Part shown: positions 1 through 64,000 of the stretch, piece after piece | How the letters are laid out: each line of letters opens with the position of its first letter | How positions within the stretch are numbered: the first letter of the stretch is position 1 | NCBI GenBank assembly: GCA_003133645.1 | Contig: PKYI01000104.1 | Location: 1-64,000 of the forward strand | DNA from: Acidobacteriota bacterium | GTDB lineage: Bacteria > Acidobacteriota > Thermoanaerobaculia > Thermoanaerobaculales > Thermoanaerobaculaceae | Direction: 5' to 3' | Length of the DNA: 64,000 nucleotides | Position numbers and translations under genes: made by a program | Notes under the pieces: model-generated | Databases searched by the model: none | What the model saw: only the letters and a program-made list of their open reading frames with translations | What the model was told of the DNA's origin: nothing

Positions 1-148
1 CGTGCACGAGGGCGTCGGCGAGGCGCCGGGAGAGCTCGGGGACGCGCACCATGTGCTGCACCATGCGCGTCGCCGTGCGCGGCCCCACCCCCGGGAGCTG
101 CTCGAGCTGCTCCAGCAGCTTGCGCACCGCGGGTGGTCGCAGCTCCAT
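1..148 (-). CDS. recR: Recombination mediator RecR (N-terminal part, cut by window edge)
   Basis: The first 49 codons of recR are present; the rest lies beyond base 1. The start MELRPPAVRKLLEQLEQLPG, followed by GVGPRTATRM, is the helix-hairpin-helix DNA-binding segment typical of RecR, which works with RecF/RecO to load RecA at gapped DNA. The ATG overlaps the stop of ybaB by one base (TGATG), so translation is probably coupled. The order dnaX-ybaB-recR is conserved across bacteria and supports the call. The zinc finger and Toprim domain cannot be seen here. Confidence 0.93.
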   Translation of the reverse strand, partial: MELRPPAVRKLLEQLEQLPGVGPRTATRMVQHMVRVPELSRRLADALVH

Positions 149-447
149 CAGAACATGCCCGGCATCCCGGCCGGCAGCCCCATCCGACCGAGCAGCTCGC
201 GCGAGCGCTCCTCGAGCTGCCGGGAGGCCTCCTGCCAGGCGGCCACGATCAGGTCCTCGACCAGCCCCGGTTCCTCGCCGGCGAGCGCCTTGGCGTCGAG
301 CGTGACGCCCTTGAGCTCCTTGAGGCCGGAGAGGCGGACTCGCACCAGCCCGCCCCCGGCCGAGCCCTCGACCTCGAGCTCGCCGAGCATCTTCTGCATC
401 TGGGCCTGCGCCTGTTGCGCCTGCTGCAGCAACTTCGCGACGTTCAT
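148..447 (-). CDS. ybaB: YbaB/EbfC family nucleoid-associated protein
   Basis: A 99-residue protein of normal family length. It begins MNVAKLLQQAQQAQAQMQKM, the glutamine-rich helix of YbaB/EbfC, and has the central beta segment around residues 30-50 (VRVRLSGLKELKGV) and an acidic/amphipathic C-terminal helix. Family members are dimeric DNA-binding proteins linked to nucleoid structure and to the RecFOR pathway. The ATG overlaps the dnaX stop (ATGA) and the stop overlaps the recR start, giving a tightly coupled dnaX-ybaB-recR operon. An upstream in-frame extension exists, but it only shadows dnaX and was not used. Confidence 0.95.
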   Translation of the reverse strand: MNVAKLLQQAQQAQAQMQKMLGELEVEGSAGGGLVRVRLSGLKELKGVTLDAKALAGEEPGLVEDLIVAAWQEASRQLEERSRELLGRMGLPAGMPGMF

Positions 448-1994
448 GGCTTCTCCTCGACGCTCTCCACCCTGCCGCCGAACACCTCGAGCACGCGCTG
501 GACGCCCTCGTCGGCCTCGACGCGCGCGCGCAGAGTCTGGTCGCGCCGACCGGCCGGGGCGCCGTTCTCGTCCACCTCGACCCGCTCCCCGAGGCCGGCG
601 CGGCGGACCGCGGTGGCGAGCGTCTCGACCGCCTCCCGCAGCGACTTGCGCGTGGACGCGGGGAGGCCGCCACACCGGAGCACCACCGTGTTGCCGGCGA
701 CCGCCACCTCGCGCACCGCCCCAACCCGGCCCGCGAGCAGGTGCTCCCCCATCGCCTCGAGCGCCGCTGCCAGGCGGGCGCCGGGCGAACCAGCCGCCGG
801 GACCGGCGGTGCGGCCGATGCCGGCGGGACGGACCTCGAGGGCGGCGCGGGTGCGCCGCCGGTCCCCGGCGCCGGCTCGCCGGCGAGCAGTGCCTCGACC
901 CGTTGCAGCCGCGGCCATAGCGCCAGTCGTCCGATCGCCACCGCCACGGCCACGCCCGGCTTCTCGGCGGCGGCGACAAGCGCCTTCCCCTCGAGAGCGA
1001 GCGCGAGCAGGCGCACCAGCAACGCCGGTCCCAGGCGGCCGGCGCTCTCGGCCATCGCCGGCCGGTGGGCGGCCGGGAACGGTGCCGGCGCGGCAAGGTC
1101 GGTCGCCAGCAGCAGGAGGGCGTGCAGGAGCTGTACCAGCTGCTCGAACAGCGCCGCGGGATCGCGGCCGGAGCGCTCCTCGGCGCGGACGAGCCCGAGC
1201 GCCGCGGCGATGTCACCGCCCTCGAGGGCGCGCCAGAGCGCGAGCACGACCTCGAACGGCGGCAACCCGACAACCTCGGCGACCGCGTTCTCGTCGACCG
1301 CGCCCTCGGCGAACGCCCGCACCCGGTCGAGCAGCGAGAGCGCGTCGCGCAGGGAGCCCTCGGTGGCGCGGGCGATGAGTTGCGCCGCGCCCGGCGTCAG
1401 TTCGAACCCCTCGTTCTCGGCCACCTGGGTGAGGCGGGCCGCGACCAGGTCGGCCGGTATCGGGCGGAAATCGACCTGCAGGCAACGGGAGAGGATCGTG
1501 GCCGGGAACTTGTCCTTCTCGGTCGAGGCCAGGATGAAGACGACGTGCGCAGGCGGCTCCTCGAGGATCTTGAGCAGCGCGGCGAACGCGTCCTTGGAGA
1601 GCTGGTGCGCCTCGTCGAGGATGAAGACCCGGAAGTGGTCCCGCACCGGCAGCACGCGCGCCACCTCGCGCAGCTCGCGGACGTCGTCGATGCCGCGGTT
1701 GGAAGCGGCGTCCATCTCGAGCACGTCGAGGGAGGAGCCGGCCGCGATGTCCTGGCAGGCGCCGCACTCACCGCACGGCTCCGGCGTGGGCCCCTTCTCG
1801 CAGTTGAGCGCCTTCGCGAGCAGGCGCGCGACCGTCGTCTTGCCGACCCCGCGCAGGCCCGAGAATAGGTAGGCGTGGGCGATCTGGCCGGACGAGAGGG
1901 CGTTGCGCAGGGTGCGCACGACGACGTCCTGGCCGACGAGGTCTTCGAAACGCTGCGGCCGCCAGCGCCGCGCCAGCACCTGGTACCCGGTCAT
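444..1994 (-). CDS. dnaX: DNA polymerase III subunit gamma/tau
   Basis: 516 residues starting MTGYQVLARRWRPQRFEDLV, the canonical DnaX N-terminus. Visible motifs are the Walker A GLRGVGKTTVARLL (about residues 40-53), a four-cysteine zinc module (C at CEKG, CGECGAC), the Walker B/DEAH FILDEAH, and the SRC sensor segment (ATILSRCLQVDF). The clamp-loader ATPase core is followed by a proline/alanine-rich linker (about 370-420) and a tau-like C-terminal domain. It drives loading of the beta clamp in the replisome. The start is chosen by homology; a 23-residue in-frame extension is unlike DnaX. I saw no A-rich slippery site of the E. coli type, so there is no sign of a short gamma product. It overlaps ybaB by 4 bases. 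Confidence 0.97.
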   Translation of the reverse strand: MTGYQVLARRWRPQRFEDLVGQDVVVRTLRNALSSGQIAHAYLFSGLRGVGKTTVARLLAKALNCEKGPTPEPCGECGACQDIAAGSSLDVLEMDAASNRGIDDVRELREVARVLPVRDHFRVFILDEAHQLSKDAFAALLKILEEPPAHVVFILASTEKDKFPATILSRCLQVDFRPIPADLVAARLTQVAENEGFELTPGAAQLIARATEGSLRDALSLLDRVRAFAEGAVDENAVAEVVGLPPFEVVLALWRALEGGDIAAALGLVRAEERSGRDPAALFEQLVQLLHALLLLATDLAAPAPFPAAHRPAMAESAGRLGPALLVRLLALALEGKALVAAAEKPGVAVAVAIGRLALWPRLQRVEALLAGEPAPGTGGAPAPPSRSVPPASAAPPVPAAGSPGARLAAALEAMGEHLLAGRVGAVREVAVAGNTVVLRCGGLPASTRKSLREAVETLATAVRRAGLGERVEVDENGAPAGRRDQTLRARVEADEGVQRVLEVFGGRVESVEEKP

Positions 1995-2007
1995 GCCCGC
2001 CCCCTGA

Positions 2008-2131
2008 CCCGGGGTCCGGGATCCGGGGTCCGGGCACCGCAAGAAGCGTCTGGAACCCGGCACCAGCGGCTCACGCCCGCATGAAAGCCTTGCAGCCCGG
2101 TGCCCGGTCCCCGGTCCCCGGTCCCCGGTCT
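2008..2131. repeat. Short GC-rich tandem/palindromic repeats between SRP RNA and dnaX
   Basis: Bases 2008-2036 hold two copies of a GGGGTCCGGG unit. Bases 2101-2131 hold about four head-to-tail copies of a 7-base CCCCGGT unit. They sit between the SRP RNA gene and the dnaX start and code for nothing recognisable. They may be simple-sequence expansion. Confidence 0.6.
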
Positions 2132-2137
2132 CACGCC

Positions 2138-2268
2138 GCCGTGGCGAAGCAAGGAGCCCGGGGGGACCGCGGCGCCCGTTGCGTTCCCCTTATCGCTGCT
2201 CCCTTCCGGGCCTGACGAGGTTCGGGGGGCACCGTCGCGCGGGACCCGGGCTCCTTGCTTCCCACGGC
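2138..2268 (-). ncRNA. ffs: Bacterial signal recognition particle RNA (4.5S-type)
   Basis: On the minus strand the core GTCAGGCCCGGAAGGGAGCA is the invariant SRP RNA domain IV loop that binds Ffh (the GGAA-type apical loop and the asymmetric internal loop). The two ends pair over about 24 bases: the segment near 2244-2268 is complementary to that near 2138-2160 (GCCGTGG..AGCAAGGAGCCCGGG against CCCGGGCTCCTTGCT..CCACGGC). This gives the usual long hairpin. A position next to tRNA-Ser and upstream of dnaX is common for this gene. End points are estimated from the pairing. Confidence 0.88.
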
Positions 2269-2310
2269 GCCCGCCGGAGCGGGACACGCCGTCGGCACAC
2301 TCGCGTGGCA

Positions 2311-2400
<90 letters not shown>

Positions 2401-2464
2401 GCGTCACCACGATCATCCGTCGTTCTGTCACTCCGGTGCGCCGGCAACGCACCCCAAGTTCCTG

Positions 2465-2557
<93 letters not shown>

Positions 2558-2574
2558 GCACCGGGAGCGAGAGT

Positions 2575-3072
2575 CTACCCGCGGTCGCGTAACTTTGCAA
2601 AGAACCTCGCCAGCATTGCAGCCGCCTCCTCGGCCATGAGCCCGGTGCGGACCGCGACCCGGTGGTTGAGACGCGGGTCATCCAGCAGGTTCCCGAGCGA
2701 CCCCGCGAACCCCGTCTTTGGGTCGGACGCGGCGAAAACCACGCACGCCAGACGCGCGCCGACAGCGGCGGCGGCGCACATCGCGCATGGCTCGAGCGTC
2801 ACGAACAGCGTGCATCCGTCCAGCCGCCAGCTCCCGAGCGCGCGAGCCGCTGCGCGCAGGGCCAGGATCTCCGCGTGCGCGGTGGGGTCGCCGTCCGCCT
2901 CGCGCCGGTTGTGCGCGCGTGCCACGAGTCTTCCGTCGGGCGCGCAGACGACAGCACCCACGGGTACGTCGCCGGACGCCGCCGCAACGCCCGCTTCGAC
3001 GAGCGCCGCAGTCATCGCAACCCGGTCGGCTGCGGTGAAGACCCAGTTGGGCGTCACCTCCATCTCGCGCAT
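2575..3072 (-). CDS. tadA: tRNA-specific adenosine deaminase TadA
   Basis: A 165-residue cytidine/deoxycytidylate-deaminase-fold protein. The zinc/catalytic motif HAE is at residues 66-68 and PCAMC at 95-99; the general-acid Glu is residue 68. [15 protein letters not shown] and TLEPCAMC match TadA, which converts A34 to inosine in tRNA-Arg(ACG). The stop lies 17 bases upstream of the serine tRNA genes. The start could be this ATG or the Met three codons later; neither has a well-spaced ribosome site. The methyltransferase gene upstream ends 9 bases before it, so the two are probably cotranscribed. Confidence 0.93.
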
Positions 3073-3081
3073 CGCTCCGGC

Positions 3082-3810
3082 TCACCTGCCTTCACGAACT
3101 CGCGCCACCGCGACCAGCGTCAGCCCCACCCGCAGTGGCAGCGCCCGCTCGAGCCAACGCGAAAGGACCACCATTGCGTTAGCCACGCGGACGGTGGTCC
3201 CGGGAACGATCCGCCGCCTCTTCACCCTGCCGAACCACCACCAGCCCGGAACCGCCAACAGGTAGAGGTGGCGCGGCGGCGCCTCCAGCTCGAATCCGTT
3301 GCGCACCAGGATGCCGGCAAGCTGGGAGCGCGTGTAGCGGCGCCAGTGACCGAGCGCCTCGTCGATGGTACCGTAGAGCGAAGGGTGCGCAGGAACCTGA
3401 AGTAGCAGCGTTCCTCCAGGCACCAGCCAGGTGCGAAGCTGTTGCAGCGCTGCGGCGTCGTCCTCGATGTGTTCCAGGACGTTGAGACAGACGGCAACGT
3501 CGAAACTCCCCGGGGCAAAGTCGAGGCCCTCGCCCACGGTACCCATCGAAACAACCACCCCGGGATCCCCGCGAAACATCGCTCCGACCTGGTTCACGAA
3601 GCCGGCGTCCATGTCCACACAGGTCAATTGGCCCGCAAACGGCCGCAGGCGGGCGGAATAAGTGCCGATGCCGCACCCCAGCTCCAGGATGCGGCCGCCA
3701 AGATGGGGTTGCAGGCAGGAGAAGATCCAGTCGTTGTAGCGTCGGATCTCGCGCACGTGCTGGAGCGTCACCTCCTGGCAATCGACCCCACCCTTCGCGT
3801 CATGAGTCAT
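3082..3810 (-). CDS. Class I SAM-dependent methyltransferase
   Basis: 242 residues. The SAM-binding motif [16 protein letters not shown] is at about residues 40-54, motif II acid CVDMD follows, and [16 protein letters not shown] is the post-II motif of the Methyltransf_11/23 type. Residues about 130-150 ([19 protein letters not shown]) and the later [10 protein letters not shown] resemble bacterial methyltransferases that act on sugar or lipid-linked substrates. The substrate cannot be read from the sequence. It is upstream of and close to tadA, with a DUF2723 membrane protein on the other side. Confidence 0.85.
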
Positions 3811-3921
3811 TCAGGGATTATATGCGCCGCTTTCGAGGCACGCCGCCTGAAGGCGTCACACAACCGCCGGAAAACCTCGGAGGGCGCAGCCTGCCGCGCC
3901 GCCCGGGGCCAGCGGAAGCCG

Positions 3922-5415
3922 TCAATCCGGTGCGGGCGGGGAAGGGCTGCCGGCGTGCATCGCCTCCGCCCGCGTGCCGACAACGCAGGGGTGCAGGATA
4001 AAGGACGCCGAAAGAGCCCAGAGATGGTAGTACGGTTCATAGGTATCCGCGAGCACGACCGGACGCGTCACGAGTTCGTGCCGTATCTCCGCCGCGAGCG
4101 CCACCGCGGGGTCTCGGCTGCCGAGCGCCACGTCGATCGCCACGGGACGGATATCGAGGTCGCGCCGCCAGCCACGCGCGACCTGGGCGAGGCGCAGCGG
4201 CGCCCCGGGGTTAAAGTCCGCTATGACCGTTGCGCCCGGCGGCGCACACGCCCCCAAGGCGGCCACGTAGCGCTCCGCGCCGGGGCCGAGCAGCGCGGCG
4301 GGTCCCCAGCGGCCGGCGGCCGGCAGCCCTTTGAGCGGACAAAGGAAGTAGAAGGCGTTGTTCCGGTACGGGAGGACTCTGACGCCGAGATCCTGCCGCC
4401 CCGCGATCGTCAGCGCGGCGGGGACGGCGAGGTAGACGAGCGTCTGGACCGCCACGGCGGCGGCGCGCGCGATTGTTCCGAGGCGCACCGGCAGCGCCAC
4501 CAGCGCGCCGGCGATCAGGAAAATCGCCATCAGGTGGAGACGGTACGGTGCGTAGGTAGCGAGGAGCAAGGCGAGCGCGCCCAGGCTCACACCCCACACC
4601 GCGCCGCCGCGCGCGTCGCGCCACCCCCGCCACAGCGCGGCGACGCCCATGGCCCCGAACCCGTAGAGAACGATTGCGGCGAGAACCGCAAGACCTCGCG
4701 GCGCCCGGGCGAACGCTACGAACGCCTCCCAGTGCCAGCGCCAGGTCGAGCCGCCGCTCGCGGCGAACGACGTAAGGGGGTCGGGCGGCCCCCCACCGTT
4801 GAACGCGAGCCAGACCGGCGCAGCGCCCGCGAGGGCGCCGGGCAGCAGCCGCCACATCTTTCGGCCCCCCGCCTCCCAGGCCAGCGGCACGATCAGGAAG
4901 ACAGCCATCGCGTGACAGGCCAGGGCGAGGCCCCACACCAGCCCCGCGGCCCACCACCGCCACCACCGCATCGAACTCAGAAACACCACGCCCCCCCCCA
5001 GCGTGAGCGCGAGCGCGACCGGGTACGTCTCGGCCACCGTCGCGGCCCACCACATCGGCAGGGCCACGAGGAGCAATGCCGCGGCGGTGGCAGCCCGCTC
5101 GCGGTCGCCGCCGCGGGCGCGTACCAGCAGGGCCAGCAATGCGACCGCCAACGCCCCCGCAACCGCCGAGAGGCGGTGCGCCGCGACGACCGGGTCGCCG
5201 CCAACGAGGCGCAGCCACGCCCACGCCAGCACCGTCCAGCCGGCGTGGTCGCCGGGGTTGAGGCTGGGGAAATAACCGGAGAGCGCGTACAGCGTCAGCT
5301 TGGAGGAGTCCGCCCACACGAGGCCGCGAGCGCCGGTCGCGACGTACAGCGCGAGCGCCCCGGCGAACCAGAGCGCCGCCGAACGTACGTCCGTGCGAGT
5401 GATGCCGGCAGCCAT
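3922..5415 (-). CDS. DUF2723 multi-pass membrane protein (glycosyltransferase-like)
   Basis: 497 residues with about ten hydrophobic segments. The start region has WADSSKLTLYALSGYFPS, and around residue 125 there is TVAETYPVALAL. The acidic first loop followed by an 'AETYPV' loop is the hallmark of DUF2723, a family related to GT-C protein O-mannosyltransferases. The C-terminal third (about 340-497) is soluble-looking. Family knowledge suggests transfer of a lipid-linked sugar in the inner membrane; the substrate is unknown. A short gap of about 110 bases separates it from the methyltransferase downstream. Confidence 0.82.
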   Translation of the reverse strand: MAAGITRTDVRSAALWFAGALALYVATGARGLVWADSSKLTLYALSGYFPSLNPGDHAGWTVLAWAWLRLVGGDPVVAAHRLSAVAGALAVALLALLVRARGGDRERAATAAALLLVALPMWWAATVAETYPVALALTLGGGVVFLSSMRWWRWWAAGLVWGLALACHAMAVFLIVPLAWEAGGRKMWRLLPGALAGAAPVWLAFNGGGPPDPLTSFAASGGSTWRWHWEAFVAFARAPRGLAVLAAIVLYGFGAMGVAALWRGWRDARGGAVWGVSLGALALLLATYAPYRLHLMAIFLIAGALVALPVRLGTIARAAAVAVQTLVYLAVPAALTIAGRQDLGVRVLPYRNNAFYFLCPLKGLPAAGRWGPAALLGPGAERYVAALGACAPPGATVIADFNPGAPLRLAQVARGWRRDLDIRPVAIDVALGSRDPAVALAAEIRHELVTRPVVLADTYEPYYHLWALSASFILHPCVVGTRAEAMHAGSPSPPAPD

Positions 5416-5498
5416 CGTTCAACGAGGATCATAGCCCGACCCGGCCCGCGCGCGGGTGCAGCGATGTCTCCCTGCGACGCGGTCGCGCCGACGGGCCG

Positions 5499-5960
5499 CT
5501 ACTCGATCCGGAACGGGAAGCCGATGCTGCCCTTGCCCAGCGTGCACTCGAGCAGGTAGATCCCGGCCGGCAGCGGCTTGGTGAAGCGGACCTTGAACAT
5601 TGCCGTCTCGCCCTTCATCGGCCCGACCGTGATCGCGTCCGAGGCGGACGCCTTCGACGAGTCCTGCTCGTAGAAGCCGGCGCCGTGCTTGTAGGCGGTG
5701 AGGGCGTACGGCTTGTAGTCGCCGTAGAGGATGAGGTAGTCACCGGTGCGCACCGTCGCCGTCGGCTCGCCGTTGAAGTAGTTGAGGGCGAACCCCTCGG
5801 GGGTGAATTGCGTCTCTACGTTGACGGCGGAGAGCTCGACGAGCTTCTCGTTCTGGACGAGGAAGCCGCCCTTGTGGTCGGGCTTGATCTCCCGGTTGCA
5901 CGCCGCGACCGCCACACAAACGGCGGCCACCGCCACGAGGGTCAGGGGGTTCTTGCGCAT
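5499..5960 (-). CDS. Small lipoprotein of unknown function
   Basis: 153 residues. It starts MRKNPLTLVAVAAVCVAVAAC, a signal peptide ending in a lipobox (VAAC) with the acylated Cys at residue 21. A well-placed AAAGGAG lies six bases before the ATG. The mature part is beta-rich with no motif I recognise; YLILYGDYKPYALTAY and LECTLGKGSIGFPF stand out. It probably sits in the inner or outer membrane facing the periplasm. A longer in-frame reading exists upstream but has no signal peptide and was rejected. Confidence 0.75.
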   Translation of the reverse strand: MRKNPLTLVAVAAVCVAVAACNREIKPDHKGGFLVQNEKLVELSAVNVETQFTPEGFALNYFNGEPTATVRTGDYLILYGDYKPYALTAYKHGAGFYEQDSSKASASDAITVGPMKGETAMFKVRFTKPLPAGIYLLECTLGKGSIGFPFRIE

Positions 5961-6049
5961 GATCGGCTCCTTTGGCCTCCGAAAAACGTTGTCTGGCCCC
6001 AACAGGCCGAGTATACCAAGCAGCGCACCGCAGGCGGCCGGATCCGGGG

Positions 6050-8152
6050 TTACCAGACCGGGGCTTGGAGGAGCATCGCCTGCGTGGCCGCCCGGTCCAC
6101 CGGACGCGAGAACCAGAACCCCTGCGCATGCGAGCACCCGATCTCGCGCAGCCTTTCGAGCTGCACCGCGGTTTCCACCCCCTCGGCGACCACGCTGATG
6201 TTCAGCATGTTGGCCAGCGTCACGATCGTCTTCACGATCGCCGAGGCGTCACCCTTGGTGTCCATTCCGGAGATGAACGAACGGTCGATCTTGAGCGTGT
6301 CGTACGAGAAGCGCTGCAGGTACGAGAGCGACGAGTAGCCGGTACCGAAGTCGTCCACCGAGAACTGCACCCCAAGCTTGTGGAACTGCGCCAGCTTCTC
6401 GAGCGCGACCTCGCCGTGGTCCATGATCACGTTCTCGGTGATCTCCAGCCGCAGGGAAGTCGGCGGCAGGCCCGTCCTGTCGAGGATCGCCACCACCCGG
6501 TCGTACATGTCCGGCTGCATCACCACCTTGCCGGATACGTTGACGCTGACGTAGAGCGGCGGGTCGGCAGGGACGAGGTCCTGCCACTCGCGGGCGTGGA
6601 GGCACGATTGCTCCAGCACCCACCAGCCGATCGGCACGATGAGGCCGGTCTCCTCGGCCACCGCGATGAAGCGCGTGGGGCTCACCAGGCCACGTTCCGG
6701 GTGACACCACCGCACCAGCCCTTCGAACCCGACGATCCTCTTGTCCTCCAGCGACACGATCGGCTGGTAGTGCATCACGAACTGCTTCTTCTCCACCGCC
6801 TGCCGCAGCTCGGTCTCGAGCTTGAGCAGCGCCACCACGCTGCGGTGCATCGTCTGGTCGAACACCTGGTAACACCCACGCCCGGCCGCCTTGGCGCGGT
6901 ACATCGCGGTGTCGGCGTCGCGCAGGATCTCCTCCGGCGTCCCGTACCCCGGGTTGGAGAGCGCCACGCCGATGCTCGCCGAGGTGAACACCTCCCGGCC
7001 GCCGATCACCAGCTTCTCGCGGAACAGGTCCTGAATACGCTCGGCAATGCGCGTGGCGTCGCCCGGCCCGTGGATGTCGTTGAGCAGGATCGCGAACTCG
7101 TCCCCCCCGAGCCGGGCCACGGTGTCTCCAGGCCGGAGGAACTGGGTGAGCCGGCGGGCAAGCTCGACCAGCAACTCGTCGCCGACGGTGTGCCCGAGCG
7201 AGTCGTTGATGTTCTTGAAGCGGTCGAGGTCGATGAAAAGCAACGCCACGGTGGACGACTTCCGCCGTCGCGCCTGCTCCATCGCGAGGCCCAAGTGGTC
7301 GAGGAAGAGCGTGCGGTTGGGGAGCTGCGTCAGGGCGTCGAAGAGGGCGTCGTGGAGGAGTTGTTCCTCGGCGCGCTTGCGGGCGGTGATGTCGGTGAGC
7401 GAGCCTGCCATCCGCGTGGGCTTGCCGGCGGCATCGCGCACCGCCAGGCCGCGCGCGAGCATCCAGATCGCCACGGCGCTCTTCCCGATGATGCGGTGTT
7501 CGTGCTCGAAGTGCGGCTCGGTCCCCGCGAGGTGGGCGTCGAGCGCCTTGCGCAGCCCCGAGCTGTCGTCGGTGTGTACGCGCGAGAACCACTCCTCGAT
7601 CGAACTCCCGATCTCGTCCGCGCGGAACCCGAGCATCGTCTTCCAACGCGGCGAGAAGTACGCGCTTCCGGTCGTCAAGTTCCAGTCCCAGATCCCGTCG
7701 TTGGCGCCGTTGACCGCCAAGGCGTACCGCTCCTCGCTCTCCCACATCGCGCGCTCGACGTGCATGCGGGAGATCGCGTACCGGAGCGAGCGCAGCAGCA
7801 GTTCGTTGTCCACCTGGCGCTTGACGAGGTAGTCCTGCGCGCCCTCGCGCACCGCCGAGAGCGCCGTCTCCTCGTCGTCCAGGTTGGTGAGGATCACGAT
7901 CGGCACGTGCGGCGCCACCTTCCGCGCCTTTTCGAACGAGACGAGGCCGCTGGAATCCGGCAGCGAGAAGTCGAGCAGCACGACGTCCACGGGATCCGAG
8001 GCGAGGCGCGCCAGGCCGTCCGCCAGGCGGGAAACGTGATGCACGTGCAGCACCTCCCGGCGCGACTGGGCCAGCATCACCTGGATCAGTTCGGCCTCCT
8101 CGGGGCTATCCTCGATCAGGAGCACGTTCAGGGGCTTGGTCACGCCGTCCAT
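6050..8152 (-). CDS. REC-PAS-GGDEF-EAL cyclic-di-GMP signalling protein
   Basis: About 700 residues. Order: receiver domain (1-120) with phospho-acceptor Asp in VVLLDFSLPDSSGL and the conserved Lys in DYLVKRQ; PAS domain (about 150-265); GGDEF domain with the active motif RLGGDEFAILL and an RPGD inhibitory site five residues before GGDEF; EAL domain. The EAL signature reads EGL, and the other catalytic residues are present (LEITENVIMD, DDFGTGYSSL, KIDRSFI, VAEGVET, QGFWFSRP). It can therefore plausibly both make and break c-di-GMP. It starts four bases after the hybrid kinase upstream, so the kinase is the likely partner. Confidence 0.93.
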   Translation of the reverse strand: MDGVTKPLNVLLIEDSPEEAELIQVMLAQSRREVLHVHHVSRLADGLARLASDPVDVVLLDFSLPDSSGLVSFEKARKVAPHVPIVILTNLDDEETALSAVREGAQDYLVKRQVDNELLLRSLRYAISRMHVERAMWESEERYALAVNGANDGIWDWNLTTGSAYFSPRWKTMLGFRADEIGSSIEEWFSRVHTDDSSGLRKALDAHLAGTEPHFEHEHRIIGKSAVAIWMLARGLAVRDAAGKPTRMAGSLTDITARKRAEEQLLHDALFDALTQLPNRTLFLDHLGLAMEQARRRKSSTVALLFIDLDRFKNINDSLGHTVGDELLVELARRLTQFLRPGDTVARLGGDEFAILLNDIHGPGDATRIAERIQDLFREKLVIGGREVFTSASIGVALSNPGYGTPEEILRDADTAMYRAKAAGRGCYQVFDQTMHRSVVALLKLETELRQAVEKKQFVMHYQPIVSLEDKRIVGFEGLVRWCHPERGLVSPTRFIAVAEETGLIVPIGWWVLEQSCLHAREWQDLVPADPPLYVSVNVSGKVVMQPDMYDRVVAILDRTGLPPTSLRLEITENVIMDHGEVALEKLAQFHKLGVQFSVDDFGTGYSSLSYLQRFSYDTLKIDRSFISGMDTKGDASAIVKTIVTLANMLNISVVAEGVETAVQLERLREIGCSHAQGFWFSRPVDRAATQAMLLQAPVW

Positions 8153-8156
8153 CCCT

Positions 8157-9665
8157 TCAACCCTTCGCTTCCGGGGCCACCCCGCCGGACACCGGTTTGA
8201 GGACTCTCGGAATCGTGAAACAGAACGTCGAGCCGCGCCCGACCTCCGAAACGGCCCAAATCCTGCCGCCGTGCCGCTCGACGATCCGCTTGCAGATCGC
8301 CAGGCCGATCCCGGTGCCGGGGTACTCGGCGGCGGTGTGCAGCCGCTGGAACATCCCGAAGATGCGCTCAAGGTGCTCCGGGGAGATCCCGATCCCGTTG
8401 TCGGCCACCGCAAACGTGACGCGGTCGCTGTCCTCGACGGCGTAAATGCGCACGGCCGGTCGCTCCCGCCGGAACTTCAACGCGTTGCCGATCAGGTTCT
8501 GGAAGAGCTGCACCATCTGGGCGCCGTCAACTGCCAGCACCGGCAGCAAGTCCCAGCTGACCTGCGCCCCGCTCTCGTCGATCGCGGCCTTCAGGTTGGC
8601 GATCGCCTGCTGCACCAAATCGGCGAAATCGACCGGCTGGAACGGACGCCCCTGCGTGTCCACCCGCGAGTAGGCGAGGACGTCGTTGATCATCACCTGC
8701 ATCCGGTCCGCGCACTGGACCATGTTCGTGACGTACCGCTTGCTGTCGCCGCCCGCCGCGCCCGCGCCGTTGGAGGCGAGCAGGCGGGCGTACCGGCTGA
8801 TCAGCTGCAGCGGCTCCTGCAGGTCGTGCGAGATCACGTAGGCGAACTGCTGCAGGTCCACGTTCGAGCGCCCCAGCGCCGCCGCCCGCTCGGAGAGTTC
8901 GCGCTCGGCCTTGCGGTGCCCGGTGATGTCCTCCACCGCCCCCTCGAAGCGCACCACGCCCTGGGCGGGGTCCACCACCGGCCAGAGCGCCATCCGCACC
9001 CAGGCCAGGCCGCCGTCGGGGCGACGCACGCCGGCTTCGAGGTCGCGCAGCGTCCGGCCGCGGCTGAGGCTCGCCCGGACCTGCGCCTGCAGCGCCTCAT
9101 CCGAGAGGAACTCGGCGATGTTGCGGCCGACGAGCGCCTCCTCGCTCTCGACGCCGAGGATGCTCGCAAGGGCGTGGTTGGCGGCGGTCAGCCGTCCGTC
9201 GGCGACGGCGGAGAACGTGCCGAGCGCCAGTTCCTCGGTCAAGCGCCGGAACAGGGCGAGCCCTTCGCGCGAGGCGCGGTGCTCGGCGTTGCGCTCGATG
9301 ACCCGCCGCACCGCCGCCGGGAGTTCCACGAACCCGGCACTGCCCTTGACCACGTAGGCCGAAAGGCCGTGGCGGAGCCCGTGCGCCGCGACGGACTCGC
9401 TCCCCTCCGAGGCGAAGAACACCACGGGGCAGTCGGGGGCAAGGCTCTTGACCGTCTCCAGGACCTGCAACCCGTCGCCCCACTCCAGGCGGTACTCGGT
9501 CACCACCGCCGCGAACCCCCCGACCGGGAGGCGGTCCGCCAGCACCATCCCATCGGCGACCTCCTCGACCTCGACCTCGGGCAGCTCGCGGCGGAGCACG
9601 AGCGCAGCGAGGGCCCGGTCATCGCTGTTGCTGTCGACAAGCAGGATACGGGGGCGAGCGTTCAT
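8157..9665 (-). CDS. Sensor histidine kinase with N-terminal degenerate receiver (REC-PAS-HisKA-HATPase)
   Basis: 502 residues. The N-terminal fold is a receiver (about 1-120), but the usual acceptor Asp is Glu (AVVTEYRLEWGDGL) and the second acidic-pocket residue is Ser (LLVDSNSDD). A PAS domain (about 140-265) precedes HisKA with the phospho-accepting His in YVISHDLQEPLQLI. HATPase_c follows, with N (NLIGNALKF), G1 (VADNGIGIS), F (IFGMFQRLH) and G2 (GTGIGLAICK) boxes. No membrane segment is visible, so it is cytoplasmic. The Met start is chosen because MNARPRILLVD is a normal receiver start. It is followed at four bases by the GGDEF-EAL regulator. Confidence 0.92.
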   Translation of the reverse strand: MNARPRILLVDSNSDDRALAALVLRRELPEVEVEEVADGMVLADRLPVGGFAAVVTEYRLEWGDGLQVLETVKSLAPDCPVVFFASEGSESVAAHGLRHGLSAYVVKGSAGFVELPAAVRRVIERNAEHRASREGLALFRRLTEELALGTFSAVADGRLTAANHALASILGVESEEALVGRNIAEFLSDEALQAQVRASLSRGRTLRDLEAGVRRPDGGLAWVRMALWPVVDPAQGVVRFEGAVEDITGHRKAERELSERAAALGRSNVDLQQFAYVISHDLQEPLQLISRYARLLASNGAGAAGGDSKRYVTNMVQCADRMQVMINDVLAYSRVDTQGRPFQPVDFADLVQQAIANLKAAIDESGAQVSWDLLPVLAVDGAQMVQLFQNLIGNALKFRRERPAVRIYAVEDSDRVTFAVADNGIGISPEHLERIFGMFQRLHTAAEYPGTGIGLAICKRIVERHGGRIWAVSEVGRGSTFCFTIPRVLKPVSGGVAPEAKG

Positions 9666-9798
9666 CACGTGACGGATCGACTCGAAGAAGGCCGAAGACA
9701 GAGCACAATGGCATGTCCGCGGATGGTTCCCCACCGCTCTGGAGCGCCGCCGCGCTGACCCATGTCTCTCCAACCCCTCCTGAAGCGGTTTCAGCTTA

Positions 9799-11043
9799 TC
9801 ACGGACCCGGGTCCGCCGAGCACGCCATCACGACCGCGGCGAACACTTTGGCGTCGGCGATCAGGTTGTCGAGGAGGCAGTACTCGTCGGGCTGGTGCGC
9901 GCTCTCGTCGAGCTTGGAGTAGACCACCGCCGGCAGTCCGATGCGCCGGAAGATGGCGGCCACGGTCCCGCCCCCGATCCCCTGCGCCCGCGCGGTGACC
10001 CCGTGCACCTCGCGGACCGCCTGGACGACCAGCCGGACCACCTCGGCGTCAGGGCTGGTCGCCGGGGCCGCCTCGGCGCGCTGCACGTCTTCGAGCGCAA
10101 CCGTCACCCCGTGCGCCGCCTCGACCTCGTCGGCCAGGCGTCGGACCTCGGCCTCCACGTCCGCGAGCGGCACCCCGGGAAGCACACGAGAGTCGAGGTA
10201 GAACACGTCTTCGCCCGGGATCGTGTTGATGTTGGGGACGTTGGGCTCCTTCTTCGTGGGCTCGAAGGTGGAGACCGGGGGGTCGAACAGAGGGTCGTTC
10301 TGGGGAAACTTCTGTGCCAGGGACCCGAGGCGGGTCACGAGGTCCGACGCCGCGCGGAACGCGTTGACGCCCTGCGCCGGCGTCGAGGCGTGGCACTGCC
10401 GGCCGACGGTGCGCACCTTGAGCCACCAGATCGACTTCTCGGCGATCTCGACGAGCGAGCCCTCGGGGTTGCCGGCGTCCGGCACCAGGAACATGTCGCG
10501 CGGCCCGAACAGCCCGCGGTGGTGCACGGCCAGGTACTCGGCGCCGTACTCCGAGCCGTTCTCCTCGTCGGCGCAGAACATGAGCGCCAGGTCCACCGGC
10601 GGGCGGACGCCGCCCTCCAGCAGGGCGCGCGCCACCAGCAGGCTCGCGACGACCGCCTGCTGGTTGTCCTCGACGCCCCGCCCGACGAGCTTGCCGCCCT
10701 CGACGCGGAGTACGTACGGGTTGCCGGTCCACAGGCCCGCCTCGCCGGGGGGCACGACGTCGAGGTGCGACATGATCCACACCGTGCGCGCCGAGACCTC
10801 GCCCCGGATGCGGGCGACGAGGTTCGGCCGCACCCCGCCTTTGGCCGCTGGGTCGGGGGCGTCGAGGCGCGTCACCTCGTCGAACCCGAGCTTGTCGAGT
10901 TCGCCCTGCAGCCAGAGCGCCTTGTCGAGTTCGCCCTCGCCGCCGCTGGCGGGCGACACGGCGGGGATCGCCGTCAGGCCGCGCTGCAGCTCGACCGCCC
11001 ACCCCCGGTACCCTTCGATCCTGGTCAAAAACTCCTGGGTCAT
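9799..11043 (-). CDS. M20 family metallopeptidase (ArgE/DapE/CPG2-like)
   Basis: 414 residues; the start MTQEFLTRIEGY has GGGAGG seven bases upstream. Di-zinc ligands typical of M20 are all visible: MSHLDVVPPGE (His, Asp), GRGVEDNQQ (bridging Asp), CADEENGSEYG (catalytic Glu pair), VPDAGN (Asp) and a C-terminal SAHQPDEY (His). The central dimerisation lid domain runs about residues 200-310. It hydrolyses N-acyl amino acids or peptides; the exact substrate is not readable. No signal peptide, so it is cytosolic. It stands alone between the signalling operon and the phosphoesterase pair. Confidence 0.9.
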   Translation of the reverse strand: MTQEFLTRIEGYRGWAVELQRGLTAIPAVSPASGGEGELDKALWLQGELDKLGFDEVTRLDAPDPAAKGGVRPNLVARIRGEVSARTVWIMSHLDVVPPGEAGLWTGNPYVLRVEGGKLVGRGVEDNQQAVVASLLVARALLEGGVRPPVDLALMFCADEENGSEYGAEYLAVHHRGLFGPRDMFLVPDAGNPEGSLVEIAEKSIWWLKVRTVGRQCHASTPAQGVNAFRAASDLVTRLGSLAQKFPQNDPLFDPPVSTFEPTKKEPNVPNINTIPGEDVFYLDSRVLPGVPLADVEAEVRRLADEVEAAHGVTVALEDVQRAEAAPATSPDAEVVRLVVQAVREVHGVTARAQGIGGGTVAAIFRRIGLPAVVYSKLDESAHQPDEYCLLDNLIADAKVFAAVVMACSADPGP

Positions 11044-11168
11044 GTGGCGCCTCCCGAGTCCGGTGAACCCGCCGTGCGGCATACCGGTCCGATCATTGTG
11101 AGCTGCGGCGGTGTTCCGGGCCAACCTCGATCATGACCGAACGGCCCGCGGCGCCGGGGGAAACCCCA

Positions 11169-12035
11169 TCAGCGGTCCGCGACGGGCTGCCAGCAGAAGT
11201 CGATGGTCGCGGCGTTGGCGGCTGCGCCGGAGGGCGCCAGGCCGTAGAACTCCTCGATCGTGCGCAGCACGTCGTAGTGGGTGATGCGCTGCTCGTACCG
11301 GCCTGGCCGCACCATCGGTCCGACGAAGAGCGTCGGAATTCGCTGGCCCTCGTGCCCGTCGTCCTCGTCGAACGTGAAGATCAACAGGCTGTTGTGCGAC
11401 GCCGCCCACCGGATGTACCCGTCGAGCTGCGCCTTCAGCCAGGCATCGCCCTGCGCGATCGTCCCGTCGTGCATGTCGTGCTCCAGGTTGGGCACGACGA
11501 ACGCCACCGTCGGCAACCGGTCGAGGTCGGCCGGCCAGGCCGTGAACGGTAGGTTGCACGTGGCGGGGATCGCGTTGGCCGGGGCGCCTTGCCAGTTCAC
11601 CCACGGGTTGTGCTTGCGGGCGTAGTCGCCGGACTTCTTGCCGCGGAATCCGTCCTCCGGAAGGTCCTCCGAGTAGCCCCGGAAGCCGAGCCCGGCGGCG
11701 ATCAGCTCGGCGCCGAGGTTCGGCGCGGCGAACGGGAGGTGCCTGGGGAGGCCGTCGCTGGTGACGCCGAGGTTGGCGCCGGCAAACAGCATGATGTAGT
11801 TCGGCTGGCTGGGATGCATGATGGCGTAGGACTGGGCAAAGAGCGCACCGCGGCCTGCGAGTTCGTTGATGTACGGCGCCTCGCGGTTGCCGATGATGCT
11901 GGAGAAACTCTTGTTCTCCTCGATCACGACGACCACGCGATCGGGTCGTGGCAACGCACCGCCGGCCGCCGCCGCGGCGACGCCGCAGCCGACAACGCAC
12001 GCGAGGGCCAGGCGCACCGCAACGCTTGGTCTCAT
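11169..12035 (-). CDS. Secreted phosphoesterase / acid phosphatase (PF04185-like)
   Basis: 288 residues with a Sec signal peptide (about 1-25, VRLALACVVGCGVAAAAAGG). Motifs fit the phosphoesterase family that includes phospholipase C and AcpA: VVVVIEENKSFSSIIG near the N-terminus, HPSQPNYIMLFAG, PNLEHDMHDGTI and FTFDEDDGHEGQRIPTLFVGP with metal-binding Asp/His. It probably acts in the periplasm on phosphate monoesters or diesters. Its ATG overlaps the stop of the 5'-nucleotidase gene (ATGA), so the two hydrolases are translationally coupled and likely act together in phosphate or nucleotide salvage. Confidence 0.88.
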   Translation of the reverse strand: MRPSVAVRLALACVVGCGVAAAAAGGALPRPDRVVVVIEENKSFSSIIGNREAPYINELAGRGALFAQSYAIMHPSQPNYIMLFAGANLGVTSDGLPRHLPFAAPNLGAELIAAGLGFRGYSEDLPEDGFRGKKSGDYARKHNPWVNWQGAPANAIPATCNLPFTAWPADLDRLPTVAFVVPNLEHDMHDGTIAQGDAWLKAQLDGYIRWAASHNSLLIFTFDEDDGHEGQRIPTLFVGPMVRPGRYEQRITHYDVLRTIEEFYGLAPSGAAANAATIDFCWQPVADR

Positions 12036-13630
12036 GGCTTCCTCCGTGTGATCTCCGGAGTCCCGACGATCGTGATGCGTCCCTCGAGGCGGCCGTCGAT
12101 CGGGTCGTGGGCCTTGAGGTAATCCACGAACGCGTCGATGTCGAGGACTCCCGTGTCATAGCGGTAGCCCTTGGCATTCTTCGCCAGCGGGTGGGAATCG
12201 CCGCCGCCCGCGATGAAGCTGGGCAGGGTGATCCGGTAGGTGGCGCCGGCCTGGACCGGTTTGCCGCCGACCTCGAGATCCTCGACCCGCTCCCCCGCCG
12301 GCTTGCCGATGTCGATGACGTACGAGGTACCTCGGGATGGGTACAGCAGGCCGGACGCGTTGCCCGGCATACCGCCGAGCGTCTCCTCCAGCACCGCCTT
12401 GAGCGCGGCGCCGGAAAGGTCGAGCTGCACGAGCGTGTTGTTGAACGGCTGCACCGTCACCGCCTGGCCGTAGGTGATCGGCCCGGGGTCGAGACCGGCG
12501 CGCACGCCGCCGGAGTTGACGAACGCGGCGACCGAGCCGGCCTTCTCGGTGGCCGCCAACATCGCGTCGGTGATCACGTCAGCCATCGGGTTGTCCGCGT
12601 GCCGCGGCGTGACCCTCGTCCTCGCCACCCCGGTGACCGTGTGGCCGACGATCTCGTCGCGCGCGGCGGCGAGCGGCAGCGAGAACGCCGCCACCATGCT
12701 CTTCACCGTCGCGTCCTCGGAAACCGCAGGAACGATCGGCACGGGGAGGGCGTCGGCCCAGCTCGCCACGCGGCCGGCGTCGTCGAAGCTCACCTCGATG
12801 CGGCCCAGCACCCTGCCCCAGTCCCACGCCTGCACGATGAGGACCGTGTTCCCGTCCACGTCCTTGAGCACGGTCGGGTAGGGGCCGGCCGGCTGCGGCA
12901 GGCCGGGAACGGTCCCCAGCAGCGTGTGGCTGTGGCCGCCGACGATCACGTCGACCCCCCTGAGCTTGGGGGCGAGCTCCTTGTCCGCGTCGTAGCCGAT
13001 GTGCGAGAGGAGGATGATCTTGTCCACGCCGGTGCGGGTCAGCTCGTCGACCGCGGCCTGCACGCTGCTCACGAGATCCTTCAGCTTGACGTCGGGGCCC
13101 GGCGTGCTGATGGTCAGCAGCTCGGGGGTAATGGCGCCGACGATCCCGATCCGCTCGCCGCCGACCTCGAGGACCGTATAGGGCTTGATCAAGGTGGCGA
13201 GCTCCTTGTCGCCGCTGACGTCGAGGTTCGCGGCCAGGAGCGGGAAGCGGGCGAGGCTCGCAAACCGGGCGAGCACGGCCGAGCCGCGGTCGAACTCGTG
13301 GTTGCCGACCGCCATCGCCTGGTAGCCGGCGACGTTCATGAACGCGAGGTCGGCGAGTCCGTGGTAGACGTTGAAGTACAGCGTGCCCTGGAACGTGTCG
13401 CCCGCCGAGAGCAGGATCGGGTTGGGGTCGCTGGCGCGAAAGCGGTTGATGAGCGTTTCCTGCCGCGCGTAACCGCCCATCTCGTGCCCGCGCTGCGTGA
13501 ACGATTCCACGTGGGCGTGCATGTCGTTGGTGTGCAGGATCGTGATCGTGATCGCCTTGGCGAGCGCGGGCCACGCCTGCGCCGCCAGTAATACCAGGAC
13601 GAGAACCGCGCCGCCGATCGCCTTCTTCAT
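12032..13630 (-). CDS. Secreted 5'-nucleotidase / UshA-type metallophosphoesterase
   Basis: 532 residues; signal peptide about 1-24 (MKKAIGGAVLVLVLLAAQAW); GGAGG five bases before the ATG. N-terminal calcineurin-like metallophosphoesterase: ILHTNDMHAHVE, LSAGDTFQGT, AVGNHEFDRG, LSHIGYDAD, GGHSHT. C-terminal 5'-nucleotidase domain: ADVITDAML, AAFVNSGGVRAGLDPGPITYG, TVQPFNNTLV, and the substrate stack loop SRGTSYVIDI. It releases phosphate from nucleotides (or a related diester) in the periplasm. It is the first gene of a two-gene operon with the phosphoesterase. Confidence 0.93.
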   Translation of the reverse strand: MKKAIGGAVLVLVLLAAQAWPALAKAITITILHTNDMHAHVESFTQRGHEMGGYARQETLINRFRASDPNPILLSAGDTFQGTLYFNVYHGLADLAFMNVAGYQAMAVGNHEFDRGSAVLARFASLARFPLLAANLDVSGDKELATLIKPYTVLEVGGERIGIVGAITPELLTISTPGPDVKLKDLVSSVQAAVDELTRTGVDKIILLSHIGYDADKELAPKLRGVDVIVGGHSHTLLGTVPGLPQPAGPYPTVLKDVDGNTVLIVQAWDWGRVLGRIEVSFDDAGRVASWADALPVPIVPAVSEDATVKSMVAAFSLPLAAARDEIVGHTVTGVARTRVTPRHADNPMADVITDAMLAATEKAGSVAAFVNSGGVRAGLDPGPITYGQAVTVQPFNNTLVQLDLSGAALKAVLEETLGGMPGNASGLLYPSRGTSYVIDIGKPAGERVEDLEVGGKPVQAGATYRITLPSFIAGGGDSHPLAKNAKGYRYDTGVLDIDAFVDYLKAHDPIDGRLEGRITIVGTPEITRRKP

Positions 13631-13895
13631 GCGTCCTCCAGCGTCATGCCGGCCACCACGTTCGGCCCTGCGGCCCGCACGACCACCGCCAAGCGCGCAC
13701 GGTAGCAAACCAACGGCACAAGCGCGACCGCCGGGCGCGCGGTCGCGGTCGTCGCCGGGGAACGGATCGCTTCCCCGTGGCGCGGCTGCCCTCAGCCGCG
13801 CACGAAAGATCCCCGTCCCGGGGTCTTCGCAGGGCGGGCGAGGGCGGCCGCCCCACCGGACAAGCGGCATCGCCTGCGGGAGCCGCGCGTCTGGC

Positions 13896-16800
13896 CTAAT
13901 TGGAACCTTTCGGCCACTGCGGCAGCGGGTTTTTGTACACCGGGTACGCCGGCCGCTCGAACGTCGGGGGCGGGTTCTTGGCGAGCAGTTCGAGGACCGT
14001 CTGCACCGCCCGCTCGAGCTGCGGGTCGTGCCCCTCGCGCACGAGCTTGGGGTCCTGCTCGACCTCGATGTCGGGCGCGATCCCCTCGTTCTCGACCTCC
14101 CACTTGCCGGAAAGGCCGTAGATCGCCCACCGCGGCGCGGTGATGCGCCCGCCGTCCATTAGCACCGGGTAACCGCCGATCCCGACGAGGCCGCCCCACG
14201 TCCGCACACCCACCAGGGGCCCAATGCCGGCTTTCCGGAAGTACCACGGCATCGCGTCCCCGCCCGAGCCGGCGAACTGGTTGATGATCATGACCTTCGG
14301 CCCGTAGATCGACTCCACCGGCTCGGTGTAGTCCTGGCCCTCGCGGGTCATCACGCGGCTCATCGGCGAACGCCGCAGGTAGTCGATGATGTAGTCGGCC
14401 AGCTCGCCGCCGTGGTTGAAGCGCTCGTCGAGCACGGCGGCCTGCTTGCCGACCTGGGCGAAGTAATACCGGTTGAAGCTGGTGTACCCGCCGCCCGCGG
14501 TGTCGGGCAGGTGGACGTACGCAACCCGGCCGCCCGAGAGTTCGTCGACCTTGCGCCGGTTCCCCTCGATCCAGGCGAGGTGGCGCAGGCCGCGGTCGCT
14601 CGCCACCGGCACCACGGTGAGGCCGCGGGCGCCCTTGCCGTCCGCGGTCGGACCCACCCGGATCACGGTCTGCTTCCCCGCGGTCTCGAGGAAGAAGCTG
14701 TACAGGTCGTCGGCGGCGCGCAGCTCGCGGCCGTTGACCGCGAGCAGGTACTCGCCCGCTTTGACGTCGACGCCGGGTTGCGTCAGCGGCGCCTGCAGGT
14801 CGGGGTTCCAGTTCTCGCCGCTATACACGCGGGCGAAGCGGTAGCGCCCGCCGTCGATCGTGTAATCGGCGCCCAGCAGGCCGACGCTCACCTTGTCGCT
14901 CTTGGGCTCCGCACCGCCGCGGACGAACGTGTGCCCGACGGTCAGGTTGCCGGTCATCTCCGCAAACAGCGCGTTGAGGTCGTCGCGGCTCGCGATCCCC
15001 GCGAGGTACGGGGCGTACGCCTTCTCGGCCGCAGCCAGGTCGAGGCCGTGGAAGTGCGGGTCGTAGAAGAAGTCGCGCTCGATCCGCCAGACCTCGCGGT
15101 ACATCTGCGCCCACTCGGCCTTCGGGTCGACGTACACCTTGAGGTCCTTCATCGCCAGCGCGCCGTCGCCGCCCTTGGGGGCCTTGTCGGAACCCACGAT
15201 ATGCCAAGTCGGGCCCGAGCGGTAGAGCACCTTCTCGCCGTTGGCCGAGAGCGCGAACGCCGAGACGCCCTCGAGCAGCGGCTCCGTCTTGCGCGTCTCG
15301 AGGTCGAACCTCGACACGTCCAGCTTCGGCGGGCCGTCCCCCAGGTCAACAAGCGGCCCCTCGACCAGGAAGAGCTTCCCCTCCTTGCCCGCGAACAGGC
15401 CGCGGTAGTTCTTGGCCGGGATCGGCAGCGCGACGATGCGCTGGTCGAGGCCGTCGAAATCGATCTCCACCGTGGCCGCCTTTTCGGCCTTGCCGTCCTT
15501 GGCCTCGCCCTTCTTCGCGTCGGCGGGGGCGACCGCGTCCTTCTTCTCCTTGTCGGCGTCCTTCGCCTTCTCCTCGTCGCTCTGCGGCGGGATCGGCGAC
15601 GCCACGCCCTTCTTGAGCACCGCGGCGTAGACGCTGCGGGTGACCGGGTGCCCGATGCTCGTCATGTCGAGCCATCCCGCCGTCAGCCCCACATTGGTGC
15701 TGGCGGTGAAGTAGAGGTACTTGCCGCCCTTGTCGAACACCGGGTAGAGCGCGTCGCTCATGCCGTCAGTGACCTGGGTGGCCTTGCCACCGGTGAGCGG
15801 GTAGACGAACACCGCGCGCAGCTGGCTCGGCAGCTGCTTGGTGTAGGCGAGCCAGCGGCTGTCCGGCGACCACCGGACATCGAACTCCTGTGCCGGCGAG
15901 TCAAAGCGGTCGGTGTCCACCTTGACCGGCACCGGGTGCTCGAGGTCCACGACCCAGAGGTTGAGCCGCTTGTCGCTGTATGCGATCTTCTTGCTGTCGG
16001 GTGACCACGTGGGCGCGTAGAAGAACGACGGCGGGTTGCCGAGGTCGATCTTCCGGACCTCGCCGAGGCCGTCCTGCGGACGCACGTACAGCGCGTACTC
16101 GCCCGACTCGTCGGAGAAGTAGGCGATCCGCGTGCCGTCCGGCGACCACGCCGGGTCGCGCTCCGCCGCGCCTGGGGTGTTGGTGACATCGCGGATATCC
16201 CCCTTCTCGGCCGGCACCGTGACGATCTCGCCGTGCGCCTCGAAGACGGCGCGCTGGCCGGTCGGCGAGATGCCGGCGCCCAGGATGTCCTTGACCGGGT
16301 CGAGCTGGAGGAAGTGCGGGCGCAATTGCGGCATGTCGGCCGCGAGCCGCACCGGCACGGTCCGGTCCTGGCCGCTCGCCAGGTCGAGGAGGTGCAGCGA
16401 GCCGAACTGCTCGTACACGATCGCGCCCGGCCCGGCCGAGGCCGAGCCGATGTCGAGCCCGTCGTTCTTCACCACCTCCCGCACGTCGCGGCTGCCGAGG
16501 TCGTAGGCGAACAGCGACACCGGCCCGTTGCGGTCGGAGAGGAAATAGACCGAGTTGCCCACCCACATCGGGTTCTTGTCGTTGGAGTTGCCGGCTTGCG
16601 GCACCTTCACGATGCTGGAGTCGGCGAGGTCGGCGATCCAGACCCGTGCCGTCTGGCCGCCGCGGTACGACTTCCAGCCGGGCTGCCACTGGAAGTTTGG
16701 CTCGTACGCCAGGCGTGAGCCGTCGGGTGAGTACGAGGCCTCCTGCACCCGGGGCAGCGGCACCTCGGTGGGGAACCCACCCGCGACCGGCACCGTGTAC

Positions 16801-17222
16801 ATCTGCTCGGGGTCGGCGACGCTCGCGCGCGGCGAGCGGAACGCCACCCGCGTTCCGTCCGGCGTCCAGGCGAGCGCGACGTCGGCACCGGGGTGGTAGG
16901 TGAGCCGGCGGGGCTCGCCGCCCGCGGCGGCGACCACGTAGACGTCCACGTTGCCGTCGTACTCGCCGGTGTAGGCGATCATCCCGCCGTCCGGCGAGAA
17001 GATCGGGCCGCTCAGGCGCCCGCTGCCCGCGACCAGGCGGCGCGCCTCGCCGCCGTCGCGGGCGACCGTCCAGATCTCGCCGCCGTACGCGAAGGCGATC
17101 TGGGCCTTGCTCACGCTCGGCGATTGCAGCAGCAACGGCGTGGGGGTTGCGGCCGCGGCAATGCCGAGGCCGAGGACCGCCGGCAGCATGGCGGCGAGTA
17201 CGCGCTTGAGCGCTGTCTTCAT
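13896..17222 (-). CDS. Tricorn protease-like S41 peptidase
   Basis: 1108 residues, close to archaeal tricorn. Start MKTALKRVLAAML has GGGAG at five bases and begins a signal peptide (about 1-25). Order: beta-propeller blades with repeated 'SPDG..IAY' units (about 35-330) and a second propeller (about 350-680) containing a Lys/Glu/Ala-rich insertion near residues 550-590. Then a helical C1 domain with NLTVGHTFVRGG (His764), a PDZ domain (about 805-870) and the S41 core with nucleophile Ser986 in QFAGSGGDAMPW. A secreted or periplasmic oligopeptide-degrading complex is expected, fitting the many other peptidases here. Confidence 0.93.
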   Translation of the reverse strand: MKTALKRVLAAMLPAVLGLGIAAAATPTPLLLQSPSVSKAQIAFAYGGEIWTVARDGGEARRLVAGSGRLSGPIFSPDGGMIAYTGEYDGNVDVYVVAAAGGEPRRLTYHPGADVALAWTPDGTRVAFRSPRASVADPEQMYTVPVAGGFPTEVPLPRVQEASYSPDGSRLAYEPNFQWQPGWKSYRGGQTARVWIADLADSSIVKVPQAGNSNDKNPMWVGNSVYFLSDRNGPVSLFAYDLGSRDVREVVKNDGLDIGSASAGPGAIVYEQFGSLHLLDLASGQDRTVPVRLAADMPQLRPHFLQLDPVKDILGAGISPTGQRAVFEAHGEIVTVPAEKGDIRDVTNTPGAAERDPAWSPDGTRIAYFSDESGEYALYVRPQDGLGEVRKIDLGNPPSFFYAPTWSPDSKKIAYSDKRLNLWVVDLEHPVPVKVDTDRFDSPAQEFDVRWSPDSRWLAYTKQLPSQLRAVFVYPLTGGKATQVTDGMSDALYPVFDKGGKYLYFTASTNVGLTAGWLDMTSIGHPVTRSVYAAVLKKGVASPIPPQSDEEKAKDADKEKKDAVAPADAKKGEAKDGKAEKAATVEIDFDGLDQRIVALPIPAKNYRGLFAGKEGKLFLVEGPLVDLGDGPPKLDVSRFDLETRKTEPLLEGVSAFALSANGEKVLYRSGPTWHIVGSDKAPKGGDGALAMKDLKVYVDPKAEWAQMYREVWRIERDFFYDPHFHGLDLAAAEKAYAPYLAGIASRDDLNALFAEMTGNLTVGHTFVRGGAEPKSDKVSVGLLGADYTIDGGRYRFARVYSGENWNPDLQAPLTQPGVDVKAGEYLLAVNGRELRAADDLYSFFLETAGKQTVIRVGPTADGKGARGLTVVPVASDRGLRHLAWIEGNRRKVDELSGGRVAYVHLPDTAGGGYTSFNRYYFAQVGKQAAVLDERFNHGGELADYIIDYLRRSPMSRVMTREGQDYTEPVESIYGPKVMIINQFAGSGGDAMPWYFRKAGIGPLVGVRTWGGLVGIGGYPVLMDGGRITAPRWAIYGLSGKWEVENEGIAPDIEVEQDPKLVREGHDPQLERAVQTVLELLAKNPPPTFERPAYPVYKNPLPQWPKGSN

Positions 17223-17465
17223 GGCGTCTCCCTTGTCCGAGAAGTCCGTGAGAACGTGTCCGTCTTGCATCGCGGCCGAGGATACCACCCGCGGGCGACA
17301 CCGCACGCGAGCGGCCGCCGTGGCGGCCGCAACCGGCAGAACCGGATCCCCGGCCCGGACGTTCATGCCCAACATACGTCCCGGGGCCCATGGAGGTTCC
17401 CTCTGCCGCGCCGGTCCCGGCGGACATCGGTCTTGCCGTTCCCTAGCGGCGGCCCGGCCGCTGCT

Positions 17466-18686
17466 ATGATCGGGGCCGTACGAAAGGACGCGGCGATCCC
17501 CGACCAACCTCCCTCCGGTGGCGACCGTTCACACGAGCCGGCCAAGCAGCCTGAACGCCGCGGCGCCAGGCGACTCGGCCTGGTGGGATTCCTCGTCGAG
17601 CTGGTCCTGCCGGCGGCGCTCGCCGGCGCGCTCCTGTTCGTGGCGGCCAGCCACCTCCCGCTCTGGGACCTCCGCACCACTGCGGGACTCGTCGTGTTCG
17701 GCGTCCTGCTCGTCGCGGCCAGCGTGTTCTTGAGCATCAAGGTGGACGGCCTCACGCTCGCGCGGCGCCGGAAGGCGGGGGCGAGCCAGCTCCTCAACCG
17801 CGCCGGCCCGTGGCCGCGCCTCGTCAAGTTCATCCTCGCGGGCGTGGTGGTCCCGGTCGCGGCGCTGGTCGCCGCCAACCGGGTCGAACTGCCCGGCCAC
17901 CGCACCCCGATGGCGCTCGCCATCGCGGCCAGCGCGCCGGCGCCCGAACTTCCCTGGGAGAGCAAGCTCGCCGCCGCCGTCCTCCGCGCCTCCGACCCGG
18001 CCGCCAAGGTCGAGGGGATCCTGGCGCTGCAGGCGGCCGCCACGCCCGCGGCGTTCGACCAGCTGCTCCGCATCGCGGACGCCGACCCGGCGGCGCTGGC
18101 CGGCGGCCCCGTCTCCCTGGCCCTTGCCAAGGCGCTGGCCTCGTTCGGCGCGCAGGCAGCGCCGAAGCTGCTGCAGCGTCTCGCCGAGATCGGGCCCACC
18201 GCCCGCAAGGCGGCGGCCGGACCCGGCGGCGGCCTGTTTGAGCGCTACCTGTCGCCCGGGTTCGAGGCGGCGAAGCACGAGATCGGAGCGCGGCACCTCG
18301 ACCCGGCGGCGCAGGCCGCGGCGCTCGCGCGGCTCCAGGCGAGCGAGAACGCAGCCGAGTCGGCGCTGCGGACAGCCGAGCCCGGCGGCGTGGCCTCCGG
18401 GGAGGGCTCCGGCCTGCCGGCGCTCGTCGTGCAGGCGCTCCTCGCGATGAACGTCAAGCAGGACGCCGGTGTGCTCGCATTCGCCCGCGCGACCGCCGCG
18501 GATGCCGCGTGGTCCGACGGCGTGCGCGGCGAGGCGCTGCTGCTCGTCGCCAAGCTCGGCGGCAAGGACGACCTGCCGGGGCTCTTCGCCTACCTCGACA
18601 GCCCGAGTGCGCTGCTGCGGGCGCGAGCGATGCAGGCGATCGCCGAGCTCGAGGCGAAGCTCACCCCGGCCGGCGGCACCGGCTGA
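17466..18686 (+). CDS. Membrane-anchored helical-repeat (HEAT-like) protein
   Basis: About 406 residues, divergent from the tricorn gene. Two or three membrane segments are in the first 140 residues (LVGFLVELVLPAALAGALLF; TTAGLVVFGVLLVAASVFL; FILAGVVVPVAALVA). After these is an Ala/Leu-rich helical array with HEAT/armadillo character: LRASDPAAKVEGILALQAAA and DDLPGLFAYLDSPSALLRAR end like HEAT repeats. No catalytic motif seen; a scaffolding role is a guess. The start is uncertain because no clear ribosome site precedes this ATG. The DUF3137-like gene begins 27 bases after it, suggesting a two-gene operon. Confidence 0.7.
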   Translation: MIGAVRKDAAIPDQPPSGGDRSHEPAKQPERRGARRLGLVGFLVELVLPAALAGALLFVAASHLPLWDLRTTAGLVVFGVLLVAASVFLSIKVDGLTLARRRKAGASQLLNRAGPWPRLVKFILAGVVVPVAALVAANRVELPGHRTPMALAIAASAPAPELPWESKLAAAVLRASDPAAKVEGILALQAAATPAAFDQLLRIADADPAALAGGPVSLALAKALASFGAQAAPKLLQRLAEIGPTARKAAAGPGGGLFERYLSPGFEAAKHEIGARHLDPAAQAAALARLQASENAAESALRTAEPGGVASGEGSGLPALVVQALLAMNVKQDAGVLAFARATAADAAWSDGVRGEALLLVAKLGGKDDLPGLFAYLDSPSALLRARAMQAIAELEAKLTPAGGTG

Positions 18687-18713
18687 ACCCGGGGGCAAGG
18701 GAGGGTCCGTCCG

Positions 18714-19325
18714 ATGGGCAAGTTGCGAGAGATGTTCGGGCCGAACCGGGAGCAGGTGTGGCGGCAACTCGCCCAGGAGATCGGCGCGACGTATGCCGAC
18801 GGTGGTTTCTGGCGCGGCGACAAGGTCGAAGCGAAGGTCAAGGCGTGGACCGTCACCCTCGACACCTACACCGTGTCCACCGGCAAGAGCTCGGCGACGT
18901 TCACGAGGATGCGGGCGCCGTACGTGAACCCGGACGGCTTCCGCTTCAAGATCTATCGCAAGGGGCTCTTTTCCGCGCTGGCGAAGAAGCTCGGGATGCA
19001 GGACATCGAGGTGGGCGAGCGGGAGTTCGACGACGCCTTCATCGTCCAGGGTAACGAGGCTTCCAAGGTCCTCTCGCTGCTCGCGGCCCCCAGGCTCCGC
19101 CAGATGATGCTGGCCATGCCCGAGTTCTACCTCGAGGTGAAGGACAGCGAAGGCGTCTTCGGGCCGAAGTTCCCCGCGAACGTGGACGAGCTCTACTTCC
19201 AGGTAGGCGGCGTGATTCGCGACGTGGCGGTCCTCAAGGGTCTGTTCGACCTCTTCGCCGAGGTCCTCAACACCCTCTGCCACATCGGCTCGGCCTACGA
19301 GAACGACCCACAGCTCACTCTGTGA
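18714..19325 (+). CDS. Hypothetical soluble protein, possibly DUF3137-like
   Basis: 203 residues, no signal peptide or membrane span. It has mixed alpha/beta character with RMRAPYVNPDGFRFKIYRKG and a central FDDAFIVQGNEASKVLSLLA. The pattern 'FD..F.V.GN...K...LL....R..ML' resembles the DUF3137 group, but this is weak. GGGAGGG lies nine bases before the ATG. It follows the HEAT-like membrane gene at 27 bases, and the pair may form a complex. Function unknown. Confidence 0.72.
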   Translation: MGKLREMFGPNREQVWRQLAQEIGATYADGGFWRGDKVEAKVKAWTVTLDTYTVSTGKSSATFTRMRAPYVNPDGFRFKIYRKGLFSALAKKLGMQDIEVGEREFDDAFIVQGNEASKVLSLLAAPRLRQMMLAMPEFYLEVKDSEGVFGPKFPANVDELYFQVGGVIRDVAVLKGLFDLFAEVLNTLCHIGSAYENDPQLTL

Positions 19326-19352
19326 CGATCCAACGGCGGGCGGCCTTTGGTC

Positions 19353-19433
19353 TGTCGCGGCGGTTGCTCGCAAACGCACGCCTTCTCCAGGCGAACCAGG
19401 GTCCGTTAGCCAACGCGCGCATCGGCCGCTACT
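19353..19433 (-). repeat. Dispersed TGTAGCGGC-type hairpin repeat, copy 1
   Basis: A diverged copy of the element best seen at 25886-25966. It contains a GTTGCTCGCAAACGC-like left arm and an ATCGGCCGCTACT right arm, flanking a spacer. The terminal TAGCGG, read on the minus strand, supplies the stop codon of the GyrI-like gene. Confidence 0.6.
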
Positions 19434-20061
19434 TTTCCACCGGGTGGCGCACGATCGTGCGCAGCTTCTCGGGGTTGGCCTGCCGCGGGTCCCCAAGAAG
19501 GTAGATTTCGTGGTGCTTGCCCCGGTAGCGGTAGCCGTTCTCGGCCGCGAACGCCTTCATCCGCACCACCGTCTGCGGCTCCTCGTGGTACCCGCCGACG
19601 TGCATCGTCTGGATCGTGAGGCCTTCATGGAACGGGCCGAAGCGCATCTTCGTCGCGACCTGGTGCCCCGACTTCTCTTTCAGCCCCTCGAAGGCCCGGC
19701 CGAACATCGTTTCGGTGATGTGTTTCGGCTGCATGATCATCAGCGTCCAGCGCCAGCGCGACGTCAGCTGAAAGGCGAAATCGCCCGCATCAACCCACCA
19801 CAACCCCTCGAGGGGCATGACAACGTAGTCGATAGGGTTGCGGGTGCGTTGTTTGGACGCGACCTTCAGTGCGAGCGATACCTCGAGCAGCCCGGCCATC
19901 GCTTTCTGGAAGGCAGCCGACGTCGCCGGCCGCTCGTTCGGTTCCATATAGCCGTCGACCATCACAAAGTTGAACTTCGGAACAGTGACCACTTCGATCT
20001 TCCGCGCGGAGGGCGAAAAGAGTTGCTTGAACTCCTTCTTGAGATCTATTTTCGTGACCAT
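19429..20061 (-). CDS. GyrI-like small-molecule-binding domain protein
   Basis: 210 residues. KIEVVTVPKFNFVMVDGYM near the N-terminus and KHHEIYLLGDPRQANPEKLR near the C-terminus match stand-alone GyrI-like (SOUL/BmrR effector-binding fold) proteins, which bind or hydrolyse small hydrophobic cyclic compounds. The segment MRFGPFHEGLTIQTMHVG carries the family's conserved Glu region. GAGGAGG lies five bases before the ATG. The TAG stop falls in the end of a dispersed repeat. It is a single gene, oriented against the pair at 17.5-19.3 kb. Confidence 0.88.
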   Translation of the reverse strand: MVTKIDLKKEFKQLFSPSARKIEVVTVPKFNFVMVDGYMEPNERPATSAAFQKAMAGLLEVSLALKVASKQRTRNPIDYVVMPLEGLWWVDAGDFAFQLTSRWRWTLMIMQPKHITETMFGRAFEGLKEKSGHQVATKMRFGPFHEGLTIQTMHVGGYHEEPQTVVRMKAFAAENGYRYRGKHHEIYLLGDPRQANPEKLRTIVRHPVEK

Positions 20062-20154
20062 GGCATCCTCCTCGGTTTGCGGCCCGATGTCCCGAAACTG
20101 GCGGCGGTTCTGGTTGGTTGTCCGACACCATGGTACAGTGGATCCGTCTGACAG

Positions 20155-20244
20155 GGTAGCGGATCGCCAGGGCCGTCCCCGGCGCTGACCTGGCCTGTCA
20201 CCTCAACCGCGGCGCATCGACCGATGCGAGCGTCGGTCGCTACA
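20155..20244 (-). repeat. Dispersed TGTAGCGGC-type hairpin repeat, copy 2
   Basis: About 90 bases between two minus-strand genes. The right arm CGACCGATGCGAGCGTCGGT is a perfect hairpin with a short loop and is followed by CGCTACA. The left end TAGCGGATCGCC is a diverged form of the same terminus. TGTAG at the right end, read on the minus strand, provides the last bases and TAG stop of the M28 peptidase gene. Confidence 0.65.
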
Positions 20245-22507
20245 TGTCCGTCTTCTCGAGTGCGGTCGTCGCCCGGTCAATGACCGCCGCCACGCCTGCG
20301 AGTACCTTTGCGGTGCGAACGATCCCCTCGTCGGCCTCCTGCCACCTCATGAGCTCGATGGCCTCGCGCACCATCGGCACCGTCTTGACGCCGTAGCCGG
20401 TGTACATGCCGGGCGCGTACAGCAGGTTCTCGAACCACGGACGGTCCGGAAGACCCGCCGGGTCGAGCATCGCGCGCTCTATGCCCATGAGCGTCGCGTT
20501 CACGGCCTGGACGCTCTCGCCGGCAAGGCCGGCGCCGCCGTTCGCCCGTGCCTTCGCGACCGCCTTATCGTATCGCTCGGTGCTGTGCGCCAGCGCCTCG
20601 GCGGCGTTCTCGAGCGGCGCGAAGTTGAGGTGCGGTGGGACCGCCTCGGCCGGCGGCGGCAGCAATGGCGCACGCGGATCCACGGTCGCCGCGAAGACGC
20701 CTTCCTCGAGCTCGAGGTTGCGCTCGCGCGCCTCGTCCCGCTCCTTCTGCAGCAGCTTCTGGAGCTGGCCGACGTAGAGGTCGACGGTGTCGGCGAGGTT
20801 GGTGAACCGGAACGGGAGGAGTTCGGCGTCGGCCAGGCGCATGACCGCGGTGCCCGTCGTCTGCGCGAGCGCGCGGCCGTAGACGAACGTGGTGTCGCCG
20901 AAGTGGGTGTACCAGTAGAAGTCGTCGTAGATCGAGTGGTAGATGCCGCCCTCGTCCTCGCCGCCGAACCCGAGCGAGATGCAGGGGATCCCGAGGTGGT
21001 CGAGGAACACCGTGTAGTCGGAGCCGAAGCCCAGGGCGCCGATGCGCAGGTCGGGGCGTTCCCGGATCTCCTTGCGGTCCTCGGCCGTCTTGGCGTCCTC
21101 GATGCGATGGAGCCGGAGCCGCTTCCACACCGACACACCCGACTCGGGGTCGGTGATGTCGCGGGCCACGTCGTTGTAGAACGCCTCGAGCGTGTGCGAG
21201 CCCTCCATCTCGAGGTAGCCGCGGCCGTTCGAGTCGGAGTTGAGGTACGCGACGGCGTGCTGCGACAACTCGGCGGCGTGCGTTTCGGCCCACTCGGTCG
21301 AACCGAGGAGGCCCGGCTCCTCGCCGTCCCAGGCGCAGTAGACGATCGTGCGCTTCGGCCGCCAACCCTGCTTGAGCAGCTCGCCGTAGGCGCGCGCCTC
21401 CTCGAGCAGCGCGGCCTGGCCGGAGACCGGGTCCTCGGCACCGTTGACCCAGGCGTCGTGGTGGTTGCCGCGGATCACCCACTCTCCCGCCTTTGTCGAG
21501 CCGGGGATCGTCGCGATGACGTCGTAGACCGGCTTGATGTCCCAGTTCGACTTCACCACGAGGTGGACCCTGGTCGCGCCCGGGCCGACGTGGTAGGCGA
21601 ACGGGAGCGCGCCCCGCCACGCCTCCGGCGCCATCGGGCCGCTTAGCGCCGCGAGCAGTGGCCTGGCGTCGCCGTACGAGATCGGCAGCACGGGGATCTT
21701 CGTGATGACCGTGACGTCCTTCAACGGGAGGCGCTTGGCGTCCTTGGTGGCGCCCACGCCGGGAGTCAGCGGGTCGCCGACGTAGTAGGTGTCCATGACG
21801 CTGCCCCGCTGCACGCCCTCGTTCGGGCGAAATGGGCCGTCGGGGAACGTCGCGCCCTCGAAGTAGCCGTCGTCGCGGGGGTCGGAGTAGATCAGGCACC
21901 CCACCGCCCCGTGCTCGGCGGCGACCTTGGGCTTGATGCCGCGCCAGGAGTGGCCGTAGCGCGCGATCACCACCGCGCCCTTGACCGAGACCCCCAGCCG
22001 CTGGAGGCGGTCGTAGTCATCGGGCACGCCGTAGTTGACGTAGATGAGCGGTCCCGTCACGTCGCCGTCGGCCGAGTAGGCGTTGTAGGTCGGAAGCTGC
22101 TCCTTCGTCTGCCCGGAGGTCGGGTCCACCGCGACGGCCGGCTCCTGCAGCGCCGCGACGAACCTCGTCGGCGCGACCATCTCCAACCGGCGTTCCTTCG
22201 GCGTCGGGAACAGCACGTCGAACGTCTCGATCTTGGCCTCGAGCCCCCACGCCTTGAACTGCGACAGGATCCACTCGGCGTTGTCCTTGTCGTACGCCGA
22301 GCCGACGGCGTGCGGCCGCGCCGAGAGCCGCTTCACGTACGCGCGCAGGTTCGCCGGGTCCGGGATCGCGCGGAACTTCGCCTCCCACCCGCGTTCGACC
22401 CGTGCCGACTGATCGGAAAAACCCGCGAGCCCGGGTTCGTCCGCCGGAGCCGAGCCGAGCGTGAGCAGTGCCGCCGCCACCACACCAAGGAGCCTGCAAC
22501 CCCGCAT
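20240..22507 (-). CDS. M28 metallopeptidase with PA and transferrin-receptor-like dimerisation domains
   Basis: 755 residues, close to glutamate carboxypeptidase II. Signal peptide about 1-22. A protease-associated (PA) domain is inserted at about 125-300 (GAVVIARYGHSWRGIK, GCLIYSDPRDDGY). The M28 zinc core has RGNHHDAW (His), NGAEDPVSG (bridging Asp), DGEEPGLLGSTEW (catalytic Glu pair), YLNSDSNGRG (Asp) and GGIYHSIYDD (His). A helical dimerisation domain follows from about 600. It should cleave peptides in the periplasm or outside. GGGAGG precedes the ATG by five bases. The stop codon lies in a dispersed repeat. GlgC ends 45 bases upstream. Confidence 0.94.
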   Translation of the reverse strand: MRGCRLLGVVAAALLTLGSAPADEPGLAGFSDQSARVERGWEAKFRAIPDPANLRAYVKRLSARPHAVGSAYDKDNAEWILSQFKAWGLEAKIETFDVLFPTPKERRLEMVAPTRFVAALQEPAVAVDPTSGQTKEQLPTYNAYSADGDVTGPLIYVNYGVPDDYDRLQRLGVSVKGAVVIARYGHSWRGIKPKVAAEHGAVGCLIYSDPRDDGYFEGATFPDGPFRPNEGVQRGSVMDTYYVGDPLTPGVGATKDAKRLPLKDVTVITKIPVLPISYGDARPLLAALSGPMAPEAWRGALPFAYHVGPGATRVHLVVKSNWDIKPVYDVIATIPGSTKAGEWVIRGNHHDAWVNGAEDPVSGQAALLEEARAYGELLKQGWRPKRTIVYCAWDGEEPGLLGSTEWAETHAAELSQHAVAYLNSDSNGRGYLEMEGSHTLEAFYNDVARDITDPESGVSVWKRLRLHRIEDAKTAEDRKEIRERPDLRIGALGFGSDYTVFLDHLGIPCISLGFGGEDEGGIYHSIYDDFYWYTHFGDTTFVYGRALAQTTGTAVMRLADAELLPFRFTNLADTVDLYVGQLQKLLQKERDEARERNLELEEGVFAATVDPRAPLLPPPAEAVPPHLNFAPLENAAEALAHSTERYDKAVAKARANGGAGLAGESVQAVNATLMGIERAMLDPAGLPDRPWFENLLYAPGMYTGYGVKTVPMVREAIELMRWQEADEGIVRTAKVLAGVAAVIDRATTALEKTDM

Positions 22508-22552
22508 GGAAGCCTCCCTTTCGAGAAAGTTCGTCGATGCAAGTATCGTCCG

Positions 22553-23887
22553 CTACCGCGCGAAATCGTACGCCCGCGGGACGACGGTGATGCAGGCGTC
22601 GCTGCAGCGATAGCCGTCGCGGAGCATCTCGAGCTTGATCTCGTGGCCGCCGTCCACGAGCGTGAACCCGCGCGCGACGTCCTTCTCGTGATCCAGGCCG
22701 ATCGTCTCGCCGGGAGTCACCGTCACCCACTTGTCCACGATGGTGCGCCAGATCTGCGCGCCGGCGCCGATGACGTTCTGTCCGAGGATCAGCGAGTCGA
22801 GGATCCTTGCGCCATCCTCGATCTTGCCGACCATCGACAGGATGCTGCGTTCGACGGTGGCGCCGCTGACGATGACGCCGTTGGCGACGAGCGAGTCGAC
22901 GATACGCGTGCTGCTGTGGATGAATTTTGCCGGCAGGCCGCTCTCGACGTGGGTGTAGATCGGCCAGTGCGGGTTGTATAGGTTGATCGCCGGTTCGGTC
23001 GCCCGTAACTCCATGTTGGTGTCGTAGTAGCTCTCGATCGTCCCGATGTCGCGCCAGTAGCCGCGTTCCTTTTCCGCTGCTCCCTTGACGAGGAACTGCG
23101 AGAAGTCGCATGCGAAGACCCGCCGGGCAGGGTTGTGCAGCGTCGAGGGGATCACGTTGCGCCCGAAGTCCTGCCTCGTGTACCGGTCGGGCTCCCGCCG
23201 GTCGCGGTCGTCGTCCACCGGCTCCTTGGCCGCGTCGCTTGCCAACTCCTCGAGCAGTGGCCGGTACCGCCAGGCATAGTTCCCCATCGAGACGAGGCAG
23301 TGCTCCGGGTCCTCGGGCAGGGGCCTGGGGTCCTTCGGCTTCTCCTCGAAGCCGATGACGCGCCCTTCCCGGTCCACCTCGAGCACGCCGTACCGGCTCG
23401 CGTCGCTGACGGGCCACCTGACGGCCATGATCGTCAGGTCGGCGTCGTGTTCGAGGTGGAAGCGCTCGAAGTTGCGGTAATCCATCATGTAGACGTGGTC
23501 CCCGCCGAAGACGAAGACCACGTCCGGCGCCTCCTTGCGGATGAGAGAGGCGTGCTGCGCAATCGCGTTCGCGGTGCCGTGGTAGCGCCCGAGATCGCTG
23601 CCCTTGGCGGGGATCGGCGGCGAGTCGTCGATGTACTGCTCGGCGCTGACGCCGAACCGGGCGGAGTGGCCGAGCTTGATCTGGCGGTTCAGCGACCCCG
23701 GGAGGTGCTGCGTCGGCAGGATCACGTTCCGGATCTTCGAGTTCCAGATGTTGGAAACGACGTAATCGATGACGCGCTGGGTGCCGGCGATCGGGATCGC
23801 AGGCTTCGCGCGATGGTTCGTCAGCGGGAGAAGGCGCTCGCCGACGCCGCCAACCAGGACGAATGCGAGGGATTCAGTGTCTGCCAT
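22553..23887 (-). CDS. glgC: Glucose-1-phosphate adenylyltransferase
   Basis: 444 residues. The N-terminal nucleotidyltransferase shows GGVGERLLPLTNHRAKPAIP (nucleotide-binding loop; canonical members have GGRG..RL.PLT..RAKPA), FGGDHVYMMDY (metal Asp) and a FEEKP motif. A left-handed beta-helix follows from about 310 with hexapeptide-like repeats (VANGVIVSGATVERSIL, ILGQNVIGAGAQIW). It makes ADP-glucose for glycogen. It begins VLVGG rather than LAGG, a small deviation. No other glycogen genes are in the window. The HTH gene upstream is 88 bases away. Confidence 0.9.
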   Translation of the reverse strand: MADTESLAFVLVGGVGERLLPLTNHRAKPAIPIAGTQRVIDYVVSNIWNSKIRNVILPTQHLPGSLNRQIKLGHSARFGVSAEQYIDDSPPIPAKGSDLGRYHGTANAIAQHASLIRKEAPDVVFVFGGDHVYMMDYRNFERFHLEHDADLTIMAVRWPVSDASRYGVLEVDREGRVIGFEEKPKDPRPLPEDPEHCLVSMGNYAWRYRPLLEELASDAAKEPVDDDRDRREPDRYTRQDFGRNVIPSTLHNPARRVFACDFSQFLVKGAAEKERGYWRDIGTIESYYDTNMELRATEPAINLYNPHWPIYTHVESGLPAKFIHSSTRIVDSLVANGVIVSGATVERSILSMVGKIEDGARILDSLILGQNVIGAGAQIWRTIVDKWVTVTPGETIGLDHEKDVARGFTLVDGGHEIKLEMLRDGYRCSDACITVVPRAYDFAR

Positions 23888-23974
23888 ACCCGCCCCCAGT
23901 TGTGGCGCCGCGGTTCATGCGCATCCCGCCGCCAAGCCGGCATAGCCGGCGCTCGGCGGCGGCGAGATGGGCGA

Positions 23975-24508
23975 TTACGCGGACGTCTTGGACGCTGCGG
24001 CGCGGGTACGTCCCTTCGGCTTCCCCGCCTTCCGCCGGGCCTTCGCCTTGGCCGGCTGCGGCGCATCGTTCATCGCCGCGAGCCGCCGCTTCGCCTCCCG
24101 CGCCCCGATGCCGCGGATGGCAACGATTGCCGCCCTGGTCTTGGCCCGCACCTTCAGAGGCCCGTTCCCCTTCTCCCAGGCGTAGACGGCCTGTCCCGTC
24201 ACGCCCACGAGCTGGGCGAACTCTTGCCCCGACAACCGCAGTTTCCGCCGCAGGCTCCGCATCCCCTTCGCGGTGAGGCGCGCCTTGTCGGCCGCGGTGT
24301 CCGCGGCCTGCGCCGCCGGGCGGAGACCGGCCACCGTCCTTTGCAACGACCGCACCTCCTTCTCCAGCGTGGCGACCTTGCGCTTCAGATCGGCGGCCGT
24401 GCGCTTGAGCCCCGCGGCCGGCTTGCGGGCAGGGGCGACGACGGTGTTTGCTTCCCGGCGTGCGATCCGGGCCATCTCGTCTTTCAGGACCTTGGCGATA
24501 TTTGGCAT
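23975..24508 (-). CDS. HTH (XRE-like) DNA-binding protein with coiled coil and basic tail
   Basis: 177 residues. Order: short basic N-terminus; a coiled-coil segment about 42-68 (LKRKVATLEKEVRSLQ); a helix-turn-helix at about 85-120 (LRRKLRLSGQEFAQLVGVTG, then AVYAWEKG) like Cro/C1 proteins; an Ala/Lys/Arg-rich tail (KAKARRKAGKPKG). AAAGGAG is five bases before this ATG, which decides the start over a longer upstream reading. It is probably a dimeric, possibly autoregulatory, repressor or nucleoid protein. A candidate promoter with a palindromic spacer lies just upstream. Confidence 0.82.
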   Translation of the reverse strand: MPNIAKVLKDEMARIARREANTVVAPARKPAAGLKRTAADLKRKVATLEKEVRSLQRTVAGLRPAAQAADTAADKARLTAKGMRSLRRKLRLSGQEFAQLVGVTGQAVYAWEKGNGPLKVRAKTRAAIVAIRGIGAREAKRRLAAMNDAPQPAKAKARRKAGKPKGRTRAAASKTSA

Positions 24509-24548
24509 GCGACTCCTTTCTGAAAACAACACGTTAGTCAAGGATACT

Positions 24549-24578
24549 ATGATAATGGGAGTCAAGACCATTGTCCAA
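24549..24578 (-). promoter_or_regulatory. Candidate promoter/operator of the HTH gene
   Basis: In a notably AT-rich stretch, the minus strand has TTGGAC (24573-24578), an 18-base spacer and TATCAT (24549-24554). The spacer and flanks contain an imperfect palindrome (ACAATGG ... CCATTAT), a plausible binding site for the HTH protein itself. Read by eye only. Confidence 0.4.
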
Positions 24579-24704
24579 CTAAACCGCTTCCCGCCCCCGG
24601 CTGACAACCCCGCCTTCATGGCCGCTCTTCCCGCGGTTTGCAGCGTTGCCATGCCAAGCGCCGGGACAAGAGCCCGCCGGCCACAGTCCGGTAAATTTCC
24701 CACC

Positions 24705-25866
<1,162 letters not shown>

Positions 25867-25885
25867 GATGCGCGGTCGTTGCTCC

Positions 25886-25966
25886 TGTAGCGGCGTTTGC
25901 GAGCAAACGCCGGTCTTCCCAACGTGAACCTCAGCCTCTCGGCCGATGCGAGCATCGGCCGCTACA
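25886..25966 (+). repeat. Dispersed TGTAGCGGC-type hairpin repeat, best copy
   Basis: 81 bases, ends TGTAGCGGC and GCCGCTACA in inverted orientation. Each arm is itself a hairpin with loop CGAG: GGCGTTTGCGAGCAAACGCC on the left and GCCGATGCGAGCATCGGC on the right. Diverged copies are at 19353-19433, 20155-20244 and (half) 34146-34173. It is non-coding and looks like a small mobile or REP-like element. Confidence 0.85.
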
Positions 25967-25994
25967 CGGGAGCAGGGGCGCGACGCAAAGAGAG

Positions 25995-26016
25995 AGCCCG
26001 GCTAGACAGCCGGGCT
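25995..26016 (-). terminator. Intrinsic terminator of the SWIB gene
   Basis: On the minus strand, AGCCCGGCT, loop GTCT, AGCCGGGCT is a perfect 9-pair hairpin followed by CTCTCTTT. It lies 45 bases after the stop of the SWIB-domain gene. Confidence 0.75.
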
Positions 26017-26060
26017 TCTCGTCCCGGTCTCGAAGAGACAGGGCGCAGCGGGCGGGTCGC

Positions 26061-26558
26061 CTACTTCAGGTGCTGGCCGACCAGCTTCGTCATCTCGAAC
26101 ATCGACACCTGCCTCTTGCCGCCGAACACGGCAAAGAGGGCGGCGTCGGCGTTGATCATGCGCTTGTTCACCGGGTCCTGCAGCTTGTTCTTCTTGATGT
26201 ACTCCCACAGCTTCTTCGTGACCTCGGTGCGCGGCATGGGCGCCGATCCGATGACCGCGGCAAGCGCGGCACTCGGTGTCATCGGCTTCATGAACGCCGG
26301 ATTCGGCGTGCGCTTGACGTGAGGCTTCTTCACCACCACCTTCTTCACCTTCTTCACCTTCTTCGCCACCTTCTTCACGGCCTTCTTGACGGCCTTCTTG
26401 GCGACCTTCTTCTTCGCCACCTTCTTCACGACCTTCTTCGGCGCCTTCTTGACGACTTTCTTGGCCACCTTCTTCGGCGCCTTCTTCACGACCTTCTTCG
26501 CCGCCGCCTTCTTCACGACCTTCTTCGCTGCCTTCTTCACGACCTTCTTTGCCGCCAT
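26061..26558 (-). CDS. SWIB/MDM2-domain protein with histone H1-like lysine-rich N-terminus
   Basis: 165 residues. Residues 1-85 are almost only Lys, Ala and Val in KKVVKKA-like repeats, as in bacterial and chlamydial histone H1-like proteins. Residues about 90-165 form a SWIB domain (TPSAALAAVIGSAPMPRTEV, TKKLWEYIKKNKLQD, INADAALFAVFGG). A role in DNA compaction or chromatin-like organisation is inferred. The start MAAKKVV is chosen because AAAGGGGTGG precedes it at good spacing; an upstream TTG is possible. It is followed by a clear terminator. The codon repeats generate a false Phe/Thr-rich frame on the other strand. Confidence 0.9.
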   Translation of the reverse strand: MAAKKVVKKAAKKVVKKAAAKKVVKKAPKKVAKKVVKKAPKKVVKKVAKKKVAKKAVKKAVKKVAKKVKKVKKVVVKKPHVKRTPNPAFMKPMTPSAALAAVIGSAPMPRTEVTKKLWEYIKKNKLQDPVNKRMINADAALFAVFGGKRQVSMFEMTKLVGQHLK

Positions 26559-26730
26559 CTTTACCACCCCTTTCTCCAAGGTTCACTTGGCTGGTTCCTA
26601 ACATGAAGCCTGCTTGTACTAGGAAAGAGTGCCCCAAGGAGGCACACGTGTCAATCACCCCTCGCCGAATCGCCCTCCCCGAGGCGGGCAGGAGTCTGGA
26701 GTTCCGTCCCGGCCATGGCCACCCCACCCG

Positions 26731-27757
26731 CTACAGCAGGCTCGTGAGGTCGTCGTCCGGAAGCGGTGCAACGGGCGCCGCCACCTCGTAGACCGGCGGG
26801 ATCTTTCGCCAGTCCTGGACGGCCCAGTTGTGCCCCTTCGGGCGCGTGAGGAGGCGCTCCAGCGGCGCGAACACCGCTTTCCCCCCGGCCACCGTCGAGA
26901 GGTAGGCCCAGCCTTGCGCCCGCGTGATCGCCACGAACAGCAGCCGCTCAATCCGCTCCGGGCTGTAGCGCTGGAAGTTCTCCGTCTGCAGCCCCGGCAG
27001 CAGCACCGAATCCAGCGTGATCCCCTTGGCGCTGTGGTAGGGCATCACCTTCGGCAGGTCGCTCGCGAAGTCCATCCGCTCGGAGGCCTCGACCACGTTC
27101 CCGGCCTCCCGCATCGCGGCGGCGACCTCGGCCATCACCCGGCGCTTCGGCACCAGGATACCCACCCGCTCGGAGCGCGCGAGGCGGGTCCGCAGCGCGG
27201 CGGCGAGATCCCGCGCGGCCTCCGCCTCGCGGCCGAGTGTGGAGGCGAGCCCCGCCCGCAGCACCAGGTACGGCGGCAGGATCTCGCGCTCGAGCGCGCC
27301 GTCGAGCGCCTCGAGCGCCCCGGCAGAGTCGCCGCGCCGCTGGAGCAGCAGCGCCAGGTTGAACAGCGGGCCGCCCCACGAAGGTTCGGCGGCCGCCGCC
27401 TCGCCGTACAGCTTCACCGCGCGCTCGGCGTCGCCGATCTCTGCCGCGAGCATCTCCATCCGGTTGAGGATCCCGCCATCGCGGGCGTTCCGGCTCGCGA
27501 GCACCTTCTTGAGTTGCGCGAACGCCCGCTCGCGATGCCCGAGCTCCGCCATCAGGTCGGCGCCCTCGCCCGCGATTCGCTCCACCCGCAACTCCACCGG
27601 CCGTTTCGGGCTCGTCACCGGCACCGTGAGGCAGTCTTTCCTCGCCCACCCCTCGGCGGGAAACGGCAGTCCGGCGCCCTTCGGGATCAGCTCGACGAGG
27701 CGCACCTCGGTGCGCAGCAAAATCGTGTCGTTCGCCACAACGCGCTCTCCTCGGCCG
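26731..27757 (-). pseudogene. Chimeric remnant: Hsp70-like C-terminus, TPRs and UvrD-like helicase C-terminal motifs
   Basis: Open to the stop at 26731 but with no proper start. The first stretch (VRLVELIPKGAGLPFPAEGW) reads like the substrate-domain region of an Hsp70-family protein. Next are TPR-like helices (NRMEMLAAEIGDAERAVKLY, LFNLALLLQRRGDSAGAL). Last are motifs of a UvrD/Rep superfamily 1 helicase C-terminus (MPYHSAKGITLDSVLLPG, ERLLFVAITRAQGWAYL), which lacks its Walker-A half. Beyond about 27757 the same frame only mirrors a transposase remnant on the plus strand, so the 5' part has been lost. A genuine fusion of this order is possible but unlikely. Domain calls are by eye. Confidence 0.6.
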
Positions 27758-28047
27758 TCGCCCTCAAAGTGGACTTTGATCTCGCACTCCTGGTGGTGGC
27801 CAGCGCACTCTACCGCCGCTTTGCCCGCCGCATGCGCGGCTACGCCGACGCCCAGGCCCGCCAGATCTTTCGCGACCTCGTCGATCTGCCCGCTACGGTC
27901 AGGGGGACGCCCGCCGAGGTCCGCATCACCTTCCACCGCCGCGCCCACATCCCGATCTTGCTCGCCTCCGACCTGCTCACCGAAACACCTTCCGTACCCT
28001 GGTGGAACGGTGCTCGCCTCACACTTGAGGCCAGCCACAATCGTTAG
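27758..28047 (+). pseudogene. Transposase C-terminal remnant
   Basis: About 95 codons ending at TAG 28047: VDFDLALLVVASALYRRFAR, then GYADAQARQIFRDLVDLPA, HRRAHIPILLASDLL and VPWWNGARLTLE. This resembles the C-terminal end of a DDE-type insertion-sequence transposase family whose members finish with 'PWW.G..L'; the exact IS family is not certain. No 5' part, no start and no left terminus were found. A small hairpin (28050-28070, GATTTCC/GGAAATC) just after the stop may be the right end. It abuts the truncated chimeric gene on the other strand and is the probable cause of that truncation. Confidence 0.65.
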
Positions 28048-28078
28048 CCGATTTCCGCTCCGTGGAAATCCAGGCAAG

Positions 28079-28163
28079 TGTAGGGGCGGGGCTTGTCCCC
28101 GCCCGCCGCAGCCAACGCATGGCCCCTACCTGCCCGCGGGTGGCCGCAACGGCCGTCCCTACA
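28079..28163 (+). repeat. TGTAGGGGCGGGG-type inverted-repeat element
   Basis: 85 bases with inverted ends TGTAGGGGCGG and GGCCGTCCCTACA and an internal CGGGGCTTGTCCCCG hairpin. It is non-coding and sits between the transposase remnant and the acyl-CoA dehydrogenase. A diverged, longer relative is at 32739-32885. Confidence 0.75.
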
Positions 28164-28236
28164 TTTCAATCCGGTGGAACTCGACCCCCGGGCGGACCCC
28201 CACCACACGCGACCCTTGATGCGGTCCGAAGCGAGG

Positions 28237-29961
28237 TCAGGAGGTTGCGAGGGCTTCGAACTCGGCGATGGGGCGCTCGTCGCCGGAGCAGACGAGGTCG
28301 CGGTTCATGCGCAGCTCGGGGAGCTTGACGGCCAGCCACCGGCCGGCGACGGCGAGCTTGCGCTCGCTCGCGGCCGCCTGGCCGCAGAGCAGGGCGGCGA
28401 TCACGAGGGCGCACGCCATGTCCACGATCTTGCGGCTGTAGAGCGCGGCGTAGCCCGCGCCCGGCTGCGCCTTTGCGAACGCGACCGCCTCGTCGAGGAG
28501 CGCGAGGCCTTCACGGACCTGCGCAGCCAGCGGCCGCACGGCCTCCGGCCACTCCCGGTCGAGGAGGCTCTCCACGACGGAGCGCGCAATGCCCGCGGCG
28601 ACGCCGCCCATCGCGGCGACGACCTGGAGCTGGCTCGTGCCCTCGTAGATGGTGGTGATGCGGCTGTCGCGCAGGTGGCGCTCGACGGCGTAGTCCTTCA
28701 TGTAGCCGCTGCCGCCGAGGACGGCGACGGCGCTGTTGGCCACCCGCATCGACATCTCCGAGGCGACGTACTTGCTCATCGGCGTGAGCATCGCGTTGAC
28801 GCGCTTGAGCCGGCGCAGCTCCTGCTGCAGCGCCTTGGTCTCGTCCCCGGCGGCCCCGCCCTCGAGCCGGCGGGACGTGCCGGTCTCGAGGTCGACGCAG
28901 AAGCTGGCGTAGTAGGTCAGGGCGCGCGCCGCCTGCAGCTCCACGCTCATGTCGACGAGGAGCTCGCGGACGGCGGGGAGCGTGTCGATCGCGGCGCCGA
29001 ACTGCTTGCGCTTGGCGGCGTACTCGCGCGCCACCCGGTACGCGGCCTCGGCGATGCCGAGCGCTTGCGCCGCGATGCCGATGCGGGCGCCGTTCATCAG
29101 GCTCATGACGTAGGTGACGAGGCCGCGCTGGCGCGCTCCGACGAGCAGCGCCGGCGCGTCGTCGAAGAAAAGCTCGCAGGTCGGGCTGCCGTGGATGCCG
29201 AGCTTGTCCTCGAGGCGGCGGACGCGCACGCGCGGCCCGCGCTCGACGAGGAACAGCGACAGGCCGCGGGCGTCGGCGATCCCCGGCTCGCTGCGGGCGA
29301 GTACCAGCAGGATCTCGCCGCACCCGTTGGTGATGAAGCGCTTGACGCCCTGGACGAACCAGTGGCCCGTCCCGTCCTGGAAGGCGCGCACCTTGATCGC
29401 CTGCAGGTCGCTGCCGGCGTCGGGTTCGGTGAGCACCATCGCGCCGTTCTTCCGCCCCGCTGCCATGTCCGGCAGCACCGCCGCCTTGATCTCCTCGCTG
29501 GCGAAGGCGTTGATCGTCTCGGCGATCCCCTGCAGGCCGAAGAGGTTCATCAGGGAGGCGTCGGCGCGGCTGACGACCTCGGTCGCCATGGTGTAGGCGA
29601 GCAGCGGGGCGTTGAGGCCGCCGAAGCGGTACGGGAGGATGAACCCCATGAGGTCGGCCTGGCTCAGGCGCAGCATCGCGTCGGCGATGCCGGGGGCGTA
29701 GCTCACGCTGCCGTCGTCGTGGAGGACGTTGCCGACGCGGTCGGTCTCGGCGGCGGTGGGCGCGATCACGTCGGCGGCGAGCTCGCCCAGGGAGGTCAGG
29801 ATGCGGCGGTAGTTGTCAAGCGCATCGGTGGCGTCCTCGGGGGCGAAGTCGAACTCGGCGTGGAAGCGGAACCCCTCCTCGAAGAGCTCGGAGAGGAGGC
29901 GCAGGTCCATGTGCTCGAAGAGAAACTGGACATCGGAGTTGTCGAGGAAGAAGTTGGCCAT
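28237..29961 (-). CDS. Acyl-CoA dehydrogenase
   Basis: 574 residues, longer than the ~380-residue short-chain type. Motifs: MVLTEPDAGSDLQAIKV (FAD/substrate loop), KRFITNGCGEILLVLAR, KLGIHGSPTCELFFDD, QFGAAIDTLPAVRELLVDM and ITTIYEGTSQLQ, where the Glu corresponds to the catalytic base of medium-chain enzymes. There is an extra helical C-terminal domain, as in the FadE5-like long group. It oxidises acyl-CoA to enoyl-CoA and passes electrons to ETF. The etfA gene ends only 10 bases upstream and etfB precedes that, so the three form one operon and the electron acceptor is encoded alongside. Confidence 0.94.
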   Translation of the reverse strand: MANFFLDNSDVQFLFEHMDLRLLSELFEEGFRFHAEFDFAPEDATDALDNYRRILTSLGELAADVIAPTAAETDRVGNVLHDDGSVSYAPGIADAMLRLSQADLMGFILPYRFGGLNAPLLAYTMATEVVSRADASLMNLFGLQGIAETINAFASEEIKAAVLPDMAAGRKNGAMVLTEPDAGSDLQAIKVRAFQDGTGHWFVQGVKRFITNGCGEILLVLARSEPGIADARGLSLFLVERGPRVRVRRLEDKLGIHGSPTCELFFDDAPALLVGARQRGLVTYVMSLMNGARIGIAAQALGIAEAAYRVAREYAAKRKQFGAAIDTLPAVRELLVDMSVELQAARALTYYASFCVDLETGTSRRLEGGAAGDETKALQQELRRLKRVNAMLTPMSKYVASEMSMRVANSAVAVLGGSGYMKDYAVERHLRDSRITTIYEGTSQLQVVAAMGGVAAGIARSVVESLLDREWPEAVRPLAAQVREGLALLDEAVAFAKAQPGAGYAALYSRKIVDMACALVIAALLCGQAAASERKLAVAGRWLAVKLPELRMNRDLVCSGDERPIAEFEALATS

Positions 29962-29971
29962 CGTCGTCCCT

Positions 29972-31066
29972 CTAGCCTCCCGCCCCGCCGGCCTCGGCCG
30001 CCGGCGGCGCGAGCGGCTCGCCGAGCTCCTCGGCCTTCGCCCCGCTGCGGACGGCGCGGATGAGCTTGGGGATCACGACCCTGAGGTCGCCCACGATGCC
30101 GTAGTGGGCGACGGCGAAGATCGGGGCGGAGGGGTCGGTGTTGATCGCCAGGATCTTGGCGGACTCCTCCATGCCGGCGCGGTGCTGGACCGCGCCGGAG
30201 ATGCCGCAAGCGATGTACAGCGCGGGGCGGACGGTGGTGCCGGTCTGACCGACCTGATGGTCCTTGTCCACGAAGCCGAGGTCGATCGCCGCCCGGCTGG
30301 CCCCCACCGCGCCGCCGAGGCAGTTCGCCAGCTCCCAGATGAGGCGGAAGCTCGCCTTGTCCCCGACGCCGGCCCCGCCGGCGACGATGACGCGGGCCGC
30401 CTTGAGGTTGACCTTCTTCGGCCGGCGCTCCGACTCCAGGATCGCGAGCGGCGGGCGAAAGCCGTCGAAGGCGGCGGCGTGGCGCACCAGCATGGCCCGC
30501 CGGCGCCCGTCTGGCTGCGGCATCACCATCACGCCCTCGCGGACCGTGGCCATCTGCGGCCAGCGGTCGTAGTTCACGATCGTGGCGATGATGCTGCCGC
30601 CGAACGCCGGGCGGATCTGCAGGAGTAGGTTTTTCTGTAGCTCCTTGCTCCCCGGGGGCGTGTGGTCGCCGATCTGCAGGTCGGTGCAGTCGGCGGTCAG
30701 TCCGCACCTCAGGGCGCTCGCCACGGTCGGCGCGAGGTCGCGCCCGAGCGCGGTGGCGCCGTACAGGACGACCTGCGGCGACCACGCCGTGACGAGCTCG
30801 CACACCGCGCGGGCGTACGCCGCGGTCTGGTAGTGGCGCAGGAGGTCGTGCTCGACGAGATAGATCCTATCCGCCCCGTACTGGCCGAGCCGGGTCGCGG
30901 TGGTCTCGCCATCCGCGACGGTCAGCAGCACCGCCCCGAGCGGCACGCCGAGCGTGTCCGCCAACTCGCGGCCCTTGCCCAGCAGCTCGAGCGACACCTC
31001 GGCGAGCGCGCCCCCCTCCTGCTCCGCGAACACCCAGACCTCGCCCCGCCGGTTGACCTCGATCAT
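29972..31066 (-). CDS. etfA: Electron transfer flavoprotein subunit alpha
   Basis: 364 residues. The N-terminal alpha/beta domain (about 1-210) is followed by the FAD domain with the signature GQTGTTVRPALYIACGISG and the closing AINTDPSAPIFAVAHYGIVG. VIVAGGAGVGDKASFRLIWE is the start of the FAD domain. It pairs with EtfB (gene 21 bases upstream) to carry electrons from the adjacent acyl-CoA dehydrogenase to the quinone pool. It lacks an N-terminal ferredoxin extension. GAGGGG lies six bases before the ATG. Confidence 0.96.
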   Translation of the reverse strand: MIEVNRRGEVWVFAEQEGGALAEVSLELLGKGRELADTLGVPLGAVLLTVADGETTATRLGQYGADRIYLVEHDLLRHYQTAAYARAVCELVTAWSPQVVLYGATALGRDLAPTVASALRCGLTADCTDLQIGDHTPPGSKELQKNLLLQIRPAFGGSIIATIVNYDRWPQMATVREGVMVMPQPDGRRRAMLVRHAAAFDGFRPPLAILESERRPKKVNLKAARVIVAGGAGVGDKASFRLIWELANCLGGAVGASRAAIDLGFVDKDHQVGQTGTTVRPALYIACGISGAVQHRAGMEESAKILAINTDPSAPIFAVAHYGIVGDLRVVIPKLIRAVRSGAKAEELGEPLAPPAAEAGGAGG

Positions 31067-31087
31067 CGCCTGCCCCTCGCCGGCCGC

Positions 31088-31999
31088 CTAGCCAATGGTG
31101 TGGTCCTCGATGAGTTCGCGGACGAGCTGCGCCACGCCTGGGTCGCTGGCCGGGTACTCGCGGTAGGCGCCGCCGGCCAGCACGATCGACTGGACCCGGT
31201 GCACCTTGGTCGGGCTGCCCTTGAACCCGCACCAGGCGAGATCGGCGCCGATGTCGTCCAGGTTCCACTGCTCGATCAGCAGGCCGCGCCCGGCGAGCGC
31301 GCTGCACCGCCTGGCCGACTCGGCTGCCCTCTCGTCGTCGCTTGCCGCGGCCAGCTCGCGCCCGATGGCCTGTTCGACCTCGCTGCGGCAGCGTGCCTTC
31401 TTGAACTTCATCACCCGCCGCGCCGCCGGTGGTCGCGGCGTGTTGGCGCTGTCCAGGACGGTGGCGAGCACCGGCAGCTCCGTCTCCACGATCTCCCAGC
31501 CGTGGCCCAGGTTCCGCCTGGCCCGCAGCGTGCGGTTACGCAGCTCGAGGAGCTGCTCGAGGTAGGTGACCAGCGTGAACGAGAGCTTCTCGGCGAGCTG
31601 GGGGCCAACCTGGGCGGTGTCGCCGTCGATCGCCTGCCGGCCGCAGAGCACGATGTCGGCCTCGAGGCGGCGGACGGCGCACGCCAGGATGTAGCTGGTG
31701 GCCAGGGTGTCCGAGCCGGCCGCGCGCCGGTCGGTGATGAGGACGGCCCGGTCCGCGCCGCGGAATAGCGACTCGCGGAGGACATCCGACGCCTTGGGCA
31801 GGCCCATGGTGACGACCGTCACGGTGCCGCCATGCCCGTCGCGGATGGCGAGCGCCATCTCGAGCGCGTTGAGGTCCTCGGGGTTGAAGATCGCCGGCAG
31901 CGCGGCGCGGTTGACCGTGCCGTCGTCCCTCATCGCCTCGCCGGTGATCCCCTTGGTGTCGGGCACCTGCTTGACGCAGACCACGCAGTGATATCCCAC
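31088..31999 (-). CDS. etfB: Electron transfer flavoprotein subunit beta
   Basis: About 303 residues. VVCVKQVPDTKGITGEAM at the start and FNPEDLNALEMALAIRD are diagnostic of EtfB. Later VLCGRQAIDGDTAQVGPQLA is the nucleotide-binding signature, and VETELPVLATVLDSANTPRP follows. The start is taken as GTG 31999 because AGGAG lies seven bases before it; a GTG five codons earlier (32014) is an alternative. First gene of the etfB-etfA-acyl-CoA dehydrogenase operon. The PDTKGITGE insertion is the longer type often seen in anaerobe and Acidobacteria-like EtfB proteins. Confidence 0.94.
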   Translation of the reverse strand: MGYHCVVCVKQVPDTKGITGEAMRDDGTVNRAALPAIFNPEDLNALEMALAIRDGHGGTVTVVTMGLPKASDVLRESLFRGADRAVLITDRRAAGSDTLATSYILACAVRRLEADIVLCGRQAIDGDTAQVGPQLAEKLSFTLVTYLEQLLELRNRTLRARRNLGHGWEIVETELPVLATVLDSANTPRPPAARRVMKFKKARCRSEVEQAIGRELAAASDDERAAESARRCSALAGRGLLIEQWNLDDIGADLAWCGFKGSPTKVHRVQSIVLAGGAYREYPASDPGVAQLVRELIEDHTIG

Positions 32000-32187
32000 G
32001 CCGCGACTCCTCACCTGAGCAACCCTTTGGCCGGCTTGCCCCCCCCAAGAACGCGGGGAGGGTACCCCACGGGCGCCGGCAAAGACAAGCGGCGCCCGGC
32101 TGAGCGGCGCCCGGCTGAGTGCCGTCGGGGGAATTCCGGCTCCGCGGGATCCCGTTGCCCAACACGGGTACCAGACGGGAGGCTGAC

Positions 32188-32673
32188 ATGAGCAACCAGG
32201 AGTTCTTCGCAGGCCGGCTGAAGGCGGAGGCGCCGGTCTTCGTCAAGGTGATCAAGGCCCTGCCGGCAGAGCGCGCCGACTACCGGCCCCACCCCGCGTC
32301 GCGATCCGCCGCTGAACTGGCCTGGACGCTGGCCGCGTCGGCGAGGAGCGCGGTCACGCTCGTCGACACGCACCGGGTCGACTGGAGCGAGTCGAAGGCG
32401 GACGGGGGCATCGCGGCCGCCGCGATTGCGCTCGAAAAGGCGCAGGCGCAGTTGCTCGAGCGCGTCGCACGCCTCGACAAGGCGACGTGGGAGCGGGAAG
32501 CCGAGTTCGCGATGGACGGGCACGTCGCGTGGAAGGCGCCGCTCGGCGAGATGATGTGGGGGCTGCTCTTCGACGCCATCCACCACCGCGGCCAACTCTC
32601 CACCTACATCCGCCCGATGGGCGGCAAGGTCCCCTCGATCTACGGGCCCTCGGCCGACGACCCGGGCGCCTGA
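32188..32673 (+). CDS. DinB-family protein
   Basis: 161 residues, a four-helix DinB/YfiT-like fold: FVKVIKALPAERADYRPHPA, a central ELAWTLAASARSAV (where many members have a metal His) and a C-terminal LLFDAIHHRGQLSTYIRPMGG with the HHRGQ metal motif. The first histidine seems replaced (LAWTLAAS), so metal binding may be incomplete. Family members include thiol-dependent transferases and many of unknown role. ACGGGAGG precedes the ATG. It diverges from the etf operon. A second DinB protein is at 48.75 kb. Confidence 0.87.
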   Translation: MSNQEFFAGRLKAEAPVFVKVIKALPAERADYRPHPASRSAAELAWTLAASARSAVTLVDTHRVDWSESKADGGIAAAAIALEKAQAQLLERVARLDKATWEREAEFAMDGHVAWKAPLGEMMWGLLFDAIHHRGQLSTYIRPMGGKVPSIYGPSADDPGA

Positions 32674-33047
32674 GCCCGACCTCCCGGTCTCTTCCCCGGC
32701 GATGCGCGTCCGGCGGGTTGCGTCCCCCGTCAGTCTGGTGTTGGGGCGGGGCTTGCCCCGCCCGCCGCCGCCCCTTGGGGCGGGCGCCCTCGCCCGCCCG
32801 GCAGGAGCTGACGTGAATCGCGATCCTCGCACGATCCTCGCGTGGTCCCCCACCAACCCGCGGGCGGTCGTAAGGGCCGTCCCTGCGCAAAGAACCTACA
32901 ACCGCCCGCCCGGCGGTCGCACCCCACAGCGACCTCCAGGTGGAACGGGCGTCCCGCCCGCGATCAACCCCGAGAGATACGCTATCGGAGGGCGGCGTGG
33001 GTTGCGCAGCCGCCGCGAGAGCCGGCGGGGAAGTGTGAGGAGGCGTC
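32674..33047. repeat. Intergenic repeats between DinB and epimerase genes
   Basis: No gene. Bases 32739-32885 hold a TTGGGGCGGGGCTTGCCCCG-type element related to the one at 28079. It includes an internal GGGCGGGC...GCCCGCCC hairpin and an AAGGGCCGTCCCTGCG-like end. Just after, near 32917-32935, a GGTCGCACCCCACAGC motif recurs at about 34199-34213. Confidence 0.6.
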
Positions 33048-34004
33048 ATGGGTGAGTTCGGCGGACTGCACGTGATCCTCGGCGCCGGAGGCGCGATCGG
33101 GACGCCGCTCGCGGCCGAACTGCTCGCAAACGGCGTGCGGCTGCGCACCGTCTCGCGGTCCGGCGCCGGGCCCGACGGGGCGGAGAAAGTGCGCGCGGAC
33201 CTCACCGATGCGGATTCGGTCCAGCGCGCGGTGGGGCAGGGCTCGACCGTGTACCTCTTGGCGGGCCTCCCGTACGACCAGAGCGTTTGGCGGGAGCAGT
33301 GGCCGCCGATCATGCGCAACGTCGTCGCGGCTTGCGCCTCCAAGGGGGCGCGGCTCGTCTTCTTCGACAACGTGTACATCTACGGCAAGGTCGAGGGGCC
33401 GATGACGGAAGCGACGCCGGTGCGGCCGGCGAGCGCCAAAGGCGTGGTCCGGGCCGAGATCGCCGGCTTCCTGCAGGGCGAGATGGCCGCCGGGCACGTG
33501 ACGGCGATGATCGCTCGCGCGGCCGACTTCTACGGCCCGTACGCCGAACGCAGCGGCATGCCCTCAATCCTCGTGCTGCAGCGGCTTGCCGCCGGCAAGA
33601 CGGCGCAGGTGTTGGTCCGGGGGGACGCGAAGCACTCGTACACCTATACGCTCGACTGCGCGCGGGCGTTGCCCATGCTCGCCGCGGCGGACGACGCCTA
33701 CGGTCAGATCTGGCACCTCCCGACGGCGCACCCGCCGCTCACCGGGCGTGAGTTCGCGGACCTGGCGGCCCGCGAGTTGGGCGTCCCGGCCCGCATCACG
33801 GTCACGCCGCGCTGGATGATACGCGCGGCGGGGGTGTTCAACACGCTGCTGCGCGAAGTGGGCGAAATGCTGTACCAGAACGAGGGCGACTACGAGTTCG
33901 ACTCCTCGAAGTTCGAGAAGCGGTTCGCCTTTGCCCCGACACCGTACGAGGCCGGTATCCGCGCGGCGGTGGGGCAGATGAGGCGTGCGGCACCGCACCC
34001 ATAA
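33048..34004 (+). CDS. NAD(P)-dependent epimerase/dehydratase (extended SDR-like)
   Basis: 318 residues. The N-terminal Rossmann motif is HVILGAGGAIGTPLA (GxGGxxG form). LVFFDNVYIYGKVEGPMTE holds the position of the SDR catalytic Tyr (NVYIYG); the usual downstream YxxxK is not plain, as SAKGVVRAEIAGF gives Lys without a neighbouring Tyr. FYGPYAERSGM and the later HLPTAHPPLTGREFADLAAR fit sugar-nucleotide epimerase-like reductases. It is cytosolic and the substrate is unknown. GAGGAGG is four bases before the ATG. A single gene followed by a palindromic repeat. Confidence 0.85.
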   Translation: MGEFGGLHVILGAGGAIGTPLAAELLANGVRLRTVSRSGAGPDGAEKVRADLTDADSVQRAVGQGSTVYLLAGLPYDQSVWREQWPPIMRNVVAACASKGARLVFFDNVYIYGKVEGPMTEATPVRPASAKGVVRAEIAGFLQGEMAAGHVTAMIARAADFYGPYAERSGMPSILVLQRLAAGKTAQVLVRGDAKHSYTYTLDCARALPMLAAADDAYGQIWHLPTAHPPLTGREFADLAARELGVPARITVTPRWMIRAAGVFNTLLREVGEMLYQNEGDYEFDSSKFEKRFAFAPTPYEAGIRAAVGQMRRAAPHP

Positions 34005-34026
34005 GGAGCGGCATACCGGGCGGGAA

Positions 34027-34054
34027 CTGGATGCCCGCCTTCGCGGGCATGACG
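34027..34054. repeat. ATGCCCGC palindromic dispersed repeat
   Basis: ATGCCCGC, loop CTTC, GCGGGCAT is a perfect hairpin with flanks CTGG and GACG. This matches a palindrome found widely in proteobacterial genomes, where the spurious frame reads MPAKAGIQ. It lies 22 bases after the epimerase stop and could also end that transcript. Confidence 0.75.
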
Positions 34055-34145
34055 TCGTGCGCCCGCCGGGCGCGCCCCACACCGGCGCCGTCTGTCTAGC
34101 TTTCGATCCTCCACCGGCCGATGGGCCACGTCTCACCTGAAGAAG

Positions 34146-34173
34146 GCCCGCGTTTGCGAGCAGGCGCCGCTAC
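34146..34173 (-). repeat. Half copy of the TGTAGCGGC hairpin repeat
   Basis: Read on the minus strand, TGTAGCGGCGCCTGCTCGCA matches the left arm of the element at 25886-25966. The other arm is not clearly present. The whole stretch 34005-34312 between the epimerase and the phospholipase-D gene is non-coding and holds only this and the ATGCCCGC palindrome. Confidence 0.6.
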
Positions 34174-34312
34174 AGATGCAGCAGCCGCGCGCTCGGCGGG
34201 CGCACCCCACAGCCCTCTGACATCCTGTACTGACCCTTTGAGGCGGGTTTGCCACCCCGTCTCTCAACGAGGTTTCACCAAGGACGTTTGGCCCAGAGTC
34301 TTCGGTCACTTC

Positions 34313-35740
34313 CTACAACCATCGGAGAAACAGGTGGGCAACCCATTCTCTGACCTTGTCCGCCAGGGGCCTTCGCTTCCACGTGTTCCATTGAACCTCT
34401 TCGGATTCCGCAAGATCCTGGGCAAACATCTTCTCCATCTCAACGGCGACCTCACGGCTCAGAACAACCGCATTCACCTCGTCATTGCTGACAAAGCTCC
34501 AGTAGTCCATGTTGGTCGAACCGACCGTCGACCACACACCGTCAATGACGGCCGTCTTTGCGTGCAGCAGGGCGTTGCGGCGCTCGTAGACCTTGACCCC
34601 AGCCTTCAGAAGCCGCGAGTAGCTATACCGCTGCGCATCTATTGCCAGTCGAGAATCGGTCGTTGATGGCACGATCAGCTTCACGTCGACACCGCGCCGG
34701 GCGGCATCCGTGAACGCCTTCAGGATCTGGCCATCGGGGATGAAATAGGCGTTGGTCAGATGAACGGAGTGCTCCGCAAAGGTGATGGCGGACACATACG
34801 CGACAAAGGTGAGCCTGTTCGTCTCTCCCGGCGTGCTGCCGACCGCTCGCACCAGGGCGTTGCCGGCTTCCTTGAGCTTGGGAAAATAGCTCGGCGTTGA
34901 GAGGTCCGGGCCCTTCTGCTTCAGCCATGTATCAAGAAAGAGCTTTTGGAACTCGGCTACGCCAGGGCCTTCGATTTGAACGTCGGTATCACGCCAGGGC
35001 AACGCCGGCTTGACGTCCACCTTTCTTCGGGAAATGCCACTCGAATAGACCTGGCTGATGTTGACGCCGCCGACAATGGCGACCTTGCCGTCGGCGACCA
35101 GAATCTTGCGGTGATCCCGATGAATCAGTCCCCACTTGCCATGGGCCTTGAGTGGATTTATCTGGTTGAACTCGACGATCTGAACCCCGCCGTCGTGCAG
35201 GCGCTGGAAGAAAGCAGCGGTCGTGTTCGAGCTGCCGATGCTGTCATAAATGAGATTGACCTGAACACCCGCGGCCTGTTTCTGCAGCAGCAGGTCAGCA
35301 AATTTGCGCCCGGTCTCGTCATCCTCGAAGATGTAGCTTTCAAGGTTGATATTGACGCGGGCGTTCTGGATGGCTTTGAACATCGCCGCGTACGTCGCCG
35401 GCCCGTCAACGAGCAGAGTGACCTTGTTTCCCTTGGTCAGGGGGCTCTGGCTGACGGACTCCATTACACAAATTTGGCGATCCAGGAGGTCCGTCGGCTC
35501 AACCGATCGCTTGAGCCGTTCCATGATCGCCCGGCTTGTTTCGGGAGATAAGAGCCCCTTGGCGGAGACCAGTTGACGAGGCTTCCGGCCGGCGGGCACC
35601 TCGTCAATCGTTTCAGAAACCCTCGGCAAGGTTGCACATGCCGCGCTAAGACCAAAGATTGAAATCGAGAGCAGGAACAGACGAAAGGAGTTGGTGATAT
35701 TCATGCTCATGCAGGGAAGAAAATCGTTGCGCTGGTTCAT
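34313..35740 (-). CDS. Phospholipase D-family protein (cardiolipin synthase-like), probable lipoprotein
   Basis: 475 residues with two HKD motifs: HRDHRKILVADGKVAIVGG near residue 205-225 and LLHAKTAVIDGVWSTVGSTN near 390-410. It also has LESYIFEDDETGRKFADLL, as in cardiolipin synthases, which join two phosphatidylglycerol molecules. The N-terminus carries a signal with a lipobox-like LSAAC, so it is likely a periplasmic lipoprotein. The start may be residue 11 or 13 (MSMNITNS). Base use is visibly lower in GC with more A/T third positions than its neighbours, suggesting transfer. Flanked by non-coding, repeat-bearing gaps. Confidence 0.88.
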   Translation of the reverse strand: MNQRNDFLPCMSMNITNSFRLFLLSISIFGLSAACATLPRVSETIDEVPAGRKPRQLVSAKGLLSPETSRAIMERLKRSVEPTDLLDRQICVMESVSQSPLTKGNKVTLLVDGPATYAAMFKAIQNARVNINLESYIFEDDETGRKFADLLLQKQAAGVQVNLIYDSIGSSNTTAAFFQRLHDGGVQIVEFNQINPLKAHGKWGLIHRDHRKILVADGKVAIVGGVNISQVYSSGISRRKVDVKPALPWRDTDVQIEGPGVAEFQKLFLDTWLKQKGPDLSTPSYFPKLKEAGNALVRAVGSTPGETNRLTFVAYVSAITFAEHSVHLTNAYFIPDGQILKAFTDAARRGVDVKLIVPSTTDSRLAIDAQRYSYSRLLKAGVKVYERRNALLHAKTAVIDGVWSTVGSTNMDYWSFVSNDEVNAVVLSREVAVEMEKMFAQDLAESEEVQWNTWKRRPLADKVREWVAHLFLRWL

Positions 35741-35958
35741 ATTTCAGTATACACCCCTGGCCTTGGTCCTAAGCCACTGAGACAGCACGTTGTGGGATGG
35801 ATAGGGGGCCTCTTCTCACCTTGATCGAGGATCACGTCGGTACCTGGTCTCAGCATCTCACCATTCTGAAGACAACGAGGATCAAAGGCGCACATGCGAT
35901 CCTTCAATCGGCGTCGGTGGGCAAAAGGTGAGAAGGTGATCCCTCGTACCGCACCCCG

Positions 35959-37077
35959 TCACTCGAGGGTGACTGAGAGCTCTTGCTCCTTGCCGGCTCC
36001 GGCGTCGAACTGAAGCGTCTTCCCGGCGAGGCCCGGCGCCACGACGTCGATGCGGTGCGAGCCCGGCGTGACCGCAATCCCGCGCTGGAGGCGGGCAAAC
36101 TCGCTCCCCGTACCCAGGAGGACGCCGTCGAGGTACACGGCCGCGTTCGGCGGGGCCACGTGCAGCTTCAGCGCGCCCATATCCGGCGCCGCGGCCGGCG
36201 CCGGTCGAGTCGAGTCGGTATCGCTGCGGTGGAGGAGTTCGCGTCGTACCGAGGAGGTTGGGCCCGTGTGCGGCTGGGCCGTGGCGGGTCCGAAGTCGGG
36301 AGTGAAGGTCCGTCCGTAGGGCGGTCCAGGCGGAGGCGAAGCGGGCGCCGCAGCGACGCCCGCGGGGTCACGAGGGAGTTCGAGGCTGATCAGGGTCTTC
36401 GCCTGGCCCTCGATGTCGAGGTCCAACACCTTGCTGCGATAGCCGGGCGCGCGGAATTCGAGGGTATACCTGCCGGCCTCGAGGTAGAGCCCACCGCCGC
36501 CTTCGAACTGGTCCACGGACCCGATGACCACCCCGTTGAGAACGGTCAACGCGCTCTCCGGCGACACCTCGAGGTCGACCTGCGTGGCACCGGCAACCGG
36601 CGCCGTCTCGTACCCGGACCCGAACGACCCCTGCACGCCGTACGACGGATTGGATTCGGGATCCGTGCCGTAATAGCCGTTATAGGGGTAGTACCCGTAT
36701 GGCCACCCCGACCAGTAGGGCGACCCCCACCCGTAGCCCCCGCCCCACCAGAACGGGAAGCTCAGGTAGGCGCCCCATGGGTAATACCCCCGCCAGCCGG
36801 AGTACCCGCCCCGTCCGCGGTAGCCACCCCAGGGACGACCACCCCCGCGGTAGACGCCGCCACCCCCGTGGTAGACGCCTCCTCCATGACCACCGCCGCC
36901 GAAGCGGCCGACCGACCCGGTGTGGCCCACAACGCCCTGGTGGCCGCCTCCGCCGACGCGGCCGCCGAATGAGCGGCCGCCGCCAACGTGTCCGCCACCT
37001 CGGCTTTGGCTCCACACCGGTCCCGCCAACGCAACCAACCCGCTCACCAGAACCGCCGCCAGCAGCCGTGACCGCAT
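35959..37077 (-). CDS. Secreted Gly/Tyr-rich PEGA-domain protein
   Basis: 372 residues. Signal peptide 1-25 (MRSRLLAAVLVSGLVALAGP). Residues about 27-150 are Gly-rich and then Tyr/Trp-rich (GGGHGGGVYHGG, GYYPWGAYLSFPFWWGGGYG), as in adhesive or surface proteins. Two PEGA-like beta domains follow, at about 170-240 (VDLEVSPESALTVLNGVVIG, LEAGRYTLEFRAPGY) and 305-372 (LKLHVAPPNAAVYLDGVLLG, TPGSHRIDVVAPGLAG). PEGA domains are linked to surface layers and envelope anchoring. GGAGG sits five bases before the ATG. The broken carboxypeptidase-regulatory gene lies 92 bases upstream and may once have been in the same operon. Confidence 0.83.
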   Translation of the reverse strand: MRSRLLAAVLVSGLVALAGPVWSQSRGGGHVGGGRSFGGRVGGGGHQGVVGHTGSVGRFGGGGHGGGVYHGGGGVYRGGGRPWGGYRGRGGYSGWRGYYPWGAYLSFPFWWGGGYGWGSPYWSGWPYGYYPYNGYYGTDPESNPSYGVQGSFGSGYETAPVAGATQVDLEVSPESALTVLNGVVIGSVDQFEGGGGLYLEAGRYTLEFRAPGYRSKVLDLDIEGQAKTLISLELPRDPAGVAAAPASPPPGPPYGRTFTPDFGPATAQPHTGPTSSVRRELLHRSDTDSTRPAPAAAPDMGALKLHVAPPNAAVYLDGVLLGTGSEFARLQRGIAVTPGSHRIDVVAPGLAGKTLQFDAGAGKEQELSVTLE

Positions 37078-37168
37078 ACCCGCCTCCGAGTCGGGGCTCG
37101 AAGAAGGCCTTCGGCTCACCATCAATCTACGCTTCCTCAGTCCTTGTTGCCACTTTCAGCACCGCGGT

Positions 37169-40100
37169 TTACTGGAAGCGGACCGTCTGCGCCGCCTTCG
37201 GCGCGAGGGTTGTCGTCGTCTGACGCGCGCCCCCGCCCGGGGCAACCGCCTCGACGAGGAACGTCCCCGCCGCCACCCCGGCGCTCGTGCGGCCGTCCCG
37301 CGCCTCGACCCAGCCCATCCTCAGGCTGCGGTTCGGAGCGGCTGTGAACAGAGGCGCCGGCAACCCGCTCTGCGCGTCGGTCACGCGCACCCGCCACGGC
37401 GCCCCGCTCTCGACCACCGGCGTGATGACCGTCAGCGCCGCCGTGTCGCGCAGCTGCACGGTGATCGCCGGACCGGGGATAGCGATCGGCACGATCGCCA
37501 TCCCCTGCCCGATGAACACCACGGCGTAGGCCCCCGGCGGCACGCCGGAAAGCCGCGCCCGCCCCTCGCCGTCGCACGCCAGCCGCACTTCGGCCTGCTG
37601 CAGCTCGCCGCGAAACAGCAGGGCGTACAGGGAGGAGGGAGCGGTGCCGTCCGGGGCGCGGACCGTGATGTCCACGCCCTGGTCGGGTTCGAGCAGGAAC
37701 GTCGTCTCTGCGGCGCCGCCTTCACCGATCGTGACCGCGGCCTCCGCTCCGGCGAAACCGCGCGCCGTGGCCTGTAGCCGGTACGTGCTGGCCTCCAGCT
37801 CGCGGCAGCTGAACGCGCCGCCGGAGTCGGTGGTCACGGAGCGCAGGTCCTCCGCGTCGCCGTCGCGCCGTGCCTTGACCGTCGCCTCGGGGATCGGCGA
37901 CCGGTCGCGGGCGGCGAGCACCCGGCCGCTCACCCCCCCGACCGGCACCTCGAGGTCGAGCGTCGTGTCGGACTGGACGTTCAGCCGCCTCGTCACGAGG
38001 AGCCGCCCGTTGAGGTCGTTCACGGTCAGCGCGACGTCGCCCCCCGGCACCGCCTCGATCCGGAACGTCCCGGCCGCGTTGGTGGTTGCGGTGCCCCCCC
38101 GCCGGCGGCGGCGGCGTTGACCACGAGCATCGCGACCGGACCGGCCGACCGCGTGACCGTCCCGTCAATCGTCACGCCGCGCCCGAAGTCGATCTCCACG
38201 GTCGCCGTCTCGCCGGCTTTGACTTCCACCGCCACCGAGCGCTGCCGGCCGCCGCCCCGCACCGCGGCGATGACCTGAACGGCGCCCTCGCGCACCCCCT
38301 CGATGCGGAAGCCCCCGTCGGCCGCGGGTTGGACCGCGCCCGGGCCGCCGACAATGTCGCACGCCTCGAGCTCCGACGCGGACAGGCCGTGCATCGTCCC
38401 GACGACCGTGCCGGTGCGCTCGAGCGTGACCTCGACCGTCGCGGTGCGCCCCGCCTCGACCTTCACCTGCTGCGTCCGCGCCGAGCCTGCGCGCGCCTGC
38501 ACGTAGACGGCGTAGTCGCCCGGCGGCACCTGCTCGAGCGAGAACGCGCCGGCCTCGTCAGTTGTCGTGTCGCCGATGTACTGAACGCTGCCGAAATCCG
38601 TACCTTGGCGCCGGCCGCCGGCGCACCGTCCGCGGTTTTGACCCGCCCCTGCACCGCACCCGAGCGCTCCATCCGAAGGATGACGTCGTCGGCGCCCGCA
38701 TCCGCGAGCACACGGGCACTGGCGCCGTCGTCGGTGCTGCCCCGCACCTCGTGCTTGCCAGGCGCCAGACCCTCGATGACAAACGAGCCGTCGGGGCCGC
38801 TGCGCGCCGCACCGAAGCTCGACGGCATGCGCAGGCGGCTGACCTCGCCCCCTGTCGCCTGCGCGCTGACCTGCACGCCGGGCGCCGGCTGACCGGCGAC
38901 GTCCAATACCCGGCCGCGCAGTTCAAGGCCGCGCTTCACCGCGATCGTGAGCGCTTGCGCTTCGCCCTCGGCGGGCACCCGCACCTGCTGCTGGTAGGTC
39001 TGGTACCGCTGCGCGCGGACCATGAGGTCGTACTCGCGCGGGCTCAGCCCCTCGAGGCGGAACTCGCCGCCGCCGTCGGTGCGGCCACTGGCCCCGATCT
39101 GCGTCGAGTACGCGATCTCGGCGCCGCTGGAGGTCGGGCGCTCGACGATGCTCATGGCAACCACCGACGCATCCGCCACGGGCGCCTGGCCCTCGGCGTC
39201 CACCACCTTGCCGGTCAGGACCCGGGCCTTGCGCATGCGCAGCACGACCTCGCCGGCCGGCGGCAGCGCGACCTTCTCCGGCGCCGCCATCACGAACCCC
39301 TTGCGGCGGGCCAGGAGGTAGATCTCGCCCTCGCGCGGCAGGTCGGGGATCGCGAAGCGCCCCTCGCCGTCGCTGCGGCCGGCGACGCCGCCGGCCGCGT
39401 CGGCCACGACACCGAGCGAGACGTCGGCATCCGCGAGCGCGGCGCCGGCCTCGTCCACCACCCGGCCCTTGACCTCGACCCCGGGCCGCAGCACCTGCGT
39501 CCCGAGGTCGCCGCCGGTGGACGCGACCTCCGCGTCGAGCACGCGCGGCACGTAGCCGGCCAGGTGCAGCAACACCCACGCCTTCCCCGCCGTCAGCGCG
39601 GTCAGTGCGGCCTTACCGTCGGCGTCGGTGGTCGCGGCGGCCACGGGCTCGCGGGAGCGGAGGACGGCCGGTTCGGGGCGGTACACGCCGGGGCGCTCGC
39701 CGGCGTCGCGCGCGAACGCCTGCACCGTCACGCCGGCCAGCGGCACGCCGGCGGGGTCCTGGACCCGCACCGCCAACGTCGTCCCGGGGTTAAACGTCAG
39801 CGTCGCCCGGACCTGACTGCCGGGGACGGACGGCGCGGGCCCGTGCTGCGCCGCGGGGAAGCCGGGCCACGTTGCGCGCAGGCGCACGAAACCCGCCGGG
39901 AGCGGGGGAAGGGTGAACCGGCCGGCGGCATCGCTCACCCCCCAGGGGAGGAAGGGAACGCCGAGGCTGTCGGCGGCCGGCCTCGCCCCGGGCATCCCCC
40001 GGAGCGGCGGCAGATAGGCCCACACCGGTACGCCGGCGAGAGGGTGCTGCGCGGCGTCCTGGACGAGACCCTCGACGCGCACCGCGGCGGCGAGCACCAG

Positions 40101-41170
40101 TGCGACCGGCGGGTCCGCGCTGATCACGTTGACGCTGGCCATCGACCACCCCGGCGCCCACGCCCGTAGCAGACCCCCGCCGTCGAACCACGGCAACCGC
40201 GCGCGACCGCCCGCCGCCCAGCTCACGCCATCCCGCGCGACCGCGTTGGGGATTCAGCCCGGCACGAGGAGCAGCCGCGACGGCCCCGTCCAGCTCACCT
40301 CGAGCGTCCCGCGCGGTGCGGCCTTGATCACGACCGGCCCGGGCGTGTCCGGGCGCACCAGCGCCCGCCCGGCCCGCGTCTCGCCCCACGCCACGATGCT
40401 GCCCTCGCGCTCGCCGGAGACCTGCAGCGTGGCCGCGCCGTCCTTCCCGGTCACGACGGCGGTGCCGTCCGGCGCGTTGGCGCCCGCGACCTCGATGGCG
40501 GAAACCGGTTCGCCTCGCTCGTCCACGACCCTCACGGCGACCGGCCGGGACGAGAGGCGCAGCTCCACCGGCGCGCTCACCGGCAGGACGCGGTCGATGC
40601 GGCCCCAGCGCCCGTCGCGGCCGACCGCGGCGGTCCCGAACGATCCCGAGGCCGGCATCCACCACGTCAGGTAGCCGCTCGCGTCGATGCGCTGCGTGGG
40701 CAGGTAGGGGCACCAGAACCCGTACCCGCTGTCGCCAAAACCCGAGCGAGCGAGGTACCCCTGCGCCGTCGCGCCGGCCTCCGGCTTGCCGTCGCGCGTC
40801 ACCCGCACCCAGAGTTCCCGGCCGGCCGGCAGCCACACCACCGGGAGGTTTGCCTCCTCGGGCAACGTGAGGGCGAAACGCGCCCCGACGTGCCCAGCGG
40901 CCATCGCCTCGATGTGGAGCGGGGGCGTGGCGCCCGGCACCTCGAGCACGAACGCTTCCCCGCCCGCGACCTGCACCGTCGCGAGTGGCGCGTCGGCCAG
41001 CCTCGGGTTCGCCCGCAGCGCATCCCCCCCTGCGCCCACGCCTGCACCGTCACGCGGGCGCCTAGCTTCTCCGTGTACACCCGCCCGCGCAACGTGAGCG
41101 CGGCGGCGGGCGTCGCGCCCGCGAGGACGAGCGCGGCCGCGCCCGCGAGAAGACGGCTTCGAGCTGAGAC
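37169..41170 (-). pseudogene. Large secreted carboxypeptidase-regulatory-domain protein, broken by three frameshifts and one stop
   Basis: A roughly 1330-residue chain of beta-sandwich 'carboxypeptidase D regulatory-like' repeats ('V.G.V.D..G.P..GA.V', 'T.A.G.F.L..LP.G.Y.V'). It is readable only by changing frame. Pieces: 41170-~41026 (signal-like LLAGAAALVLAGATPAAA, then LTLRGRVYTEKLGARVTVQA); ~41025-40257; an in-frame TGA at 40254-40256; 40253-~38605; ~38604-38101; ~38095-37169. Two of the three shifts fall exactly at runs of seven G (minus strand; near 41026 and 38096). No ATG/GTG start was found. Either a decayed gene, homopolymer assembly errors, or, less likely, phase variation. The role would be an extracellular or periplasmic binding scaffold. 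Confidence 0.8.
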
Positions 41171-41337
41171 GGCCCCTGCCAGGCGTTGACTTTCTTGTGC
41201 GTGGGCAGGATTCTAGCGCGTTGCACCGAAACGAGCGCGGCGCGACGGACCCTGCGGCGAATCTCGTCCCACCGATATCCAGCGCCGCCCCGCCGACCCC
41301 TCACCGCAAAAATGAAACAATGAGGTACCCGGTACCG

Positions 41338-43419
41338 CTAACGCAGCATTTTCCACAGGTACGCGTACTGCAGGCCCGTGACGTACGCGGTCTGCTTGTT
41401 GAGCGCGCCGGTGCCGTGGCCGCCCTCGGTGTTCTCGAAGTAGTAGACCGGGTGCCCGAGCGCCTCGAGCTTGGCGGCCATCTTGCGCGCGTGCGCCGGG
41501 TGGACGCGGTCGTCGCGCGTGTTCGTCCAGAAGAACGGCTTCGGGTAGTGGGCGTCCTTGCGCAGCAGTTGGTACGGCGACCAGGTCTTGATGTACGCCC
41601 AGTCCTCGGGTTTGTCGGGATCACCGTACTCCGCCATCCAGCTGGCGCCGGCGAGCAGGTGGTTGAAGCGCCTCATGTCGGCGAGCGGCACCTGCGCCAC
41701 CACCGCGTGGAACAGCTCGGGCCGCAACGTGAACGTCCCGCTCACGAGCAGGCCCCCCTGCGAGCCGCCCATGATGCCGAGGTGGCGCGGCGAGGTGATC
41801 TTGCGCGCGATGAGGTCCTCGGCAACCGCGGCGAAGTCCTCGAAGTTGCGCATGTGGTTGGCCTTGACGGCGGCGTTGTGCCACGCGGGTCCAAACTCGC
41901 CGCCGCCGCGAATGTTGGCGAGGACGTACACGCCGCCGCGGTCGAGCCACGCCGAGCCGACGACGCCGCTGTACATCGGCAGCTCCGGCACCTCGAACCC
42001 GCCGTAGCCGTAGAGCAGCGTCGGCGCCGCGCCGTCCGCCTTGAACCCCCGCGGCGTGACGAGGAAGTAGGGGATCTTGGTGCCGTCCTTGGAGACCGCT
42101 TCGAGCTGCTCGACCGCGATACCGGACGCGTCGAAGAACGCCGGCATCGCCTTCACCTTCGCCAGCGCCGCGGGGCCCTCGCCGAGCCAGAGCGAGGGAG
42201 GCGTTAGGAAGTCCTGGTAGGAGAAGAAGAACGTGTCCGTCTCGTCGCTTGCCGCCACCGGGTAGGCGGTACCGATCCCCGGCAGCGTCATCTCCGCTTT
42301 CGTCCAGGCGCCGCGCACGAGCGTGAACGAGCTGGCCCGGCTGTGCACGTGGTCGAGGACGCACACGAGCAGGCGGTCGGCGGTGCGCGCGACGCTGGCG
42401 AGCGACACCCGCTCGGAAGGCTCGAACAGCACGTCGCACCGGCGGCCGCCGCGCAGCAGCTCGTCGAGCGGGATCGCCAGCAGCGAGCCGGCGCGGTAGG
42501 TGCCGCCGGCGACCGTCCAGTCGGAGCGCAGCGAGAGCACCACGTGGTCGCGGAAGAACGCCTGCAGCTCGGCGTCCTCGGGCAAATCGAGCTTGACCAG
42601 CCGCCCGCCGAACAGGAGAAAGGTCTGCTGGCGGAAGAACGCCGGCATGCGCGTGACCACGTCGTAGCGGCCGTCGGAGAGGATTTCGGTCGTCCCGCCC
42701 ACCGAGACGTCTTCCGGCCGGCCCTCGAACACGGTCCGCGCCTCGGCCAACGGCGTGCCGCGCGTCCACAGCTTGAGGATGCGCGGGTAGCCCGACGAGG
42801 TCAGCGACCCCGGGCCGAAGTCGGTGCCGACCCAGAGCGTGTCGAGGTCGTGCCACGCCACCCGCGACTTCGCCTCCGGGAGCGCGAAACCGCCGGCCAC
42901 GAACTGCTTGGCGACGGTGTCGAACTCGCGCACGACGGCGGCGTCGGAGCCGCCGCGCGAGAGCGTGATCATGCAGCGCCGGTACTCGGGCGCCAGGCAC
43001 TGCGCGCCGTGGAACACCCAGTCCACGCCGTCGGCCTTGGCGAGGGCGTCCATGTCCAGCACCGTCTCCCACACCGGCGAGGCGGTCCGGTACGACGCGA
43101 GCGTCGTGCGGCGCCACAGCCCGTGCTGGTGGTCGCCGTCGCGCCAGAAGTTGTACACCGCCGCGCCGAGCAGCTCCGGGGACGGGATCTTCTCCTTGGA
43201 GTCGAGGATCGCGAGCGTCTTCGCGACCGTGGGCGCGAACTCCGGCACCGCCTCCAGCACCTTGGTGGTGCGGGTGTTCTGCTCCTTGACCCAGGCGAGC
43301 GCCCGGGCGCCCTGCACTTCTTCGAGCCAGAGGAACGGGTCGTTGTCGTCGGCGGCGGACGCCGCCCAGGGAACCAGCACGCTCACCGCCACCACCGCCG
43401 CCCAGATTCTGCTCGCCAC
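41338..43419 (-). CDS. Prolyl oligopeptidase family serine peptidase (S9)
   Basis: 693 residues; GTG start with GGAGGTGAGGC before it; signal peptide about 1-22. The N-terminal propeller (about 75-420) is followed by an alpha/beta-hydrolase domain. Catalytic residues: Ser553 in MGGSQGGLLVSG, Asp in TRDDRVHPAHA, His in ENTEGGHGTG. RGGGEFGPAWH is also typical of the family. It should cleave short peptides in the periplasm, possibly after proline. It adds to the secreted-peptidase set (tricorn, M28). The gap to the broken gene downstream holds a small GGTACCCGGTACC-like palindrome. Confidence 0.94.
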   Translation of the reverse strand: MASRIWAAVVAVSVLVPWAASAADDNDPFLWLEEVQGARALAWVKEQNTRTTKVLEAVPEFAPTVAKTLAILDSKEKIPSPELLGAAVYNFWRDGDHQHGLWRRTTLASYRTASPVWETVLDMDALAKADGVDWVFHGAQCLAPEYRRCMITLSRGGSDAAVVREFDTVAKQFVAGGFALPEAKSRVAWHDLDTLWVGTDFGPGSLTSSGYPRILKLWTRGTPLAEARTVFEGRPEDVSVGGTTEILSDGRYDVVTRMPAFFRQQTFLLFGGRLVKLDLPEDAELQAFFRDHVVLSLRSDWTVAGGTYRAGSLLAIPLDELLRGGRRCDVLFEPSERVSLASVARTADRLLVCVLDHVHSRASSFTLVRGAWTKAEMTLPGIGTAYPVAASDETDTFFFSYQDFLTPPSLWLGEGPAALAKVKAMPAFFDASGIAVEQLEAVSKDGTKIPYFLVTPRGFKADGAAPTLLYGYGGFEVPELPMYSGVVGSAWLDRGGVYVLANIRGGGEFGPAWHNAAVKANHMRNFEDFAAVAEDLIARKITSPRHLGIMGGSQGGLLVSGTFTLRPELFHAVVAQVPLADMRRFNHLLAGASWMAEYGDPDKPEDWAYIKTWSPYQLLRKDAHYPKPFFWTNTRDDRVHPAHARKMAAKLEALGHPVYYFENTEGGHGTGALNKQTAYVTGLQYAYLWKMLR

Positions 43420-43550
43420 GCCTCACCTCCGCCCAGGCGGCTCGAGGTCCATGCCAGCCGAGCGCCGCGCCCGTCCGGTTCCGCTGCAACCGAGGCCAAC
43501 CGACGCGGGCGGCGCATTATCCCACGCGCCGGCGCCGCGGGCAGGTGAGG

Positions 43551-43626
43551 TGGCGCGCCGAGAGGGATTCGAACCCCCAACCGTCTGATCCGAAGTCAGA
43601 TGCTCTATCCATTGAGCTATCGGCGC
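43551..43626 (-). tRNA. tRNA-Arg(TCG)
   Basis: 76 bases including encoded CCA. Acceptor GCGCCGA pairs with TCGGCGC, discriminator G. The D arm is TAGCTCAATGGATAGAGCA; anticodon stem TCTGA/TCAGA with loop CTTCGGA gives anticodon TCG (reads CGA). T arm GGTTCGAATCC is intact. Confidence 0.95.
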
Positions 43627-43781
43627 GCGGACCGTGACCGCCACAGTATCGCGCAAAAGCCCGGGCCGCGACCGTAGCCTGGCCAGCTGGACGACGTCGG
43701 CTCGCCCGAGCGGCGGCCGCGGACGGCCCGGGCGGACGGCCAAGGCCACGATAGGATGCCCCTTCGGTCCGCGGCCGGCCG

Positions 43782-43817
43782 TGCTAGAATTCAAAATAGT
43801 TGTTTGGAACGAGTTCC
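43782..43817 (+). promoter_or_regulatory. Candidate extended -10 promoter and palindrome before the kinase gene
   Basis: TGCTAGAAT (43782-43790) fits an extended -10 element in a locally AT-rich stretch; no good -35 is seen. About 16 bases later is the palindrome GGAACGAGTTCC (43806-43817), well placed for an operator near the transcription start. The kinase ATG is at 43841. Confidence 0.45.
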
Positions 43818-43840
43818 GATCGCGTTTGGTTGAGGGCAGT

Positions 43841-46222
43841 ATGGAAAAGTACGACTACCTCGATGGCAAGTACGAGCTCTTGGAGAAGCTGCACGAGGGT
43901 GGCATGGGCACCATCTACAAGGTGCGCCACCGCCTCCTCGATGAGATCCGCGTCATCAAGGTCATGCGGCCGCAGCACGAGACCAACGAGGGCCTGCGCG
44001 CCCGGTTCCTGCGCGAGGCCCAGATGGCGGTCAAGTTGCGCCACCCGCACATCGCGCAGATGTACGACTTCGCGTTCGACGAGGCGGGCCGCGGCTTCAT
44101 CGTCATGGAATATGTCGAGGGGATCTCGCTGCAGGAGATGCTCGAGCGGGTGGGCGTCCCGTCCCTGAGACTTTCGCTCGACCTGGCCCGCCAGACATTG
44201 ACGGGCCTCGGCTTCCTCCACCGCAAGGGCATCGTCCACCGGGACATCTCGCCCGACAACATCATGGTGGCCTGGGACGAGTTCGGCCAGCCCATGGTCA
44301 AGCTCATCGACCTCGGCATCGCCAAGGTCATCACCAGCATCACCGCTCTCACGGTGAGCGGGACGTTCCTCGGGAAGCTCATGTATGCGTCGCCCGAGCA
44401 GTTCGGCGCATCGCCCGACAAGGTGGACCAGCGCAGCGACATCTACTCCTTCGGCGTGGTGCTCTACGAGTTGTTCACCGGCAACCGCCCGTTCCCCGGC
44501 ACCAGTCCGCAAGAGTTGATCGCCGGTCACCTCGTCAAGCCGCCGCTCGAGTTCGCGATCGGCGACCCCGACGGGCGCGTCCCCGACGACCTGCGGGAGA
44601 TCGTCCTCAAGGCGATCGCCAAGAAGCCCGAGGACAGGTACGCCTCCGCCGAGGCGCTCGATGAGGCGCTGGTCGCGGTGCAGGCTCGCTTCCCGCGCGA
44701 CCCGGACGAGTTCACCAAGATCCTCCAGGAGTACGACTCCTCAGAGCCGAGCACGAGGATCTCGAAGCCGATGCCGGGCAGCACGCAACGGCACATCGCC
44801 GCTCAGTTCGGGCTGGTGGCCACACGGCAACCGATCTCCTTGGCCGACGCTGTGTCTCCCCACTCCACCGCTCCGACCCTGCTCACCCCACCGAACGGTT
44901 CCGCGGGCATGGACACGATGCCGACGGGCGAGGCTGACCCGGGAGCGGCCGCGCCGGCGGAAACGCAGCTGACGTTGATCCTGCCGGAGGACATCTCCAT
45001 GCCCCCTGACCAGGCGGCCGGAGCCGGGGCCGGCAATGGGGCGCCGGCCGCCTCCGCTCCGCCCGTGGCCATGGCGCCCGCGGCAATCCCGAAACCGGCG
45101 GCCAAGAAGCAGACACCCTGGCTTCTGCTCACCGCGGGGGGTGCCGCGGCGATCATCACCATCGCCCTCCTGGTCGGAAGAGGGATCCTGCAGCCTACAG
45201 GCCAGCCCGCCGCCACGCCGCTCGCGACCCAGGCGCCGGTTTCGCCGCCGGCGGAGTCCGTCGCGCCGGCGACGCCGCAGGTCGCGGCCGCCGCCACGAC
45301 CGCGGCGACACCGGCCGATCTCGAGGCGGCGATCGCCGCCGGAAGCCTGGAGCGGCTTCGCGCCCTCCTGGCCGACCTGCCCGACGCCGAGCGTGCCGCC
45401 ATCGAAGCCTCCCCCAACGGCACGCAACGGCTGGATCTCGCCCGGCGCAGCGTTACAACCGATGCGGCGCTCGGGAGGGCGATCAAGGCCAAGAACTGGG
45501 CGGCGGCCGTCCAGCAGGCCTCCGCTCTCGTCGCGCTCCTCCCGGCCAGCCGCCAGGCGCAGCAGGCGCGGGAGACCGCGGCCGCTGCGCTCGAGGCCCA
45601 GGCCGAGGCCCTCGTCGGCCAGGGCCAGACGGATGCGGCGTTGGCGAAGTTGCAGGCCTTGCAGCGATCGTGGCCGAACCGGACCGGCCTCGACGCCCGT
45701 CTGGCCCGTATCCACTCGGCCCGGGAAGCCGAGGCGCGCTTCGCCGCCGCACTTGCCGCGGCCGATGCCGCGGAGAAGGAGCGCCGGCCCGAGAAGGGCT
45801 TGGACGCGCTCGCGCAGGTGGTGCCGGACGCACACTTTCGGGAGCGTTTCGCCGCGGCCCGCCAGCGTCTCGAAAGCCTGCTCGCCCAGCTCGACACGGC
45901 GCCGCCCGTCGTGCGGCTGAAACCCGGCTCCAAAACCAGCTATTCGAAGGGCAAGCCGTTCACCCTCTCCCTGATCGTCACGGACGACTACCGGGTGAAG
46001 AGCGTCACCGTCATGGCTCGCCAGGAAGGCGCCCCCGCCTATCAGGCGCTGCCCGCGCAGAGCACCGGCAACGACGAGTACACGGTCGAGGTCACGCCGG
46101 AGTTCCACGACAACAAGACGGTCGAGCTTTACGTCGTGGCGACGGACTATGCGGGGCACTCGTCACGGCTCGGAACCGTCGAGCAGCCTCTCCACATCAA
46201 GAAGCGCTGGCTGTTCTTCTGA
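43841..46222 (+). CDS. Membrane Ser/Thr protein kinase with periplasmic C-terminal domain
   Basis: 793 residues. The kinase domain (about 5-270) has a Gly-rich loop LHEGGMGTIY, catalytic Lys in IRVIKVM, HRDISPDN and a DLG (in place of DFG), then MYASPEQF and SDIYSFGVVLYELF. An Ala/Pro-rich juxtamembrane stretch leads to one membrane helix at about 425-447 (LLTAGGAAAIITIALLVG). Outside are helical, TPR-like segments (about 500-680) and an Ig-like C-terminal domain (VRLKPGSKTSYSKGKPFTLS ... YVVATDYAGHS). It probably senses an envelope signal. GAGGG lies five bases before the ATG. A second kinase follows after 77 bases. Confidence 0.93.
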   Translation: MEKYDYLDGKYELLEKLHEGGMGTIYKVRHRLLDEIRVIKVMRPQHETNEGLRARFLREAQMAVKLRHPHIAQMYDFAFDEAGRGFIVMEYVEGISLQEMLERVGVPSLRLSLDLARQTLTGLGFLHRKGIVHRDISPDNIMVAWDEFGQPMVKLIDLGIAKVITSITALTVSGTFLGKLMYASPEQFGASPDKVDQRSDIYSFGVVLYELFTGNRPFPGTSPQELIAGHLVKPPLEFAIGDPDGRVPDDLREIVLKAIAKKPEDRYASAEALDEALVAVQARFPRDPDEFTKILQEYDSSEPSTRISKPMPGSTQRHIAAQFGLVATRQPISLADAVSPHSTAPTLLTPPNGSAGMDTMPTGEADPGAAAPAETQLTLILPEDISMPPDQAAGAGAGNGAPAASAPPVAMAPAAIPKPAAKKQTPWLLLTAGGAAAIITIALLVGRGILQPTGQPAATPLATQAPVSPPAESVAPATPQVAAAATTAATPADLEAAIAAGSLERLRALLADLPDAERAAIEASPNGTQRLDLARRSVTTDAALGRAIKAKNWAAAVQQASALVALLPASRQAQQARETAAAALEAQAEALVGQGQTDAALAKLQALQRSWPNRTGLDARLARIHSAREAEARFAAALAAADAAEKERRPEKGLDALAQVVPDAHFRERFAAARQRLESLLAQLDTAPPVVRLKPGSKTSYSKGKPFTLSLIVTDDYRVKSVTVMARQEGAPAYQALPAQSTGNDEYTVEVTPEFHDNKTVELYVVATDYAGHSSRLGTVEQPLHIKKRWLFF

Positions 46223-46299
46223 GCCCGGTGCCTGCCGGCTCCAGGGACCACGTCGACGGCCCCGCGCTGGGGAATGTCCGGCAAGTGGATCAGCGTTTT

Positions 46300-48624
46300 A
46301 TGAAAGCTGAGACAACCTCGATGCCGTTGACTCCTGGAACCCGGCTCGGCCCGTACGAGATCCTCTCGCCGCTCGGCGCCGGCGGGATGGGCGAGGTGTA
46401 CAAGGCGAAGGATACGCGGCTGGGCCGCTCGGTCGCGATCAAGGTGTTGCTGGGGCAGCACGCCGAGGACCCTGCCATGCGGGAGCGTTTCGAGCGCGAG
46501 GCGCAGGCGATCTCTGCACTCTCGCACCCCTCGATCTGCACGCTCCACGACGTCGGCGAGCACGAGGGGATGCACTACCTGGTCATGGAGTACCTCGAGG
46601 GCGAAACCCTCGCCGCGCGGCTCGCGCGCGGACCTCTGGCGCTCGATCAGGCCCTCGAACTGGGGAGGGAGATCGCCGTGGCGCTTGCGGCGGCGCATGA
46701 CCACGGGGTCGTTCACCGCGACCTCAAGCCCGGCAACGTCATGCTCACCAAGAGCGGGCCGAAGCTCCTCGACTTCGGCCTGGCGAAGCTGCACGCGGCG
46801 AGCCACGGCATCGTGGACCCGGCCGCGCGAGAGACGGTCGCCGGGCCCCTGACCGAGCGGGGAGAGATCCTCGGGACGCTGCAGTACATGGCGCCGGAGC
46901 AACTCGAGGGGCTGGAGGCGGACGCGCGCAGCGACATCTTCGCGTTCGGCTGCCTGCTGTACGAGATGATCTCGGGGCGGAGGCCGTTTGCGGGCCTGAG
47001 CCAGGCCGGCGTGATCGCCGCGACCCTCAAGGAGGAGCCGGCGGAGCTGTCGGGACCCGGCCGGGGCATCCCGCCGGCAATCGACCATATCGTCCGGCAC
47101 TGTCTGGAAAAGGACCCGGCACAGCGGTTCCAGTCGATGCGCGACCTCGTCTTTGAACTCGCCACATGGTCGGGGGCTTCGTCACCGTCCCGCAAGGACG
47201 ACGCCGTCGAGGCGTCCGGCAAGCGCGTGATGCTCGTCGTTCTCCCGTTCGAGAACCTCAGCCAAGACCCCGAGCAGGAGTACTTCAGCGCCGGACTTAC
47301 CGAGGAGACGATCGCGGACCTCGGGGGGGTGGCTTCGGACCGACTTGGCGTCATCGCCCGGACCTCGGCCATGAGCTACAAGGGCACCCGGAAGAGCATC
47401 GCCCAGATCGGCCGGGAGCTGGGCGTCGATTTTGCGGTCGAGGGGAGCGTCCGGCGCCACGCCGACCGCGTGCGCATCAGCGTCCAGCTCATCCGCACGA
47501 GCGACCAGACGCACGTCTGGGCCCAGCAGTACGACCGCCAGCTGAGCGACGTCCTCGCTGTCCAGGACGACATCGGACGGGCCATCGCCCAACAGATTCA
47601 GGTCAAGCTCACGCCGGCGTGCGCCGCGCATCGAGCGAGTTCGCGGCTGGTGAACCAGGCCGCCTATGATGCTTACCTCCAGGGCCGCTTCCACCTGTGG
47701 AGGGTGACCCGACCGGACCTCGAGCGCGCCCTCGAGTACTTCCGCCAGGCGACCGAGATCGATCCGACCATGGCCGTTGCGCACGCCGGGCTCGCCCAGA
47801 CGTACGTGGTCTTGCCGATCGCCGGCGGCGCCGACCCACGGCAGGCGTTCCCTCGAGCCGAAGAGGCGGCAAAGCAGGCGTTGGAACTCGACCCCGACTC
47901 CGCCGAGGCCCAGACCGCGATGACCGGTCTGCGTCACTGGTACAGTTGGGACTGGGCCAGCGCCGAGGCGTACGCCAGGAAAGCGATCGCTCGCAACCCG
48001 AGCCACGCGAGAGCGCACCAGGTGCTCGGCCGGCTGTTGACGAACATTGGCCGCCACGACGAAGCGATCGCGGAGATCGACATCGCCCGGCGTCTCGATC
48101 CGCTCGCCCCGTTGATCATCGCGCTTTCCGCCGATTTCAGGTTGGAGGCCAGGCGCTACGATGAGGTGGAGCCGTTGATCCACAAGGCGCTCGAACTCGA
48201 CCCGAACTTCTGGGTCGCCCACGTGTCCGCCGCCAAGTTGTACCTGCACCAGGCCCGCTACGCGGAGGCCCTGGCTGCGGCCGAGAAGGCACGGCGCTTC
48301 TCGGGCGGGCACAGCGAAGCCCTCGCCCTGATCGGCCTCTGCCACGGCGCGATGGGCCACCGCGACGAGGCCGGCGAGGTCCTCTCGGAGCTCGAGCGCC
48401 GCCGCGATGCGGGCTACGTCCCGGCAACGCACCTCGCCACGGTCCACCTCGGTCTGGGCGACACCGGCCAGGCGATGCGATGGTTGGAGAGGGCGTTCGA
48501 GGATCGCGACGTCTGGCTGACGGAAGCGACGGTCGAACCGAGGTGGGACGGCCTCCGTGCTCACCCCGGGTTCCAGGATCTGATCCGCCGGATCGGTTTT
48601 TCAGCCGCGACAGTGGGCAGCTGA
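46300..48624 (+). CDS. Ser/Thr protein kinase with CadC-like domain and TPR array
   Basis: About 774 residues (Met at 46321 is an alternative start). Kinase domain: LGAGGMGEVYKA, Lys in VAIKVLL, HRDLKPGN, DFGLAKL, YMAPEQL. Residues about 300-440 match the alpha/beta module found after such kinases and in CadC/adenylate-cyclase-linked proteins (MLVVLPFENLSQDPEQEYFS, GRELGVDFAVEGSVRR, QTHVWAQQYDR). TPRs run to the end (ALEYFRQATEIDPTMAVAHA, AEAYARKAIARNPSHARAHQ). No membrane span, so it is cytosolic. This architecture is abundant in Acidobacteria. It probably shares regulation with the upstream kinase. Confidence 0.94.
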   Translation: MKAETTSMPLTPGTRLGPYEILSPLGAGGMGEVYKAKDTRLGRSVAIKVLLGQHAEDPAMRERFEREAQAISALSHPSICTLHDVGEHEGMHYLVMEYLEGETLAARLARGPLALDQALELGREIAVALAAAHDHGVVHRDLKPGNVMLTKSGPKLLDFGLAKLHAASHGIVDPAARETVAGPLTERGEILGTLQYMAPEQLEGLEADARSDIFAFGCLLYEMISGRRPFAGLSQAGVIAATLKEEPAELSGPGRGIPPAIDHIVRHCLEKDPAQRFQSMRDLVFELATWSGASSPSRKDDAVEASGKRVMLVVLPFENLSQDPEQEYFSAGLTEETIADLGGVASDRLGVIARTSAMSYKGTRKSIAQIGRELGVDFAVEGSVRRHADRVRISVQLIRTSDQTHVWAQQYDRQLSDVLAVQDDIGRAIAQQIQVKLTPACAAHRASSRLVNQAAYDAYLQGRFHLWRVTRPDLERALEYFRQATEIDPTMAVAHAGLAQTYVVLPIAGGADPRQAFPRAEEAAKQALELDPDSAEAQTAMTGLRHWYSWDWASAEAYARKAIARNPSHARAHQVLGRLLTNIGRHDEAIAEIDIARRLDPLAPLIIALSADFRLEARRYDEVEPLIHKALELDPNFWVAHVSAAKLYLHQARYAEALAAAEKARRFSGGHSEALALIGLCHGAMGHRDEAGEVLSELERRRDAGYVPATHLATVHLGLGDTGQAMRWLERAFEDRDVWLTEATVEPRWDGLRAHPGFQDLIRRIGFSAATVGS

Positions 48625-48753
48625 CGCGGGACTGACGTCAGGCAATCCTGCATTGTCCTGAAAGCAAACGCTGAACCGTGCCCGGCCTTCGGCGGACCTC
48701 CTTGCCAGGCCCGCGTGGCCCCTTGCGTCTGGAAGGCGCGTAGGATTCGAGCC

Positions 48754-49248
48754 ATGAGCGAAACGTACGCCGCACTTGTCAGCGAGGAGGAGCGCCTCCT
48801 CTCCGAGTACCTGCGCAAGATCGAACACTGCGTCGGCTTGCTCACCCCGGCCGAGGTGTGGTGGCGGCCGAACGCGCGGTGCAACAGCGTCGGGAACCTG
48901 CTCCTCCATCTGTCCGGCAACCTCTCGCAGTGGGTGCTCGCCGGTCTCGGCGGCGCCGAGTACGAGCGCCGTCGCCGCGAGGAGTTCGCCGCCGCGGAAG
49001 GTGGGGACGCCGCGGCGCTCGTGGCTCGGCTGCACGACGTCGTGACCGCATGCCAGGCCGTCGCCGCCCGCCTCTCCGACGACGACCTCACCCGAGTCCA
49101 CACGATCCAGGGCATCACGCGCACCGGCGCCGGTGTCCTGCTCCACGCGGTCGAGCACATGGCGTACCACACCGGACAGATCGTGTTCGTCGCCAAGCAG
49201 CTCGCCGGCGAGCGCGCCCAGATCGAGTTCTACCCCCACCTGAGGTGA
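48754..49248 (+). CDS. DinB-superfamily protein
   Basis: 164 residues, a four-helix bundle with metal-site histidines in LLLHLSGNLSQWV (His-x-x-Gly helix) and LLHAVEHMAYHTGQIVFVAK (HxxYHxGQ). WWRPNARCNSVGNLL is typical of this branch. Unlike the DinB protein at 32.2 kb, all three expected histidines are visible. Enzyme activity unknown; relatives are thiol transferases. It stands alone after the kinase pair and converges on the sortase gene. Confidence 0.87.
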   Translation: MSETYAALVSEEERLLSEYLRKIEHCVGLLTPAEVWWRPNARCNSVGNLLLHLSGNLSQWVLAGLGGAEYERRRREEFAAAEGGDAAALVARLHDVVTACQAVAARLSDDDLTRVHTIQGITRTGAGVLLHAVEHMAYHTGQIVFVAKQLAGERAQIEFYPHLR

Positions 49249-49284
49249 CGGCCGCGCCGGCAGCGCTCTTTCCAGCGCGCTCCG

Positions 49285-49911
49285 TCAGTGTGCGGCCGGG
49301 AACCCGGGCGGTGCGGCGTAGCCCGCTGCTCCCAGGTCGGGGGCAGGCTGGGCGACAAGGATCGCCTGGGCGCGCACGATGAACCGTTTCGGCGCGGAGC
49401 CCTCGTAGTCGAACGGAAAGCACGTGACCAGCGTGAGGATCTTGTCGGTCGAAGCGTCGAGCACCGACACGTCCGTGGGGTCCACCACCCACGTGCGCTC
49501 GACCGTGTAGCGGAACGCGCCCTTCGGCGTGGTGAGGGTGATCGTGTCGCCGATGCGGATGTGGCGCAGGCCGTAAAACAGCGTCGTGCGGTGAGCCGCG
49601 AGCGCCACGTTGCCCGCATCGGGCGGCAGCGGGGTCTCGGGGAAATGCCCCACGGCCCACCGGATCGTTCGGTCGTCCACGCCCTCCAGGATCGGCGCCG
49701 AGACGCCCACGCGCGGGATCTCGATGCGGCCCAGCGCGTGGTCGACCGGCGAGACCGGTTTGAACGAACCCGGGTCTTGCTCCCGAGGCGTATCGGGGGT
49801 CCGCGACACCGCGGACGTGGCTGCACGTGCGGGCCCGGCCATGGCGACCAGCGCGACGCCGGTAAGCACCAGCGCTCGCACTAAGACGACTCTGATCCTC
49901 ATGACGTTCAT
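49285..49911 (-). CDS. Class D-like sortase (transpeptidase)
   Basis: 208 residues with a signal/membrane segment at about 7-30. Sortase barrel: GRIEIPRVGVSAPILEG, catalytic His107 in NVALAAHRTTLFYGL, Cys164 in LTLVTCFPFDYEG, and Arg176/180 in KRFIVRAQ. Sortases join proteins with a C-terminal LPxTG-like signal to a nucleophile. Class D-like sortases occur in some Gram-negative bacteria, often next to a single large substrate. No such substrate was seen in this window. It is convergent with the DinB gene and followed upstream by the RAYT region. Confidence 0.9.
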   Translation of the reverse strand: MNVMRIRVVLVRALVLTGVALVAMAGPARAATSAVSRTPDTPREQDPGSFKPVSPVDHALGRIEIPRVGVSAPILEGVDDRTIRWAVGHFPETPLPPDAGNVALAAHRTTLFYGLRHIRIGDTITLTTPKGAFRYTVERTWVVDPTDVSVLDASTDKILTLVTCFPFDYEGSAPKRFIVRAQAILVAQPAPDLGAAGYAAPPGFPAAH

Positions 49912-50304
49912 GAAGTGACCCCCGTCGGACTCGGTGTGATGCTCGTGCCCTGGGGGGTAGACACGTGGCGCACCCAAGCCGGCGGAATCCTAACATCGCC
50001 GTCAAGGTGCCGACCGGCCCAGTCCGAAAGGAGAAATCTTTGAGACAGCGACCGACGTTCCAAATTTTCCACCTCGTTCAGGCTCCGGACCAGGCCGTTC
50101 GAGGGACCGTGCCGGAGTCAGGCTTGCACGGTGGCGTTGTGGGACTTCATGCGGGTTTGTGTTCGGATGGAGCGTTCTTGCAGTCGTCACTGCGGAGCGC
50201 CGCGACGGGGCCGTAGCGATCTCGCCACATCCGACAGGATTGCTTCCCCCACCCCCACGCGGGCGCTGCGCGCCCACGGGGCAGGATAGGTACGATAGGT
50301 ACCA
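49912..50304. other. Non-coding gap with one GCGAGGAG-type repeat
   Basis: No gene recognised. Bases about 50177-50226 (GTCACTGCGGAGCGCCGCGA, continuing to GCGATCTCGCC) resemble the dispersed 'GTCATxGCGAGGAG...GCGATCTC' repeat seen at about 58245-58290. From about 50280 onwards short GATAGGTACC units begin, leading into the RAYT element. Confidence 0.5.
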
Positions 50305-50662
50305 GATAGGTACCAGGTATCCCATTCAATCTATTTTGTGGTGGCCTTCCTTTCAACTTCGGATCAGAGGGAGGAACGGCGTGCCGCGAAAGCCGAGGAT
50401 CTTCGTCGCCGGCGGGACATATCACGTGTGCTGCCGAGTCGTGCGTGGTGAGCGGCCGTTCGTCGATGAGGCCGTTGCCGGGGGATAGGTACCAGGTATC
50501 CCATTCAATCTATTTTCTGGTAGCCTTCCTTTCAACTTCGGATCAGAGGGAGGAACGGCGTGCCACGAAAGCCGAGGATCTTCGTCGCCGGCGGGACGTA
50601 TCACGTGTGCTGCCGAGTCGTGCGTGGTGAGCGGCCGTTCGTCGATGAGGCCGTTGCCGGGG
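50305..50662 (+). repeat. 179-bp tandem duplication covering the RAYT upstream region and first codons
   Basis: Two copies, 50305-50483 and 50484-50662, differ by only a few bases (for example GTGGTGG/CTGGTAG, CATATC/CGTATC). Each has the GATAGGTACCAGGTATCCCA motif, GGGAGGA ribosome site, GTG start and about 34 codons of the transposase. The first copy's frame ends at once in the second copy, so it yields only a short peptide; the second copy runs on into the full gene. Confidence 0.92.
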
Positions 50663-51575
50663 CCTTCGTGTCCATGCTTACCGCCGTCAAGGGTGAGCAC
50701 GGCCTGACGATCCTCGCGTGGTGTCTGATGCCGAACCACTACCATCTCGTCCTTCGCGCGGGGGAACTGCCGTTGTGGCGCAGCATGCGGCTGGTACAGG
50801 GGCGGTTTGCCAAAGCTTTCAACCACACCAGGCGAGTCTTTGGCCCGGTGTGGCAGGGACGGTACAAGGCACGCCTAGTCGGCGATCCGGCCTACGTCAT
50901 GCAGGCCATCGCCTACGTGCACCTCAACCCGGTGGCGAGCGGGTTGGTCAAGGATCCGGGCTCGTATCGCTGGAGCGGGCATCGGCAGATCCTCGGCCGG
51001 GTGCGGTCCGGCTTGGTGGACGTGGATGAGGCGCTGGTGGCGTTCGGCTCCTCACGGCGAGAGGCTCTTCTCACCTACCGGAGCGTGCTCCGACGCGGCA
51101 AGGACGAGGGGTGGATGCAGGAGGGGCCGGGCCGACTGCCGTGGTGGCGGCCTGCAAGCGGTGAGGACGACGAGCTGCACCTGGATTCTGACCGGCCGCG
51201 CCTCGACTGGCAGGGTGGCCTCCACCGTCCGGACCCACCGAGCGCGGATGCCACCGATGTGGCGCGGGCAGTGGCGACGGTGCTCGACATCCCGGTCGAT
51301 GCCCTTGGTGGGCGAAGTCGAGGGGAAGAATTGCAGCGTGCTCGGGAGCTGGTGATGCTGGTCGGAGTTGAACAGTGCGGGCTGAAGGTGAAGGATCTTG
51401 CTCTCGTCATTGGCCGGGGCGCGGGTTCGGCGAGTCGCCTGTACACACAGGTGTCTGACGTGCAGCGTGCCGACCCGGGGTTTGCAGCGATTGCGGAGCA
51501 GCTGACGCAGACGCTGCGGGAGAACCAGACGAATTCATCCAAACGATAATAAATGAAATGGGATACCTGGTACCT
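50309..51575 (+). mobile_element. RAYT-bearing mobile unit with inverted flanks
   Basis: The transposase gene is flanked by near-inverted sequences: GGTACCAGGTATCCCATT on the left (starting 50309, repeated at 50488) and AATGGGATACCTGGTACC on the right (about 51556-51574). Directly beyond the right flank lies a half copy of the REP-like element found further along the window. This is the layout expected for a REP-associated tyrosine transposase locus. Confidence 0.75.
50560..51549 (+). CDS. REP-associated tyrosine transposase (Y1/HUH family, TnpA-REP)
   Basis: 329 residues from a GTG start with GGGAGGA six bases upstream. Y1_Tnp domain (about 1-160): GGTYHVCCRVV, HUH metal motif LMPNHYHLVLR, FGPVWQGRYKARLV, and AIAYVHLNPVASGLV, the helix that carries the catalytic Tyr in this family. 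Residues about 230-310 (RARELVMLVGVEQCGLKVKD, GRGAGSASRLYTQV) resemble the DNA-binding C-terminal domain of DnaA, an addition seen in longer RAYTs. These single-strand transposases act on REP palindromes. The related elements at 51.58-61.54 kb are the probable targets. Intact, so possibly active. Confidence 0.92.
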   Translation: MPRKPRIFVAGGTYHVCCRVVRGERPFVDEAVAGAFVSMLTAVKGEHGLTILAWCLMPNHYHLVLRAGELPLWRSMRLVQGRFAKAFNHTRRVFGPVWQGRYKARLVGDPAYVMQAIAYVHLNPVASGLVKDPGSYRWSGHRQILGRVRSGLVDVDEALVAFGSSRREALLTYRSVLRRGKDEGWMQEGPGRLPWWRPASGEDDELHLDSDRPRLDWQGGLHRPDPPSADATDVARAVATVLDIPVDALGGRSRGEELQRARELVMLVGVEQCGLKVKDLALVIGRGAGSASRLYTQVSDVQRADPGFAAIAEQLTQTLRENQTNSSKR

Positions 51576-51580
51576 TTATA

Positions 51581-51620
51581 CGCGCGAGACTCGACTCATG
51601 AACTGTTCCGAACCTGGGGC
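51581..51620 (+). repeat. REP-like element, half copy next to the RAYT
   Basis: CGCGCGAGACTCGACTCATG, then AACTGTTCCGAACCTGG, matches the right half of the full elements (compare 61498-61531). It directly follows the right flank of the RAYT unit, which ties the element family to this transposase. Confidence 0.7.
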
Positions 51621-51717
51621 TTATTGCCGTTCGCCCTTTGACACGAAGCTGGCCGTGCCGGATACTGCGGCTCGTTCCGCTGTACCGTGTCGTGCGAACG
51701 CGGTGGAAGGAGTTCCG

Positions 51718-53295
51718 GTGTCCGCCCCGACCCCCCAGGATGCCCGCCACGAGCTACTCGAACCGTACTTGCAACGGTTGCGGGCGTTTCTCCGGGCGCG
51801 CGGCGACGAGAACCGACCGCTCACGATCCCGTCCGAACCGATCCCGCTCGCGCTCTCCGCGGAGGAGCGTAAGGCGGCATGGTCGGTGCTTTGCGATGAG
51901 ACCGTCGCCTGGTCCGACGCCGGAGCCTGGATCCCGCTGGGCACCGGGCTGCACCTGGCCGTCGCCGCGGCGCTCGAGAGCGCGGCCCGTGCCGATCCCC
52001 GCGCTGCGTCGGGGCAGCTGGCCGCAGTGCGCGCCGTCGTCGCTGGCTATACCGAGGCGCTGCGGGAGGCCATTGCCGCCATGGTCACCGGCGGCCAGAC
52101 CGACGAGGCGAGGCGGCTCTCGACCTTCCGCAACAAGCTCGTCGAGATCCTCACATCGCTGCGCGCGGCCGGAGCGGGTGGTGCTCCGCCCGTGACGGAG
52201 GCCGAACTCAACGGTCCGTCCCCCGACCCGTCGCCGGGCGGAAGCCGCAATGCCACCGCGAGCATCGACACAGCGACAGCGCCCGACCCGGCGCTGAACC
52301 CATACCTCCAGCGCGCGGCCGCGTTCTTTCGTGCCCGGGGATACGAGGAACGTCCGCTCACGATTTCGTTCGGCCGAAGAACGTTGTCGTTGAGCGCCTG
52401 GGAGCACGGGGTGTTGTGGCAGTCATTGTGCGAAGGTAGGGAGCCTGCCAGCGAGTGGCACCGCCTGATCCCGGAGTGTGTCGCGGTGCAGCTCGCCTTG
52501 TTCCTGTCGCTGGACGAACTGGAGCGAGCGGGTCGAAACCCGGGCGCCCAGGGCGCGGCCCGATCGACCTTGCACGCAGTCGTGAAGCTCGCAGCCGGCG
52601 TCGTAGATGGGTTCCGCGCCCAGGTCGAACGGGCGATTGGCGCCGGCGCCCTGGAAGATGCAAAGCACCTCTCGACGCTCAGCAATGCGTTCGCGACGAC
52701 GCTGATCGAGGCGAGGCGGGCTCTGGCGCAGGAGCCGGCAGGCGCCGCAATTGCGGACGGCGGTTCCGGTCGAGGCGCCACCACGGCCTCGTCGGCCCTG
52801 CCTCCTGCTGTTGCAGGCACGGTACCCGTCGGGCCGCCCGACAAGCTCAAGCCGTTCCTCGACCGCGCGGCGCATCTGCTCGAGCTCCGGGGACACGAGG
52901 ACCTTCCCCTCTCGACGCCGGTCGGCGGCAAGTCGTGGAACCTGGACAAATGGGAGCGGCAGGTGCTGTGGAAGGTTTGGTGCGAGGAGGGCCCGCTGCC
53001 TCCCGAGTGGTCCATCCTGCTCGGATACGGCGCGGCAGCCCAGCTTGCGGCGCTTCTCGCGCTCGAACGGCTCAAGAGGGCGGACGGCGCACCCGAGTCG
53101 CGCACCGCTGCCGAGGCGGACAGAGACACCGCCATCGAGCTTGGTTCCGAGGTTGTCGAGCGACTGCGCGCGACCGCCGAGGCCCTCGCAGCTGACGGCC
53201 AGGTGAAGCTGGCGGAGCGGCTCACACGGTTCCGAGCCAAACTGACCGAGCCGATCCAGCTCCTGAAACAAACCCGCTCACAGCCGCCGGCCTGA
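51718..53295 (+). CDS. Protein of three ~145-residue repeats, unknown function
   Basis: 525 residues from GTG 51718, chosen for the GGAAGGAG site six bases upstream. Three diverged copies of one domain lie at about 12-150, 191-336 and 374-517, joined by Ala/Pro/Gly-rich linkers. Each has a 'PYLQR...F.RARG.E..PLT' start, a Trp/Cys core (WSVLCD, LWQSLCEG, LWKVWCEEG), a hydrophobic helix (AVQLALFLSLDEL, AAQLAALLALERL) and a helical end ('A..LST..N.....L.EARR'). No signal peptide or membrane span, so cytosolic. I recognise no family. It sits between the RAYT and a DUF1003 fragment. Confidence 0.8.
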   Translation: MSAPTPQDARHELLEPYLQRLRAFLRARGDENRPLTIPSEPIPLALSAEERKAAWSVLCDETVAWSDAGAWIPLGTGLHLAVAAALESAARADPRAASGQLAAVRAVVAGYTEALREAIAAMVTGGQTDEARRLSTFRNKLVEILTSLRAAGAGGAPPVTEAELNGPSPDPSPGGSRNATASIDTATAPDPALNPYLQRAAAFFRARGYEERPLTISFGRRTLSLSAWEHGVLWQSLCEGREPASEWHRLIPECVAVQLALFLSLDELERAGRNPGAQGAARSTLHAVVKLAAGVVDGFRAQVERAIGAGALEDAKHLSTLSNAFATTLIEARRALAQEPAGAAIADGGSGRGATTASSALPPAVAGTVPVGPPDKLKPFLDRAAHLLELRGHEDLPLSTPVGGKSWNLDKWERQVLWKVWCEEGPLPPEWSILLGYGAAAQLAALLALERLKRADGAPESRTAAEADRDTAIELGSEVVERLRATAEALAADGQVKLAERLTRFRAKLTEPIQLLKQTRSQPPA

Positions 53296-53390
53296 GAGCG
53301 GGATGAGGCGGCTGACGGTGAGCAGCAAGAGCGCTCGCCAGCCCATGCGTTGCCCCCGGAGCGGGTACCTATTCCACCCGTCTCGGCACC

Positions 53391-53582
53391 TTAGCTTGGT
53401 TTGGCTCGACCTGCGTCCACCTTCTCGATCAGCAGCAGCAGAAGGCTGTTCTGGTACTCCAGGTGTTCCAGGATGACCTCGATCTCCTGCTCGGCCTTGA
53501 TGTTGGTCTCGTATTCGCTCTGGGCGCGCAACTCGGCATGGCGGCCCTGGATGTTCTGCCCGATCATGATGAGCGGCGGAAC
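53391..53582 (-). pseudogene. DUF1003 protein, C-terminal fragment
   Basis: About 63 codons: PPLIMIGQNIQGRHAELRAQ, then YETNIKAEQEIEVILEHL, ending VDAGRAKPS and a TAA stop. The pattern 'LIxMSQNRQxxxDRxxAExDYExNxxAExEI' is the C-terminal signature of DUF1003 membrane proteins. The two membrane helices that should come before it are missing. The coding match stops where a REP-like element begins (53583), so the element, or a deletion beside it, removed the 5' part. Confidence 0.75.
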
Positions 53583-53640
53583 GGGTACCAGGTCCAGCTG
53601 AGTTGACAAGTGATGGAGAACGAACCGCGCGACACTCCGC
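53583..53640 (+). repeat. REP-like element, copy 2 (left part)
   Basis: GGGTACCAGGTCCAGCTGAG, then TTGACAAGTGATGGAGAACG and AACCGCGCGACACTC, aligns with the left and middle of the copies at 55680, 58376 and 61455. The right arm (ATCAACTG...GGACCTGGTACC) is missing or diverged. It lies at the break point of the DUF1003 fragment. Confidence 0.75.
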
Positions 53641-53781
53641 TCATCGAGCGCGCCCCAACCCGGGCCCGACAAAGCAACAACGCAAGCCTGACCCCCAAAT
53701 GACCCCCAAACCCCAAAATTGTGAGGCGGCATTTTCCAGCGGGCCGCCGCGTTGACATCTTCCGGTATGGAGAGGGGATCG

Positions 53782-54402
53782 ATGCCGGACCCGAGACAGC
53801 TCGATGGCGCCAGCCCGGAGCGGGGCATGGCGGCGGGACGGCCCGCACGGGGGGACGGCGCTCGCCGCCTCGCGGCGTGCCTGATCGTGCTCGCGGCGGG
53901 AGTATCCGGAGTCTCCTCCGCCGCGTCTCCAGCTGGCGCAAGGCCGGCCGCCGCGACGTCGCGCCGGCCCGTCGCCCAACCGGCCGTGGTGCGCGTCACC
54001 GCCCAGGACGTGCGCCACATGATCCGGGGGGCCGCCGGCCGGGTCGTCCTGGTCAACGTGTGGGCGACCTGGTGCGAGCCGTGCCGGCAGGAGTTCCCCG
54101 ACCTGCTCAGGTTGCGTCGCGCGCTCGCCGGCCGGGGGCTCGATCTCATCCTCGTCTCGGCGGACTTCGACAACCAGCTCCCGCAGGTGCGCTCGTTCCT
54201 CGCCCGGCAGGGTGTCGACTTCACGACGTACTTCAAGAGCGAGGGCGACATGTCGTTCATCAACGGGATGGACCCCACCTGGTCGGGCTCGCTCCCGGCG
54301 ACGTTCGTCTACGACCGGAGCGGAACGCTGCGCGACTTCTGGGAGGGGCCGGCGACCTACGACAAGCTCCTCGGCAAGGTGAACAAGCTGCTGGGGTCGT
54401 GA
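53782..54402 (+). CDS. TlpA-like thioredoxin-fold protein, exported
   Basis: 206 residues. The start is set at the ATG preceded by GGAGAGG; an earlier Met (53767) is possible. The signal/anchor segment is at about 33-50 (LAACLIVLAAGVSGVSSAAS) after a long polar N-terminus. The thioredoxin fold follows with the redox motif WCEPC in VNVWATWCEPCRQEFP and the cis-Pro region SLPATFVYDRSG. It probably reduces disulfides or cytochrome c apoprotein in the periplasm. A second thioredoxin-like gene starts 36 bases later, suggesting an operon. Confidence 0.88.
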   Translation: MPDPRQLDGASPERGMAAGRPARGDGARRLAACLIVLAAGVSGVSSAASPAGARPAAATSRRPVAQPAVVRVTAQDVRHMIRGAAGRVVLVNVWATWCEPCRQEFPDLLRLRRALAGRGLDLILVSADFDNQLPQVRSFLARQGVDFTTYFKSEGDMSFINGMDPTWSGSLPATFVYDRSGTLRDFWEGPATYDKLLGKVNKLLGS

Positions 54403-54437
54403 CCGATCGACTCCGGCATGGGAAAGGGTGATGTCCA

Positions 54438-55049
54438 ATGGCAAGCAGGTTCAACGCTGTCACGATGGCGGCTCTGGTGCTGGCGGCCACGGTCCAGGTC
54501 GCGGCTGCCCTCGAGCTCGGCGCCACGATGCCGATGACGACCGTCAAGATGAAGTCGGTCGATGGCAAGGAGATCGACTTGAGCGACGTGGCCGGGCCCA
54601 AGGGCACGCTCGTGATCTTCTCGTGCAACCACTGCCCCTGGGTCAAGGCCTGGGAGACCCGCATTGCCGCCCTCGGCAACGAGCTGCCTACGAAGGGCAT
54701 CGGCGTCGTCGCGATCAACTCCAACGACCCGGCGGCGTACCCCGGCGACGACTACGCGGACATGGTCGAGCGCGCCAAGGCGCGCGGCTTCACCTTCCCC
54801 TACGTCGTGGACTCGACCTCCGACGTGGCGCGGGCGTTCGGGGCCACCCACACGCCCGAGGCGTTCCTCTTCGACCGCGCCGGTAAGCTCGTCTACCACG
54901 GCACGATCGACGACAACGCCCAGGATGCGGCGAAGGTGGAGCACCACTACCTGCGCGATGCCGCGGACGCGCTGCTGGCCGGCAAGCCGATCCTAGCATC
55001 CGAGACCAAGTCGATCGGCTGCTCCCTGAAGCTCCGCCCCAGGGGCTGA
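54438..55049 (+). CDS. Exported thioredoxin-family (AhpC/TSA-like) protein
   Basis: 203 residues with a signal peptide (about 1-25, VTMAALVLAATVQVAAALEL). The domain starts LGATMPMTTVKMKSVDGKEI and the active site is FSCNHCPWVKAWE (CNHC). NSNDPAAYPGDDYADM and FGATHTPEAFLFDR follow the peroxiredoxin/thioredoxin-like family that has CxxC at the first cysteine. It is a probable periplasmic thiol oxidoreductase. It follows the TlpA-like gene closely, and the DUF3617 gene is 82 bases downstream. Confidence 0.9.
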   Translation: MASRFNAVTMAALVLAATVQVAAALELGATMPMTTVKMKSVDGKEIDLSDVAGPKGTLVIFSCNHCPWVKAWETRIAALGNELPTKGIGVVAINSNDPAAYPGDDYADMVERAKARGFTFPYVVDSTSDVARAFGATHTPEAFLFDRAGKLVYHGTIDDNAQDAAKVEHHYLRDAADALLAGKPILASETKSIGCSLKLRPRG

Positions 55050-55131
55050 GCGACTCGCGGGGGGGTGGGAAAAATCGGGTACCAGAATGGAATCGGTACC
55101 GATTACTCGGCACGAACAAACAGGAGGAATC

Positions 55132-55629
55132 ATGCGGTGGATCAGGGTTTGGATCGCGTTGGTCCCTTGCTTCTTCGTCGTGGCGGTCTCCGCCTCGGCG
55201 CTGGATAGGAAAGCCGGCCTCTGGGAGCTGACCACGACGATGACGTGGCAGAAGTCCCCCTACGGTGGTGGCGGCAACCCGGCCACGGCCGGCGGCCCAC
55301 ACATGACATCGGTCTGTTTCACTCAGGAGCAGATCGAAAAGTACGGTGCCATTCTTCCACCACTGCACCCCGGCTGCCAAATCGTCAACCTCGTCAAGAA
55401 GGCCGGCAGCATGACGGCCGACATGGTGTGCACTGGGAAGATGAGCGGCAAGGAAAGCGTGGCGTCCTCGTGGAGCGACGCCGAGCACGCGACGGGCCAC
55501 ATGCACTTCGTGGGGTCGATTCAGGCAGGACCGTACATGATGCCGATCGAGTGGACGACCGAGTCGAGCTCAGTCTTCAACGGTGCGGACTGCGGCGCCG
55601 TGAAGCCTTTCCAGATGCCGGACAAGTGA
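55132..55629 (+). CDS. Secreted DUF3617-family protein
   Basis: 165 residues with a signal peptide (about 1-24). AGGAGG five bases before this ATG decides the start. LDRKAGLWELTTTMTWQ is the 'GLWE.T' opening of DUF3617; later CFTQEQIEKYG and conserved Cys residues (SVCFT, GCQIV, MVCTG, ADCGAV) fit two disulfides. Function unknown; these are small periplasmic proteins common in Proteobacteria and Acidobacteria. The two thioredoxin-like genes just upstream may form its disulfides. A REP-like element begins 51 bases after the stop. Confidence 0.85.
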   Translation: MRWIRVWIALVPCFFVVAVSASALDRKAGLWELTTTMTWQKSPYGGGGNPATAGGPHMTSVCFTQEQIEKYGAILPPLHPGCQIVNLVKKAGSMTADMVCTGKMSGKESVASSWSDAEHATGHMHFVGSIQAGPYMMPIEWTTESSSVFNGADCGAVKPFQMPDK

Positions 55630-55679
55630 ACCCGCATCCAATCCCCGAATGTGCCGCTCGCTGCTTCTGCGTGGGAATG

Positions 55680-55767
55680 GGTACCGGGTCGGGTCCGGCT
55701 GAATCTCCAAGTGGTGGAGAATGCAACGCACCAGACTCGGTTTGTCAACTCTGCCGGACCTGGTACC
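55680..55767 (+). repeat. REP-like element, copy 3 (full)
   Basis: 88 bases from GGTACCGGGTCGGGTCCGGC to GGACCTGGTACC, with inverted ends (GGTACC..GGTCC / GGACC.GGTACC) and core ATGCAACGCACCAGACTCGG. It lies between the convergent DUF3617 and SoxB-like genes. After it, about 55785-55810 holds a piece of the GCGAGGAG-type repeat (inverted). Confidence 0.85.
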
Positions 55768-55913
55768 TATTTCGCTTCGTCGTCCCGCCGTTGGCAGGAC
55801 TCCTCGCAGTGACAAGTGAGGGGACGAGGCCGCGACTCGCCGCATCGACGACGAGCTTGCACGCCTCTGCCGTGATCGCCCATTGTCACCGTGACCACTT
55901 GGCTGTGGATCTT

Positions 55914-57362
55914 CTACACAACAACGAACGTACCTTTGAGTTCCGCACGTAGAGGATGATGCTTCGCGAGGTACGCCCGCATTGCGTCGATCGCTCGTTC
56001 AGGACGATTCTCACGATGCCGCCCATACTTGCGAGCCACGCCTTGCTCGGTCACAAAGGCCGTGGCGTACGAGCGCCCCGGTTGTACCTCTTCATTACCC
56101 ACCCGCACTTCCTGGATGCGATGGCCCGGCGGATTTTCGAGCTTGAAGTAAACATTGAGACCGAGCGCTCGCTTGACGTACCCGCCCATCTGGTCGTACG
56201 GATCGCGCGCGAACGTCCGCTCGAGGTTCTCCTCCAACATCGCGACGAGCTCCTCGCCCGTCAATTCGACCGTCGAGACCGGCGGGTTCATCGGGATTAT
56301 GTTGTAGCAATCGTTCAAAGTGACCTTCCCCGGCACGATCGGCGCGCCGAAGCGCCAACCGTTCGAGAAAGCCACTTGTGCGCCCGTGCTCTCTCGCACC
56401 GCCTGCAAGAGAAAATTGTCCATGGTCGCTTCCAGCATGGTGGCTCGGTTGAGCACGGTCGCCGTTTCACCGACAACCGTTGAGAGCTCATCTTGATACG
56501 GCGCGAGCGCCTGGCGGACGAGGTCATCGACTGCGGGATCGGGTTCTACGCTGGCCTCAACCTCGATCAGTTGATGCCGGTAGTCGACGACTTGTCCGCC
56601 CTTGATCTCCAAATCCAAGCGACCCAAGAAGGAACCGTGGCAGCCCGACTGGATCACCAGCGTCTTTCCCTGGAGAACCGGCACACGAAGACGGTTATGG
56701 GTGTGGCCGCTCAGGCAAATGTCGACACCCTGCACCTCCGACAAGAGTTTCATGTCTTGCGGAAACCCCAGGTGGGAGATGAGAACGATCAGGTCGACAT
56801 TCTCTTGGGTGCCCAGAACATCGATGATCGGAGGCAGTTCCTCTCGGCCCAGGGTGAAGTCCAGTCCTTCGCTGTAGGAGGGTGGCATGGTCTTGCCCAC
56901 AATATTGGAGGCGATGCCGACAAGACCGATCCGGAGCCCGCCGATCTCCGTGACGGTGTAGGGCGGAAAGAGCCGCCCTCTGGTCGCTTGATCATAGACG
57001 TTGATCGCGAGCATCGGATAGCGGAGCTCGGCTGCGCGCTGTTTGAAGGTCGCGGCACCGTACGCGAACTCCCAATGGGCCGTCATCGCGTCCAGACCCA
57101 ACGAATTCAAGATGGGGATCAACGCCTGTCCCCGCGTCTTCAAGGCGGGATGGGTGCCGTGGAGAGTATCGCCGCAATCGCAAAACAGAACCTGCCCCTG
57201 GCGTTCAGCCCGAATCTGCTTGACGAGCGCGGCAATGCGGGCATACCCTCCCGCAGGACGATAGACGACCTGACCACCCTGCCAGAACATCTCCTGGTGT
57301 AGGTCACAATAGGCATGGCTATCGTTGAGTTGAACGACGGTCAGCGACGTTCCATGTGCCAT
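55914..57362 (-). CDS. SoxB-like / 5'-nucleotidase-family metallohydrolase
   Basis: 482 residues; ATG at 57362 with GAGGAG eight bases upstream (GTG 57371 is an alternative). Metallophosphoesterase core: VVQLNDSHAYCDL, FCDCGDTLHG, ISHLGFPQD, SGHTHNRL; 5'-nucleotidase C-terminal domain from about 300 (NGWRFGAPIVPGKV, NDCYNIIP). DAMTAHWEFAYG replaces the usual GNHEFD and is the form found in thiosulfohydrolase SoxB. No signal peptide is evident. The neighbours are a TauE/SafE fragment and DsrE, which supports a sulfur role, but a nucleotidase cannot be excluded. Base composition is visibly less GC-rich than in the neighbouring genes. Confidence 0.82.
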   Translation of the reverse strand: MAHGTSLTVVQLNDSHAYCDLHQEMFWQGGQVVYRPAGGYARIAALVKQIRAERQGQVLFCDCGDTLHGTHPALKTRGQALIPILNSLGLDAMTAHWEFAYGAATFKQRAAELRYPMLAINVYDQATRGRLFPPYTVTEIGGLRIGLVGIASNIVGKTMPPSYSEGLDFTLGREELPPIIDVLGTQENVDLIVLISHLGFPQDMKLLSEVQGVDICLSGHTHNRLRVPVLQGKTLVIQSGCHGSFLGRLDLEIKGGQVVDYRHQLIEVEASVEPDPAVDDLVRQALAPYQDELSTVVGETATVLNRATMLEATMDNFLLQAVRESTGAQVAFSNGWRFGAPIVPGKVTLNDCYNIIPMNPPVSTVELTGEELVAMLEENLERTFARDPYDQMGGYVKRALGLNVYFKLENPPGHRIQEVRVGNEEVQPGRSYATAFVTEQGVARKYGRHRENRPERAIDAMRAYLAKHHPLRAELKGTFVVV

Positions 57363-57374
57363 GATCTGCACTCC

Positions 57375-57552
57375 TCATCCCACGTTCTCGTAGAGCAAGT
57401 ACAAGGCGACGATGATGGTGAACCAACCGAACGCGTTGGAGAGCTTCTGTGCCGGTATTCGACCAGCCAGTGCCGTGCCGGCCAACACACCGGCTAGACC
57501 ACCGAGAACAAACAGTCCCACGATCCTGAGGTCAACGGTCCGAGGATCAACG
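57375..57552 (-). pseudogene. TauE/SafE sulfite exporter-family permease, C-terminal fragment
   Basis: About 58 codons with no start, ending at TGA 57375: VDLRIVGLFVLGGLAGVLAG, TALAGRIPAQKLSNAFGWF and TIIVALYLLYENVG. This is the last helix pair of TauE/SafE anion permeases ('AG...G..LA...P...L...F......ALYLL'). The first six or so helices are missing. The fragment lies between dsrE and the SoxB-like gene, so an original dsrE-safE-soxB-like operon lost most of its permease. Confidence 0.75.
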
Positions 57553-57572
57553 AGAGAATGACATGGCTCATG

Positions 57573-57923
57573 TTAAGGCCGAATATACGCCCATCCCTCG
57601 GCCTGTTTCTTGACCAGTTCCGCTACGCCGGCTGAAACGACATCCACCGATTCGAGAAGTGACTCCTTGGCGATTCCCAGGATGCTCAACGAATGGGCGC
57701 AGGCCGCAAAGCGAACTCCCTTAGCGGCAAGTTGTTCGACTTGCTCTGCGTGCGAGTCAGGGCCTTTGACGAGCGCATTGACGCCGCCACCATTGGCGAC
57801 TAACTCGACTTCTACACTGTTCTCACCCAGGTCGTCCAGCAGGTTTTCAATGTTCTTGAACACTTGGTCGGCACGGCCCTTACTGGGTTCATCAAGATGA
57901 AAAACGACACGGTACGTCTTCAT
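57573..57923 (-). CDS. DsrE-family small sulfur-relay-type protein
   Basis: 116 residues: YRVVFHLDEPSKGRADQVFK, VEVELVANGGGVNALVKG and GVRFAACAHSLSILGI. This is the DsrE/DsrF/YchN fold; the Cys in AACAHS is at the position of the active cysteine in many members. The family binds or relays sulfur as persulfide, or is uncharacterised. Its base composition matches the SoxB-like gene rather than the chromosome, so the two likely arrived together. No good ribosome site was seen. Confidence 0.87.
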   Translation of the reverse strand: MKTYRVVFHLDEPSKGRADQVFKNIENLLDDLGENSVEVELVANGGGVNALVKGPDSHAEQVEQLAAKGVRFAACAHSLSILGIAKESLLESVDVVSAGVAELVKKQAEGWAYIRP

Positions 57924-58531
57924 GGCTACGCCCCTTCGTTCGATTCCCCAAGGCCACTAGCCGAGCTTGGAGCTTGGGCAATGCCTTCGCGTGCCTTCGC
58001 TTCGTTCAAGAATGATGGAAGAGTCGTGTTTCACTGGGTTCGAGGATGCACTTACTCAACGAGGGCGTCAAGGCGAACGTGGCAGTCTCAGGGTACACGT
58101 GGGCGAGGGGACGACGGCGAAGCGTGGTTGAGGCAGCCCGGAACAATGGGTAGGTTCGGCGCACACCACTTTGTGTTCAAACCTAATGTCTTGGCAGTCG
58201 CGAACCACCCGAACTCAAGGGGCTCGTGGAGAACCACTGTCATCGCGAGGAGTCCTGCCGCAGACAGGACGACGCGGCGATCTCGCCGAAATCCACGATA
58301 CTGCTTCGCCCCGTCACCAGTCCCATCTGCGGCGGGGCTCGCAGTGACGGTGGTTCCTCTATGACGGACGGCAAATCGGTATCAGTTGACGGAAGGATGG
58401 AGGATGAACCGCGCGACACCCGGTTGATCAACTGTGCCGGACCTGGAGGCACCGATTCCCTCTCGTGGGCGGGCGCCCACGCCCGCCCATGCATCGCTGT
58501 TGGGGGCGGCCGCGCTCCAAGGCTCCGGCAG
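57924..58531. other. Gene-free stretch with two repeat types
   Basis: No gene recognised in 608 bases. Up to about 58230 the sequence is AT-richer and featureless, like the islet beside it. Bases about 58238-58352 form an inverted pair of the dispersed repeat (CATCGCGAGGAGTCCTGCCG, GACGCGGCGATCTCGCC, ending GGCTCGCAGTGACGG). Bases 58376-58455 are REP-like copy 4. A GGCGGGCGCCCACGCCCGCC hairpin lies at about 58468-58487. Confidence 0.65.
58376..58455 (+). repeat. REP-like element, copy 4
   Basis: From ATCGGTATCAGTTGACGGAA through GGATGGAGGATGAACCGCGC and ACACCCGGTTGATCAACTGT to CCGGACCTGGAGGCACCGAT. The internal AGTTGA/TCAACT arms and the ATCGGT/ACCGAT ends are inverted. It lies 76 bases after the stop of the anti-sigma-like gene. 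Confidence 0.85.
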
Positions 58532-59722
58532 CTAATGCCTTGGCAACGCGCGGACGTGCAGGTCGGCGCGCGTGGGCGCCCGCTCGGAGGCCACGGTGAC
58601 GATGACCTGCGCCGGCGTGATCGCTGGCGCCGTGGCCAGCGCGCGGTAGCTCGCCGGCGGCACGTCCCGGAACGTCGCCGTCCCGCCGGAATCGGTCCTC
58701 GCCGTCCGCGTCTCGAACGCGCCCTGGCCGAGGCGCTCCAGCGTCACCGTGACGCCCTCGCACGGCCGCTCGGCCTCGTCGAGGATCACCACCGTCACCG
58801 CGTTCTCCTCCTTCCCGATGCCGCCCCGTGCCTGGACACGACGGGGGCGGTTCATCGCTGCGGCGGCCTGCGCCGAGGTGGAGGCGACCGGCGCGGCACC
58901 CCTCACGGTGACCTCCTCGCCCATCTTGGCCTGGGGCATTGTGATGCCGACCTCGGAGGTGGCGCCGGCGGCGACCTTGACCCTTTTCTCGGCCGGTTCG
59001 AACCCTTGCGCCTCCGACCGGACGCGGTACTCGCCGGCGGGAAGACCTCGCAGCGACGCACGGCCTGCGGCGTCCGAGACGGCGGCGCGTGCGCCTTGCT
59101 CCGGGACGCCGGCGCGGGTCGCGGTGATCGTCGTGCCGGGAAGCGGTTCCATCCCGTCGCTCACTCGCAGATCCAGCGCTCCGGTCGGCGGGGTCGCTAC
59201 CATCGCGACGGCTTTGGGCTCTGCCGCGGCGGGGGCCTTCTCGGCGTCCTTGGCCACGAGACCCAGCTCGTCCGCGCTCTCGGCGTTGCGGGAAGCGGAG
59301 GCGATCCTCTGGCGCGCAGGGACGGGTATCCGGAACCCCTTGGACGCGCGCGGCAGCGCCATCGCGACCGCGATCCCCTGGGGCTCCGCCGGGGCCGGGG
59401 CCGTGACCACGATCTCGTCGATGTGCACCACGCCGGAGAGCGCCATCCACTTCCACACGTCGTCGGGCGGCGACGGGATGCGGGCCGCCACCATCCCCAC
59501 CCCGGCCACCAGCAACACGGACATCGCGGCGAGCCAGCTCGGGTGCAGTCCCTCGACCAGCGGAGGCATCAGCCACCGGCGTCCCGGCTGGTACGTCTGC
59601 CGGTCGAGCCGGATCGAGCCCGGGATCTCGGCCTTGATACGATCGGCAAGGCCGGCCGGTGGCTCCGGTGTCGCGCGGGTGGCAAGCAACCGCGCGATCT
59701 CCCTTTGCGTGAGCTTCGTCAT
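58532..59722 (-). CDS. Membrane anti-sigma-like protein with carboxypeptidase-regulatory-like domains
   Basis: 396 residues. A short cytosolic N-terminus (LTQREIARLLATRATPEPPA) leads to one membrane helix at about 62-83 (WLAAMSVLLVAGVGMVAARI). Outside there is an Ala-rich linker and two beta domains of the carboxypeptidase D regulatory type at about 195-265 and 310-390 (LPGTTITATRAGVPEQG, AAGRASLRGLPAGEYRV; PCEGVTVTLERLGQ, SGGTATFRDVPPASYRA). EEVTVRGAAPVA resembles a TonB-receptor plug start. The ATG overlaps the sigma-factor stop (ATGA), so it is probably the regulator of that sigma factor, sensing outside the inner membrane. Confidence 0.75.
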   Translation of the reverse strand: MTKLTQREIARLLATRATPEPPAGLADRIKAEIPGSIRLDRQTYQPGRRWLMPPLVEGLHPSWLAAMSVLLVAGVGMVAARIPSPPDDVWKWMALSGVVHIDEIVVTAPAPAEPQGIAVAMALPRASKGFRIPVPARQRIASASRNAESADELGLVAKDAEKAPAAAEPKAVAMVATPPTGALDLRVSDGMEPLPGTTITATRAGVPEQGARAAVSDAAGRASLRGLPAGEYRVRSEAQGFEPAEKRVKVAAGATSEVGITMPQAKMGEEVTVRGAAPVASTSAQAAAAMNRPRRVQARGGIGKEENAVTVVILDEAERPCEGVTVTLERLGQGAFETRTARTDSGGTATFRDVPPASYRALATAPAITPAQVIVTVASERAPTRADLHVRALPRH

Positions 59723-60324
59723 GACGCAACCTCCTGGAGCTTAGCGGCGAGCAGCCGGAACGCGTGCTTGAGCCGCTTTCGAACGGCCACCTCGGTGATC
59801 CCGTCCGCCTTCGCGATCTCGGCGACCGGCGCGTCGGCCCAATACCTCGCGGCCACCGTAAAGCGGAGATCCTCCGGCAGCGAGAGCACCGCCTTGCGCA
59901 GTCGCTGCTGCGTCTGGGCCTCGATCACCTCGTCGTCCTGGCGCTGGGCGCCGTCGGGTAGCGTCGCGCCCAGCTCCTCGTCGAGCGGCACTACCGCGTG
60001 CGGGCGGCGGACGTGGTTCAGGAACGTGTTGGTGGCGATGCGGTACAGCCACGTGGCGAACCGCGACCGCCCGTCGAACGACCCGATCGCCGCCCACGCC
60101 CGGCGGTACGTCTCCTGCGTGAGGTCGGCGGCGAGGTCGGGGTCATGGGCCAGCCGGCACAGCAGGGCGTAGACGCTCCGGTAGGTGCGGTCGACCAGCG
60201 CTTCGGCCGCCGCCCGGTCGCCCTCGGCAAGGGCCGCGAGCAGCGCTGGTTCGTCCGCCGGCTCCACCTTTCGCGCCTCCGGCCCGCCCGTCCGTACCGA
60301 TGGCAGTGCCTGCACGGTACCCAT
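59719..60324 (-). CDS. ECF-type RNA polymerase sigma factor
   Basis: 201 residues. Region 2 at about 25-100: LVDRTYRSVYALLCRLAHDP, ADLTQETYRRAWAAIGSFDG and FATWLYRIATNTFLNHVRR. Region 4 at about 130-195: LPEDLRFTVAARYWADAPVA, EIAKADGITEVAVRKRLKHA. This is a normal ECF architecture without extra C-terminal domains. It directs RNA polymerase to target genes once released by its partner, probably the overlapping membrane gene. Start uncertain; no clear ribosome site before this ATG. The TonB gene diverges from it and could be a target. Confidence 0.93.
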   Translation of the reverse strand: MGTVQALPSVRTGGPEARKVEPADEPALLAALAEGDRAAAEALVDRTYRSVYALLCRLAHDPDLAADLTQETYRRAWAAIGSFDGRSRFATWLYRIATNTFLNHVRRPHAVVPLDEELGATLPDGAQRQDDEVIEAQTQQRLRKAVLSLPEDLRFTVAARYWADAPVAEIAKADGITEVAVRKRLKHAFRLLAAKLQEVAS

Positions 60325-60548
60325 GCCATTTAGACACAGAACGGCGGGAAAAGAAAACCAGAAGGCGGGAAAGGGAAAAGGTCAAACGGGAAGATGGAAC
60401 TCGGCCTCGGAGGCGACCCTCACGAGTCTGCCGCGGAAGGCCGGCAAGGAACGCCGTTCCTCATCGCCGCCGTCGTACCCGGTTTCGGTTTCGCTCCCGC
60501 GCGTGTCCAAAGACCAGGAGCAGGGAACGGGAACGAAGGGAGGGCGCC

Positions 60549-61292
60549 ATGTTCGACACCACGCTGATCGCATCGAACCCGGGACGGGAGGTGAGACGGA
60601 AGCTCGCGACGCTCCCGGTGGCCCTGGCCGTCCACGCCATGGCGCTCGGCTCCGTCATGGTCGGCCAGCTCTGGGCCGTGCAGCCGGTGGAGCAGCCCGA
60701 CGTCGTGGTGGCGTTCGTGGACTTCATCCCGCCATCGCCGCCACCCCCTCCGCCAAAACCTCCGGAAGGCAACGGTGCAACCGCTGCCACGAAACCAACC
60801 GACCCAACGCCTCCAACCGAGCCGGTTCAACCGCAGGTGGTCCCCGCGCAGGTGCCAAAAGCAGGAGCGCCCGAACCGACTGGCCAGCCAGGCGGCGTCG
60901 CTGGGGGCGTGGATCGTGGAACAAAGGGCGGCATCGTCGGCGGCGTCAAACCCGACCCAGAGCAAGAGCCACCGGTGGTCATCGCCGACGACAAGCCAGT
61001 CCGTCCGGGCGACGGCGTCGTACTTCCCGTGAACATCTACCGGCCCGATCCCGTCTATCCCGAACTGGCAAGGAGAGCTCGCCTCCAAGGTGTAGTCATT
61101 GTCGAGGCGACCATCGATCGTCAAGGCAACGTTGTTGACACCAAGCTGCTCAAAGACCCCGGCCTGGGGTGCGGCGCCGCGGTCGTCGAAGCGTTCCGGA
61201 GTTGGAAGTACCGGCCGGCGACATTCAACGACAGGCCCGTCAGCATCATCATGACCGTGACCGTGACCTTTCGACTCGCAGGAACCGAGTAG
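60549..61292 (+). CDS. tonB: Energy transducer TonB
   Basis: 247 residues; GGGAGGG four bases before the ATG. One membrane helix at about 24-44 (LPVALAVHAMALGSVMVGQL). A Pro-rich periplasm-spanning stretch at about 60-120 (PPSPPPPPPKPPEG, DPTPPTEPVQPQVV). The C-terminal TonB domain is at about 165-247 (YRPDPVYPELARRARLQGVV, IVEATIDRQGNVVDTKLL, FRSWKYRPATFNDRPVSIIM). It passes proton-motive energy to outer-membrane receptors, confirming a two-membrane cell. No exbB/exbD nearby. A terminator hairpin follows. Confidence 0.93.
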   Translation: MFDTTLIASNPGREVRRKLATLPVALAVHAMALGSVMVGQLWAVQPVEQPDVVVAFVDFIPPSPPPPPPKPPEGNGATAATKPTDPTPPTEPVQPQVVPAQVPKAGAPEPTGQPGGVAGGVDRGTKGGIVGGVKPDPEQEPPVVIADDKPVRPGDGVVLPVNIYRPDPVYPELARRARLQGVVIVEATIDRQGNVVDTKLLKDPGLGCGAAVVEAFRSWKYRPATFNDRPVSIIMTVTVTFRLAGTE

Positions 61293-61411
61293 CGTGCCGC
61301 CCTTTCCGTCCCCCTTGCACCTGCGGACGGCGGCCGGCAGCGCCCGGCCGCCGCCTCAGGGTCCTCTGAGGGCCCTCAACAACACACCAAGCAGAATGAC
61401 AACTCTCGCGC

Positions 61412-61438
61412 AGGCCGTGCCGATTTCCGGCACGGCCT
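61412..61438 (+). terminator. Intrinsic terminator of tonB
   Basis: AGGCCGTGCC, loop GATTTCC without its last pairing bases, GGCACGGCCT: a ten-pair hairpin followed by CTTTCTT, 119 bases after the tonB stop. Confidence 0.75.
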
Positions 61439-61454
61439 CTTTCTTCGGCTAATG

Positions 61455-61537
61455 GGTACCTGCCCGGCTCAGTTGACAGAAAGATGGAGGATGCGCCGCG
61501 CGAGACTCGGTTTATCAACTGTGCGGGACCTAGTACC
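61455..61537 (+). repeat. REP-like element, copy 5 (full)
   Basis: From GGTACCTGCCCGGCTCAGTT through GACAGAAAGATGGAGGATGC and GCGAGACTCGGTTTATCAAC to GTGCGGGACCTAGTACC. Internal arms AGTTGA/TCAACT and outer arms GGTACC/AGTACC are inverted. It separates the convergent tonB and amidohydrolase genes and overlaps the 3' end of the latter. Confidence 0.87.
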
Positions 61538-63644
61538 TAACCGGACCGTCGCTCAGCGAGGGAGCACGGGCGGCCTCCGGCTGGACGCCGATCGCGCGGT
61601 CGAGCGCGGGGACGCTGTAGACGACGCCCCCCTTGACGACGGTCTCGACCCGGCGCAGGGCGTGGATGTCCGCGACCGGGTCGCCGTCGACGACGATCAG
61701 GTCGGCGAGCTTCCCCGGCGCCACGGAGCCGAGCTCGCGGCCGCGTCCCATCACCCGTGCGCCGCCGAGCGTCGCGATCTGGAGCACCCTCGCGCTGGGA
61801 ATGCCGGCCTCGACCCAGAGCTCGAGCTCGCGGGCAAGGGTGAAGCCCGCCATCGAGTCGGTGCCGGCGACCATCGGGATGCCCGCGTCGTACTGCGCCT
61901 TGAGCATGACGAGCATGGCGCGGAATGCGTCGCGGTAGAGTGCGTCCTTCCCTTCCGGGACCGGCAGCCCGCCGGTCGAGAGGCCGCGCCGGACCTGCAC
62001 CGGCAGGCGCCCGGCGAGCCCGGCCCAGCCGGGCAGCACGCCGCCGTGGCGGGGCACGAAGAGCGTCTCGAAGACGTTGATCGTGGGGTCGAGGACCGTA
62101 TGATGCGCGAGGAACAGCTTGAACAACGCCTGCACACGCGGCTGCGAGGGGTCGATCTCGGCGCCGTGCTCGGCCACGGCGGTGAACCGTGCCGGCGTGC
62201 GCGTGTCCTTCACCGTGTCGAACAGGAAGTTCAAGAAGACGAAGTTCTCGTGCTGGATCTCGTCCGCGCCGTCGCGGACGAACTGCTCGGCGGTCATGAA
62301 CGCCGGGACATGGCCCGAGACGCGCATGCCGTGCTCGTGGGCGAGGCGGGCGAGCAGCGGCACCAGCTCCGGCTTGATCGAGCTGTAGATCTTGAGCTGG
62401 ACGTACCCGTGCCGGGCGTAGTTCTCCACCGCGGCCTGCGCCTGCGCCGGGGTGTCCACCTTGTCTTTGATCGGCGCGCTGTACGGTCCGCTGCCGTCGA
62501 CGACACCGGCCAGGACTACCCGCGGCCCGATCGCGGTGCCGTCGTCGAAGCTCTTTTTCATGGCGAGAAGCGTGTCCATGTCGTTGGCCATGTCGCGCAC
62601 GGTGGTGACGCCGTTGGCGATGTCGAGGAGGCCGTCGACGCCCCCGAGGTGCACGTGCATGTCCCACAGGCCGGGCAGCAGCGTCTTGCCGTTCAGTTTG
62701 ACGACCTCGGCGCCGTCCGGCACACTGACCTTGCCGTCGGGACCCACCGCGGCGATGCGCTCGCCCTCGATCACGACGGTCTGGCCGGGCCGCAGGACCG
62801 CCCTGTCGGCGTCGAAGAGCGCCGCTCCGGTGAACGCGAGCGCCCTCTCGGGCTTGTGACCGAGGCTCTTGGCCAGGGCCGCGGAGCGGGCGACCTCGGC
62901 CGCGTCCTGGGCCGCGAGCAGCCTGGGGAGCGCGCCCTCCCATCCCTTCGGCACCACCGTCAACCAGTGGCTGGCCGAGGCGAAGAAACCCCCGTCGGCG
63001 TCGAGCCACACCCGCACCGGGGTGAAGTCGAGGCCGGCGACCGCGACCTGCACGACCCTGCGGCGCGTGTTGCCGGCCGTAAGCTCGAGCTCGCCGACCT
63101 TCTCGAGCGTCGCCTCACCCTCGGGCAGCAGGGCGATCGTCCCGCCCGGCGCGCGCAGGAGCGCGCGGGCGAGCAGGCCCGTGTCGAACGGTGTGTCATT
63201 GAACGGGAGGTAGAAGGCATGGCCCGAAACGGCGCGGCTGCCCGGTCCGCCGCCGCCGGACCACGTGGCGCGCGTCTCCGTGCGCTCGAACCGCTCGGCG
63301 ACCGGGCCCTTCATGTAGTCGTTGCCGTCCGTCTCGATGCGAACAGGGGTCGAATCCGGGCCGAGCCGGATCGTCGAGTCGAGCCGCGGTCCGCGCCCGC
63401 GGTCGTTGTACTCGAAGTGGACCCGGTATGCGGAGGCCCCCGTCGCCCGCACCGTCATCGTGCCGGCCTGTGCGCCGCCGAGAATGACCGCGAAGGCCGC
63501 GGGAGGCGGCGGCGCGGGCGGCTCGGGTGCTGCGGCGACGGGCACCGCCAGCAGGGCGAGCGCGGTCGCGGCGATCGCCAGCGTCCGCCGGCCAGCCCCG
63601 TCCCATGGCGTCGTGCGGTGGACGGCCCGCGCCGCGGGGCTCAC
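61530..63644 (-). CDS. Secreted amidohydrolase-family protein
   Basis: 704 residues from a GTG start that overlaps the dipeptidase stop (GTGA). Signal segment about 20-40 (LAIAATALALLAVPVAAAPE). The first ~270 residues are a beta-rich domain, also seen in other Acidobacteria-style amidohydrolases. The metal-dependent TIM barrel follows: LPGLWDMHVHLGGV (HxH), Lys in VQLKIYSS, His in RVSGHVPA, IQHENFVF (His), MVAGTDSMAG (Asp), and GKLADLIVVDGDP at the end. It probably acts on imides, dipeptides or lactam-like amides. The last codons and TAG stop lie inside a REP-like element, so the original C-terminus may have been replaced. Confidence 0.9.
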   Translation of the reverse strand: MSPAARAVHRTTPWDGAGRRTLAIAATALALLAVPVAAAPEPPAPPPPAAFAVILGGAQAGTMTVRATGASAYRVHFEYNDRGRGPRLDSTIRLGPDSTPVRIETDGNDYMKGPVAERFERTETRATWSGGGGPGSRAVSGHAFYLPFNDTPFDTGLLARALLRAPGGTIALLPEGEATLEKVGELELTAGNTRRRVVQVAVAGLDFTPVRVWLDADGGFFASASHWLTVVPKGWEGALPRLLAAQDAAEVARSAALAKSLGHKPERALAFTGAALFDADRAVLRPGQTVVIEGERIAAVGPDGKVSVPDGAEVVKLNGKTLLPGLWDMHVHLGGVDGLLDIANGVTTVRDMANDMDTLLAMKKSFDDGTAIGPRVVLAGVVDGSGPYSAPIKDKVDTPAQAQAAVENYARHGYVQLKIYSSIKPELVPLLARLAHEHGMRVSGHVPAFMTAEQFVRDGADEIQHENFVFLNFLFDTVKDTRTPARFTAVAEHGAEIDPSQPRVQALFKLFLAHHTVLDPTINVFETLFVPRHGGVLPGWAGLAGRLPVQVRRGLSTGGLPVPEGKDALYRDAFRAMLVMLKAQYDAGIPMVAGTDSMAGFTLARELELWVEAGIPSARVLQIATLGGARVMGRGRELGSVAPGKLADLIVVDGDPVADIHALRRVETVVKGGVVYSVPALDRAIGVQPEAARAPSLSDGPVRY

Positions 63645-64000
63645 GCCGTCCCCCAGATCTCGCCCAGGACACGGTGGAGGTTGCCGCCGAGGATCTTCTC
63701 GATCGCGGGGGTCTTGTAGCCCCGGGCCGCGAGCGCCGCGGCGATCGCCTCCATGCGGTTGGGGGCGTTGAGCTCGGGGATGAACGGCGGCCGGTCCACA
63801 CTCTCGCCCGGCGCGCTGACGCCCGCCTTCTTGCGCGCCTCGATCTCCTCACGGAGCTGCCGGCGGTACTCGGCGTTGTCGTCGATCGGCACGATCCCCT
63901 GGTCGCTGCCGATGCCGACGTGGTCCTCGCCGCAGACGCCGACGGCGTGGTCCACGTGGCGCAGCAGATCGTCCACGGTTATAGGACCCGGTCCAGCGGA
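63641..64000 (-). CDS. Membrane dipeptidase (M19 family), C-terminal part, cut by window edge
   Basis: The last ~119 codons of a gene whose 5' part lies beyond base 64000; the frame is open to the edge. VDDLLRHVDHAVGVCGEDHV with GIGSDQG is the M19 renal-dipeptidase motif with the last metal ligand region. NRMEAIAAALAARGYKTPAI and KILGGNLHRVLGEIW are its usual C-terminus. It hydrolyses dipeptides. Its stop overlaps the amidohydrolase start, so the two hydrolases are coupled. Distance from the true start cannot be judged. Confidence 0.9.
   Translation of the reverse strand, partial: SAGPGPITVDDLLRHVDHAVGVCGEDHVGIGSDQGIVPIDDNAEYRRQLREEIEARKKAGVSAPGESVDRPPFIPELNAPNRMEAIAAALAARGYKTPAIEKILGGNLHRVLGEIWGTA

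Follow-up and report, generated by a model that had tools for sequence, protein, structure and literature searches.

The kinase gene, its partner and their orthologues

The window, i.e., the whole stretch of 64,000 nucleotides that was analysed, belongs to a draft genome (3.69 Mb, 216 contigs) and carries, on its minus strand, a gene for a receiver-bearing histidine kinase followed by the gene for a c-di-GMP regulator (Table 1). The two genes together make up one unit of c-di-GMP signalling. The kinase features an N-terminal receiver match (Response_reg, residues 7-109, 38.8 bits compared to the curated Pfam cut-off of 30.2), and all nine orthologues of the genus likewise start with ATG and are 502 aa long. 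Within the kinase core, the H box His, the N box and the G boxes are present (H280, D281, N390, N394, D422, Gly424, Gly426, Gly450, Gly452 and Gly454, invariant in 23/23 aligned rows), and the core is, as judged from these motifs, complete. In the AF2 model of the kinase (mean pLDDT 80.6, pTM 0.44), strands and helices of the receiver alternate in the (beta/alpha)5 order, with block means of the pLDDT between 85 and 94 for residues 11-120, and strand 3 ends at residue 56, directly before Glu57. Because of the low pTM, the arrangement of the domains in this model is untrustworthy.

The protein had been described in the earlier note as a hybrid kinase with a pseudo-receiver. The pseudo-receiver was confirmed, but the protein is not a classical hybrid kinase, since its receiver is located at the N-terminus and not at the C-terminus; deduced from its domain order, with the receiver preceding the DHp-CA core and a PAS domain in between, it is a Rec-controlled histidine kinase. 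A scan of positions 5900-9900 yielded 0 promoter-like sites, and 2 terminator-like sites compared to 1.7 in shuffled sequences.

Table 1. Features of the kinase gene and its partner gene, given in positions of the window.
Feature	Positions	Strand	Basis and remarks
Kinase gene	8157..9665	minus (read 9665..8157)	502 aa, REC-PAS-HisKA-HATPase; ATG at 9665, stop TGA 8159-8157
N-terminal pseudo-receiver, residues 7-109	9339..9647	minus	Pfam PF00072 and AF2 (beta/alpha)5 order
Ser12 (AGC), second acidic-pair position	9630..9632	minus	alignment; genus trait
Glu57 (GAG), phospho-acceptor Asp position	9495..9497	minus	alignment; Glu in 29/30 orthologues
Ala85, conserved Thr/Ser switch position	9411..9413	minus	alignment; genus trait, overlooked in the earlier note
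Lys107, pocket lysine kept	9345..9347	minus	alignment; slowest-evolving site of the receiver
Long helix, residues 109-145, extending receiver alpha5 towards the PAS domain	9231..9341	minus	AF2 prediction
PAS domain, about residues 138-250	8916..9254	minus	Pfam
HisKA 271-337 (His280 at 8828-8826) and HATPase_c 381-487	8205..8855	minus	Pfam
Partner gene, 700 aa, REC(Asp)-PAS-GGDEF-EAL	6050..8152	minus	Pfam; ATG 8152-8150, four bases past the kinase stop
Phospho-acceptor Asp of the partner receiver	7970..7972	minus	alignment

To trace the kinase, searches were run on 59 relatives and on genome samples of the order (37 genomes), the phylum (396), G424's phylum (295) and G425's phylum (398), as well as on genome contigs, where 216 stretches were confirmed and the best 80 of them taken. 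Among these best 80 of 216 stretches, orthologues with 71-96% identity originate from records titled Acidobacteria, Terriglobia and Thermoanaerobaculaceae. In total, 30 operon-type orthologues were obtained, one per genome, with whole-protein identities down to 35%. They comprise 9/9 genomes of the genus, 17 more of the same family and order, one of the same class (G351) and three outside records titled Nitrospirae (L071), Gammaproteobacteria (L040) and Thiotrichales (L056). Going by these record titles, behind which a contig mis-binned into a MAG may stand, kinases with Glu57 reach records filed under three phyla. Order-wide, 26 of the 37 genomes encode an operon-type orthologue. Matches at 1e-35 were found in 17/396 genomes of the phylum sample (six operon-type), while 7/295 genomes of G424's phylum (one operon-type) and 1/398 of G425's phylum matched; in these three samples 6 to 9 first-look candidates were scored per genome, and the counts may include misses. 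One kinase is interrupted by a frameshift (G032, counted among the 30 but kept outside the final tree), and another is distributed over two contigs (G027, also counted). One genome (G010, L021 / L042) encodes a kinase of 399 aa without a PAS domain, in which the Glu receiver is joined straight to the kinase core, the sole PAS-less row among the 23 aligned. L025 (G019) was considered as a natural fusion of kinase and partner and was rejected, as the kinase sequence is lost within the HATPase domain and reads on into the partner frame; this was taken for a frameshift that probably arose during sequencing or assembly.

A receiver-GGDEF gene lies next on the same strand in 30/30 operon-type loci, with its first possible start between about 60 bases before and 210 bases after the kinase stop. 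The EAL domain is seen in 25/30 partners, the remaining loci (L013, L015, L016, L017 and L025) ending before it, and two partners (G029 and G027) show no PAS match. The partner of the window carries a normal receiver, as had been noted earlier (E/D pair, D, T, K), together with an intact GGDEF motif and an EAL-type motif written EGL. Its acceptor Asp is kept in 30/30 loci. All 21 complete partner sequences possess the receiver quintet (E/D, Asp, Thr/Ser, Lys), the EAL Glu and DDFGTG, and 20/21 possess GGDEF; the EAL motif is spelled EGL in 17, EAL in three and ESL in one of them. An RxxD motif, a possible inhibitory site of cyclases, precedes GGDEF in 21/21 (RPGD; once RPSD). In the partner of the Nitrospirae record L071 (6500-8662), VSDEF replaces GGDEF, and its cyclase half may be inactive. 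Judged by their catalytic residues, the two receivers of the pair differ in that the kinase receiver is predicted to be without phosphorylation and the partner receiver to keep it.

The receiver pocket under selection

The catalytic quintet of the kinase receiver reads D11, S12, E57, A85 and K107, of which Asp11 and Lys107 are canonical. As claimed in the earlier note, Glu occupies the acceptor site (TEYRL) and Ser the acidic pair (VDSNSDD), with the Lys and the fold kept. Since the switch Thr/Ser is also lost (Ala85), the quintet departs from the canonical one at three of its five positions. The domain therefore lacks the canonical phosphorylatable signature (DD/ED pair, Asp, Thr/Ser, Lys) and represents a pseudo-receiver, or ALR, in the sense of a receiver match without the acceptor Asp. 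It is an exception in its own genome, where 61 of the 65 receiver matches have Asp at the acceptor site and Glu was found in the window kinase only. The other three non-Asp receivers have Gly, Thr and Met, the Met row being a fragment; by alignment, Gly and Thr belong to L243 (G000:C135:1600-1944) and L267 (G000:C160:16644-16985).

Among the 30 operon-type orthologues, Glu57 is present in 29, the exception being G021 (L014) with Asp (codon GAC). Both GAG and GAA are in use at this site, indicating that the DNA varies and Glu is left unchanged. In the 23-row alignment, D11, D16, W62, K107, L8 and G111 are invariant within the receiver, and Glu57 follows with 22/23. The window receiver contains 19 acidic residues, and only D11, D16 and E57 are kept in at least 15/16 rows outside the genus. 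Empirical Bayes rates from the same 23 rows place Glu57 as the seventh slowest of 121 receiver sites, and the slowest sites include the pocket residues K107, D11 and E57. Alignment with orthologues, suggested in the earlier note as a check, confirmed the conservation of Glu but not of Ser, which occurs in 9/9 genus members and L056, the site being Asp or Glu in 14/16 rows outside the genus. The 23-row alignment contains Ser12 in 7/7 genus rows, and its two remaining outside rows have Ser (L056) and Thr. Ala85 is limited to the nine genus rows and L056, with no further operon row of the tree set carrying it. The losses at positions 12 and 85 seem to go together, and their confinement to the genus and L056 indicates that they are younger than the old Glu.

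Within the genus, a simple Nei-Gojobori count, from which pairs with a dS outside 0.05-2 were dropped, gave median dN/dS values of 0.097 for HATPase, 0.116 for the receiver and 0.288 for PAS from 36 pairs each, of 0.184 for HisKA from 35 pairs and of 0.539 for a 12-residue linker from 25 usable pairs. By this measure, the receiver and the ATPase domain differ little. That the receiver is no longer needed and decays neutrally might be suspected from the three changed residues in the window protein and from the share of pseudo-receivers among database receiver domains, which amounts to several percent (PMC12632262). This explanation is contradicted by Glu in 29/30 genomes, by the rank of Glu57 among the slowest sites and by the low dN/dS of the receiver in the genus, and we consider it hardly credible. 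The conservation pattern instead shows that Glu57 is under selection.

In 16 of the 29 tree rows, Glu is the only departure from an otherwise canonical quintet; two have lost the second acidic residue in addition to Asp, ten have lost that residue and Thr/Ser, and one has Asp. A structural or docking role, in which the receiver would hold the kinase dimer together or serve as docking site for the partner receiver, with Glu simply stabilising a pocket that stays free of phosphate, would agree with the genus, where Thr/Ser85 and the second acidic residue are gone and the constraint on the domain is retained. It would also agree with the slower evolution of alpha5 (mean rate 0.84) compared to alpha4 (1.2, fast) and with the long helix predicted by AF2 towards the PAS domain. 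However, such a role would not obviously require strictly Glu, and 16/29 rows have changed nothing but Asp to Glu; as the sole function of the domain we regard it as unlikely.

Asp and Glu in the history of the receiver clade

The final tree comprises 50 receiver-PAS sequences and was calculated without the columns of positions 12, 57 and 85, after a frameshifted fragment (L201) and a sequence representing the wrong receiver (L195) had been dropped. A branch with a support of 99/98 separates the 29 operon-type rows from all others, and site 57 requires five changes on this tree. The Asp of G021 lies inside a fully supported trio whose other members have Glu, as obtained from an earlier tree still including L201 and L195. 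Nested among Glu sequences in this way, it is most simply explained as a reversion, and probably is one. An orthologue with Asp, the counter-evidence named in the earlier note, was hence encountered once, but within the Glu clade. The receiver concerned (L014) has an intact acidic pair, Thr and Lys, i.e., the full Asp quintet, and could be a working revertant; one lineage tolerates a phosphorylatable receiver, a point against the frozen-receiver reading given below.

Outside the operon clade, Asp prevails, with Glu in L179, L182 and L193 and Gly in L181, indicating that Asp was lost more than once in the receiver clade. In two genomes of one genus, another receiver-PAS-kinase-like protein has Glu in the one (L182, G236) and Asp in the other (L183, G198), an independent change. 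Glu was also observed at the acceptor site of a receiver-PAS-GGDEF-EAL protein (L179, G075) and a receiver-GGDEF protein (L193, G033) of the same receiver clade. Since only one independent pair is available, no statistical claim on a link between Glu and the operon is made.

The Asp-type relatives (Acidobacteriota and G424's phylum; e.g., L174, L184 and L188) share the receiver clade (TDYxL) followed by a PAS-profile match, and differ from the window kinase in having Asp at the site and, in several cases, a C-terminal receiver. They also differ in their neighborhood: a separate kinase of the same core class is encoded directly upstream in 8/16 Asp-type loci, in three of them with a single receiver gene between. 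None of the 13 operon-type loci with 1 kb or more of upstream sequence has such a kinase, three loci of one genus having a weaker kinase match (58-62 bits). Upstream kinases were scored with a model built from the operon-type cores and called from 120 bits upwards, a self-chosen threshold, with L195 left out and related genomes not being independent.

In a quick tree of kinase cores, in which L200 and L201 are operon-type rows despite being labelled otherwise, the operon-type cores are separated from those that the Asp-type proteins carry and are found together with eight stand-alone upstream kinases; this placement is partly circular, because the eight were picked by their score to the operon-type core model. 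The stand-alone kinases L181, L185, L187 and L202-L204 group with the Asp-type cores, and L182, despite its Glu57, with the Asp-type proteins' own cores. The sample consists of these loci, not of the wider kinase class, and the tree is taken as a lead only. As such, it suggests that the operon-type protein joined the receiver to the kind of kinase formerly phosphorylating it. A scenario that we consider possible, though somewhat doubtful, is a natural family of hard-wired Rec-kinases, in which a former substrate receiver was fused before its kinase and the exchange of Asp for Glu was then fixed, which would prevent phosphate theft and hold the activated geometry. Decay would have proceeded stepwise, with Glu first and the loss of the second acidic residue and Thr/Ser later, and G021 would have reverted and may have regained a switchable input.

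Known receiver-controlled kinases and a proposed mode of action

Among the closest known systems is LvrB, a Rec-controlled histidine kinase whose full-length structures have been solved; upon phosphorylation, its receiver dimer is rearranged, the following helices zip into a coiled coil and a catalytic domain is freed (PMC13269768). Its D56E variant is constitutively active and D56A shows basal activity, while S84A lowers the basal activity and prevents the response (PMC13269768). Both proteins combine an N-terminal receiver, a long helix and a DHp-CA core, and the spacing of acceptor, switch and aromatic residue is 28 and 19 in each (57-85-104 in the window kinase, 56-84-103 in LvrB). The natural Glu equals the laboratory change D56E, and the Glu relatives with an intact pocket would, given the identical spacing, resemble the state created by that change. 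The PAS-less kinase L021 even has the layout of LvrB. LvrB, as described in PMC13269768, differs from the window kinase in that its receiver can be phosphorylated on Asp, that a kinase (LvrA) acts upstream of it, that its Y-T switch is inverse and that a PAS domain is lacking, the last two of which make the analogy loose; in the window kinase, Glu is native and the switch Thr/Ser is gone in the genus. A Foldseek search with the kinase model placed LvrB chains at ranks 4, 9 and 10 with a TM-score of 0.28 to the query, low values by which the match concerns the domain order more than the arrangement.

Phosphomimicry by Glu, as proposed in the earlier note, gains plausibility from the constitutive activity of LvrB D56E and is less secure in the window protein itself. 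Ala85 matches Ser84 of LvrB by spacing, and as S84A leaves LvrB unresponsive and with reduced basal activity, Glu may not activate in the window's genus. Among ALR receivers, Glu is the commonest replacement of the acceptor Asp (26%), and in ChxR, a pseudo-receiver with Glu, a change to Asp or Ala left the activity not abolished (PMC4395418), which argues that a Glu replacement is not always activating. Like the ALR and PsR proteins described (PMC4395418, PMC12632262), the window kinase has lost the acceptor Asp and kept the first acidic residue and Lys, the second acidic residue being lost in its genus. Unlike these proteins in general, as presented in the two sources, it features a kinase input domain, a conserved operon with a c-di-GMP regulator and a nested Asp revertant among its orthologues. 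Rim15p of Ascomycota is likewise a kinase with Glu at the acceptor site of a pseudo-receiver, and its relatives outside Ascomycota mostly have true receivers; it differs in being fungal, in the C-terminal position of the pseudo-receiver and, by the description given, in not being a two-component histidine kinase (PMC12632262).

A further parallel is ShkA, which combines a pseudo-receiver within a histidine kinase with a link to c-di-GMP: binding of c-di-GMP to its pseudo-receiver, with Y338 as a binding residue, activates the kinase, and the authors suggested that domains of this type serve kinases as input modules (PMC7010744). By analogy with ShkA and CikA, the pseudo-receiver of the window kinase could be an input that binds a ligand or protein, with the partner's c-di-GMP feeding back on the kinase. 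The partner is, by its domains, a c-di-GMP enzyme, and the kinase receiver is strongly constrained (site rates, dN/dS). Placed by spacing from Y338 and not by a structural alignment, with Y338 falling on Tyr104, the residues R324, P342 and R344 of ShkA, reportedly also involved in binding c-di-GMP on the alpha4-beta5-alpha5 face, would correspond to Glu90, Gly108 and Ala110, and the aromatic alone matches. Moreover, outside the genus this aromatic varies (8 Y, 5 F, 2 V, 1 C), and the slow sites include the pocket residues, while alpha4 is fast. In addition, the pseudo-receiver of ShkA follows the kinase core and precedes a true receiver (PMC7010744), whereas that of the window kinase lies before the core. 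We consider a role in ligand input rather unlikely.

The reading we prefer, to which we give about even chances, is a Rec-controlled kinase whose receiver is frozen by Glu, with the PAS domain as input and the partner as recipient of the phosphate, complemented in the window's genus by the further loss of switch residues. The tethered receiver would be unable to accept phosphate from its own or any other kinase and would, for this reason, neither drain nor gate the phosphate flow. Fixed beside Lys107 and Asp11, Glu would hold the receiver in a single, activated-like state, which would, via the continuous alpha5 helix, keep the PAS-kinase dimer signalling-competent and leave the PAS domain as the sole variable input. 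The partner receiver would then take up phosphate from His280 on its Asp, and the c-di-GMP output would be set in this way, a step proposed from the gene order alone. In the window's genus, the receiver may best be seen as a locked, structural or dimerisation module rather than a strict phosphomimic, because Ala85 speaks for a switch that has ceased to function.

Neither the operon nor a natural family of Glu Rec-kinases was mentioned earlier in the titles and abstract openings among the matches listed. On sequence grounds, the kinase is regarded as a pseudo-receiver variant of Rec-controlled kinases that is real and under selection, not as a new type of system. How bacterial pseudo-receivers switch was called a mystery in a review of 2025 (PMC12632262), and the family described here offers a natural series within one kind of kinase with one kind of partner, from 16 members with Glu in a canonical pocket, through the two and the ten with further losses, to the one with Asp restored. 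Comparing members of this series would tell whether Glu serves as a phosphomimic, an insulator or a structural filler. The Glu-fixed receiver beside a c-di-GMP regulator with a normal receiver suggests a naturally hard-wired, testable switch.

Follow-up and report, generated by a model that had tools for sequence, protein, structure and literature searches.

The closest described relatives of the locus reported here are the TIRYTs, RAYT-like Y1 transposases that have terminal inverted repeats (TIRs) in place of REPs (Di Nocera, De Gregorio and Rocco 2013, PMC3733652). TIRYTs are known in the Acidobacteria K. versatilis, T. saanensis, A. capsulatum and G. mallensis, their TIRs can build repeat families as singles, dimers and groups, and the motif GGGGWSAS, not required of all, occurs in the TIRs of many (PMC3733652). 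For the genes of TnpA-Y1 subclass 2.1 one study found no REP-like repeats nearby and left open what the DnaA domain IV-like tail does in TIRYTs (PMC6006769).

The window, by which we mean the whole 64,000-nt stretch of DNA that was analysed (contig PKYI01000104.1, positions 1 to 64,000, here C5), comes from an Acidobacteriota MAG of the family Thermoanaerobaculaceae, probably of soil or fen origin. The system that it holds is ordinary in kind and well defined in detail, namely a TIRYT transposon beside the MITE-like derivatives of another TIRYT. We regard it as very probable that these are two related but separate families, a clade-A TIRYT transposon and a set of gene-deleted type-E TIRYT miniatures presumably moved in trans. 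The clade-A transposon and the MITE-like deletion derivatives belong to the TIRYT/TIRtron kind (Di Nocera 2013), which they resemble in the Y1 transposase flanked by TIRs, the acidobacterial host and the presence of TIR repeat families. They differ from it in that the TIRs begin with GGTACC and, clade D apart, do not carry GGGGWSAS, in that a single genome has TIRs of several types, and in having 85-bp gene-deleted derivatives and nested composites. This corrects the pairing of enzyme and repeat to which proximity alone would point. The sequence-only reading had inferred an enzyme next to its own REP substrates, of which the RAYT homologue and the mobile-element-like palindromes stand and the pairing is not supported.

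The intact transposase ORF (50560-51549, plus strand) starts with GTG and encodes 329 aa that include the PNHYHL and YVHLNP motifs. The protein passes the curated cut-off of NCBIfam NF047646 (84.5 bits versus 80), which places it in the RAYT/TnpA-REP family, and it also matches Pfam Y1_Tnp; its earlier description as an intact HUH transposase and RAYT homologue is thereby borne out. H60, H62 and Y119 are invariant in 15 homologues and supply the HUH pair and the catalytic tyrosine, and the top structure match is 4er8, TnpArep (3.8e-05). The C terminus (about residues 227-323) is a helix-turn-helix like that of DnaA domain IV. Profile matches show the same resemblance in the C-terminal third of the family proteins, with the family profile matching DnaA domain IV (3pvp) at 4.1e-07; Bac_DnaA_C is found in 8 of 15 homologues at E up to 1, the window protein itself (0.012) lying below the cut-off. 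The enzyme has the motifs NH[YF]H (here NHYH), W[EQ] (here WQ) and Y[IV]HLNP and the C-terminal HTH or DnaA_C-like domain of TnpA-Y1 subclass 2.1 (2.1.2, PMC6006769), which it also resembles in its length and in the absence of GTAG REPs; the difference from that subclass is that TIR-derived repeats are present here.

The gene lies between the inverted ends AGGTACCAGGTATCCC, which agrees with the inverted flanks noticed earlier. The left TIR (50487..50517, plus strand, AGGTACCAGGTATCCCATTCAATC...) and the right TIR (51545..51575, plus strand, ...AAATGGGATACCTGGTACCT) form inverted repeat I3, which is 87% complementary over 31 nt; the flank AGGTACCAGGTATCCCATT occurs at 50487 and again at 50308, and its complement ends at 51575. 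By eye, neither the transposase flanks nor the consensus of the small elements described below carries a GTAG foot, and the flanks are 19-31-bp TIRs starting AGGTACC. The GT[AG]G-tagged, genome-repeated palindromes of 20-40 bp that flank the gene in a canonical RAYT-REP system (REPtron) are thus not what surrounds this gene, which instead sits between TIRs as in a TIRYT or TIRtron. We would accordingly describe clade A as a unit in which its own TIRs enclose a Y1/HUH transposase whose DNA-binding tail resembles DnaA domain IV, probably a TIRtron and not a REP-bound RAYT.

A second full copy (C174, L002) encodes a protein 86% identical to the window enzyme, and its homology to the window copy begins exactly at the left TIR and stops at the right one. 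Between the outer edges of the TIRs (AGGTACC to GGTACCT) the two copies share 87% identity, their flanks are unrelated, and the clade-A copies of G006, G007 and G008 have these ends too, which suggests that the unit is a transposon of about 1.09 kb moving on its own. In this class of Y1/HUH element a target-site duplication is not expected. The window copy groups with that of G008 in the tree and the C174 copy with that of G007; divergence within the genome is therefore as large as between species, as for old lineages and not a recent burst. The youngest event seen at the transposon, absent from the earlier note, is a 179-bp tandem duplication of its left end. Its first copy (50305..50483, plus strand) holds the clade-A left end, with the TIR from 50308, and a disrupted beginning of the transposase gene; it forms with 50484-50662 a direct repeat of spacing 179 that is 98% identical, and the duplicated 35 codons are 97% identical. 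The comparison for an empty site covers the right side only, where G002 lacks the transposon and the adjoining half element and its homology begins at 51632, a break in synteny at the half-element site; the left side is not syntenic. The clade-A transposon of G006 (L065, G006:C66:354-1441) is apparently centred in a palindrome (CGTCCACGCAA / TTGCGGTGGACG), as though its target had been a hairpin.

We surveyed TIRs around 28 RAYT homologues from the genus and family, and almost every full-length one bears TIRs of its own, 20-31 bp long, with the left TIR typically 49-77 bp upstream of the start codon; in L003, L074 and L111 automatic search gave no convincing TIR pair, and a GGTACC-type sequence is visible upstream. 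The TIR is GGTACCAGGTATCCCATT in clade A, GGTACCAGGTACCxCATT in clade B, GGTACCAGGTATCACCATCTCAC in clade C, GGGGTCAGGCTTGCGTTGTTGCG in clade D and GGTACCAGGTCCGGCnnAGTTGACA in type E, of which sister types are also seen. TIR type follows transposase clade, since mapping it on the tree takes 9 changes versus 18.8 after shuffling, and 0 of 200 shuffles gave as low a number. The GGGGWSAS motif is absent from the clade-A and E TIRs and present only in clade D (GGGGTCAG). The outcome is a natural collection, from a single bacterial family, of about 25 related Y1 transposases, almost all of them paired with TIRs of which the outer GGTACC is mostly constant and the inner part varies by enzyme clade. 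This makes testable the question of whether the tail reads the inner TIR, and we propose that the DnaA-like tail may recognise this clade-specific part. A DnaA box in the inner TIR was considered and rejected, as TTWTNCACA shows no enrichment among 14 TIRs (1 of 14 at p 0.04). At 35839..35950 the window also contains an inverted pair of clade-C TIRs on opposite strands (3 mismatches each of 23), which is probably a clade-C miniature element.

The small E-type elements are palindromes of about 85 bp that form a strong hairpin and have the consensus GGTACCAGGTCCGGC-TG-AGTTGACA...TCAACT-GT-GCCGGACCTGGTACC. The right half of one (51581..51620, plus strand) directly follows the transposon, with a right-arm score of 40.7 against a shuffled maximum of -4.8, so that the half element reported earlier is real; the matching left half did not turn up beyond the opposite end of the clade-A transposon. 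The four further copies that had been pointed out in the window are recovered by a covariance model, all on the plus strand: 53584..53666 (degenerate right arm; E 8e-13, this copy being in the model), 55680..55767 (outer arms complete; E 9e-15), 58378..58453 (left outer arm lost; E 5e-09) and 61455..61537 (complete; E 6e-18), the last with a 3' flank common to G001:C37:2036. The model was trained on seven of the copies, whose E-values are consequently not independent; independent evidence comes from hits in relatives and from the reversed-pattern control. That control gave zero matches in 17 genomes, and the best scores in a shuffled 98-kb sequence were about 7 for the left arm and -5 for the right, whereas most real copies score 25-70. 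Scanning the MAG (3.69 Mb, 216 contigs, 89% complete) yielded, half element included, 11 copies on the window contig at 51.5-73.3 kb, two on C180, one on C117 and one on C198, with solo E arms elsewhere. The copies on C5 beyond the window lie at 64899, 67647, 68280, 71509, 72862 and 73144 (minus strand); this concentration in one 22-kb stretch, in which 10 of 11 copies are co-oriented (p 0.012), had escaped the earlier note. Solo clade-D TIRs, at 53673..53695 (minus strand, 1 mismatch of 23 to the clade-D TIR) and L021:987-1009, sit 6 bp to the right of the elements at 53584 and 64899, and the one by the 64899 element also adjoins the orthologous element in G007.

The origin of these elements is indicated by their ends. 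The arms (GGTACCAGGTCCGGC-nn-AGTTGACA) match the clade-A TIR at only 12-13 of 25 positions but match the ends of an intact transposase of the sister genus, L109 of G009 (left GGTACCAGGTCCGGCGTAGTTGACAAG, right TTGTCAACTTCGCCGGACCTGGTACC; 44% identical to the window enzyme), at 21-23 of 25. At G002:C179:9577-9930, element-type ends flank a transposase start of about 70 aa whose best match among the 28 homologues is L109 (45%, 2.9e-12); an L109-type transposon with an internal deletion best explains this relic. In the G008 elements L096 and L098, extra sequence before the right arm resembles, by eye, the final codons of a gene of this sort. On this comparison of sequences, the simplest account would be that the gene was deleted from a type-E transposon and that the short product then spread. 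The elements thus have the make-up of MITEs of a TIRYT, with both ends of the autonomous element and the gene deleted, and they lack the clade-A ends that MITEs of the neighbouring transposon would carry. In the 9 incomplete MAGs of the window's own genus no intact type-E transposase was found, the match coming from the sister genus; because the tree gives L109 no close sister, what ties it to the lost progenitor is its TIR similarity and the one relic.

We thus picture type E as old, mostly decayed miniatures of about 85 bp that would consist of the left and right ends of a TIRYT transposon different from clade A, with the gene removed. The type-E transposase preserved intact in G009 presumably mobilised them in trans, and they may have moved as single-stranded hairpins. 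They are like other MITEs in being gene-deleted elements with both ends of an autonomous transposon, here a Y1/HUH element with long TIRs. With REPs and REPINs and their RAYTs (PMC3116915, PMC2817692) they share the inverted arrangement of two arms in a short palindrome whose mobility is attributed to a Y1 enzyme acting in trans. However, they are not REPs in the GTAG-tagged sense, as had been supposed: the GTAG foot is missing, the arms are longer, about 20 copies stand against more than a hundred, and the neighbouring gene does not encode the partner enzyme.

That the clade-A transposase and the small elements form a cognate pair of enzyme and substrate, as first proposed, is unlikely. The half element does abut the transposon and some elements lie inside A-type deletion derivatives, but the outer GGTACCAGGT, the sole part common to the element arms and the clade-A TIRs, occurs as such or in close variants at the ends of several clades, and the inner arm differs from that of clade A and matches that of another clade. 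Nor do the two track each other across the genus. The elements, present in five related MAGs as well, occur in G001, G002 and G005, in which no clade-A homologue was found, and are missing from the clade-A genomes G004 and G006, which is the kind of distribution that the sequence-only reading had itself named as evidence against the pairing. Such elements are nevertheless mobile-element-like palindromes of a kind that does pair with enzymes of this sort.

The clustering of co-oriented copies within 22 kb would also suit borders of integron attC-like cassettes, at which a TIRYT enzyme, or recombination from one copy to another, exchanges blocks. Blocks between elements do vary in order or presence between species: in G005:C238 the order is 52830-53292, 58522-61442, 53725-55063, G007 lacks 58012-61554, and in G007 and G008 the block at 70153 begins about 3 bp past an element. 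The blocks are, however, often multi-gene with mixed strands, and the ends of the elements are by eye transposase TIRs (GGTACC) and not attC core sites. In a synteny control with a 20-kb query, half of it element-free, synteny in G001 and G008 was also broken at the element-free gaps 41223/41336, 43663/43779 and 46217/46345, and since breakpoints are common there too, the cassette reading is not supported. We consider cassette borders very unlikely, and the related idea, that the elements serve as integron-like, single-stranded hairpin borders for Y1/HUH mobilisation or exchange of whole gene blocks, seems highly improbable. The strong hairpin, the positions common to several species and an open frame (MEDxPRETRFINCAGP) in several copies could alternatively speak for conserved functional RNA or DNA hairpins, such as terminators or attenuators, or for short peptide genes. 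Yet near-identical copies have different flanks, Rfam gives no match at E up to 1, compensatory changes in the palindrome are none, the measured values equalling the shuffled mean, and the frame is stopped in C117 and its substitutions are by eye not codon-like; a function of this kind is extremely improbable. Uncompensated pairing changes are what is expected of copies decaying from a palindrome.

Most E copies are old. C5:64899 and G007:C392:7095 have both flanks in common, and a left flank is common to C5:68280, G007:C202:205 and G002:C191:7872; such flanks, shared between species, mean that those insertions predate the species. C117:9685 and C180:399, which show 97% identity across 96 bp and have different flanks, are the only sign of recent copying, and this one pair is thin support for the earlier suggestion that the elements are possibly still moving. 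Clade-A deletion derivatives also exist, and some carry a small E-type element: one lies within the derivative at C5:72816-73087 (element 72862) and another (71509) within a similar A-type relic at about 71445-71760, the C198 element adjoins an A right end, and G007 has two places where an E element follows an A left end. Given these positions within or beside A-type derivatives, clade A may have moved part of the E elements as passengers. In G009 we counted 23 arm copies, mostly (C23:28-410, C67, C80, C17) in direct tandem groups of short spacing, whereas in the window's genus they form inverted 85-bp pairs. Two co-oriented E arms were also seen on a low-coverage contig filed as an actinomycete MAG (L103, JAKAEN010000145.1), which is possibly misbinned acidobacterial DNA.

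Other features lie close to the elements. A second palindromic repeat pair (TGTCATCGCGAGGAGTCCTGCC...) at 58238-58280 and 55772-55814 is mutually inverted and 79% complementary, and resembles the widespread GTCATTGCGAG-type repeats. L021:4603-5730 (contig 68603-69730) contains internal tandem repeats of about 165 bp, which are also present in G002, G007 and G008. The ORF at 51553-53295 encodes 580 aa with no Pfam or NCBIfam match, apparently made of several repeats of about 150 aa, and is conserved in G001, G002 and G008 and partly in G005.
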